Positions 1-36,251 of a stretch of DNA of 36,251 nucleotides are shown piece by piece. The notes beneath the pieces are model-generated. The model ran no database searches, was not told where the DNA came from, and saw only the letters and a program-made list of their open reading frames with translations. Every line of letters begins with the position of its first letter. Within the stretch, counting starts at the first letter, position 1. Source of the stretch: Dictyobacter arantiisoli (GTDB lineage: Bacteria; Chloroflexota; Ktedonobacteria; Ktedonobacterales; Ktedonobacteraceae). A program made the translations under genes and the position numbers. The stretch covers positions 1 through 36,251 of the forward strand of contig NZ_BIXY01000073.1 of assembly GCF_008326305.1 (NCBI RefSeq). Direction: 5' to 3'.

Positions 1-1
1 C

Positions 2-85
2 GTCGTGGGTCTGGGAGGGCCTGAAGTGCTTCGTACAGTGAGAGCAACGAAAGGCTTTCTTCATTCGTCACGGATGCTCTCTTGA
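2..85 (+). CDS. possible 3' end of an upstream gene (partial)
   Basis: An open frame entering from the left edge encodes 27 residues (start VVGLGGPEVLRTV, end HSSRMLS) before a TGA at 83-85. It is followed after about 25 bases by a good Rho-independent terminator (108-162), which is what one expects after a real gene end. Too little is present to recognise the family. Other + frames stop earlier (24 and 41). Confidence 0.3.
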   Translation, partial: VVGLGGPEVLRTVRATKGFLHSSRMLS

Positions 86-107
86 GCGTCAAGGTAGTAT
101 AATCCAT

Positions 108-162
108 ATGAGATTTCCTTTGTGGTTTTGAAGTTTTTTGTATTCTACAAGGAAATCTCTTT
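108..162 (+). terminator. Rho-independent terminator
   Basis: The arm AGATTTCCTTTGT and the arm ACAAGGAAATCT pair with one bulged base around a T-rich loop, followed directly by a run of eight to nine T. It would end transcription of whatever gene enters from the left. From here to the HtrA gene at 467 there is about 300 bases of A+T-rich DNA with a minor GAGGA/TCCTC hairpin near 250-280 and no convincing gene. Confidence 0.7.
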
Positions 163-466
163 TTTTTCACCTCCTCTAGGAGAATTGGAAAGCCCTGGAA
201 GCCCTGGGTAGAAAGCTGACAGATTGGAAATAATTTCATATACTATGAGGAGCAAGAAAAAATCCTCTGGCTTTTTTCTATACACTTTTTTTACAAATCT
301 CTCAAACATTCTTCATGGACATGAGATACAGTATAGACAAGAAAGGTTTCCTGCTATCTCCGCGTGAGCGAGTACAGGTTGAATAGAGATATCGTTTTTG
401 GAGTTGGAGTATGTGCGGGGATGTTGATCGTAGTGGGGCATACGGTTCATTATAGGAGGGTATCGA

Positions 467-1999
467 ATGAGTAATTCAGATACTGATAATACAAGCAATC
501 ATAACGAGGATAATACAATACCTTTTCAGTCTGCTTCACAGCCGAAGCAAGAGCCTGATAATGAGCATCGCTATCATGAGTATATGGAACCGGGTAGCTA
601 TCAAGCCACACCAGAAGCAGGCTATCAAGCTATTCCGCCATCATCCTATCCTCCCCAGGCCAATGATCTTTATCATGGGAGAGTGGTGGATCAGGATGCT
701 CCTCGTCCGCAGTATGGGAGCGTTCCACGGGAGGATACAGGCAACGCCAACCAGACGTATAATCATGGCTATGGTTATAACAATACACCGGGGACGCATG
801 GATCTTATGGGACATATCCCGGTAGCTTTGGGAATGTGCCACCCACGGGTTCCAATCCTCCTGTGAAACGCGGCGGCTTGAGGGCTGGTGCGCTTCTCCT
901 GCTAACGCTGGTAATTGTATTAGTCTTTGGGGTTGGCATTTTTGCTGGCTGGCAGTTTGGACAGAACAATACAGCCGGTGTGCTTCCCGCAGCCCAGACG
1001 AGTACATTACAGGCGGGTTCAAACTCGAAAGTGACGATCCCTTCTTTATCTGCCAACAACGTCGAGACGGTGCGTGAGGCTGTGGTAGCCAAGACGCGAC
1101 CGGGTGTGGTGTTGATCACCGTCAATTCACAAAATGGTACCGCACTTGGTTCCGGGGTGATCATAGATAATCGCGGCTATATTGTGACAAATAACCACGT
1201 CGTTTCTGGATCTCAAACAGTTAGCACTGTCACCCTGGCCGATGGGACAACAGTCAAGAATGCTCCCGTGGTCGGCATTGATCCAGCTGATGATCTGGCA
1301 TTAATCAAGATTAATCCCACTGCGAACATGACGGTGGTGCCTGTGGGTAATTCTTCGGACTTGCGCGTAGGACAGGATGTACTGGCGATTGGTAATCCTC
1401 TGGGCAATACTCAGACCGTGACCAATGGTATTGTCAGTGCTCTGGGACGAAATGTCAGCGAACAAAATGGTGCAACTATTCCTGGTGCAATCCAGACCGA
1501 CGCGCCGATTAATCCTGGTAACAGTGGTGGCGCGCTGGTAGACCTGCAAGGGAATCTGGTTGGTGTGCCAACCCTGACTGCGGTTGATCCAGAGTTCAAT
1601 TCCCCGGCGAATGGTGTTGGATTCGCAATCCCATCTAATCGTGTGAAGTTTATTGCCCAGCAGTTGATCGCAACGGGCAAGGTTGAGCATACCGGTCGTG
1701 CCGCCATTGGCATCAGTCCGACCAGTGTAGATGCAGCTATGCAGGCGCAGGCTGGTCTCGCTGTTGATCATGGTGTACTGATTACCCAACTGGTCGCTGG
1801 TGGTGCTGCCGAGAAGGCAGGTATCAAGGCGGGTGATGTGATTGTTCAGATTGACAATGCCAATATTGACGCCATTTCAAATCTGCAGGATGCGTTGATC
1901 TCGAAGAATCCAGGCGATAAAGTCACAGTGAAAATATATCGTGGCAATCAGCAAATGACGTTCTCCGTCACGCTGGGTGAGCTACAGTCGGGTAGCTAA
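467..1999 (+). CDS. HtrA/DegP-type membrane-anchored serine protease with PDZ domain
   Basis: Trypsin-like (S1C) serine protease that degrades or processes misfolded proteins outside the membrane. Residues 1-138 are a hydrophilic, Tyr/Gln/Pro/Gly/His-rich low-complexity segment that would lie in the cytoplasm. One membrane segment follows at about 141-165 (AGALLLLTLVIVLVFGV), then the protease domain and a single PDZ domain from about 405 to 505. The catalytic triad is complete: His244 in TNNHVV, Asp276 in DPADDLALI and Ser353 in NPGNSGGAL. A strong Shine-Dalgarno (AGGAGGG) precedes the ATG by six bases. It is followed by a strong terminator. The gene converges on a leftward membrane protein/anti-sigma/sigma block, so a shared stress role is possible but only inferred. 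The length (510 aa) is longer than a typical DegP-like protein because of the N-terminal tail. Confidence 0.93.
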   Translation: MSNSDTDNTSNHNEDNTIPFQSASQPKQEPDNEHRYHEYMEPGSYQATPEAGYQAIPPSSYPPQANDLYHGRVVDQDAPRPQYGSVPREDTGNANQTYNHGYGYNNTPGTHGSYGTYPGSFGNVPPTGSNPPVKRGGLRAGALLLLTLVIVLVFGVGIFAGWQFGQNNTAGVLPAAQTSTLQAGSNSKVTIPSLSANNVETVREAVVAKTRPGVVLITVNSQNGTALGSGVIIDNRGYIVTNNHVVSGSQTVSTVTLADGTTVKNAPVVGIDPADDLALIKINPTANMTVVPVGNSSDLRVGQDVLAIGNPLGNTQTVTNGIVSALGRNVSEQNGATIPGAIQTDAPINPGNSGGALVDLQGNLVGVPTLTAVDPEFNSPANGVGFAIPSNRVKFIAQQLIATGKVEHTGRAAIGISPTSVDAAMQAQAGLAVDHGVLITQLVAGGAAEKAGIKAGDVIVQIDNANIDAISNLQDALISKNPGDKVTVKIYRGNQQMTFSVTLGELQSGS

Positions 2000-2096
2000 G
2001 CGAGCTATAGGCGGTAAAAAACACCATTCCCGAGCAATGTAGACAACCTTCGGCCTGTTGGGTACTGCGTGTACCGCGCGTTTCCTCCTTACTGAA

Positions 2097-2140
2097 GGGC
2101 GACTCTTTGGGCGACTCCTCAAAGAGTCGCCCTTTTTTTT
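2097..2140 (+). terminator. Rho-independent terminator after the HtrA gene
   Basis: A perfect 13-bp stem (GGGCGACTCTTTG with CAAAGAGTCGCCC) and a 10-base loop are followed by eight T. It lies about 100 bases past the protease stop codon and also separates it from the convergent membrane-protein gene. Confidence 0.9.
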
Positions 2141-2179
2141 GTCACTTTTCTTCTGCTTCTGCTTCTGCTTGAGAACAAG

Positions 2180-2950
2180 TTAGACTTTGAGCGTATCAGG
2201 GATCGTAGCTTGAGGTGTGAGAGTCGTGGGTGTAGGGCGTGAGCGGTGGCTGGCGAGGAGCACGCCGATAAACAGGATGATCCAGCCGAGTGCCATAATC
2301 AGCCAGAAGACGTTGTCGGCCCCCAGGAAGCGTGCCAGCGTGCCAGCGACACCATTTAAAATAGCCCCGGCGAAGATACATAGATTAGCCCACACAATCC
2401 GACTGGTTTTTATGCCCCCCATACTGGCCTGTTTGCGTAAGAGTTTCCAGCCGGAAAAGAGTGCCACTCCGGCTACTGCAACCAATCCAAGTGTATTGAG
2501 GACAATCGTCATAATCAGCCAGGGGCCCAATTGGAGTGTACCTGTACCAGGTGTCCCGGCAATCTGGCTGAGCCTGGGCATATCAATCGTAGCATCCAGC
2601 ACAAAAATGGCGGAAATAAAACTGAGTAGTAGCAAGAAGCCAGCGCAAATCCGTGTGAAGCGTGGCCTGCTCACCAGGCCAATACTGCCCAGACCGAGCC
2701 AGGACGGCATGATCGTACCGCCAAATGCATAGTAGAGACGAAAGAGATAGGTGCCTGGCAGGGTAGTTGGCCCAACGATGAGCATACCCATATAGGCCAG
2801 TGTGGCGATAAAGGCCATGCATAGCGCGACCGACCAGTAGAGTTGATAGCTACGTCGACGACTGATATATTGTCGCAAGATGACAAAGGCGAATATTCCC
2901 GTGACCACTACATTGATCAAGGGAGGTAGCAGCAATAACGTTGTGTTCAC
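2180..2950 (-). CDS. polytopic membrane protein, function unknown
   Basis: A 256-aa protein with about seven hydrophobic segments: near residues 4-24, 38-58, 75-95, 100-122, 145-168, 190-210 and 213-235. The ends are polar (C-terminus rich in Thr/Pro). I do not recognise the family; the evenly spaced helices recall seven-helix sensor modules such as the 7TM part of some bacterial histidine kinases, but no signalling domain is attached. The likely start is GTG at 2948-2950 (MNTTLLLLPP). It is transcribed toward the HtrA gene and separated from the upstream anti-sigma gene by about 235 bases that include a hairpin at 3135-3164. Confidence 0.75.
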   Translation of the reverse strand: MNTTLLLLPPLINVVVTGIFAFVILRQYISRRRSYQLYWSVALCMAFIATLAYMGMLIVGPTTLPGTYLFRLYYAFGGTIMPSWLGLGSIGLVSRPRFTRICAGFLLLLSFISAIFVLDATIDMPRLSQIAGTPGTGTLQLGPWLIMTIVLNTLGLVAVAGVALFSGWKLLRKQASMGGIKTSRIVWANLCIFAGAILNGVAGTLARFLGADNVFWLIMALGWIILFIGVLLASHRSRPTPTTLTPQATIPDTLKV

Positions 2951-3134
2951 AATACGTCTCGTTTCCTGAATAGGAGATTTTGTCTATGATATTGAATATA
3001 TAGATGCCCGCTGGAACTGGATGCATCTTCCATTTCAGCATATCCAATTAAGTCCTTATTCAGACTATAACATAAACTGCTTTTTTCGACAGCATGAATA
3101 TTTTACCGGGATTCAGCCTTGTCCGCGTAACAAG

Positions 3135-3164
3135 GAAGGCATCCTTACCATAAAGGATGCCTTC
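3135..3164 (-). terminator. hairpin, probable terminator of the sigma/anti-sigma operon
   Basis: A 12-bp perfect stem (GAAGGCATCCTT / AAGGATGCCTTC) with a six-base loop lies about 20 bases beyond the stop of the anti-sigma gene. T-runs are weak on both sides, so termination efficiency is uncertain. Confidence 0.6.
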
Positions 3165-3185
3165 TTTGTCTGGTACTATTGAGCA

Positions 3186-4010
3186 TTATTTCCTGGAGGA
3201 TGTTTGCGATCGATAGCGCTGTTTGAAGAGTGTAAAGCCCATACTGCCGAAGATGGCAAGTAAAATACCCAGACCAAGTCGCCCGGCAGGGGTATTCAGA
3301 TCAAAAAACAGGATGTTAGGAAGGATCTGTGGCGAACTTGAGATCTCATGGTTGTCATATGGAGCGGACTGCACTGACGATACCGCTGTTGGGGTTGGGG
3401 TTGTCCTGCCTACTGCCGACGCATTGGGATGCTTTTTGATACTGGTACCGGCCGTTTCTGGCGTGAGCGGTTTTTCGTTTTTTCCCATATGTGCATTAGC
3501 GGGTGCGTTGGCCGCCGCACCTGATGATGTAGATGTGGCTGCGCTCATACCCATATGGCCGAGTAATCCTGACAGTGCCAGACAGATGCCGATCATGGCA
3601 GCCAGAGCACTGATGATACGCATGGTGCTACGCAGGGATGAAGGCAAGGTAGCTGTCCTGACTGGACGATTTCGCTGGCTTTGACGTGTCTGTTCCAGGG
3701 AAATTGGTGGCACGCTCAGCACATCCTCATCCTCAAAACCATTTGATAGCTCGAACTCTTCTTCTGCATCCATTTGCGTGAGCGAGAAATCGGAGGGAAG
3801 CGCAAACGAGCGTGGCAGGACTGGTTGCGGCAGGGTGTGCAGAAGATTGACCGTCTGGCGCAAATCGGCATAGACTTGTTGGCACTGCTCACAGCAATCC
3901 AGATGATACTGGATGGCATCCAGCGGTTCATCGGTTGGGATTTCGTATAGTTTGTTGTCGAGCAATGTTGAGAGTTGTTCTGTTGTGAGATGCCGATTAA
4001 TTTGAGACAC
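3186..4010 (-). CDS. zinc-finger anti-sigma factor (membrane)
   Basis: Predicted to bind and inhibit the ECF sigma factor encoded just upstream. The N-terminus has the anti-sigma zinc-finger signature HxxxCxxC at His36, Cys40 and Cys43 (YHLDCCEQCQQV). An acidic cytoplasmic linker follows, then a membrane segment at about 131-153, an Ala/Ser/Thr/Pro-rich extracytoplasmic region of about 90 residues, and a second membrane segment at about 245-262 ending in a basic tail. The second helix is unusual for the class and would return the C-terminus to the cytoplasm. The start is GTG at 4010, seven bases after GGAG. It lies 18 bases downstream of the sigma gene, so the two are surely co-transcribed. 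Confidence 0.88.
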   Translation of the reverse strand: MSQINRHLTTEQLSTLLDNKLYEIPTDEPLDAIQYHLDCCEQCQQVYADLRQTVNLLHTLPQPVLPRSFALPSDFSLTQMDAEEEFELSNGFEDEDVLSVPPISLEQTRQSQRNRPVRTATLPSSLRSTMRIISALAAMIGICLALSGLLGHMGMSAATSTSSGAAANAPANAHMGKNEKPLTPETAGTSIKKHPNASAVGRTTPTPTAVSSVQSAPYDNHEISSSPQILPNILFFDLNTPAGRLGLGILLAIFGSMGFTLFKQRYRSQTSSRK

Positions 4011-4028
4011 ACGTACACTCCATATGTA

Positions 4029-4679
4029 TTAACGATCAGAGACATCAGTGCTATTGGTGTGACGATAATTGCGCGGTAAAAGTTCCCTGTGTGTTTGTAA
4101 ATAGGTTCGCAGGCGGGCCCGCCCGCGTGAAATACGCGAGCGTATCGTACCGAGATTGGTATGCATCACCTGGGCTGCCTCTTCATATGATAAGCCTTGA
4201 ATGTCGCACAGTACCAGCGCGGTGCGTTGCTCCAGTGGGAGCAGCACCAGCCCTTGTTGAATAACTGCTTGCAGTTCCTTTAGCAAGATATTTTCTTCTG
4301 GATTGCTTTCCGGTCCAATGATAGCAAGCATTTCCAATTGACTGGCAGCATGAAGCTCATCCTCGTTCGCGAGTGCATCGAGCGAGGTGGTAGGGTGGCG
4401 CTGGACCCGTCGCCAATGGTCACACGCCAGGTTTGAGCCAATACGCAGCAGCCAGGCGCGAAACGAAGCACTTCCACGATAGGTCCGAATCGCTCTGAAG
4501 GCAGAGATAAAAGCTTCCTGTGTCACATCTGCTGCTGTATCAGAATCACCGAGCAAGCGCAAGACGGTACTATACATAACATGTTGGTATTGCTCAATGA
4601 GTAGATTGAATGCTTCGACATCTCCATGCTGGCTACGGGCGATGAGCTTTTCCTCTTCGTCTGGAGCAAGCTTATTCAT
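4029..4679 (-). CDS. ECF RNA polymerase sigma factor (sigma-70 family)
   Basis: A 216-aa sigma factor with only regions 2 and 4. Region 2 is seen at about 25-95 (DVTQEAFISAFRAIRTYRG, then FRAWLLRIGSNLACDHWRR) and region 4 at about 145-200 (LLPLEQRTALVLCDIQGLSY, then the helix-turn-helix EEAAQVMHTNLGTIRSRISR). It would direct RNA polymerase to a stress or envelope regulon when released from the anti-sigma encoded immediately downstream. GAGAGGCG precedes the ATG. The zinc-ribbon kinase gene lies about 110 bases upstream on the same strand and could be co-regulated. The inducing signal cannot be read from the sequence. Confidence 0.93.
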   Translation of the reverse strand: MNKLAPDEEEKLIARSQHGDVEAFNLLIEQYQHVMYSTVLRLLGDSDTAADVTQEAFISAFRAIRTYRGSASFRAWLLRIGSNLACDHWRRVQRHPTTSLDALANEDELHAASQLEMLAIIGPESNPEENILLKELQAVIQQGLVLLPLEQRTALVLCDIQGLSYEEAAQVMHTNLGTIRSRISRGRARLRTYLQTHRELLPRNYRHTNSTDVSDR

Positions 4680-4788
4680 CTTCGCCTCTCAAATTATGTT
4701 TAAGTCAGTGTAACATATTTTCTGCACCTCGACTATGCCTGTATCCCTTTCTCGTTGAGCTTTGTTTCTCTATTTGCTTGTTAGATTG

Positions 4789-6699
4789 TTAGAGTAAGCG
4801 TTGGACATCCTGTTTCATTTCCGCGTAGCTGCGATAGCGCACATAGATATCTTCGCTTAAGGCGCGGGTCAAAATGCGCTCAAGTGCAGGCGATACCGCT
4901 GAATTGAGAAGCCGTATGGGTGGATAGGTAGGATAGTGCGGTGGCGCGATATTGCTGAGCGTATGATGCATACTGGCGGCCAGGGCATAGATGGCGGTGC
5001 GTTGATCGTATATCTTATCCTGAATTGGCAGATAGGGTGAGATGGCGAGTTTGCGCGTCGTCCGACGCCCACGTTTTTGTCCGGTGTGCTCGCTGGCTGG
5101 TGGCGGAGGGGGAACTTGAAAGCCAGTGAGAAAGACACGACCACGCTTCTGCTCGATCAAAATATCGGCGGGCGAGATTGCGTAATGGCGCAGTGGTGGC
5201 TGCTGACGCTCCAGTGTGATCAAAATATTGAGTAGATTGTTGAGGTAACCAACGACTTCACGTTCTGGGAGTGGATGCAGGAGTTTCGCCATACGTTCTT
5301 CCAGACTCTCGCCGTCAATGTAGTTGAGTACCGCGTAATAATAACGTCCCTCGACGAAACGTTCGCGTACCTGTGGCAGTAATGGATGATGCAGTTGGAC
5401 CTGGGCCTCGGTCGCCTGATCGTAATAAGCGATATCGCGGGCACGCTGAGATAAGGGTTGATCGGTACATTCCCAGCGTTTTAAGACAACCTGAGTGCCA
5501 TCGTGGGTATTCTGGGCAACGGCGGTCACGATACCCGTTTCTTCGCTCTGCTTAAGGATACGCTGGATACTATAGCGTCCCTGCCTCACAGTGATCCCAA
5601 TCAATGGGCTGCTCTGGGGAATGTCGGGTGAGAGGGTCAGCCGTCCGCAGTTGGAGCAGCAGCGTTGTCCAAAGCGAATTGGTATCTCGCAATATTGGCA
5701 ATAGCGATTGTCGTGTTCCGCGCCACAGAATGAGCAGCGTCGTGCTCCAGTACGATTTTGCTGTCCACAGGTCTGACACAGATAGCGCTGCTGTGCAATC
5801 TTTACCGCCTGGCTATATTCTTCCGCGAACTCCATGATACCGGGATAGCGTTGGCGATAGTCCTTGGAGAGCGCACGTCTGAGTACGGCGGAGACCTCGA
5901 CCGGTACACGGGCATTCCAGCGCTGTGGCTCGGGTGGAGGCTCTTTCATATGCGCGTTCCACATATCTTCTAGTTTAGGATAGACAAAGGGAGGGCGTCC
6001 ACTCAAAAGCTCATAGCAACAGATCGCGAGGGCATACTGATCCGAGTCGCGTCTGGGAGCGGCGCGCCACTGTTCCGCTGGCATATAAGCCGCTGTGCCA
6101 GTAATCTCACCGAGGGAGGCATGTGTTTGCATACCGAGATAGTAGGCGGTACCGAAATCCGCCAGCAGCACCTGTCCATTGTGACCAATGAGCAGATTGC
6201 CAGGTTTCACATCCTGATGAACCAGGCCATTGTCATGAACATATTTTAAGGCACTGGCGGTCTGTTCGATATAGGGGATCAGTTCTTCCGCGTATGCCAG
6301 ACGGCGTGTGCCATTGGGCTGTCGAAATAAATGATTGATCGTACGCGGAGCATATTCCATCACAAGATACGGCTGTTGCGTGCCAGTAATTTGTCCAAAG
6401 TTATAGATCGGCAAAATATTGGGATGGCGCATGGTAGCGATGCGACGTGCTTCTTGAAAGAAACTGGCCTGCGCTTTGGCACTGGACTGATCCATCCGCA
6501 AGACCTTGAGCGCCAGAATACGACTGAGCGGCTGTGGTTCGCGTATTTTATAGACATAACCATAGCTACCAGCCCCGATAAAATCGATCACCTCATACTC
6601 GCCAATATGCGCTCCCTGCACCAGAAAATCGCACTGCCGGCAACTTATAGCACCCTGAACATTATCATGCGTCGCACGCGGATTGAGACAGCGGGCCAA
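4789..6699 (-). CDS. Ser/Thr protein kinase with central zinc ribbons and C-terminal pseudokinase
   Basis: A 636-aa protein. An N-terminal partial zinc finger (Cys4, Cys20, Cys23) is followed by a Hanks-type kinase at about 34-295: glycine loop IGAGSYGYVY, Lys65 (ALKVL), HQDVKPGN at 161-168 (Gln replaces the Arg of HRD) and DFG at 181-183. Then come two zinc ribbons: Cys308/311/322/325, and Cys334/337 with Cys347 or 348 and Cys351. A second kinase-fold domain spans about 366-636. It keeps the lysine (Lys407, VVLKRW), but HYAISPADI replaces the catalytic loop and LTGFQ replaces DFG, so it should be inactive. No membrane segment is seen, so the protein is predicted cytoplasmic. The start is TTG at 6699, preceded by AGGAGAG. 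The substrate is unknown; the neighbouring sigma operon is one candidate. Confidence 0.9.
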   Translation of the reverse strand: MARCLNPRATHDNVQGAISCRQCDFLVQGAHIGEYEVIDFIGAGSYGYVYKIREPQPLSRILALKVLRMDQSSAKAQASFFQEARRIATMRHPNILPIYNFGQITGTQQPYLVMEYAPRTINHLFRQPNGTRRLAYAEELIPYIEQTASALKYVHDNGLVHQDVKPGNLLIGHNGQVLLADFGTAYYLGMQTHASLGEITGTAAYMPAEQWRAAPRRDSDQYALAICCYELLSGRPPFVYPKLEDMWNAHMKEPPPEPQRWNARVPVEVSAVLRRALSKDYRQRYPGIMEFAEEYSQAVKIAQQRYLCQTCGQQNRTGARRCSFCGAEHDNRYCQYCEIPIRFGQRCCSNCGRLTLSPDIPQSSPLIGITVRQGRYSIQRILKQSEETGIVTAVAQNTHDGTQVVLKRWECTDQPLSQRARDIAYYDQATEAQVQLHHPLLPQVRERFVEGRYYYAVLNYIDGESLEERMAKLLHPLPEREVVGYLNNLLNILITLERQQPPLRHYAISPADILIEQKRGRVFLTGFQVPPPPPASEHTGQKRGRRTTRKLAISPYLPIQDKIYDQRTAIYALAASMHHTLSNIAPPHYPTYPPIRLLNSAVSPALERILTRALSEDIYVRYRSYAEMKQDVQRLL

Positions 6700-6928
6700 A
6701 ATTTCTCTCCTACCACTTCTGCATACAAGAAAAAAGCCTGAGTAACAAACAGATATGTTTTCTTTTCACTCTATCTACGTGCAGCGGCGAGCCAGGTTAC
6801 GAGTTATTGAGGTCTGTTCTTCTCATTGAGAAAGGTGTCCTTGAGGGCATCTGTGGAAAACAAAAATGGAAGCAGGCTGTGCCCGCTTCCGGCTTGGAGG
6901 TAAAAGATTTGTTCTCACACCTCATGGA

Positions 6929-7882
6929 TTAAGGATGTTTGGCAACAAAGTTGTTGATCTGTTCGAGTTCGAAGTCGGTCAGGCGGAACTCGGCGGCCAT
7001 GATCATGTCTTCGATCTGTTCGTTGCTGCGGGAGCCGACGATAGCGGCAGTGACGGCTGTGTTTTGCAGCGTCCAGGCAACCGCTACAACGCCTGCGGTG
7101 ACGTTGTGCGGGAAGGCGATATCTGAGAGCAATTGTTGCAATTGCAGGTTGCGCTCAAGACGATCACCCTGATATTCAGTGTCGTTCTTGCGCCAATCGT
7201 CGTCGGGCATGTTTTTGATACGGTCTTTGGTCATCGTTCCCGTCAGCAGGCCAGAGGCCATCGGGGAGTAGACGATTACGCCGATATTGTTCTCCTCGCA
7301 GTACGGCAGAATCTCTGTCTCTGCATCTGGATGGACCAGCGAGTAGGGTGGTTGTAATGTCTCAACGGGGGCGATTTTCTCGGCCCGCTTCAATTGGGCG
7401 ACATTGAAATTAGAGACGCCGATGTGGCGGACTTTGCCTTCTTTTTTCAGCTCGTCCAGCGTGCTCCAGCCTTCTTCGATATCCGCATCAGGATTGGGCC
7501 AGTGGATCTGATAGAGATCAATAGTCTCAATATTCAGGCGCTTTAAGCTGGCTTCACATTCGCGTTTGATCGAGTCGGCCTTCAGCTTATTACTGACCTT
7601 GCGATCCTCTCCCCAGACCAGGGAGCATTTGGTGAAGATATATGGTTTCTCGCGTCCTTTGATAGCCTCGCCTACGATTTTTTCCGAATGACCAAGCCCA
7701 TAGACTGCTGCGGTATCAATCCAGTTGATGCCTAGTTCTAGGCCACGTTTGATGGTCGCGATTGACTTTGTATCATCCTGACTCCCCCAGCCGAACTCCC
7801 AATTTCCGCCACCTATGGCCCAGGCGCCGATGCCGATGGGGGTAATCTGCATATCTGTTTTCCCAAATTGACGTGTATGCAT
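6929..7882 (-). CDS. aldo/keto reductase
   Basis: NADPH-dependent oxidoreductase of the aldo/keto reductase superfamily, a cytoplasmic (beta/alpha)8 barrel, 317 aa, normal for the family. The catalytic tetrad is visible: Asp56 (NWIDTA), Tyr61, Lys85 (IFTKC) and His127 (YQIHWP). The nucleotide-binding region is near IVGSRSNEQ at the C-terminal end. AAAGGA precedes the ATG. It appears to be a single-gene unit. The substrate cannot be assigned; the sequence resembles the general stress/YhdN-like branch more than aldose reductase. The 230 bases upstream contain the short inverted repeat TACTA-N5-TAGTA near 8003, a possible operator. Confidence 0.93.
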   Translation of the reverse strand: MHTRQFGKTDMQITPIGIGAWAIGGGNWEFGWGSQDDTKSIATIKRGLELGINWIDTAAVYGLGHSEKIVGEAIKGREKPYIFTKCSLVWGEDRKVSNKLKADSIKRECEASLKRLNIETIDLYQIHWPNPDADIEEGWSTLDELKKEGKVRHIGVSNFNVAQLKRAEKIAPVETLQPPYSLVHPDAETEILPYCEENNIGVIVYSPMASGLLTGTMTKDRIKNMPDDDWRKNDTEYQGDRLERNLQLQQLLSDIAFPHNVTAGVVAVAWTLQNTAVTAAIVGSRSNEQIEDMIMAAEFRLTDFELEQINNFVAKHP

Positions 7883-8053
7883 AAAAATTCCTTTCGCCTA
7901 TGTCAATGGCAAGTGGTTGCATCTTTCTTATTACACGGATCACGCAACAATCCAGTGACAATGCATAATCATATTAGTCGAAGAATAACGGCCTTCTATC
8001 TCTACTATACAGTAGTATATTATATAGGAGTAGTTACATGCCATAGAAAAAAT

Positions 8054-8096
8054 AAGATGGTAAGGGCTATCTTGTGCGGATAGCCCTTACCATCTT
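8054..8096 (-). terminator. long perfect hairpin terminator of the DUF2089 operon
   Basis: A 17-bp perfect stem (AAGATGGTAAGGGCTAT / ATAGCCCTTACCATCTT) with a nine-base loop. On the minus strand it is followed by a T-run (the AAAAAAT at 8046-8053 read in complement). It lies 17 bases beyond the stop codon of the last operon gene. Confidence 0.88.
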
Positions 8097-8113
8097 GCCA
8101 ACTGGCCTGAGAG

Positions 8114-9838
8114 CTAGTTTCCGAGCGCTTCGAGAAGCATATCTCCCTCTTCAGGCGTCAGGCGTCCTGTCGCGATCATGCGCAGGATAGCTTCGCGTTC
8201 CTGCTCAATTTGAACTGGTGCGGAATTTGTTTTTTCTACGGTTGTTGCTGTCTCATTCTGGGCTGACAATGGTACTTCGGGTTGGACGCGCTCCAGGTTG
8301 GCCTGTGAATAAACATCCTGAGCCGTATCTGCGGCTGGGTATGCAGGAGTCTGGGGCGGTGTGGGCGGCATTGGTGGTGTGGGCGGTGTTGGTGTATAGG
8401 TTGGATGTGTAATGTGCAGGTTGCTGAATGCCTGCTCAATCGCTTCGCGGGCCCCCTGAATGCCTTCGGTAGTTGCACGCTGCGCCTCTTCAATGATGTG
8501 ATTGATACGCTCGGAGTCCATGCGCCATTCACGCTCGTTCAGACGAATATTGATGCCTGCCAGCTTTTCCCGGGCTTTCTGTAGTTTCTCCTGGTCTTCC
8601 TGCCGTCGTCTGGCATCCCTGTTTCGATGGGAGTGGCGTGCATCGAGATCCAGGTTATCTAGATCATCCAGGTCATTCAGATTATAGGGATGGTCTAAAT
8701 GTTCGAAATCACCAGAGGCGGAGGCAAAATCCGCACCCAGATCACGTCCCAGATTTCCCATTTCACGGCCAAAGTCGGCAATATCGTGGGCGAAATCTGA
8801 CCACCAGTTGCCACCTGTGCTATTGCTACTGCGTGGATCTTGTTGACCTCCCAGGTGTAGATCTTTGCCGACGAGGAGATCTAATTTTGCCGCGCCTTCG
8901 CCATAGACGAGGGTGACGCGGTTTCCTTTCTGATTGGTGACGATGGCACGACCACTGATCGCTCCACTTACCACTGCCTGGATTGTCAGATTAGCGGCAG
9001 GATCAAGTATGATACTGGCATCGTGACCGACGCGTAGATGCGAGACACTGGCAGTGGTAAAATCTGCCTGGAGCTGTAGATCGTGGCCGATATTACCGGC
9101 ATCAATCGAGCCATGGATAGCCTGCAGCGAGGCATCATTTCCTACGAAATGAACCTTGAGGGCACCTCCGAGCTCTCTCAGGACCAGATCTTTGCCCACC
9201 ATTCTGATCTCAACATCGCCCTGAATATCGCGAATACTTGCATCTTTGCCCACTTTTTCAGCTTTTAACTGGCTGACATCCTGGACCGTAAGATCTTTGC
9301 CAACGTTACTCAGGGTGACGCGGCTTTCACGCTGTCCTTTGATCGAGCAATCGCCACCAATATTTGTGCATTGCAGGACATTGAAGTCCTGAGCGTGAAA
9401 ATCTTTTCCCACACTTCCGATGGTTGCCTGCTCGCTATTCTGGAGCGTGAGATCCTTCTCTACCCGTTGTAAATCGAGGCGCACGACTTCACTGATTGAG
9501 GCATCTCCAGCAATTTTGCCTGCTGTCTGTAGCGTGGTGACATTTTTAACGGAGAGATCTCCATTGATACGCTCTACGCTTACGGTGCCCTGGATATGCT
9601 CGACATGAACATCATCCGCCTCTGTGATGCTGATATTGATGGCATAAGGAACCATCAGTGAAATGTCATCATCACCATCCTCAATCAACAATGTTTCGTC
9701 TCGTTGTTCTACTGTTTCGGGTGCGTGATCGTGACTGATTTGAATGATTGGTTGATCCCAACCCCGTACTACGACTGCGCCACTGATATCATTGATAAGA
9801 ATGCGGCTTATTCCCCTGGCATCAAATGTTTGTGTCAT
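8114..9838 (-). CDS. repeat-rich DUF4097/bactofilin-like protein with C-terminal SHOCT-like hairpin
   Basis: A 574-aa protein with no signal peptide or membrane segment. Residues about 1-330 are short beta-strand repeats of roughly 20 residues carrying the motif VGKD or VGHD (for example SVGKDFHAQD, KVGKDASIRD, MVGKDLVLRE, RVGHDASIIL), as expected of a right-handed beta-helix like DUF4097 or bactofilin folds. Then follow an Asp/Asn/Leu-rich linker near 390-410, a charged coiled coil of about 410-490, a Pro/Thr-rich linker (PTYTPTPPTPPMPP), and a C-terminal helical hairpin (REAILRMIATGRLTPEEGDM) of the SHOCT-like type seen in YvlB/LiaX proteins. It is the last gene of the operon, with AAAGGAG before the ATG. 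The function is unknown; a cytoplasmic or membrane-surface scaffold is a reasonable guess. Confidence 0.75.
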   Translation of the reverse strand: MTQTFDARGISRILINDISGAVVVRGWDQPIIQISHDHAPETVEQRDETLLIEDGDDDISLMVPYAINISITEADDVHVEHIQGTVSVERINGDLSVKNVTTLQTAGKIAGDASISEVVRLDLQRVEKDLTLQNSEQATIGSVGKDFHAQDFNVLQCTNIGGDCSIKGQRESRVTLSNVGKDLTVQDVSQLKAEKVGKDASIRDIQGDVEIRMVGKDLVLRELGGALKVHFVGNDASLQAIHGSIDAGNIGHDLQLQADFTTASVSHLRVGHDASIILDPAANLTIQAVVSGAISGRAIVTNQKGNRVTLVYGEGAAKLDLLVGKDLHLGGQQDPRSSNSTGGNWWSDFAHDIADFGREMGNLGRDLGADFASASGDFEHLDHPYNLNDLDDLDNLDLDARHSHRNRDARRRQEDQEKLQKAREKLAGINIRLNEREWRMDSERINHIIEEAQRATTEGIQGAREAIEQAFSNLHITHPTYTPTPPTPPMPPTPPQTPAYPAADTAQDVYSQANLERVQPEVPLSAQNETATTVEKTNSAPVQIEQEREAILRMIATGRLTPEEGDMLLEALGN

Positions 9839-9873
9839 TTTTTTTACTCCTTTTAATCATTAGTGTATAGGAA

Positions 9874-10248
9874 TTATTCAACAAAAACTTCCAGGCGTTC
9901 ACCCTGTTCCATATCCTGTATATCCAGCAGACGACCGGTGGCGCCCTCCTCGATTGAGCGTAAGATGTCAGACATCGCCCCTGCATCGAGTTGCGGTAAG
10001 AGATAGCCACCCAGGCGGGCGCTGAGCTTGAGCAATTGAACCGGCATACTGGCAATGATGTGTTTCTTCTGACGGCCATCATTGAGGCTGGTGGCGCGGA
10101 TGCGTAAGGTCCGTTCGCGTAGCGGTTCCACTATTTTGATCGGTTCCACATCCAGGGCATCGAAGAGTTGAGTTGCCTCGAGCGCGCTGATCCGTCTGGC
10201 CTCAACCAGCGTCAGGATACGGTCGCGTTCATCTTTTGTTAACGCCAC
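9874..10248 (-). CDS. small protein with N-terminal SHOCT-like hairpin
   Basis: A 124-aa soluble protein. Its N-terminus (TKDERDRILTLVEARRISAL, then EATQLFDAL) matches the helix-turn-helix hairpin 'E-R-x-x-I-L-x-M-V-x-x-G-x-I-(T/S)-x-E-E-A-x-x-L-(L/F)-x-A-L' found in YvlB/LiaX and related envelope-stress proteins. The rest is a mixed alpha/beta segment that I do not recognise. The start is GTG at 10248, only four bases after the stop of the DUF2089 gene, with AAAGG as ribosome-binding site, so translation is probably coupled. The same hairpin ends the large repeat protein encoded next, suggesting the two interact or were built from a shared module. Confidence 0.78.
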   Translation of the reverse strand: MALTKDERDRILTLVEARRISALEATQLFDALDVEPIKIVEPLRERTLRIRATSLNDGRQKKHIIASMPVQLLKLSARLGGYLLPQLDAGAMSDILRSIEEGATGRLLDIQDMEQGERLEVFVE

Positions 10249-10252
10249 GGGG

Positions 10253-10612
10253 TTAACCTTTCAGTTGTTTCATGGCATCTTCCACACTAATTTCTTTAGC
10301 CGCCAGTTTATCCAGTATTGCCCGCCGATCCACACGTCCATCGTACTCAGGTGTACCACCCAGGGCCGTCACAATATCATCAAGGCGGCTGCGGGCCGTA
10401 TTGTAGGCGATATTGCGTTCCGCCGCTAATTTCTGGATATTGCCACGATATTTCACAAGCTGTTCTACAAAATCGAGCTGTTCGCGGGTAAGACGCCCGA
10501 TCCAGCCCAGACTAAATTCACCCTCGATAGTAATGCCGCTGGCAGGACATTCCAGACGGGTAACGATCAATTCTTCACCGCTGACGGGATCGCGTGTAAT
10601 CAATGGATACAT
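10253..10612 (-). CDS. DUF2089 family protein
   Basis: A 119-aa protein matching the DUF2089 pattern: a short N-terminal part that is a zinc ribbon in many members (here LECPASGITIEGEF keeps only one Cys, so zinc binding is unlikely), then a helical region (LTREQLDFVEQLVKYRGNIQ, then KLAAERNIAYNTARSRLDDI) resembling a sigma-like helix-turn-helix that could bind DNA. In many bacteria DUF2089 genes sit beside SHOCT/YvlB-type genes, as here. A role as operon regulator is inferred. The ribosome-binding site GGAGA precedes the ATG. The C-terminus also carries a short acidic helical hairpin (LAAKEISVEDAMKQL) like that of its neighbours. Confidence 0.85.
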   Translation of the reverse strand: MYPLITRDPVSGEELIVTRLECPASGITIEGEFSLGWIGRLTREQLDFVEQLVKYRGNIQKLAAERNIAYNTARSRLDDIVTALGGTPEYDGRVDRRAILDKLAAKEISVEDAMKQLKG

Positions 10613-10653
10613 ACTTCTATCTCCTACTTTTTGTACAATTGATAATGAGCTTA

Positions 10654-10893
10654 TTATGCGTGTAGTTGTCCGGTTCTGTTACCGGTAAGTTGATAGGGAG
10701 TCGTTTTGGGTTCTTCCCTTCGTTCTAGATGCGAACCCACTACAACCAGGGCATGACCCAGTTGATGTACAATGCGCCTACCGAGCGTTGGTTGGATAAA
10801 GTTCTGGGCGATGTGTAGTTGCTCGCACTCCTGACGTATATCTTCAGCGCGTTGCGTTCCCTGCGTTGTGAGTAAGATTGATGGCGTATTCAT
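10654..10893 (-). CDS. 79-aa protein of unknown function, first gene of the DUF2089 operon
   Basis: The frame is open further upstream to 11073, but the ATG at 10893 is chosen because it is preceded at good distance by AGGAAGG, whereas the longer version would begin upstream of the best promoter in the region. The product (MNTPSILLTTQGTQRAEDIR onward) is soluble, with a central segment LGRRIVHQLGHALVVVGSHLE and a polar C-terminus. No family recognised. It lies 41 bases before the DUF2089 gene on the same strand, so it is probably co-transcribed. Confidence 0.6.
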   Translation of the reverse strand: MNTPSILLTTQGTQRAEDIRQECEQLHIAQNFIQPTLGRRIVHQLGHALVVVGSHLERREEPKTTPYQLTGNRTGQLHA

Positions 10894-10904
10894 GGCTGCT
10901 ATCC

Positions 10905-10928
10905 TTCCTGTCTTCCTGTCTTCCTGAC
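10905..10928 (-). repeat. three tandem 8-bp units over the ribosome-binding site of the 79-aa gene
   Basis: TTCCTGTC, TTCCTGTC and TTCCTGAC follow one another. Read on the minus strand each unit supplies AGGAA, giving three stacked Shine-Dalgarno-like sequences before the start at 10893; the one nearest the start continues into AGGAAGG. Copy number could vary by slippage. Confidence 0.75.
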
Positions 10929-11020
10929 CTGAACTGGATTGAAACGTAATACTTTGTAATTTATTTGCCAATTTATGGTAATATTTGCTGTCTGATTGAC
11001 GTTTTTTTGATGATGTGAGA

Positions 11021-11049
11021 AGAATACCACAGACTTCTTGAAAAATCAA
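11021..11049 (-). promoter_or_regulatory. promoter of the DUF2089/SHOCT operon
   Basis: On the minus strand TTGATT (-35) and TATTCT (-10) are separated by exactly 17 bases, a good housekeeping-sigma match. It would start transcription near 11014, about 120 bases before the 79-aa gene. Confidence 0.6.
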
Positions 11050-11083
11050 CCCAAAAATGGCGAATTTTTTCAATTGCTTGCAA

Positions 11084-11110
11084 AATATTTACTATTGATA
11101 TGTAAATATT
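11084..11110. promoter_or_regulatory. palindromic operator candidate between divergent operons
   Basis: AATATTTAC and GTAAATATT form a perfect 9-bp inverted repeat around nine bases. It is centred about 50 bases upstream of the -35 box of the leftward operon, where an activator would bind, and about 280 bases before the rightward ECF sigma gene. The binding protein is unknown. The remaining 250 bases to 11376 show no gene. Confidence 0.5.
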
Positions 11111-11375
11111 GCTATTTTCAGAAGCAAAGGATGTTATCGGATGGCAACAAAGAGCGGTTTGAGGGAATAGTGATGGTGTATTTGAGGAGAATTATGAAGT
11201 TGAGTGGAAATTGGTAGGATTTGTTGTTGACGGTCAGGGGGGAGATGCGTCTTAAGACAATGATACCTCTTTTTATTAAGAATGTTTTGATGATTGGTAA
11301 GAGATAGCGTGTTGATGCGAATTTGTGTCTATGAATCATCTCTGGGTATGATGGAGTATGAAGGGAGTCCGGCTC

Positions 11376-11972
11376 ATGTATCCGCATCTTCCTGATGATA
11401 TTTCTGTGGAGTGGTTGGTGCGCGAGGCGCGTGCTGGAAACCAGCAGGCGGCTGATCGCTTGTTTTATTTGTTTTATCGTAAGATCTGCCACTTTTTTCT
11501 GAGAGATCTCCACGTGAGCGTTGAGATGGCTGAAGAGTTGGTTCAGGATACATTTGAAAAGGCCTGGCGCAAGTTACCTACGTTACAGAATTGCCTGGTC
11601 TTTGAAAGTTGGCTGTATACCATTGCCAGAAATGTGGGTTTTGATCACGTACGGAAGTTGAAACGTCGGAAAGATCCGACCCCACTTGATCCTGAATTCG
11701 ATCTGGCCGATAGCTCCCCCCCGGTGGAAAGTCTTGTGCTGGCAGAGATGCATATTCGCGAGATGTGGAATGCAATGCCTCCCAGGCAACGCGAATGTTT
11801 ATATTTGTTCTATATGGAAAATCTTACAATGCTAGAGATTTCGGCGCGTTTACAGTTGGGGGCTGATACGGTCAAAGTCTATATCAGTAAGGCTCGTATG
11901 ACATTGCGAGACGGGCTGTATGCTTCAGAGGAGGACGTGAACGATGTCAAGTCAAAACGATGCAGAGCATGA
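11376..11972 (+). CDS. ECF RNA polymerase sigma factor
   Basis: A sigma-70 family factor with regions 2 (about 25-95: EMAEELVQDTFEKAWRKLPT, then FESWLYTIARNVGFDHVRKL) and 4 (about 125-180: MPPRQRECLYLFYMENLTML, then EISARLQLGADTVKVYISKA). The start at 11376 (MYPHLPDD) is preferred over the upstream ATG at 11358 because AAGGGAG lies between them at proper distance. The 3' end overlaps the next gene by 29 bases, so the two proteins are translationally coupled. By context it is controlled by the unusual ligand-binding anti-sigma factor encoded there. Its target promoters are unknown. Confidence 0.92.
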   Translation: MYPHLPDDISVEWLVREARAGNQQAADRLFYLFYRKICHFFLRDLHVSVEMAEELVQDTFEKAWRKLPTLQNCLVFESWLYTIARNVGFDHVRKLKRRKDPTPLDPEFDLADSSPPVESLVLAEMHIREMWNAMPPRQRECLYLFYMENLTMLEISARLQLGADTVKVYISKARMTLRDGLYASEEDVNDVKSKRCRA

Positions 11973-14100
11973 TCCAATGGAGGATGTGTTGATGCACGTT
12001 CTGTGCGAGCGTTGGGCTGAAAAGCTTGAGGTGACACGTGTAGAGCACTTCTCTCCGGATGAGCGCGAGGCATTTGAATTTCATATGCAGTCTTGCGAGC
12101 GTTGCCAGGATATCGTGAAGCAATATCGTGTGGTGGATAGCTATTTTTATAGTTTTATGCTCTCGGAACATATGCCGGTGGCGGCTAATGCACCATCTTT
12201 GCCCGCTGGTCTGCGCTCTCGGAGACGTATGCATCAGCTATGGGAGCGTGTGAGCGCTAGTCTGCGCTGGCAAGGTCCTCCACTGCGCCTTGTTTCCGCA
12301 TGGTGGTTGCAGGGGACTGGTTTAGTGTTGCTTGTATTGCTATTGCTGGGTGGGATACTGTTTGAGACAGAATTGGTAGATAGTCGCCTGGTTTCGGTTG
12401 GTATTGCCCTGGGTGCTCTGGCAATAACGTTACTTGTGCTGGGTTCGCGTAAGCAGCAGGAACCGGTGCGCAATGCAACCCAGCAGTGCTGGCAACAAAC
12501 ATCTGAAAAACAGAATGTATTGGCCTGGCGTGAATTGTCCCTACCTTTACCGAGCGTCCAGATAGATGTGCCAGAGCCCAGAGCGTTGCGTTCCCAGCGC
12601 CGTCGCTCACGCGCTACAACGCGACGCAATACATGGATCTGGAGTGTTGCGCTCTGCCTGATGCTGGCGATTGGTGTGATTGCTTTGGGCTGGCTCACAC
12701 CTCTGTTCCAGCCTCATACTGTGAGCGGTGGAACAGATCCAACTGGTGCTCCAGTGGGTATTAGCGTGGATGGTAGTAAGGTATTTGATACCAGTCGGCA
12801 GGATGGGGATCTGAAACGCGAGGCGGCCAGTAAGATGTTGGCCGGGGATGTGAATGGAGCACAGGAACTGTGGCGACAGGCTCTGACGCTGGATAGTAAT
12901 GATGCTGAACTTTTGATTTATCGCGAGAATCTGGTGGTGAAAGATTCAGCCAGCTCCTACTTTACGCTGGTAGTAGGTACAATCTTTTCACAGCAACATA
13001 TTGGTGGCGCTCGCGATGTCCTGCAAGGGGCATATGTCGCGCAGCAAGAATATAATGCCCGGGCCATGAAGTCAGGTGGTAAACTGCTACGTCTCATGAT
13101 CGCGGCTGCCGATGTGGATTCGTTGAGTCCAACAACGACGGCCACTCAAATAGTTCAGGCCGCACAGAAAGATCCAACCATTGTCGGCGTGATGGGCTGG
13201 TCAACCAGCCGTAGTGCGTTATCCGCATTGCAAGTGTTGAGCGCGGCACACATTCCAATGGTCTCAGCCACGGCTTCCAGTGATAGCTTGAGTGGTAAAT
13301 CGCCCTACTTTTTCCGGGTCGCCTCGACTGATACCCAACAGGCCACGCTGGCAGCTCAATATGCCAGGCAGGTACTGCATGCCAGGAGCGTTGCCCTCTT
13401 TACCGATCCCGACGATACCTATAGCAATAGTCTGGCACAGGCATTTATGCAGCACTATCAAGACAGTACACATAAGCTTGTGCATGCACCTTATATCTAT
13501 ACTATTGGGGTGCCCAGCACCGTCGAGAGTCAGATGGGTGATGTCTTAAGCCATCATCCTGATTTGATCTACTTCGCCGGTTATGTCAATGAGGCCAGCG
13601 TCGTACTCAAGCATTTGCCTGCCTGTGCGGCTGATAGTCCGCAATGTCTGCTCGTGCTCGGTGGCGATGCACTTTATGTGCAAGGAGATTATTCACTCGA
13701 CGCCTTTAAAAATTATGGTCGCTTTCGCTTTACTGCCTTTGCCTCACCGGAAGAGGCGAAGCAACAGCATCCACAATTTTTTGCCGACTACGCCAAAGAC
13801 TTTGATCCATTGGGACAATATCGCGCCGGTTTCTATGGCTATAACGCCACCGATGCCGACATCATACTTGGCTATGATGCCACCAATGTCCTGATCCAGG
13901 CCAGCGAGCGCTTACAGGGACAGGATGCGCAGGCGTTGAATTCCCAGAATCTGGCACGGATCTTACATACCATTCAGGTGAACGGCGTGAGTGGTAAGAT
14001 TAGCTTTGACAAGAATGGCAACCTGATGCGTAAAAATATTATCATCTTGCGCGGCAACGAAAATGGTCGCACCACCATCGATCATTCACTTGATGGATAA
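11944..14100 (+). CDS. anti-sigma factor fused to an extracytoplasmic ABC-type solute-binding (type I periplasmic binding) domain
   Basis: A 718-aa fusion. Residues about 15-75 are an anti-sigma zinc finger with HxxxCxxC at His47, Cys51 and Cys54 (FEFHMQSCERCQDI). Three membrane segments follow (about 120-140, 148-168, 231-255), which puts the N-terminus inside and the long C-terminus outside. Residues about 285-325 look like one tetratricopeptide-type helix pair (GDVNGAQELWRQALTLDSND). From about 330 to 715 the sequence is a branched-chain amino-acid-binding-protein-like fold: TIVGVMGWSTSRSALSALQV, HIPMVSATASSDSLS, PYFFRVASTDTQQATLAAQY and GFYGYNATDADIILGYDATN are typical strands and hinge regions. 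It overlaps the sigma gene by 29 bases. The natural reading is a one-protein receptor that senses an outside ligand and releases the sigma factor. The ligand is unknown, and no permease or ATPase genes are nearby, so it is not a transporter component. Confidence 0.9.
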   Translation: MSSQNDAEHDPMEDVLMHVLCERWAEKLEVTRVEHFSPDEREAFEFHMQSCERCQDIVKQYRVVDSYFYSFMLSEHMPVAANAPSLPAGLRSRRRMHQLWERVSASLRWQGPPLRLVSAWWLQGTGLVLLVLLLLGGILFETELVDSRLVSVGIALGALAITLLVLGSRKQQEPVRNATQQCWQQTSEKQNVLAWRELSLPLPSVQIDVPEPRALRSQRRRSRATTRRNTWIWSVALCLMLAIGVIALGWLTPLFQPHTVSGGTDPTGAPVGISVDGSKVFDTSRQDGDLKREAASKMLAGDVNGAQELWRQALTLDSNDAELLIYRENLVVKDSASSYFTLVVGTIFSQQHIGGARDVLQGAYVAQQEYNARAMKSGGKLLRLMIAAADVDSLSPTTTATQIVQAAQKDPTIVGVMGWSTSRSALSALQVLSAAHIPMVSATASSDSLSGKSPYFFRVASTDTQQATLAAQYARQVLHARSVALFTDPDDTYSNSLAQAFMQHYQDSTHKLVHAPYIYTIGVPSTVESQMGDVLSHHPDLIYFAGYVNEASVVLKHLPACAADSPQCLLVLGGDALYVQGDYSLDAFKNYGRFRFTAFASPEEAKQQHPQFFADYAKDFDPLGQYRAGFYGYNATDADIILGYDATNVLIQASERLQGQDAQALNSQNLARILHTIQVNGVSGKISFDKNGNLMRKNIIILRGNENGRTTIDHSLDG

Positions 14101-14114
14101 GATGGCTGACCAGA

Positions 14115-14163
14115 CCCTGGTTTAGTGCTTCTCTCTACTCTAGCAGTAAGCGCCGAACCAGGG
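14115..14163. terminator. terminator between convergent genes
   Basis: CCCTGGTT and AACCAGGG, extended inward by AGTGCTT/AAGCGCC pairing, flank a loop of about 18 bases; CTTGTTTTTG follows on the + strand. It serves the anti-sigma fusion gene and may also stop leftward transcription of the methyltransferase gene. Confidence 0.75.
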
Positions 14164-14181
14164 CTTGTTTTTGAGATGAAG

Positions 14182-15039
14182 TTATTGCTGGCGTCTGGCG
14201 CGGCGCTGGCGGTCAATCTCATAGAGCAGGATAGAAGTGGCATTGGCGACGTTGAGCGAGGAGGCAGAACCCGCCATCGGAATGCTGACGATAGTATCAC
14301 AAAGTTCTCGATAGGCGGCGCTCATACCCCAGGTCTCGTTGCCGACGACCAGCAGCGTCGGTCGGGTAAAATCATGCTCAGTCAGCTCATAATCCCCCTT
14401 TTCATCGCTCCCTACAATACACACATTGCCCAGTTGCTGTTTCACGGCTGCAATCCAGGGCATCAATTCTTTTTGTGAAAGCAGACGGATGATTGGGAGC
14501 GAGAAAAACGAGCCAGTAGTGGCGCTAATTGTCTCGGGATCGTAGAGGTCAACGCTATGACCGGTAATGATCATCGCATCGACGCCCAGGGCATCGCAGG
14601 AACGGATAATAGTGCCCAGATTGCCGGGACTCGCGGGACGGTCGAAGATAACGGCGCGAAAATCCTCTTTCACCAGGATACGGCCCAGATCATCATCCGG
14701 CATCGCAACCAGAGCGATCAATTCTGAGGCCTCCGCCTTATTGCTAAGCTTTTCCTGTAAAGTATAGGGTAGCTCATAGTGAATGTCCGCCTGGGAGTTG
14801 CGCAGGATATTTGTGGCCCAGTCCGAGAGCGGCTTGTCGCGTGCATACAGAAACGCGCGAATATGCCAGTTATAGTGCAGTGCCTGGTTGATCGGGCGTA
14901 CACCTTCAACAAAAAATGTCCGTTCCCGAAGCCGTTTCTCACGCTTCCGCTTCAGCGTCTCGGCATATTGAAAATCATTATTCTCCGAATATATCTGAAC
15001 GACACGAGGGCCCGTCGTCTTCTTTTTCATCTCTTGCAT
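14182..15039 (-). CDS. SpoU/TrmH family RNA 2'-O-methyltransferase
   Basis: An AdoMet-dependent RNA ribose methyltransferase of the SPOUT superfamily, 285 aa. The three signature motifs are present in order: NLGTIIRSCDALGVDAMI (motif 1, about 165-182), VVGNETWGMS (motif 2, about 238-247) and IPMAGSASSLNVANATSILL (motif 3, about 260-279), which form the knotted cofactor site. The N-terminal part (RKREKRLRERTFFVEGVRPI) is the L30e-like RNA-binding substrate domain of rRNA methyltransferases such as TsnR/RlmB types. Target nucleotide not assignable. It is transcribed alone and shares a terminator with the convergent anti-sigma fusion gene. Confidence 0.92.
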   Translation of the reverse strand: MQEMKKKTTGPRVVQIYSENNDFQYAETLKRKREKRLRERTFFVEGVRPINQALHYNWHIRAFLYARDKPLSDWATNILRNSQADIHYELPYTLQEKLSNKAEASELIALVAMPDDDLGRILVKEDFRAVIFDRPASPGNLGTIIRSCDALGVDAMIITGHSVDLYDPETISATTGSFFSLPIIRLLSQKELMPWIAAVKQQLGNVCIVGSDEKGDYELTEHDFTRPTLLVVGNETWGMSAAYRELCDTIVSIPMAGSASSLNVANATSILLYEIDRQRRARRQQ

Positions 15040-15111
15040 CTACTTTCTAGCGTTGGAATTGATCCTAATATTACACCATTGGGCATACGCTGCAAGCCCT
15101 TGATGGTGCAC

Positions 15112-15210
15112 GGGGGATGTTTTGCGGCGGGGCAAGATTGTCGTACGCGTCATGGAGCACGGGGGGATGTTTTGCGATGAGCGCGTTGGTTGTACGAGTC
15201 GCGGAGCACG
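15112..15210. repeat. two tandem imperfect 50-bp repeats
   Basis: The units begin GGGGGATGTTTTGCG (15112 and 15162) and end with ATGGAGCACG or GCGGAGCACG; a shared GTACG lies in the middle. A half-match (GATGGTGCACG) precedes the first unit. The units lie in the roughly 330-base gap between the methyltransferase start and the oxidoreductase terminator, where no gene is convincing. Confidence 0.65.
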
Positions 15211-15298
15211 GACCTGCGCTGTGCTTCGTGCCGCGCCTACGGTTTCTGGTGTTTTTTCTTTGGTTGGGGTTAAATATAAAATTTCAATATCTAAATTC

Positions 15299-15348
15299 AT
15301 AAAACCCCGTGGGCTCTATCATAATAATGAGGGCCACGAGGTTTTATG
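15299..15348 (-). terminator. terminator of the Gfo/Idh/MocA gene
   Basis: The arms ATAAAACCCCGTGGGCTCT and AGGGCCACGAGGTTTTAT pair with two mismatches around an A+T-rich loop, 20 bases past the stop of the leftward oxidoreductase gene. The A/T tails at each end would allow termination in both directions. Confidence 0.75.
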
Positions 15349-15368
15349 AACGGTGGTTGGTTAGTCGG

Positions 15369-16388
15369 TTAAGCGATGTTGACAGGCAGGCCGGTGCGAG
15401 CAGATTCGACGGCGGCGAACATCAGGGCCAGAGTCTTGAGGTTGGCTTCTCCCGATGTTTCGGGGTTGGTATTGGTCTGGATCGCATGGACAAATGCTGC
15501 CAGACTGCCTGCTCGATCCAGAGGACCGATTTCGAGAATATCGATTGGCGTAGGCTTCTCTTCACCGAGCAGTTGGATAGAGGCGGTTTCCTGGGTTTCG
15601 CCACGACTGGTCCAGACTAGCTCTCCTTTTTCACCCTCAACATGCCATTCGCCAGCCCAGTTAGTCTGGGGACCGGTACTGACCCAACTGCCACGATAAT
15701 TGACGACGGCCCCTCCATCGAAGGTAATGGTCATTGCGCCTTCGGCTGGTTCATCATACTTGCTCCAGGGAGCGTTCCAGGTTTTGCAGAAGACCTGTAC
15801 CGGTTCCTGTCCAATCACCAGTCGCATCAGATCGAAATGATGGATGGACATATCAACCAGCAGTGGTTCCCAGATATGATAGTGCCGATGGGTCTCGACG
15901 GGGGCAAGATTGTCATAGCGTCGGAAATCGATATTGACATTGCCAACACGCCCAATGGCTTGTTGCTGGATTAATCTGGCGACGGCGCGGGGCGCAGGAA
16001 AGAAACGGTAATTCTGACTGATCATGAGTAAGCATTCTTGCCGAGCTGCCAGTTCCACCAGTTCGTGCGCCTCAGCCACCGTGGGGGCAAAAGGCTTCTC
16101 CATCAACACATGTTTGCCAGCCTGTAATGCGGTCCGTGCGCTGGGTACATGACCGGGAAGGCTGGCTGTCACTAATACGGCGTCAGCAGAAACGGTTGTT
16201 AAAGCCTCATCCAGACTGGTAAAGCATCGTTCGACTGGCAATTTGAGGCGTTGCTGTGCTTCCTGCAAAGTAGCTGCATCAATTTCAACCCAGGCTGTGG
16301 TTTCAACATCCTTATTCTTTGCAACGACGTCACGTGCCCAATCTTTTCCCCAACCGCCCAGACCCACTTGAATGATCTGTAATGTCAT
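15369..16388 (-). CDS. Gfo/Idh/MocA family NAD(P)-dependent oxidoreductase
   Basis: A 339-aa cytoplasmic dehydrogenase. The N-terminal Rossmann fold shows the dinucleotide motif QVGLGGWGKDWAR (about 6-18) and the family hallmark MEKPFAPTVAEA (about 95-106), whose Lys is catalytic. The C-terminal domain has DMSIHHFDLMRLVIG (about 183-197), the usual substrate-side helix of sugar and inositol dehydrogenases. It probably oxidises or reduces a sugar derivative; the substrate cannot be read from the sequence. It stands alone, with a terminator downstream and a long hairpin (16428-16481) upstream. Confidence 0.93.
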   Translation of the reverse strand: MTLQIIQVGLGGWGKDWARDVVAKNKDVETTAWVEIDAATLQEAQQRLKLPVERCFTSLDEALTTVSADAVLVTASLPGHVPSARTALQAGKHVLMEKPFAPTVAEAHELVELAARQECLLMISQNYRFFPAPRAVARLIQQQAIGRVGNVNIDFRRYDNLAPVETHRHYHIWEPLLVDMSIHHFDLMRLVIGQEPVQVFCKTWNAPWSKYDEPAEGAMTITFDGGAVVNYRGSWVSTGPQTNWAGEWHVEGEKGELVWTSRGETQETASIQLLGEEKPTPIDILEIGPLDRAGSLAAFVHAIQTNTNPETSGEANLKTLALMFAAVESARTGLPVNIA

Positions 16389-16427
16389 AAGAGAAAATTC
16401 TTTCTAGTTCTATTCAGCGTTCATAAA

Positions 16428-16481
16428 GAGTGAGATAATGAATGATGCATATGTTACTATGCATCATTCATTATCTCACTC
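16428..16481. terminator. 24-bp perfect hairpin
   Basis: GAGTGAGATAATGAATGATG with CATA and its exact complement flank a six-base loop (TGTTAC). It lies between two leftward genes, 40 bases upstream of the oxidoreductase start. It was probably the terminator of the beta-propeller gene before the 203-bp element separated them, although no strong T-run is present. A secondary palindrome GGTTTTAAAACC is at 16555-16566. Confidence 0.55.
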
Positions 16482-16636
16482 ACTTGTAGTGGTTGTACAG
16501 GGTATACATATCAGTACAGAGGTGAATGAAGCCTATTAGCGTGTCATGAACTCGGGTTTTAAAACCGGGGCTTGCAGAAAGGTTTCCTTTGTGTGATCAT
16601 GCGCTCTTCCTTTTACCTTCCATATGTGCTGTTTTA

Positions 16637-16839
16637 GAGTGTGTCAGCCTCCCAATACCAGCGGGATCTTGCTGCTCACCTGCTGGCAGGCGCGTGCGCG
16701 CCTGCGCCCTTTTTAGTATGTAGTGCAGGAAAGGTGCTGTGCACCTTTCCTGCACTACATACTAAAAAGCTGTTTGAGCACCGCAGGTGCGAAAACTCAT
16801 GCACAGGGACTGTGGAGACCATGGGAGGCTGACACACTC
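16637..16839. mobile_element. 203-bp non-coding MITE-like palindromic element
   Basis: Perfect 18-bp terminal inverted repeats (GAGTGTGTCAGCCTCCCA at 16637-16654 and its complement at 16822-16839) are flanked by TTA at 16634-16636 and 16840-16842, consistent with a 3-bp target duplication. Inside are a 9-bp G+C hairpin (GCAGGCGCG-TG-CGCGCCTGC), a 61-bp perfect palindrome at 16709-16769 (29-bp arms, loop TGT), and a 5-bp hairpin (GCACC-GCA-GGTGC). No transposase is encoded. The right-hand TTA is exactly the stop codon of the beta-propeller gene, so the insertion left that protein intact. Confidence 0.75.
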
Positions 16840-17799
16840 TTAGAGGGGGAGTGCCTCGTAGAGACGCCATTCGGGATCGAGATTGAGGATGTTGTGGGCT
16901 TTCTCGCCAGCGGGTCCCGCGCGGAAGATAAGCCGTGTCTTTTTGCCATCTACCAGTGTCCACAGGTCGTGTTGGACGCTGTATGAGCAGTCCTGGAGCC
17001 AGTCGGTGTCGGCGTTAACACGCGCTTCGATCTTGCCCTTGAGTCCTGTGATGTTGATAAGTAGTCCCTGGCCGTGTCCTGTGTCGGCGATGGTGATATA
17101 TTGCTCGTTGAGAATGCGGACCGAGTGGGGATGATTCAGGCCATCGAGGACGGTTTGCCAGTTGCCGCTCTCACGGTTGATGGCGATGACGCTGCCCTGG
17201 TGGAAGAGGGTAGCGAGGATGGTTCCATCGGGCAGTTCAGCCACCGAGTTGACATGGGTGGTCTGCGTGAGAGTACCAAATTTGACGCCACGAAAATCTT
17301 CTGTTTTATCGATATAACGCGTTTCGCCGGTTGGTGTCTTTTCAAAACCGTGGTCGATGGCCCACCATTGCCAGATCAACTCACCTTCGGGCGAGAATTC
17401 TACAATCACATCCAATCCCGTGCTGGCGATAAGATAGCCACGCTTGCTACGCGAGAGCGAGTGCAATAAACTAAAGGATGGAAAGCTGATTGTTTCTGGC
17501 TGTATACTCGATAAGTCACGCGCCACGCGATGGACCGCTGAATTAGTAGCGACCAGGAAGCCAGTATCTGTCGAAACGATACCGGCGGGCATGGAAAGGG
17601 GATGGCTGGCTTTTATTTCACCGCTATCGTTGAGCAGGCAGAGTAATCCTCCCTGCTCCTCTTTAGGCTTTTCCATACTTCCTAACGTCGTAACAGGACA
17701 CTGCGTTTCTGATTCTGAAGATTGCGCTGGTTTGTTTTCAGCCCAATGGTTTTTTAACATCGAATGCCTGGTTGAAATGCAGCTCAGGAGAAAATCCAT
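16840..17799 (-). CDS. beta-propeller (NHL/arylsulfotransferase-like) protein
   Basis: Encodes about 319 aa from the ATG at 17799, chosen because GAGGAA lies seven bases before it; a GTG at 17814 in the same frame is possible. After a polar N-terminus of about 50 residues the sequence shows repeated four-strand blades with turns such as HSLSRSKRGYLIASTGLD, VIVEFSPEGELIWQWW, THVNSVAELPDGTILATLFH and LNHPHSVRILNEQYITIADT. The WQWW and THVNSV elements recall arylsulfotransferase-type propellers; catalytic assignment is not supported. No signal peptide is evident. The stop codon TAA coincides with the flank of the 203-bp inverted-repeat element. It is divergent from the cysI operon. Confidence 0.75.
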   Translation of the reverse strand: MDFLLSCISTRHSMLKNHWAENKPAQSSESETQCPVTTLGSMEKPKEEQGGLLCLLNDSGEIKASHPLSMPAGIVSTDTGFLVATNSAVHRVARDLSSIQPETISFPSFSLLHSLSRSKRGYLIASTGLDVIVEFSPEGELIWQWWAIDHGFEKTPTGETRYIDKTEDFRGVKFGTLTQTTHVNSVAELPDGTILATLFHQGSVIAINRESGNWQTVLDGLNHPHSVRILNEQYITIADTGHGQGLLINITGLKGKIEARVNADTDWLQDCSYSVQHDLWTLVDGKKTRLIFRAGPAGEKAHNILNLDPEWRLYEALPL

Positions 17800-17854
17800 G
17801 TGTCTATTCCTCACATATTTCGGTGTACTTCAATGTCCATTGACGGAAAAAAGG

Positions 17855-17883
17855 TTGACAGAGTACGACCCTGGCCTTATATT
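17855..17883 (+). promoter_or_regulatory. strong promoter for the cysI-siroheme operon
   Basis: TTGACA and TATATT are separated by 17 bases. Transcription would begin near 17890, leaving a leader of about 215 bases before cysI. Confidence 0.7.
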
Positions 17884-17902
17884 TGTAACATACGAGGACT
17901 TT

Positions 17903-17921
17903 GTTGATCTACTATATCAAC
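17903..17921. promoter_or_regulatory. palindromic operator candidate at the cysI transcription start
   Basis: GTTGAT and ATCAAC form a 6-7-6 inverted repeat that begins about 20 bases downstream of the -10 box, a position where a bound repressor would block initiation. Confidence 0.45.
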
Positions 17922-18003
17922 TAAGAAGCGAAAAATGCAAGGGACAAATAGACCATAAGTGGCAGTACAAAGCGACTATAATGGGTGAAGCACGCTTTTT
18001 GTA

Positions 18004-18054
18004 GATAGACAGGTAGTCCTGAACAATATTATACTACCACGTATACTGTCTATC
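18004..18054 (+). promoter_or_regulatory. nested inverted repeats in the cysI leader
   Basis: GATAGACAG/CTGTCTATC (18004-18012 and 18046-18054) enclose GGTAGT/ACTACC (18012-18017 and 18033-18038). The predicted RNA is a two-tier hairpin 50 bases before the cysI start. There is no T-run, so it is not a simple terminator; it could be a leader structure or DNA operator. No known sulfur riboswitch consensus is evident. Confidence 0.45.
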
Positions 18055-18104
18055 ATTCAACTCAAATAATCCGGTAATAGTCGCATGATCTCAAAGGAGA
18101 TACT

Positions 18105-19859
18105 ATGAGCACACCCGATCACGAGCAGACGACGCCCCCGAAAACTCTCTTGGATCTTGGCCCGGGCGAGGGTAGTAAGGTCGAACATATTAAGATTGAA
18201 AGCAACTACTTGCGTGGGACATTGGTCGAAGAACTCGGTCAGGATACCTCACGTTTCTCTGAAGATCAGGTACAGCTAATTAAATTCCATGGTATGTATC
18301 AGCAAGAGGATCGTGATCTACGGCAGGGCCGCAGAGCTGCTGGCGCGGAAAAAGCCTACCAGTTTATGATTCGTTCGCGCATTCCTGGTGGTGCATTGAC
18401 CGCCGAGCAGTATCTGGTGCAGGATAATCTGTCAGAGCGCTATGGAAACCATACCATGCGTATCACTACACGCCAGAGTTTCCAGCTCCACGGTATCCTT
18501 AAAGGCGACATTCATAGCACGATCCATGCTATCAATGAGTCCTTGCTTTCGACCCTGGCGGCCTGCGGAGATGTCAACCGCAACGTCATGGCGTGTCCCG
18601 CACCCGTGAGCAGCCGTGCTCAGGCTCAGCTTCAGGAGATTGCTGAACAACTGGCAATTCATCTGGCCCCTAAGAGTAAGGCTTACCACGAGATCTGGGT
18701 GGACGGCGAGAAGATCCATTCGACCGAGGAGCCAGAGGAAGATGTCGAGCCGATGTATGGCGTAACTTATTTGCCTCGTAAGTTCAAGATCGGCGTTGCC
18801 TATCCCGGTGATAACTGTATCGATATCTTCACACAGGATATTGGTCTGGTGGCACGCGTCGAGAATGATACGCTGATCGGTTTTACCGCTGTGTTGGGTG
18901 GTGGTATGGGCGCGACCCATGGCAAGCAGGAAACCTTCCCGCGTCTGGCAACTCCTTTTGCCGATCTGACCGTGGATCAGGTCTTGCCGGTTTCCGAAAC
19001 GATCATCACGGTCCAGCGCGACTATGGGGATCGTACGAATCGTCGCCATGCCCGTATGAAATATGTGGTCGAGGAATGCGGTGTAGATTGGTTCCGGCAG
19101 CAGGTTGAGGAGCGCCTGGGCTATCAGCTGAGTGATCCCAGCGAGGTACATTTCCACGGGATCGAAGATCATCTGGGCTGGCAGCCGCAGGCAGATGGAA
19201 ATCTTTTCCTGGGCTTACCGATTGAAAATGGCCGTCTGCGGGATACAGAGACATCGCGCTTGAAGAGCGGCTTGCGGGCTGTGATTGAGCAGTTCCAGTT
19301 GAGCGTGCGCCTGACCGCCCAGCAGAATATCCTCTTGCTCGATATCAAAGAGGAAGATCGTTCCACCATTGAGCACCTCTTGCAGGAATATGGTATTGAG
19401 ACCGATCCTACACGTGTGGGTGCATATCGCTTTGCGATGGCCTGTCCGGCCTTGCCGACCTGTGGTCTGGCAGTCGCTGAAGCTGAACGTGTGTTGCCCG
19501 CTCTGGTCAAGCAACTCGAAACCAATCTGCATGCTCTGGGATTAGGTAATGAAGAAATTGGCATTCGTATGACCGGCTGTCCCAACGGCTGTGCCCGTCC
19601 CTATCTGGGAGATATCGGCTTCGTTGGACGCTCTAAGGATCTCTATAATATCCATCTCGGTGGTGATCTGGGTTACACACGTCTCAATGCCGTCTATGCC
19701 CAGAGCGTCAATATCAAGGATATTCCCGCCATGCTACAACCACTCTTTGTATTCTGGCGTGATGAGCGTCAAGCTAATGAAGCCTTTGGTGACTTCTGTC
19801 ATCGCGTTGGCTTTGAGCAACTCCGCGAGAAAGTTGCCGTGCAAACAACTGTGGGATAA
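18105..19859 (+). CDS. cysI: assimilatory sulfite reductase hemoprotein (siroheme / 4Fe-4S)
   Basis: Catalyses six-electron reduction of sulfite to sulfide in the cytoplasm using a siroheme coupled to a 4Fe-4S cluster. The cluster ligands are present as Cys447 and Cys453 (ACPALPTCGLA), Cys492 and Cys496 (GCPNGCARP). The N-terminal half has the family pattern IKIESNYLRGTLVEELGQD, FHGMYQQEDRDLR and RITTRQSFQLHGILKGD. The length (584 aa) is normal for CysI. AAAGGAGA precedes the ATG. The two downstream genes make siroheme, which supports a siroheme enzyme. No cysJ flavoprotein partner is in the window, so the electron donor (ferredoxin or a flavoprotein elsewhere) is open. A ferredoxin-nitrite reductase is the alternative but fits the N-terminal pattern less well. 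Confidence 0.92.
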   Translation: MSTPDHEQTTPPKTLLDLGPGEGSKVEHIKIESNYLRGTLVEELGQDTSRFSEDQVQLIKFHGMYQQEDRDLRQGRRAAGAEKAYQFMIRSRIPGGALTAEQYLVQDNLSERYGNHTMRITTRQSFQLHGILKGDIHSTIHAINESLLSTLAACGDVNRNVMACPAPVSSRAQAQLQEIAEQLAIHLAPKSKAYHEIWVDGEKIHSTEEPEEDVEPMYGVTYLPRKFKIGVAYPGDNCIDIFTQDIGLVARVENDTLIGFTAVLGGGMGATHGKQETFPRLATPFADLTVDQVLPVSETIITVQRDYGDRTNRRHARMKYVVEECGVDWFRQQVEERLGYQLSDPSEVHFHGIEDHLGWQPQADGNLFLGLPIENGRLRDTETSRLKSGLRAVIEQFQLSVRLTAQQNILLLDIKEEDRSTIEHLLQEYGIETDPTRVGAYRFAMACPALPTCGLAVAEAERVLPALVKQLETNLHALGLGNEEIGIRMTGCPNGCARPYLGDIGFVGRSKDLYNIHLGGDLGYTRLNAVYAQSVNIKDIPAMLQPLFVFWRDERQANEAFGDFCHRVGFEQLREKVAVQTTVG

Positions 19860-19875
19860 GTGAGAAAGTGAAAGC

Positions 19876-20577
19876 ATGCCAAACTATTATCCCATTATGT
19901 TAGATGTACGGCAGCGACCGGCGTTGGTGATCGGTGGTAATATGGTCGCAGCAGAAAAAGCCGCGGCCTTGCATGCCGCCGGTGCACAGGTGACGGTGCA
20001 GAATGGGGATTTCTGTGAAGTTTTGCATGATATGGAGCGGACTGGGACTGTGACATTGCGCTATAAAGCCTATGAAGCCAGTGATCTGGTCGGCTTTTTT
20101 GTGATCGTCGCGACCGCCACCTATGAACCGGAACTGGCAGAAGCTATCTGGCAGGATGGGCAGCGCAATAACCAGCTTGTCAACATCGTAGATTATCCTT
20201 CCCGCTGTAACTTCATTATTCCTTCAATCTTGCGGCGTGGGCCATTGACCGTCTCTGTTTCTACGGAAGGGACCAGTCCAGGATTGGCCAAGCGCATTCG
20301 GCAACGGCTGGAGGATTTTTTTCCAGCGACCTATGAAAGCTATATGCGTCTGGCAACCATTGCCCGGCGCTATTTGCGTGCCAATGGTCAGAGCTATGAT
20401 GAGCGGGATCAATTTTTTGGCGAATTTTTTACTTCAGATATCCTCAACCTGCTTTCCGAACATGATGATATTGAGGCGCTAGCCAGTACCATTCGCCTTC
20501 TGCGACGCTATAATGTTGATATCTCCATGTCAACGATCATTCAGGACATGCAGGAGCCAGAGAGTGAGCTATTATGA
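19876..20577 (+). CDS. precorrin-2 dehydrogenase / sirohydrochlorin ferrochelatase-type protein
   Basis: A 233-aa protein resembling the N-terminal module of CysG (Met8/SirC type). It oxidises precorrin-2 to sirohydrochlorin with NAD+ and, in Met8-like members, inserts iron to give siroheme. The Rossmann motif is seen near the start (ALVIGGNMVAAEKAAALHAA), followed by NIVDYPSRCNFIIPSILRRG and STEGTSPGLAKRIRQRLE, both typical of the family. The third codon position and strand match cysI, 16 bases upstream. The stop overlaps the start of the methyltransferase gene by four bases (ATGA), so the two siroheme enzymes are translationally coupled. Whether this copy has ferrochelatase activity cannot be judged here. 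Confidence 0.92.
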   Translation: MPNYYPIMLDVRQRPALVIGGNMVAAEKAAALHAAGAQVTVQNGDFCEVLHDMERTGTVTLRYKAYEASDLVGFFVIVATATYEPELAEAIWQDGQRNNQLVNIVDYPSRCNFIIPSILRRGPLTVSVSTEGTSPGLAKRIRQRLEDFFPATYESYMRLATIARRYLRANGQSYDERDQFFGEFFTSDILNLLSEHDDIEALASTIRLLRRYNVDISMSTIIQDMQEPESELL

Positions 20578-21404
20578 CTGCTTTTATTGCCGATCCTAAT
20601 CAACCAACCGGGCCGGATGCTGTGCCCGGTTCATCAGAAACAGCCGCTGGACAGGCTGGCAAAGTCTATTTAATTGGAGCTGGACCGGGCGATGCAGAGT
20701 TGATCACAGTCAAGGGCTTACGCTATTTACGGAGTGCCGATGTTGTGCTCTATGATCGCCTGATCAGTCCAGCTTTATTACAAGAAACGCGTGCCGGAGC
20801 TACTTTGATTTATGTCGGCAAAGGCGCTGGCTGTCATACCATGCCACAAGAGCAGATCAACGCTGAACTGGTAGAACAGGCTCAACGAGGACATACTGTT
20901 GCGCGCCTCAAGGGAGGTGATCCCTTTGTATTTGGACGTGGAGGGGAAGAGGCTCAGGCGCTCGCGGAAGCCAATATTCCCTTTGAAATCGTACCCGGTA
21001 TTACATCCGCAATAGCCGTACCGGCCTATGCAGGTATCCCAGTCACCCATCGGGACTTTACTACCTCATTCACCGTCGTTACCGGGCACGAAAGTCCTTC
21101 TGCTTCGCCCTCCGTGAATTGGGAGGCTCTGGCTGCGCTGGGAGGCACATTGGTCGTCTTAATGGGAGTCAAAGCCCTGCCTAATTTCACGCAGAAGCTG
21201 ATTCAAGGAGGGATTGATCCTGCGACGCCTGCGGCAGTTATTCAGGAAGGCACCACCGACGAACAACGCGTCGTCACAGCCACCGTCGCTACTATCGCTG
21301 CCGAGGCGCAAGCAGCGGGTTTATCGGCGCCAGCACTGACCATCATTGGAACTGTCGTCAATGTGCGCGAAACACTTGTCTGGTATCATCAAACACATCC
21401 CTGA
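20574..21404 (+). CDS. cobA: uroporphyrinogen-III C-methyltransferase (SUMT)
   Basis: Transfers two methyl groups from AdoMet to uroporphyrinogen III, giving precorrin-2, the substrate of the enzyme encoded just before it. Family signatures are clear: YLIGAGPGDAELITVKGLRY (about 32-51), RLKGGDPFVFGRGGEEAQAL (about 112-131), and VPGITSAIAVPAYAGIPVTH. A polar N-terminal extension of about 30 residues precedes the enzyme domain. The start ATG overlaps the previous stop (ATGA). In many bacteria the methyltransferase is fused to uroporphyrinogen synthase or to the dehydrogenase; here it is separate. Followed by a 17-bp hairpin terminator at 21444. Confidence 0.93.
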   Translation: MTAFIADPNQPTGPDAVPGSSETAAGQAGKVYLIGAGPGDAELITVKGLRYLRSADVVLYDRLISPALLQETRAGATLIYVGKGAGCHTMPQEQINAELVEQAQRGHTVARLKGGDPFVFGRGGEEAQALAEANIPFEIVPGITSAIAVPAYAGIPVTHRDFTTSFTVVTGHESPSASPSVNWEALAALGGTLVVLMGVKALPNFTQKLIQGGIDPATPAAVIQEGTTDEQRVVTATVATIAAEAQAAGLSAPALTIIGTVVNVRETLVWYHQTHP

Positions 21405-21443
21405 TAGTATAGCCAATATTTGATCCATGTGATACACTTAAAG

Positions 21444-21491
21444 AAAGTGCATAGGTCCTATTACAGCGTTGTAGTAGGACCTATGCACTTT
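21444..21491 (+). terminator. terminator of the cysI-siroheme operon
   Basis: A perfect 17-bp stem (AAAGTGCATAGGTCCTA / TAGGACCTATGCACTTT) with a 14-base loop lies 40 bases after the operon's last stop codon. Short A and T tails flank it. Confidence 0.85.
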
Positions 21492-21708
21492 TGCCATATT
21501 CTCCATGACCTTTGATTATGACACTTTTTGATAAAAGGATACGTATCACAATAAAGCTGCTTGAGGATATAGATTGCAGATTATGTCTGATGTGATTTCA
21601 TTTGTAATGCAAGCGAAAACACGGAGTGACAATGAAGACTGTAATTAAATGTTCAAGTTACTTACAATATCATCACGCTGTCAGTAGCGTCCCTTTTTTA
21701 GAGGCTGT

Positions 21709-21737
21709 TTAACCTTCTCTTAACATTCTGATAATAA
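21709..21737 (+). promoter_or_regulatory. candidate Pho box overlapping the promoter of the phosphate-transporter gene
   Basis: TTAACC (21709), TTAACA (21720) and ATAATA (21731) lie at exact 11-base intervals, the arrangement of PhoP-binding direct repeats TT(A/T)ACA in Bacillus Pho regulons. TTAACC with TAATAA (21732-21737) also makes a -35/-10 pair with a 17-base spacer. The gene downstream encodes a phosphate-symporter-like protein, which supports the call. The rest of the roughly 430-base gap from 21405 holds no gene. Confidence 0.45.
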
Positions 21738-21789
21738 TAGAACCCTACAATTGATATGTAAGTAAAAATATCTAGTAAACCTATCCTTA

Positions 21790-21821
21790 AGGATTCGTGC
21801 AAGGTAGGATTCGTACAAGGA
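21790..21821 (+). repeat. 16-bp tandem duplication carrying the ribosome-binding site
   Basis: AGGATTCGTGCAAGGT is followed directly by AGGATTCGTACAAGGA. The second unit supplies AAGGAG, 12 bases before the ATG at 21835. Confidence 0.8.
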
Positions 21822-21834
21822 GACGAACAATTTT

Positions 21835-23310
21835 ATGATCGTCGAAGATAAACCGATGTCAAGTGCTGTAGATGTTTCGTCCGCTCATTCAATTTCTGTA
21901 CTCGAACAATTAGACAATAGTGGCCTCTCGAAATTTCACTTTAAGGCGATGCTTACCTCTGGTATGGGGTTCTTCACCGATGCCTATGATCTCTTCATTA
22001 TTGGCGTGGCCCTGTCTATTCTCACACCACTCTGGCACCTCAACACGTTTGAGATATCCATTATTGGTAGTTCTTCATTGATTGCGGCGGCGCTTGGTTC
22101 TCTCATCTTCGGTCGCATTGCTGATTTCATCGGACGTAAATCTGTCTATAGCCTGACGCTGATTGTGCTGGCTGCTGGAGCGGTGGCTTCGGCGTTTTCT
22201 CCCAATCTGATCTGGCTATTGATTTTCCGCTTTATCCTCGGACTGGGTATTGGCGGTGATTATCCTCTAAGCGCTACATTGATGAGCGAGTATGCGAACC
22301 GCAAAGATCGCGGTAAGTTGATTACGATGGTCTTCTCGATGCAAGGTGTTGGACTCGTAATCGCTCCCCTGATTGCTATCTTTCTGTTAAGCACACAGCT
22401 ACCTGCCGATATGATCTGGCGTATTATGCTGGGACTGGGCGCAGTACCTGCATTGGGAACCTTCTATCTCAGACATCAGATTGCCGAGACGCCACGTTTC
22501 GCGCTGGCCATGAGTGGAGATGCTGCTGCTGCTGCCCAAACAATTAAATCCGTTACAGGCACAGCTACCACAAAAGGGAAGCCTGCCAAAGCCCAGGCGC
22601 AGAGCAAAAAGGTTGCTCAACCGAAAAGGAAATCCTGGTTCTACCTGCTCCTGACACCACGCTATCTACGCTGGTTGATTGGTACGGCGGGCACCTGGTT
22701 CTTACTCGACATTGCCTATTATGGCACCACCATTTCCAGTCCACTTGTCCTGAAGCTGCTCAATCCTAAAGCTGATCTTAAGACGAATACCATCTATACC
22801 CTGTTGATCTTCCTGATTGCCGCTGTTCCTGGCTATATTATTGCCGCGTTAACGATTGATCGCCTGGGACGCAGATGGATTCAGTGTGTGGGCTTTGCCA
22901 TCACTGCCATAGCCTATCTGGTGCTGGCCTTCGTGCCTGGCATATCCATACTGGTTGTCCCATTCTTGCTGGTGTACGGCGTGAGTTACTTCTTCACCGA
23001 ATTTGGTGCCAACGTCACGACCTTTGTCTATCCAGCGGAGATCTTCCCGGTCATGATTCGCAGTACCGCGCATGGCATCTCGGCCGCCAGTGGTAAAGTC
23101 GGCGCCTTCATTGGGGCGCTGGTCTTCCCTCTAGTACTGGCACGTTTCGGACTGCCAGGAGCGATGCTGATTGCTGGTATCGTATCCGCCGCAGGTTTGG
23201 TTCTGACCTTCTTCACACTCCCTGAACCAAAGGGACGTTCGCTGGAGGAGATTTCCGAAGAGCATACATTGTTGGCTGTGAAACCCTTAACCCCCGCTGA
23301 CCGTATCTGA
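21835..23310 (+). CDS. MFS transporter of the phosphate:H+ symporter (PHS) type
   Basis: A 491-aa inner-membrane transporter with 12 predicted helices and a central cytoplasmic loop rich in Ala/Lys (about 225-265). The PHS family landmarks are MGFFTDAYDLFIIGVA (helix 1), FGRIADFIGRKSVY (the MFS loop 2-3 motif) and LGLGIGGDYPLSATLMSEYA (helix 4), as in Pho84-like phosphate symporters. FFTEFGANVTTFVYPAEIFP in helix 10 also fits. It is likely to import inorganic phosphate with protons, but other carboxylate porters share the fold. The candidate Pho box upstream supports phosphate. The start ATG at 21835 is favoured because AAGGAG lies before it. It is transcribed alone. Confidence 0.85.
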   Translation: MIVEDKPMSSAVDVSSAHSISVLEQLDNSGLSKFHFKAMLTSGMGFFTDAYDLFIIGVALSILTPLWHLNTFEISIIGSSSLIAAALGSLIFGRIADFIGRKSVYSLTLIVLAAGAVASAFSPNLIWLLIFRFILGLGIGGDYPLSATLMSEYANRKDRGKLITMVFSMQGVGLVIAPLIAIFLLSTQLPADMIWRIMLGLGAVPALGTFYLRHQIAETPRFALAMSGDAAAAAQTIKSVTGTATTKGKPAKAQAQSKKVAQPKRKSWFYLLLTPRYLRWLIGTAGTWFLLDIAYYGTTISSPLVLKLLNPKADLKTNTIYTLLIFLIAAVPGYIIAALTIDRLGRRWIQCVGFAITAIAYLVLAFVPGISILVVPFLLVYGVSYFFTEFGANVTTFVYPAEIFPVMIRSTAHGISAASGKVGAFIGALVFPLVLARFGLPGAMLIAGIVSAAGLVLTFFTLPEPKGRSLEEISEEHTLLAVKPLTPADRI

Positions 23311-23460
23311 AACAGTGTCTGCTTCTTTTCTAACGAGCGTAGAGCTTATAAAGAGGCATCCGGTTGGACATGACTATCGTTGTATAGATTTTTTTCTGGA
23401 GATTATGTTCTTGTGTTGTTCTTTGCTAGAGCAGGATAAGCATAATAGAAGGAGAGCCAC

Positions 23461-23721
23461 GTGGATACCCATAAAGAGAAGCTTGAAAAGGTCGTGACTG
23501 AGCCCATTCCGCAGGAAAAGGTGAGAGAAGAGAAAGCTGAGCTGCACGAAGTTGCCAAAAAGGCAGCCAAAGCTGAAAAGAAGTCAGGTTCCGTTGAAAA
23601 AGATGAGTTGGATGATGTCGAAAAGATCCCCAAGGGCCAGGCTCAAAAAGAGATAAAAGATGCGGTGCAGCATGTGAAGAAGGATGAAAAAAGAAATAGC
23701 GTGAGGATAGGAAAATCCTGA
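23461..23721 (+). CDS. small highly charged, helix-forming protein
   Basis: Eighty-six residues, of which nearly half are Lys, Glu or Asp (for example EKVREEKAELHEVAKKAAKA), with no Cys, Trp or hydrophobic segment. It should form a long amphipathic or disordered helix, like small stress or hydrophilin proteins; no family is recognised. The start is GTG at 23461 preceded by AAGGAGAG. A strong terminator follows 28 bases after the stop, and codon use is like the neighbours, so it is probably real rather than a chance frame. Confidence 0.7.
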   Translation: MDTHKEKLEKVVTEPIPQEKVREEKAELHEVAKKAAKAEKKSGSVEKDELDDVEKIPKGQAQKEIKDAVQHVKKDEKRNSVRIGKS

Positions 23722-23748
23722 TAATCTGCGGCTAATGCAGAGCAAAAA

Positions 23749-23790
23749 ATATGCCTGAGTGCTACACTACAGAGACGTACTCAGGCATAT
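23749..23790. terminator. bidirectional-looking terminator
   Basis: ATATGCCTGAGT and ACTCAGGCATAT form a 12-bp stem with A-run before and TTTTT after. Confidence 0.85.
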
Positions 23791-23837
23791 TTTTGTGTGC
23801 GGATCATTTCGTCTTGCTGGCAAGGGGGTAAGAGCAA

Positions 23838-24752
23838 TTGACAAATCGTAGTAGCCGTTGGATCGATGATGTGTCCTTCCATGAAGATGTTCAGTATATT
23901 GAAGCGCTCTGGCAACAGCGCTCAATTGGCACCATCTCGTTGCCACTCATCGATATCGGTGTGGGCGAGCCAGTGGTATTTGTCCCTTTTCTGGAGCATT
24001 TAGAGGCTATCTACGCCCGTCAGATGCGTACGATGAGTCATACACGCCGTGTGATCCTCTATCGCCGCCTGGAGATGCGTACGAAGCCCTGGGGCAAGAA
24101 TGATCGCGCCGAAGAGTTACGCCAGGTATTGGATGGTCTGGGCCTCGAATGCGCGGATTTGATTGGACATGGGGATGCGGCAATGATCCTCTTTGAATTT
24201 GCCTTACGCTATCCACAGCGCTGCCGCTCACTCACTATCATCGCACAAGGGGCAGACTCGCGGACCGCTCTTTATCCTCTTGTGTGGTTGCTTCGTGAGT
24301 TGCTCTATCGTCTGCCCTTTGAATATGTCTTACCGGCAGCTGTTATGCGCGTCAATGCCATCAACGATATCCTGACGCGCAACATCGACAACCACACCAC
24401 GCCCTCGCTGCCGCGTCACCTGCTAGAAGAGCAGTATGAGAAAATCTTGCAATGGCCCTTTCTCTACAAATACTCCATCCTGCCCATTATTCATAATTTT
24501 AATATTCGTAAGCGCCTCGGTGAGCTGACCATGCCCATCTTACTTATCAATCGAACCGATGATGCTCTGACTCCAGAGTCCAAAACACGCTGGCTCGCCC
24601 AACATCTCCCCAACTGCGCTGGCTATCATGTTGTCTCAGGCAGAGAACGCTATTTCATGTATTCACGCGCTGGAACCGTCACCCCATTGATTGAAGCCTT
24701 TCTATCTTCCAGGGGTAATCATTTGCTCACACGCTCCCCCTTTCAAGGATAA
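23838..24752 (+). CDS. alpha/beta-hydrolase fold protein, catalytic residues lost
   Basis: A 304-aa protein with the alpha/beta-hydrolase layout: the nucleophile elbow is ADLIGHGDAAMILFEFALRY at 107-126, and the acid region is MPILLINRTDDALTP (about 232-246). The normal GHSxGG has become GHGDAA, so the nucleophile Ser is Gly112. The C-terminal segment where the catalytic His normally sits reads YHVVSGRERYFMYSRAGTV and holds no His after position 264. Asp241 or Asp242 is retained. It therefore looks like a pseudoenzyme used for binding or signalling. The start is TTG at 23838 with AAGGGGG nine bases before it. A chloroperoxidase or esterase role is unlikely for the same reason. Confidence 0.8.
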   Translation: MTNRSSRWIDDVSFHEDVQYIEALWQQRSIGTISLPLIDIGVGEPVVFVPFLEHLEAIYARQMRTMSHTRRVILYRRLEMRTKPWGKNDRAEELRQVLDGLGLECADLIGHGDAAMILFEFALRYPQRCRSLTIIAQGADSRTALYPLVWLLRELLYRLPFEYVLPAAVMRVNAINDILTRNIDNHTTPSLPRHLLEEQYEKILQWPFLYKYSILPIIHNFNIRKRLGELTMPILLINRTDDALTPESKTRWLAQHLPNCAGYHVVSGRERYFMYSRAGTVTPLIEAFLSSRGNHLLTRSPFQG

Positions 24753-24754
24753 AA

Positions 24755-24801
24755 GGCAATAACGCCCCCAAGAACGAGAATCTCGATGGAGAAGTGTAGG
24801 T
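24755..24801. repeat. intergenic repeat copy A
   Basis: GGCAATAACGCCCCCAAGAA with CGAGAATCTCGATGGAGAAG and GTGTAGGT is repeated with few changes at 24870-24915. It is followed by GTGCGTGCCGAGGTCGCAAC, a motif that recurs at 24928 and 36058. Confidence 0.8.
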
Positions 24802-24869
24802 GCGTGCCGAGGTCGCAACCGAGGTGCGCTTTCCCGTTGATCGTATGATCATCTCGCCCCAACGTGACG

Positions 24870-24950
24870 GGCAATAACGCTCCAAGAACGAGAATCTCGA
24901 TGGGAGAAGTGTAGGTTGCGACCTCGGTGCGTGCCGAGGTCGCTCTATTG
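24870..24950. repeat. intergenic repeat copy B with G+C hairpin
   Basis: The same body as copy A, continuing into GCGACCTCGG-TGCGTG-CCGAGGTCGC, a perfect 10-bp stem and six-base loop. Copy A lacks the left arm of this hairpin. The gap 24753-25068 holds no gene. Confidence 0.8.
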
Positions 24951-25068
24951 GGATTTACGTTATGTGAACGGTATTATCCCCGCAACGGAGGCTCAATCAA
25001 CCCCAAGAGATCGGGCCTTGGTGAATCATACAACCATCTTCCCAGGGTGTATGTAGCTACATACACCT

Positions 25069-25156
25069 GATTAGAGGCTGTGTGAAAAGTAGTTTCGCTT
25101 GGCCTGCGAAGCCGACTGAAGATAATCAGTGAGCGCTTTTCACACAGCCTCTAATC
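25069..25156. mobile_element. 88-bp palindromic MITE-like element
   Basis: The 21-bp perfect inverted repeats at 25069-25089 and 25136-25156 contain GAGGCTGTGTGAAAAG, a typical transposon terminus. Two small hairpins (TTCGC/GCGAA and ACTGA/TCAGT) lie between them, giving a cloverleaf-like fold. TA flanks each end. The right arm covers the stop codon (complement of CTA at 25151-25153) of the FGGY kinase. It could also act as that gene's terminator. Confidence 0.65.
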
Positions 25157-26644
25157 TGCCAGCAGGAGTTGATAGAGTTTATCCTGTCGAGCAGCGGCCA
25201 GACGATAGATGTCTTCATTCTTAGGATCAGGCTGTGTGGGTGCAAGGACGTTGGGTTGCAGTTTGGTGAGATCAGGTATGATGCCGAGGGCTTCCAGGGC
25301 CAGCAGGGCTGCCCCACGGGCGGAGGCTTCCTGTTCCTGGGAGGGATAGATAGGGCTGTTTAAGGTGTCGGCGATTATATGGCGCAAGATATTGGAATGG
25401 AAGAGCACGCCACCGCTTGCCATCAAGTGGTGCTCGCTGGCGTCCTGCTGTAACGCTGTGCTGAGGGCTTGATGGATGGCATACAGGCGATAGGCGATTG
25501 CTTCCATTCCGGCACGCAGGATTTCTTCAGGGGCGGTGTGGATAGAGAGGCCTGCGATGGTCATACGTGCCTCCGCATGCCAGCCAATACTGCGTTCACC
25601 GGAAATGAAAGGCAGAATGGTAAGACCATGGCTGTCGGGCGCAAGTGCCGCGATCTTTGGCTCGGAATCCTTGAGTTCGGGGAGCTGCATGGTTTTTGTC
25701 AGCCAGGCCAGAAGATTGCCTCCTTCGCTCAGGGCGCCACCCAGGATGGCACGTTTCGCATCCACAAAGTACATCCATAGGCCCAGGGGCGGGGCGCTGA
25801 TCTGTCCCGGTTCGATCACGACACGTAAGGCGCTAGAGGTTCCCATGGTTAAGGACCAGTCTTTATCTGTGACACAGCCCGTGCCGATACAGGCAGAGGC
25901 TCCATCTCCGATGGCAGGGAACCAGGGAATATTGTGTAATGCGGGCCAGATAGTGGCATATTGTCCCTGCAAGCCCTGGAGCGCGTCTCGCACATCGCCA
26001 ATCTGCGGGAGTTGCTCTGGACGGATATCCAGTGCCCGCATCAATTCACGATCCCATTGCTGGGTTTTGGTCGTCATCATACCTGTGGCAGAGGCCATCG
26101 AAATACTACATACTGACTTGCCCAGGAAGACGCGATGTAAATATTCGCCAAACGAGATCCATTGTTTGACCTGTTTAAAGACCTCGGACTGGTTTTGCGC
26201 CAGCCAGCGCAATTTCGCCGGCCAGTAGCTGGCATGGAAACGCACACTGACGCGGTCATGAACCGCTTTCTCATCGAACTCTTTGCGTAACTCACGGGCG
26301 GCCCCGAAGGCCCGCGTATCCTCCCAGGTAATCACCGGGGTCAGGGGGTGGTTATTCTCATCCACGCCCAGCAGGCTATGCCAGAAGGTATCAATCGCGA
26401 CCGCCTTGATCTGTGAGGAGAGATCGGCGGCTTGCTTGAGTACTTCATCGATGGTTTGTGCGACGACGCCAACCAGCATATCTGCACCGACAGAAACTTC
26501 GCCGTCGCTGGTAGTCGTCAATTGATAGGTATGCTGTGAAACCATACCCGGTACTGTGCTACCTGTGGCATCAAAGAGCAGGGCGCGCGTCGAAGAGGTA
26601 CCAATATCCAGCGCCAGAATATAAGGGGATTTTGTATCAGTCAT
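25151..26644 (-). CDS. FGGY-family carbohydrate kinase, gluconokinase-like
   Basis: An ATP-dependent sugar kinase of the FGGY family, 497 aa from the ATG at 26644 (MTDTKSPYIL), chosen for GGAG eight bases upstream. N-terminal phosphate-binding motif LALDIGTSSTRALLFD, sugar-contact segment AIDTFWHSLLGVDENN, ATP-domain motif IGDGASACIGTGCV, and the FGGY signature region EGGNLLAWL. The WHSLLG block resembles gluconate kinases more than xylulokinases; the exact sugar is not proven. It lies 37 bases downstream of the DHA2 exporter gene, so the two are probably one unit. Its stop codon is embedded in a palindromic element. Confidence 0.85.
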   Translation of the reverse strand: MTDTKSPYILALDIGTSSTRALLFDATGSTVPGMVSQHTYQLTTTSDGEVSVGADMLVGVVAQTIDEVLKQAADLSSQIKAVAIDTFWHSLLGVDENNHPLTPVITWEDTRAFGAARELRKEFDEKAVHDRVSVRFHASYWPAKLRWLAQNQSEVFKQVKQWISFGEYLHRVFLGKSVCSISMASATGMMTTKTQQWDRELMRALDIRPEQLPQIGDVRDALQGLQGQYATIWPALHNIPWFPAIGDGASACIGTGCVTDKDWSLTMGTSSALRVVIEPGQISAPPLGLWMYFVDAKRAILGGALSEGGNLLAWLTKTMQLPELKDSEPKIAALAPDSHGLTILPFISGERSIGWHAEARMTIAGLSIHTAPEEILRAGMEAIAYRLYAIHQALSTALQQDASEHHLMASGGVLFHSNILRHIIADTLNSPIYPSQEQEASARGAALLALEALGIIPDLTKLQPNVLAPTQPDPKNEDIYRLAAARQDKLYQLLLAD

Positions 26645-26681
26645 CACATTTACTCCATATATATTAGTTATCACATTATTA

Positions 26682-28325
26682 TTACGCGTCACGTGTCGTA
26701 GCAGATCCCGACGAGCCAGCTGGCACCGATGAGGTTGCCACGCTACTATGAGTATAGGTTAATGTACACCCATTGTCGCCACATTGTCGCTCTGCCTGAT
26801 GTTTAACTGGTGGCTTGCCATGCAGTGATGGGACCGTCAACCAGGCACAGAGAGAGCTGAGGAATGCCAGACAGGCTGCGATGATCATTGCGACGCGAAA
26901 ACTGGTAATAAAGGATTGTGCAATTGAGTTCTGCAGGATTATGCGCGTTGTGCCATCAATACTGTCGGGCACTTCGGCTCCGGCCAGCTTGCTGCGTTCA
27001 GCGTCCAAAAGATGACCCACGGCGGCTGGAATGTGTTGAGAGGTCAGATGCTGATCGAGGGCCAGATTGAAGATTGATAGGACGATCAGGCCAAAAACAG
27101 CGATGGCGATCAGATTGCCGATCCGAGCGACGGCATTATTGATACCTGATGCCGTACCCGCATACTGGTCGGATACCGCGCCCATCACCGTTGTGGTCAG
27201 TGGAGCGACAGTTACCGACATGCCCAATCCCAGCGTCACGATGGCCGGGAAATAGGTGGTCCAATAGCTGCCACCGATACCGGGTAGGGCAAAGAGCATA
27301 TAGCCGACACAGACGATCAAGGGACCAATCACGAGCGGCAAACGGGCTCCATAACGCGCTACCAGGCCACCAGACCAGCGTGAGAGCGAGAACATTAAGA
27401 GTGTAAACGGCAACATAGCAGAGCCAGCCTCGGTGGGTGTATAGCCCTGCACACGGATCAGATTAAAGGGCAGGAAATACAGCGTGGTTCCCATTGCGGC
27501 ATAGAGGAGAAAGGTCAGCAAATTGGTTCCGCTGAAGGCGCGCACGCGAAATAATTGCAGTGGAAGCATCGGGGAAGGACTGCGCCGCTCGACGAGGATA
27601 AAGGCGAACAGTGTGATGCATCCTACCACGACACAGGTGAGCACCAGAGGATTTCTAATCCCCAGATTATTAGCCTCGATCAGGCCAAAGACCAGCAAAC
27701 CTAATCCCAGCGTTGCCAGACAGGCTCCGGCGATATCCAGGTGCCGATTGGCCCCTTCACTATGGCTCTCCGGCACAAAAACGATCACCACGATCAGGAC
27801 GATCACGGCAATAGGAAGATTGATAAAAAAGACCCAGCGCCACGATGCGTATTGAACCAGCCAGCCACCGATCACCGGTCCAAGTGCCGAGGTAATAGCG
27901 GAAAAGCCAGACCATAAGCCAATCGCCTTGCCGCGTTGTTCTTCCGCAAAGGAGGCACGAATAATTGCCAGGCTCTCTGGTGTGAGGAGAGCCCCACCAA
28001 TGCCCTGAACCGCACGGGCGAAGATAAGTTGTGTGATATCTGAGGTCAGGCCACACCAGAGCGACGAGAACGCGAAAATGATAATGCCATACGTAAACAT
28101 CCGTTTACGGCCATAAATATCCCCTAGCGATCCACCAACCAGGATCAGAGAGCCCAGAAAAAGAGCATAGGCCTCGACGACCCATTGGACCGTGGCCGCC
28201 GAGGCATTCAAATCCAATTGGATACGCGGCATCGCCACATTGACTACACTACCATCGATAAAAGCCATACTCGACCCCAGGATAGTTGCCAGCAATATCC
28301 AGAAGCCCCTGTTTTTAACCGACAT
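26682..28325 (-). CDS. DHA2-type (EmrB/QacA) 14-helix MFS efflux transporter
   Basis: A 547-aa drug:H+ antiporter of the inner membrane. Motifs in order: FIDGSVVNVAMPRIQLDL (helix 1, about 22-39), GGSLGDIYGRKRMF (motif A), FIFARAVQGIGGALLTPESL (motif B) and LGPVIGGWLVQYASWRWVF (motif C), then about 14 helices. The C-terminal 45 residues are hydrophilic. Likely exports toxic compounds; substrates cannot be told. It is the upstream gene of the FGGY kinase, an unexpected pairing that suggests the kinase may act on a compound handled by the transporter or simply shares transcription. Terminator-like hairpin at 28346-28406 precedes its start. Confidence 0.9.
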   Translation of the reverse strand: MSVKNRGFWILLATILGSSMAFIDGSVVNVAMPRIQLDLNASAATVQWVVEAYALFLGSLILVGGSLGDIYGRKRMFTYGIIIFAFSSLWCGLTSDITQLIFARAVQGIGGALLTPESLAIIRASFAEEQRGKAIGLWSGFSAITSALGPVIGGWLVQYASWRWVFFINLPIAVIVLIVVIVFVPESHSEGANRHLDIAGACLATLGLGLLVFGLIEANNLGIRNPLVLTCVVVGCITLFAFILVERRSPSPMLPLQLFRVRAFSGTNLLTFLLYAAMGTTLYFLPFNLIRVQGYTPTEAGSAMLPFTLLMFSLSRWSGGLVARYGARLPLVIGPLIVCVGYMLFALPGIGGSYWTTYFPAIVTLGLGMSVTVAPLTTTVMGAVSDQYAGTASGINNAVARIGNLIAIAVFGLIVLSIFNLALDQHLTSQHIPAAVGHLLDAERSKLAGAEVPDSIDGTTRIILQNSIAQSFITSFRVAMIIAACLAFLSSLCAWLTVPSLHGKPPVKHQAERQCGDNGCTLTYTHSSVATSSVPAGSSGSATTRDA

Positions 28326-28345
28326 AGATGCGCGTCTTTCTTTGT

Positions 28346-28406
28346 TATGCTAATAAATACGAGGGCGAGCGATGCATACAACATCTCTCCACCCTCGTAT
28401 AGCATA
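28346..28406. terminator. hairpin terminator of the uracil-DNA glycosylase gene
   Basis: TACGAGGG/CCCTCGTA form an inner 8-bp stem and TATGCTA/TAGCATA an outer 7-bp stem, with a five-base bulge between them on the left. Confidence 0.6.
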
Positions 28407-28447
28407 CGTTATTGAGGCGCCAAACGGTACCTGAACTATGAGCCCAA

Positions 28448-29146
28448 TTAAGCCTGGAGATTGGGAATTTGCCAGTCGATCTCAGGTTTGCCTGCCGCAC
28501 GCAGGGCCTGATTGATTTTTGAATAGGGATGACTGCCAAAGAAACCGTTGCGGGCCGAGAGCGGCGAGGGATGGGCCGATGAGATGACGGTATGGCGAGA
28601 TGTATCGATCAGCGCCTGCTTCTTCTGTGCATAGCCGCCCCACAATACAAAGATCACGGGTTCTTCTTTCGCACTGACAATACGAATCACCTCATCCGTA
28701 AAGGTTTCCCAGCCATGATTTTTATGGGAGTTGGCTTGATGGGCACGCACTGTCAGTACAGCATTTAACATTAAGATCCCCTGATCAGCCCAGGGGACCA
28801 GATAGCCATTGTTAGGAATGCTACATCCCTGATCCTCGCGCAACTCCTTAAACATATTGACTAACGAAGGCGGAGGCTTGATACCAGGGCGTACAGAGAA
28901 ACACAGACCATGAGCCTGATTATTGTCATGATAGGGGTCCTGACCCAGCAGGAAGACGTTCACATTCGCATAGGGAGTATGTTGAAACGCGGAAAAGACA
29001 TTCTCTTCAGGCGGAAAGACCTCATACTGTGCCCGTTCGCCATCCACAAACGAGGTCAATTTCTGGAAATACGGTTTCTCAAACTCTTGTTTAAGATGGG
29101 CATGCCAATCCTCAGGAATCGTTATCTGCATACATGTCTCTTTCAT
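28448..29146 (-). CDS. ung: uracil-DNA glycosylase (family 1)
   Basis: Removes uracil from DNA as the first step of base-excision repair. The catalytic water-activating Asp70 is in LGQDPYHDNNQAHG (about 67-80), and the DNA-intercalating motif AHPSPLSARNGFFG is near 195-208. The length of 232 aa is typical. The ATG at 29146 (MKETCMQITIP) is used here; the second ATG at 29131 would give a start at MQITIP, and neither has a strong ribosome-binding site. It is a single gene between hairpin terminators. Confidence 0.95.
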   Translation of the reverse strand: MKETCMQITIPEDWHAHLKQEFEKPYFQKLTSFVDGERAQYEVFPPEENVFSAFQHTPYANVNVFLLGQDPYHDNNQAHGLCFSVRPGIKPPPSLVNMFKELREDQGCSIPNNGYLVPWADQGILMLNAVLTVRAHQANSHKNHGWETFTDEVIRIVSAKEEPVIFVLWGGYAQKKQALIDTSRHTVISSAHPSPLSARNGFFGSHPYSKINQALRAAGKPEIDWQIPNLQA

Positions 29147-29251
29147 TCTGTATTCATGTATTCATGGAAGAGGAGCGTACAGCAGCCCTTCCATTAATAG
29201 CCTATTCTTTTTGAGGGAGCGACGGTCGGTAATTATAGACACTATAGCGCA

Positions 29252-29291
29252 AAAAAAGAGGATATACCAGATCTGGTACATCCTCTTTTTT
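29252..29291 (-). terminator. terminator of sufB
   Basis: AAAAAAGAGGATATACCAG and CTGGTACATCCTCTTTTTT form a stem of about 19 pairs with one mismatch and a two-base loop. A/T tails serve both strands. Confidence 0.85.
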
Positions 29292-29308
29292 GATTGCATG
29301 GATGGCGC

Positions 29309-30709
29309 TTAGCCCACGCTACCGGACATCTCCAATTGGATCAGGCGGTTGAGTTCGACGGCGTATTCCATTGGCAACTCTTTGGTGATTGGCTCAATGA
29401 AACCGTTGACGATCAGTGAGTAAGCTTCAGACTCGTCGAGACCACGGCTCATCAGATAGAAGAGCTGATCATCTCCGACCTTGGAAACAGTAGCTTCGTG
29501 TCCAATCTCGGTCTGATTCTCTTCCACACGGATGGTTGGATAGGTATCGGTACGGGCATTCTCATCGAGCAAGAGCGCGTCACAACGAACGCTGGACTTG
29601 GTGTGATGGGCACCTGGATTGATACGAACCAGACCACGATAAGAGGCCCGACCAGTTCCCTTGGAGACTGACTTCGACAGGATCTGTGAGGTGGTATGTG
29701 GTGCCAGGTGGGTGATTTTCGCACCGGCATCCTGATGCATACCATCGTTAGCGAAAGCGACCGAAAGAACATCGCCACGAGCACCCGGCTCCATCAACAG
29801 GACGGCTGGATACTTCATGGTAACTTTCGAGCCGAGGTTACCATCGACCCACTCCATGGTGGCATCGCGATAGGCGGCGGCGCGCTTGGTCACAAGATTA
29901 TAAACGTTCTTCGACCAGTTCTGGATCGTCGTATAGCGTACACGAGCACCTTCCATAGCTTTGATCTCAACGACCGCGCTATGCAGGCTATTGCTGGTAT
30001 AGCTGGGGGCAGTACAACCCTCAACATAGTGGACATACGAACCTGGCTCAGCGATGATCAATGTGCGCTCAAACTGTCCCATATTCTGCGCGTTGATGCG
30101 GAAGTAAGCCTGCAAAGGAATCTCCACCCGCACACCGCGAGGGATATACACAAAGCTACCACCACTCCAGACCGCGCTATTCAAGGATGCGAACTTGTTG
30201 TCCGAGGCAGGAACGATACTACCGAAATGTTCCTTCACGATATCGGGATATTCACGCAGAGCGGTATCCATATCGGTGAAGATAACGCCCAGTTTCTCCA
30301 GATCCTCGCGCATCTTATGATAGACCGCTTCACTCTCATACTGAGCAGTAACGCCAGCAAGGTATTTCTGCTCCGCCTGAGGAATGCCGAGGCGATCGAA
30401 AGTATCTTTAATTTCAGCGGGAATATCATCCCAGTTCTTGCCCTGTTGTGCGACCGGTTTAATATAATAGAAGATATCGTCAAAATTGATGTCCGACAGA
30501 TCGGCACCCCAGGTCGGCATTGGACGTTTCTCGAAGAGATCCAGGCTCTTGAGGCGGTAATCCCGCATCCAACTAGGTTCACCCTTCATCTCGGAAATCT
30601 GTTCAACGACCTTGCGGGTCAGTCCCTTACCGGACTTAAATGTATAATTTTCTTTTACATGGAACCCAGCACTGTAGTTACCCTGTTCCAATTCAAATGC
30701 CTGACTCAT
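29309..30709 (-). CDS. sufB: Fe-S cluster assembly protein SufB
   Basis: Scaffold subunit of the SUF (SufBCD) complex that builds Fe-S clusters, 466 aa, normal for the family. Diagnostic stretches are [60 protein letters not shown] and [20 protein letters not shown]. The Cys-containing VEGCTAPSY and SSVRCDALL segments correspond to conserved cluster-handling positions. Unlike most bacteria, sufC, sufD and sufS are not adjacent. It has its own consensus promoter (30806-30834). RBS region ACTCACTCCAATTGC is weak; ATG at 30709 starts MSQAFELEQ. Confidence 0.95.
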
Positions 30710-30748
30710 AACTCACTCCAATTGCTGGCTGATTCTATCTGAGTTAGT

Positions 30749-30767
30749 AGAAAGCCAATTGCTTTCT
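30749..30767 (-). promoter_or_regulatory. palindrome in the sufB 5' leader
   Basis: AGAAAGC-CAATT-GCTTTCT, a 7-5-7 inverted repeat, lies between the sufB promoter and start codon, within the transcript. CCAATTGCT occurs here (30755) and again at 30718. It may be an operator or a small RNA hairpin; it does not match the IscR or SufR consensus that I know. Confidence 0.4.
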
Positions 30768-30805
30768 TCCTGGTAATCCTTAGTTGGCTACTCGGATTTA
30801 ATGTT

Positions 30806-30834
30806 ATTATATGTGTTTCCAGCCTCATTGTCAA
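30806..30834 (-). promoter_or_regulatory. consensus promoter of sufB
   Basis: On the minus strand TTGACA and TATAAT are separated by exactly 17 bases, a perfect housekeeping-sigma promoter. The start of transcription should be near 30799, giving a leader of about 90 bases. The rest of the gap to 31077 contains no convincing gene. Confidence 0.85.
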
Positions 30835-31041
30835 GGCACGTAAGCCGTAATGCCACCCTCTTTTTGAGCTTACCTGATGCCCGATAGCTTTGCCCAGAGA
30901 TAGTATGACCGCAAAGCAACGTCAGTGCATCCAGGAGAGGATAGTGCATGCTGTAGCGCCATGAAGAAGTGCCTGAAGAAGAAGAGGTCAGCGACCGGTA
31001 GCCAATACTTGTCCTTTCATTATAGCATATAAAAAGACAGT

Positions 31042-31069
31042 GCTCCTGCACACTTTATCGCGCAGGAGC
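31042..31069 (-). terminator. terminator of the LysE-type gene
   Basis: GCTCCTGC/GCAGGAGC, an 8-bp stem with a 12-base loop, lies 8 bases past the stop; TTTTT follows on the minus strand near 31031. Confidence 0.7.
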
Positions 31070-31076
31070 GTGGAAT

Positions 31077-31697
31077 TTAGTGTTGTTTTGTCAGAGCGAG
31101 GCGAACGCCAAGGCCGATAAAAATACCGCCCGTAAGCCAATTCAAGAAGCGAGCAGACTTCTCATTGCGCTTCAGCCAGATCCCAATCAAGCCTGCCAGG
31201 ACCGCAACCAGCGTATTTACCAGAGTGCCAGAGATATTGAAGAGCGTCCCCAGCAAGAAAAGCTGCATTGGCACATGTCCCCAGGCTGGATCAATAAATT
31301 GTGGTAGAAACGCTATATAGAACAACGCCACTTTAGGATTAAGCACGTTGGTGATAATACCCTGAGAATACACACGCCACAAACTGGTATTGGGAAGCTC
31401 CCTGTGGGCCGTCAACGCCGACTGGCGGCTCAACAGCATCCGTATCCCCAGATAGGCAAGATAGAGAGCGCCAGCGATCTTTAAGATGGTAAAGAGCAAC
31501 GGAACCGCCTGTAACAGGCCTGCCAGACCCAGCGCCACAATCCCCGTCTGGATCAGGCTCCCTGTCGCGATACCCAGAGCTGAAACAACACCAGCGCGGC
31601 GACCCAGACTTGCGCCACGCGTCAGAACATACAACATATCAGGCCCTGGAGTAATATTTAAGGCCAGAGCGGCCATCAGAAATAAAAGCAACGTCAT
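31077..31697 (-). CDS. LysE/RhtB-family exporter
   Basis: Inner-membrane exporter for amino acids or related metabolites, 206 aa with five to six hydrophobic segments. The family signature is near the N-terminus: NITPGPDMLYVLTRGASLGR followed by AGVVSALGIATGS. The ATG at 31697 (MTLLLFLMA) is chosen because AAAGGA precedes it; an in-frame ATG at 31724 would add nine residues. Substrate not assignable from sequence. It is a single gene with a terminator. Confidence 0.9.
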   Translation of the reverse strand: MTLLLFLMAALALNITPGPDMLYVLTRGASLGRRAGVVSALGIATGSLIQTGIVALGLAGLLQAVPLLFTILKIAGALYLAYLGIRMLLSRQSALTAHRELPNTSLWRVYSQGIITNVLNPKVALFYIAFLPQFIDPAWGHVPMQLFLLGTLFNISGTLVNTLVAVLAGLIGIWLKRNEKSARFLNWLTGGIFIGLGVRLALTKQH

Positions 31698-31801
31698 CAA
31701 AGAAATCCTTTCCACCTTCAGCATAAAAAATATTTGGGAAAACGGATATTACCTGCTAAGTGTATGTTATCCTTATTCAGAAAAACAAGCAGAAAAAATA
31801 C

Positions 31802-31831
31802 TTGACAATGCGCAACAAAACTTGCTATCAT
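31802..31831 (+). promoter_or_regulatory. promoter of the tRNA-Arg gene
   Basis: TTGACA (31802-31807) and TATCAT (31826-31831) with an 18-base spacer, placed about 32 bases before the tRNA. Confidence 0.75.
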
Positions 31832-31863
31832 TGAGAAATAAAGGATGAACGACATCCTGACAC

Positions 31864-31936
31864 GCGCCCATAGCTCAGTGGATAGAGCAACCGCCTTCTA
31901 AGCGGTTGGTCGCTGGTTCGATCCCAGCTGGGCGCA
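31864..31936 (+). tRNA. tRNA-Arg, anticodon TCT
   Basis: Full cloverleaf: acceptor GCGCCCA/TGGGCGC, D arm GCTC/GAGC with loop AGTGGATA, anticodon stem ACCGC/GCGGT with loop CTTCTAA (anticodon TCT, reading AGA), variable TGGTC, T arm GCTGG-TTCGATC-CCAGC, and discriminator A at 31936. No CCA end is encoded (ACCTTT follows). A T-rich run just after may terminate transcription. Confidence 0.96.
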
Positions 31937-32097
31937 CCTTTTTCTTCTCTTTACCAACACATCCTTTTCCCAACTTTCACACCTGCCCGCAGCGCCTCAC
32001 ACAGAGACTGATTTCTTTGGACATCACAAGGGTGATCCATAATGCTATCTGGAACAATAAGCATGAAGTATAACTGCAACATCAGAAAGGGGTCACG

Positions 32098-32310
32098 ATG
32101 AACGATGTTCATTATTCTATGGTAATTGAGTGGGACTCCGAAGATGAGATTTTTGTTGTCAGTGTTCCTGAGTTACCAGGATGCATGACGCACGGTAAAA
32201 CCTACGAAGAAGCAGTGAAGCAAGCACAAGATGCTATCGAAACCTGGATCATGGGAGCAAAGGAAATAGGCATCCCAATCCCACCTCCCAAGGGATTCGT
32301 TGCGGCTTAA
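32098..32310 (+). CDS. orphan HicB-family antitoxin-like protein
   Basis: Seventy residues with the HicB partial RNase-H-fold pattern: YSMVIEWDSEDEIFVVSVPE, then LPGCMTHGKTYEEAVKQAQD and a C-terminal helix AIETWIMGAKEIGIPIPPP. In type II toxin-antitoxin systems HicB neutralises the mRNA-cleaving toxin HicA. No hicA-like frame is next to it, and the protein lacks the C-terminal DNA-binding domain of longer HicB proteins, so it is an orphan of unknown use. AAAGGGG precedes the ATG. Confidence 0.88.
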   Translation: MNDVHYSMVIEWDSEDEIFVVSVPELPGCMTHGKTYEEAVKQAQDAIETWIMGAKEIGIPIPPPKGFVAA

Positions 32311-32334
32311 TATTTGTAATCCCTTTTTAATCGT

Positions 32335-32562
32335 TTATACATCATCCCTTTGTGGTTCAATTTTTTGTTGCTTCTTTTTCCTTGTCCATTGCAGGAAAAA
32401 TGTGATTGCATTGACGACTATAAACATAGAGGCTGTGAAAAGGGTTGTTTGTAGGGCTGTGAAGTTGAGCCAGGTGGTGCTGACGAGTATGAGAATGCCG
32501 ATCTGTACGGCCATGATTACTACCGCTACAATGATCGAAATTATGCGTTGTCTGGTAAGCAT
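32335..32562 (-). CDS. small two-helix membrane protein
   Basis: Seventy-five residues: two hydrophobic segments (about 8-30, IISIIVAVVIMAVQIGILIL; about 38-60, TLFTASMFIVVNAITFFLQW) followed by a basic tail (RKKKQQKIEPQR), so both ends probably face the cytoplasm. No family recognised. GGGAGG lies seven bases before the ATG, which makes it a credible gene. It converges on the HicB-like gene. Confidence 0.75.
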   Translation of the reverse strand: MLTRQRIISIIVAVVIMAVQIGILILVSTTWLNFTALQTTLFTASMFIVVNAITFFLQWTRKKKQQKIEPQRDDV

Positions 32563-32589
32563 TATTTACCTCCCACTGATAGATATCCA

Positions 32590-32624
32590 GGCCTGCGCTG
32601 TTCATGATTGAAGCAGCGCAGGCC
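32590..32624 (-). terminator. hairpin terminator of the metallo-beta-lactamase-fold gene
   Basis: GGCCTGCGCTG/CAGCGCAGGCC, an 11-bp perfect stem with a 13-base loop, lies about 20 bases past the stop. Confidence 0.7.
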
Positions 32625-32642
32625 ATATACAACGATCATCCT

Positions 32643-33377
32643 CTACAGCAGTAGTGAGAGCAGGTCGTGGCCGATCTGAATGGTGCCGGTATAGCCTCCG
32701 TGTTGGGCCTGGGTTTGGAGTTGTTGGCTGTCCAGTTGCCGATAGAGGTGGGAGCAGATGATCTGTCTGGCCTGAGTGGCGATGGCGAGTTCGATGATTT
32801 CCTGGTCGCTGATATGTCCGGCGTCGATGATGCCGACATCCACTCCACTTAGCAGGTTGATTTCCTGGGCATGAAAGTGGGAGTCGCCGGTGATGGCGTA
32901 GGTTTTATCATGCCAGCGGAAGCGTAGTCCGTGATTGCCAGCGGGCGGTAGGCTGAGAAATTCGAAGTTCTGTTTGCCGATGGAGAAGCGGTTGTCGGTG
33001 ATTTCATGGATATGGATCTGGTACGCTTTGGGCTGGCGCAATCCATTTGCTCCGAACAGGTCGAGCAGGCTGGTGATGAAGCGCGTTACGCCAGGAGGAC
33101 CATAGATATTGAGATCCACATGGCGAGGATTCTGCTGCGACCATGCGCCCGCCTGCAAGAGCGGGATCAGATCGGATACGTGGTCGGGATGGAAGTGCGA
33201 GAGGATGATGTGCTCTAGCTGGTTGTGTTGGATGCCCACTTCGAGTAAACGCTGCACAATGCCGTGTCCACAGTCAAAGAGGATCGGTGTGTGATCCAGT
33301 TCCAGCAGGACACTCGATGCACGCCGTTCATGTTCTATCTGACAGGTTCCCGTACCCAATAAGGTCAAATAACTCAT
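32643..33377 (-). CDS. metallo-beta-lactamase-fold hydrolase, RNase Z/phosphodiesterase-like
   Basis: A 244-aa soluble metal-dependent hydrolase. The zinc motif HxHxDH is at 61-66 (ILSHFHPDHVSDLIP). Further ligand candidates are GNHGLRF, ITGDSHFHAQEI and IICSHLYRQ, which fit the tRNase Z/ElaC-like branch. A tRNA 3'-end nuclease is possible, but a complete exosite arm is not seen, so a generic phosphodiesterase cannot be excluded. Single gene, divergent from thrS. Confidence 0.85.
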   Translation of the reverse strand: MSYLTLLGTGTCQIEHERRASSVLLELDHTPILFDCGHGIVQRLLEVGIQHNQLEHIILSHFHPDHVSDLIPLLQAGAWSQQNPRHVDLNIYGPPGVTRFITSLLDLFGANGLRQPKAYQIHIHEITDNRFSIGKQNFEFLSLPPAGNHGLRFRWHDKTYAITGDSHFHAQEINLLSGVDVGIIDAGHISDQEIIELAIATQARQIICSHLYRQLDSQQLQTQAQHGGYTGTIQIGHDLLSLLL

Positions 33378-33571
33378 CAGGAAATATCTACCTCGTTCTC
33401 ATGATAGGATTGCTTATTCAAGCAGCTCTCTCAAAAGTGTACCATATCTTATTCTCATCCATAGAAACGAGAATGATCCAGCTACGTTTTCCATCATTTG
33501 TGGTTTTCTCTTATATTCCTTTTCTTTTAACGGTATTGCCCGTGAGGGGTGGCCTCTACGCCGATGGTTTG

Positions 33572-33600
33572 TAGACACTTTTCCTGTTTTATGATATAGT
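33572..33600 (+). promoter_or_regulatory. promoter of the thrS transcript
   Basis: TAGACA and TATAGT with a 17-base spacer. It would give a leader of about 450 bases that includes the T-box. Confidence 0.6.
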
Positions 33601-33784
33601 CACGTTCAATCACACTGCTGATGTGGAAGACTTTTTTATCCATGAGCATAGTGATGAGAGGGCGGCTAAGCTAAGCGTTCTCGTGGATAGAGCTTATCCG
33701 TTTGCTACGCGAAATTCTTATTGCACATGTTGCTGCATTTTAGAGCTATAGAGTAATATTCTTATAGGCATGGCTTGGGACAAT

Positions 33785-34035
33785 GTCATCGAGTTGCGTG
33801 TTTTAAGAGAGGGACAATCTGAGCTGCGAGTTGTCCCAGATACGTTCGATGGATACCACTCAAGAAGCCTTCTCTCTTTGTTGACTGTCAGCGGGAGAGC
33901 GCCGGGCCTGCGTTATCGGGGCTATTGAGGCTTGTTTGCACGACCTGTGCTGTCGCTGTGGAACAGGTGAATTGTGGGTGGAACCACGAATGAGTTTAAG
34001 CTCTTTCGTCCCGGTGTGGGATGGAGGAGTTTTTT
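33785..34035 (+). promoter_or_regulatory. T-box riboswitch controlling thrS
   Basis: A tRNA-sensing leader that reads through only when tRNA-Thr is uncharged. Stem I: GAG at 33791 pairs with CTC at 33859, CGTGT with ATACG; AGAGAG (33806) precedes a hairpin GGACAA/TTGTCC whose loop has GCTG (33823). The specifier is ACC at 33855-33857, a Thr codon, followed by A. Stem III is ACCTGT/ACAGGT (33943-33968). The T-box TGGGTGGAACCACGA is at 33975-33989; its TGGA would pair with a tRNA end UCCA. The competing terminator CTCTTTCGTCCC/GGGATGGAGGAG (34001-34029) ends in TTTTTT. Confidence 0.88.
34001..34035 (+). terminator. conditional terminator of the thrS T-box
   Basis: CTCTTTCGTCCC and GGGATGGAGGAG form a stem with a five-base loop (GGTGT), then six T. 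Confidence 0.85.
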
Positions 34036-34058
34036 ATTATTCTGGAAAGGTTGCTAGG

Positions 34059-35924
34059 ATGAATACATCAATCGAAGCTGAGAAACAGAACATACAGCCT
34101 GATCTGGCACTGGTACGGCATTCAACGGCCCATTTGATGGCTGCGGCGGTCCAGTTGCTCTGGCCTGAGGCGAAGTTTGGCGTCGGTCCGGCGATTAAGC
34201 ATGGCTTCTATTATGATATGGAGTTGCCGGTCGCACTAACTCCTAAGGATCTTGAGCGCATCGAGAGTAAGATGCGCGAGCTGAAGAATAAGAAGCTTGG
34301 CTATGAGCGCATCGAGATGGATATCGATGAGGCGATTGCGGATATGACACGCCGTAATCAGCCCTATAAGGTTGAGCTTTTACAACTGCTGAAGGAAAAA
34401 GGCAGTACAGCGGTCGCTGAGGAGACAGGCGATAGTGAGGCTGTGGGTGTGAGCTCCGATCAGGGTGTCGAGAAAGTATCCTTTTATAAGACTGGCGAGT
34501 TTGTCGATCTGTGCCGTGGCCCGCACGTGGAGAGTACAAAACAGATCGGTGCCTTTAAGCTGATGAGTATCGCGGGCGCTTACTGGCGTGGCGATGAAAA
34601 AAATAAGCAGCTGCAGCGTTTATATGGTACGGCCTTCAATACCAAAGAAGAGCTGGAGCACCATCTCTGGGTGCTTGAGGAGGCCAAGAAGCGGGATCAT
34701 CGCCGTCTGGGCCAGGAACTGGATCTGTTTACGTTCTCGGATCTGGTCGGGGCTGGCTTGCCGCTCTTTACTCCGAAAGGGACACTGATCCGTGATCTGC
34801 TGGAAGAGTTTGTGCAGTCCTTGCAGGAGCCTCTTGGCTATCAACGGGTGCATATCCCACATATTACCAAGAACGATTTGTATAAAACATCAGGGCACTG
34901 GGACAAGTTTCAGGAAGATATCTTCCATGTGAGCGGCAAAAGCGGCGAGGATTTCTGTATTAAGCCGATGAACTGCCCACATCATACGCAGATCTATGCC
35001 AGCCGTATGCGCAGCTATCGTGAACTGCCGGTCCGCTTGAGCGAGGTAACAACGGTTTATCGCGATGAGTTGCCAGGCACGCTTCACGGTCTTTCGCGTG
35101 TGCGCAGCTTTACGCAGGATGATGCTCACGTATTTTGTATGTCGGAGCAGGTGCGCGAGGAGGCGCTGCGTATCTATTCGATTATCGAAGGTTTCTATCG
35201 CCCCTTTGGTATGGAACTCTCTGTGCAGCTTTCTCTGTGGGATGAGCAGCATCCAGAGAAGTATCTGGGTACGCCAGAGATCTGGCATGATGCCCAGGAG
35301 CAGTTGCGTCAAGTGCTGCGTGAGAAAGGCGTCGAGTGGACTGAGGTAGCCGGTGAAGCGGCCTTCTATGGTCCAAAGATTGACTTCACGGCCAAAGATG
35401 CTCTGGAACGCTCATGGCAGCTAGCAACCATTCAGTTGGATTTCAACCTGCCCGAGCGCTTCAATCTTGAATATATCGCGGCGGATGGTCATGCCACACG
35501 CCCGATCATGCTGCATCGTGCCATTCTGGGTTCGGTTGAACGCTTTATGTCAATCCTGATCGAGCACTATGCGGGTGTCTTCCCGACCTGGCTCGCGCCT
35601 GTCCAGGCCATGATCATCCCGATAGCCGACCGCCATCTGGATTATGCTCAGCAGGTTCAGCAGACATTGCAGGCTGTGAAATTCCCCTCTCCGCTGTCGT
35701 CACTGCGGGTAGAGGTCGACTATGCCCGTGAGTCCATGCAGAAAAAGATCCGCACGGCCCAGATGCAGAAGATCCCATACATGCTGGTCATCGGCGATAA
35801 AGAAGCTGAAAGTGGAACCGTAGCCGTACGCCGCCGCAGCGGCAACGATCTTGGTGCCATCTCCCTTGAGGCGCTTGCCGAACGTATGAAAACCGAAGTC
35901 CTGACACGGAGCGATCTCGCATAA
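34059..35924 (+). CDS. thrS: threonyl-tRNA synthetase lacking the TGS domain
   Basis: Charges tRNA-Thr with threonine, 621 aa. The start is ATG at 34059 (MNTSIEAEK), after GGAAAGG; the frame is open to 33936 but that part is the riboswitch. The editing domain has HSTAH and DLCRGPHVE (HxxxH, Cys, His). The catalytic core has motif 2 region FTQDDAHVFC, the zinc ligands Cys in KPMNCPHH, His in QDDAHVF and His in IMLHRAILGS, and motif 3. The C-terminal anticodon domain ends near AERMKTEVLTRSD. The usual N-terminal TGS-like domain (about 60 residues) is absent. Confidence 0.96.
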   Translation: MNTSIEAEKQNIQPDLALVRHSTAHLMAAAVQLLWPEAKFGVGPAIKHGFYYDMELPVALTPKDLERIESKMRELKNKKLGYERIEMDIDEAIADMTRRNQPYKVELLQLLKEKGSTAVAEETGDSEAVGVSSDQGVEKVSFYKTGEFVDLCRGPHVESTKQIGAFKLMSIAGAYWRGDEKNKQLQRLYGTAFNTKEELEHHLWVLEEAKKRDHRRLGQELDLFTFSDLVGAGLPLFTPKGTLIRDLLEEFVQSLQEPLGYQRVHIPHITKNDLYKTSGHWDKFQEDIFHVSGKSGEDFCIKPMNCPHHTQIYASRMRSYRELPVRLSEVTTVYRDELPGTLHGLSRVRSFTQDDAHVFCMSEQVREEALRIYSIIEGFYRPFGMELSVQLSLWDEQHPEKYLGTPEIWHDAQEQLRQVLREKGVEWTEVAGEAAFYGPKIDFTAKDALERSWQLATIQLDFNLPERFNLEYIAADGHATRPIMLHRAILGSVERFMSILIEHYAGVFPTWLAPVQAMIIPIADRHLDYAQQVQQTLQAVKFPSPLSSLRVEVDYARESMQKKIRTAQMQKIPYMLVIGDKEAESGTVAVRRRSGNDLGAISLEALAERMKTEVLTRSDLA

Positions 35925-36050
35925 TCGGTGTACAGCTCTAGCTAGCTGATCCGCCCTTCACTGGCTTCAATATTGAGAATGGATGGCGAAAAACGGGGGA
36001 TTCGTACCCCAACGATGATGTCAGGGTATGAGACAGCGCGTTGGGCAGCG

Positions 36051-36077
36051 ATGTAGGTGCGTGCCGAGGTCGCAACC
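36051..36077. repeat. dispersed repeat copy interrupted by an insertion sequence
   Basis: TGTAGGTGCGTGCCGAGGTC followed by GCAACC matches 24794-24820 almost exactly. Here the match ends precisely where the Tn5-like end begins (36078). Confidence 0.75.
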
Positions 36078-36251
36078 CTGTCTGTTACCCACATTTTTGG
36101 AGTGAAGAAATGATAGAATAGAAGAAAGGAAAAATGAAGAAAAGAGAGAGAGAGAAGAAAAAATGGAGCAAGAGCGCATACAAACCGCTGAACAGTGGGC
36201 CGTCCTGAACTATGGGACAGCATTGCTGGCTGATACACGACACACCGCCCG
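36078..36251 (+). mobile_element. left end of an IS4-family (IS50/Tn5-like) insertion sequence, cut by the window edge
   Basis: The first 19 bases, CTGTCTGTTACCCACATTT, match the Tn5 mosaic end CTGTCTCTTATACACATCT at 15 of 19 positions. A transposase start lies 85 bases inside. The 9 bases before it (GTCGCAACC) are the expected target duplication. The right end is outside the window. Confidence 0.75.
36163..36251 (+). CDS. transposase N-terminus, IS4/Tn5-like (partial)
   Basis: The first 29 residues include EQWAVLNYGTALLADTRHTA followed by R, which parallels the Tn5 transposase N-terminal DNA-binding segment (WA..(F/Y)..A.L.D.R.TAR). ATG at 36163 follows a purine-rich ribosome-binding stretch (AGAGAGAGAAG). 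The gene continues beyond the edge, so integrity cannot be judged. Confidence 0.75.
   Translation, partial: MEQERIQTAEQWAVLNYGTALLADTRHTA

Follow-up and report, generated by a model that had tools for sequence, protein, structure and literature searches.

To our knowledge, the input signals of most ECF sigma factors are unknown. Anti-sigma factors of class I (zinc), which partner ECF sigma factors and include RsrA, ChrR, RsiW, and RslA (classification in PMC7406223), have in common an Hx3Cx2C motif with an upstream cysteine, a helical bundle followed by a fourth helix, and an adjoining sigma gene. The protein analyzed here shares the motif and the adjoining sigma gene, is modelled with matching helices at modest confidence, and, like most class I anti-sigma factors, is membrane-anchored, but it differs from them in carrying a complete type I solute-binding outer domain and three membrane helices. 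In its fold and at the main positions of the pocket (S, S/T, Y, D), this outer domain agrees with the LivJ/LivK-type proteins (Peripla_BP_6; PDB 3td9, 4gnr, and 4n0q); unlike these, it belongs to a membrane-anchored regulatory protein and has no cognate permease or ATPase genes.

Solute-binding proteins acting as dedicated sensors are already known: in actinobacteria, the amino-acid-binding GlnH signals to PknG through GlnX (PMC6069109). The likeness to our protein lies in an amino acid solute-binding protein that signals across the membrane, whereas GlnH, GlnX, and PknG are separate proteins and act on a kinase. GlnH is also a different kind of solute-binding protein. Similarly, a nutrient-binding domain outside is combined with sigma control inside in Clostridium thermocellum RsgI (PMC12203970) and in SCO4117/ECF52 (PMC8999054), but these carry carbohydrate-binding modules with no periplasmic-binding fold, and RsgI works by proteolysis on SigI-type sigma factors. 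Finally, zinc-ribbon Ser/Thr kinase-TM-TPR-solute-binding proteins of the Ktedonobacteria (L002, L003, and others among L062-L084) have a homologous ectodomain, about 40-48% identical, but with a kinase output in place of the anti-sigma domain and without the cysteine pair C561/C568 described below. The preliminary description had regarded the arrangement as undescribed. We likewise found no description of an anti-sigma factor fused to a periplasmic-binding protein in the open-access texts that the search covered, but the arrangement is less surprising than it was made out to be, as sensor solute-binding proteins are known, the module also sits on kinases of the same genome, and related anti-sigma domains bear many other outer domains.

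The window, that is, the whole 36,251-nucleotide stretch of DNA analyzed, belongs to a 7.2 Mb, Dictyobacter-like genome, that of a soil-dwelling member of the Dictyobacter group. Domains, topology, fold, conservation, sigma pairing, and origin were all established computationally. The locus comprises:

11227-11251 (+): putative autoregulatory ECF-type promoter, TTGA-N16-GCGTC, a motif that recurs upstream of the sigma gene
11376-11972 (+): ECF sigma factor, 198 aa (Pfam Sigma70_r2/r4_2, NCBIfam sigma70-ECF)
11944-14100 (+): anti-sigma/solute-binding receptor fusion, 718 aa, one ORF with six full-length orthologues adjoining an ECF sigma gene

The sigma ORF matched Sigma70_r2 (2.9e-11) and Sigma70_r4_2 (3.5e-11); with regions 2 and 4 only and an anti-sigma gene adjoining, it has the hallmarks of an ECF sigma factor. 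The fusion ORF is intact and overlaps the sigma gene by 29 bases (11944-11972), and reading the sequence revealed plausible ribosome-binding sites, GGGAG 5′ of 11376 and AGGAGG 5′ of 11944. The gene pair had been described in these terms from the letters alone, and the ORFs, the profile matches, and the orthologues all bear this out.

Six full-length orthologues were identified besides the window protein, in Dictyobacter kobayashii, D. aurantiacus, D. vulcani, ‘Ktedonobacteria bacterium brp13’, Tengunoibacter tsumagoiensis, and a Ktedonobacteraceae MAG. The survey of Chloroflexota genomes proposed earlier thus placed the fusion in 7/47 Ktedonobacteria genomes (its own included) from three genera, with an ECF sigma gene directly upstream each time. 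No further full-length fusion was found in the 400-genome Chloroflexota sample (about 47 Ktedonobacteria and about 350 others), a survey that could miss strongly diverged or independent fusions. The zinc ligands and the mapped pocket residues are kept in all six orthologues. In the ectodomain tree, the anti-sigma fusions fall into a single clade (support 100/98), and the fusion is, judging by this tree, of single origin. The sigma factors paired with the seven fusions also cluster in their own tree, with modest support (79/70).

The N-terminal part of the protein contains:

11944-12264 (+): class I zinc anti-sigma domain, residues 1-107, with zf-HC2/antisigma matches and invariant C21, H47, C51, and C54
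12004-12006 (+): C21, predicted zinc ligand, invariant in 7/7 orthologues and always 26 residues N-terminal to H47
12082-12105 (+): HxxxCxxC motif with H47, C51, and C54, invariant in 7/7

The zf-HC2 profile scored 17.1 bits on this domain, under the curated Pfam cut-off of 22.2 bits, which is a library threshold and no biological criterion, and the NCBIfam antisigma profile matched with E=4.1e-5. All seven orthologues (the window protein being counted here and below) matched zf-HC2 weakly, and related sigma-linked anti-sigma proteins also scored near the cut-off (21.8 bits for L142 and 19.5 for L141). When a profile of the seven orthologues was compared with the PDB, chain B of 3hug, which we take to be the RslA anti-sigma factor, came first (E 0.036) and the anti-sigma factor DdvA third (E 0.35), both being weak matches. 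The zinc anti-sigma assignment, weak on the window match alone, is upheld by the zf-HC2 matches of the seven orthologues, the invariant C/H ligands, and the PDB profile matches. The ligand pattern C21-x25-H47-x3-C51-x2-C54 is kept in 7/7. His47, Cys51, and Cys54 had been named in the preliminary description, which was right on these three residues and overlooked the fourth predicted ligand, C21. In the AlphaFold2 model (block pLDDT about 40-88), residues 1-107 are modelled with helices 11-30, 38-50, 52-73, and 89-107, which would correspond to a three-helix bundle plus a fourth helix. An ECF sigma gene adjoins the fusion gene in 7/7 loci, in line with the co-encoding of class I anti-sigma factors with their partners. 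Residues 1-107 are predicted to bind and inhibit the co-encoded sigma factor.

The anti-sigma domain is followed by the membrane region and a helical linker:

12322-12378 (+): TM helix 1, residues 127-145, from hydropathy, kept in the seven orthologues (modelled helix 112-139)
12388-12444 (+): TM helix 2, residues 149-167, from hydropathy (modelled helix 147-188)
12634-12690 (+): TM helix 3, residues 231-249, preceded by a basic loop on the cytoplasmic side, from hydropathy and charge
12802-12948 (+): TPR-like helical linker, residues 287-335, with a profile match to consensus TPR proteins (modelled helices 288-299, 303-316, and 321-335)

Hydropathy found the three membrane helices, as originally proposed, in 7/7 orthologues, with a basic stretch ahead of the third (7 K/R among 15 residues in the window protein). 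By the positive-inside rule, this stretch ahead of TM3 predicts for all seven proteins that the anti-sigma domain faces the cytoplasm and the solute-binding domain the exterior. The model is of low confidence at residues 183-223 and 251-263. The TPR-like pair of the preliminary description was recovered with a qualification: the element is degenerate and under the cut-off on its own, while a 26-sequence profile matched consensus TPR proteins at about 1e-8.

The outer part of the protein comprises:

12955-14088 (+): type I (LivJ/LivK-like) solute-binding ectodomain, residues 338-715 (Peripla_BP_6/ANF_receptor; AlphaFold2 model, Foldseek matches to 3td9, 4n0q, and 4gnr)
13207-13209 (+): S422, putative ligand carboxylate contact, kept in 25/26 module members and aligned to LivJ 4gnr
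13276-13278 (+): S445 (S or T), putative ligand contact, S/T in 26/26
13420-13422 (+): Y493, putative pocket residue, invariant in 26/26
13624-13647 (+): C561 and C568, cysteine pair, predicted ectodomain disulphide, present as a pair only in the 7/7 anti-sigma orthologues
13666-13668 (+): D575 of a GGD motif, putative amino-group contact, invariant in 26/26

Residues 359-708 matched Peripla_BP_6 at 1.4e-18 (68.1 bits against a cut-off of 31.7), which places them in this family; ANF_receptor also matched the C-terminal part (4.1e-18), and the nearest PDB sequences were the LivK/LivJ-type 3td9 and 4gnr. The AlphaFold2 model was built from an alignment of 26 module members and superseded a single-sequence run with a mean pLDDT of 42.5; its pLDDT is mostly >90 for residues 270 to 560. 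Foldseek searches with this model gave LivK/LivJ-type proteins as the best PDB matches, with target TM-scores of 0.83-0.89 (0.86-0.89 for 3td9, 4n0q, and 4gnr), indicating a two-lobed type I fold that also matches mGluR ligand-binding domains. The outer branched-chain amino-acid-binding-like domain of the preliminary description was thus confirmed by profile, structural model, and predicted topology, and the fold predicted for residues 330-718 withstood the structural comparison.

The pocket positions S422, S/T445, Y493, and D575 were mapped by alignment to LivJ-type proteins, with presumed residue roles. The corresponding positions of leucine-binding protein are presumably Ser79, Thr102, Tyr150, and Glu226, and in mGluR an acidic residue touches the ligand amino group. 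Near-invariance of the pocket, taken with these presumed roles, predicts an amino-acid-like ligand. The C561/C568 columns lack the cysteine pair in the 19 aligned relatives that have other N-termini. In agreement with the reported absence of transporter genes nearby, no LIV-type genes were seen, and no ABC genes were found among the window genes tested. ABC ATPases are encoded downstream in three relatives; by inspection, these look non-LIV (LolD/MacB-like). A transporter role was rejected, since no LIV permease or ATPase was recognized beside any orthologue; the domain has the type I fold, but we do not class it as a transporter component.

Neither half of the fusion is confined to this protein, a context that the preliminary description had overlooked. 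The genome of the window carries the TM-TPR-solute-binding module on the two zinc-ribbon Ser/Thr kinase proteins L002 and L003, on one further zinc-ribbon/kinase-like protein, and on two proteins without a recognized N-terminal domain. In relatives, the module is found on kinases, on a TIR domain (L095), on TPR repeats (L089), or with no other domain. Among related zinc anti-sigma domains adjoining ECF sigma factors (C..WA.KLA ... H...C..C), in turn, the outer domains vary: WD40 (L140, L143, and L144), PQQ (L142), sialidase/Vps10-like (L146), or other (L145). The fusion of one module to kinases and TIR is what an interchangeable input domain would show, and the other outer domains borne by related anti-sigma domains are what one would expect if the anti-sigma domain were an interchangeable output domain. 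From these architectures, the window protein appears to join two modular sensor/output systems and to be one of a set of combinations; this favors a role as a sensor and makes the fusion less surprising. The set also offers a natural experiment, since a single bacterial class has connected the same sensor family to anti-sigma, kinase, and TIR outputs.

We propose, with a probability of roughly 0.6, that the protein is a one-polypeptide transmembrane receptor for an ECF sigma factor, in which the hold on sigma depends on a ligand bound outside. On the cytoplasmic side of the membrane, the N-terminal zinc anti-sigma domain would hold its co-encoded sigma factor, while the outer C-terminal Venus-flytrap domain would bind a small amino-acid-like ligand. 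Closure of the flytrap would act on the anti-sigma domain by way of the TPR-like linker and all three membrane helices, altering whether sigma is held or freed, and freed sigma would transcribe its own operon and probably other genes too. Sigma binding and inhibition, the class of ligand, the direction of the response, and a conformational rather than proteolytic release are what we infer here. Ligand-controlled release of sigma explains the observations best, and an external nutrient might then plausibly turn on genes directly. The direct ligand control of an ECF regulon suggested in the preliminary description is likewise plausible. The more specific version, in which an extracellular amino acid gates the sigma factor conformationally through the three membrane helices of one polypeptide, without proteolysis, is tentative and stands somewhat below even odds. 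If true, it would make the protein a counterpart, in bacterial gene control, of a metabotropic (Venus-flytrap) receptor, built from modules that kinases of the same cell carry too. The sensor fold suits routine thermal-shift ligand screening, making the input of this orphan ECF system directly testable.

The same receptor logic could operate with sigma freed by regulated proteolysis, a well-known route for membrane-bound anti-sigma factors such as RsiV (PMC6066255) and RsgI (PMC12203970). Ligand binding or unfolding outside would bare a cleavage site, for which the low-confidence stretches noted above are candidates in the model, and intramembrane and cytoplasmic proteases would then destroy the anti-sigma domain. 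Three membrane helices are, however, unusual in a classic site-2 protease substrate, and we hold this route to be unlikely. Somewhat more doubtful is that the solute-binding fold has ceased to sense a free small molecule and instead monitors a partner (a protein, a peptide, or the cell wall) or serves only to position the protein. Neither LIV transporter genes nor obvious metabolic partner genes lie beside the fusion in the window or in relatives, and the outer domains of related anti-sigma factors are propellers, a type that often binds proteins or glycans; yet the mapped pocket residues are almost invariant over 26 members, which would be unexpected of decayed or purely structural domains.

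The main input might instead be redox, with the receptor fold secondary: oxidation of C21/C51/C54 would free zinc and sigma, or the C561-C568 pair would sense oxidation. Some zinc anti-sigma domains do sense oxidants (PMC8999054), and both C21 and the outer pair are kept in 7/7 anti-sigma proteins. Against this, membrane anti-sigma factors commonly contain zinc motifs, in many cases with a structural role (PMC7406223), and the short-spaced outer pair is more simply read as a structural disulphide; we consider a redox input quite improbable. The chance that the fusion arose through an error of sequencing or assembly or through a frameshift is negligible. Its occurrence in just one draft genome would have hinted at such an error, and nothing was found in favor of it; the six independent full-length orthologues, 41-64% identical and some on finished chromosomes, refute it.

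Returning to the genes that a freed sigma factor would serve, a motif TTKA-N16-RCGTC was found upstream of the sigma gene in 6/7 loci, while 2000 mononucleotide shuffles gave ≤2/7. This excess is suggestive only, because the motif was picked after viewing the sequences and several of the seven loci are closely related; it suggests a plausible ECF promoter and autoregulation of sigma. In a scan of five genomes, an extended motif was not clearly more frequent than its reversed control, and no regulon beyond possible autoregulation emerged. Neighboring genes of the seven loci are conserved within the genus only and gave no metabolic hint.

Upstream of the sigma/anti-sigma pair, a divergent operon (8114-10612, -) encodes DUF2089 (zinc ribbon plus HTH), a SHOCT-like protein, and a 574-aa DUF4097-like repeat protein that itself ends in a SHOCT-like domain. 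This operon is kept in Dictyobacter, with the long gene also present in brp13, and is not kept in the Tengunoibacter or MAG loci.

Several relatives deserve mention in their own right. L141 of Dictyobacter kobayashii (1715-4066) joins, in a single 783-aa chain, regions 2 and 4 of an ECF sigma factor to a zinc anti-sigma domain and a PQQ beta-propeller, and is by its predicted domains a self-contained sigma/anti-sigma/sensor protein. Among the WD40-bearing ECF anti-sigma factors, L140 lies in the genome of the window and L143 and L144 in Ktedonosporobacter and a third genus; the latter two have, by inspection, an NB-ARC-like ATPase fragment ahead of the sigma gene. Ktedonosporobacter rubrisoli L095 (5029-7419), in which TIR is joined to the same solute-binding ectodomain, may be a membrane receptor that signals through TIR. 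In Thermogemmatispora, the kinase-like domains on the module (L063, L067, and L069) have no recognizable HRD motif and are possibly pseudokinase receptors. Finally, the window holds a second ECF sigma gene (4029-4679, -) adjoining a gene for an HxxxCxxC anti-sigma-like protein without a Pfam match (3186-4010), and a Ser/Thr kinase with an internal zinc ribbon is encoded beside this second pair (4789-6699).
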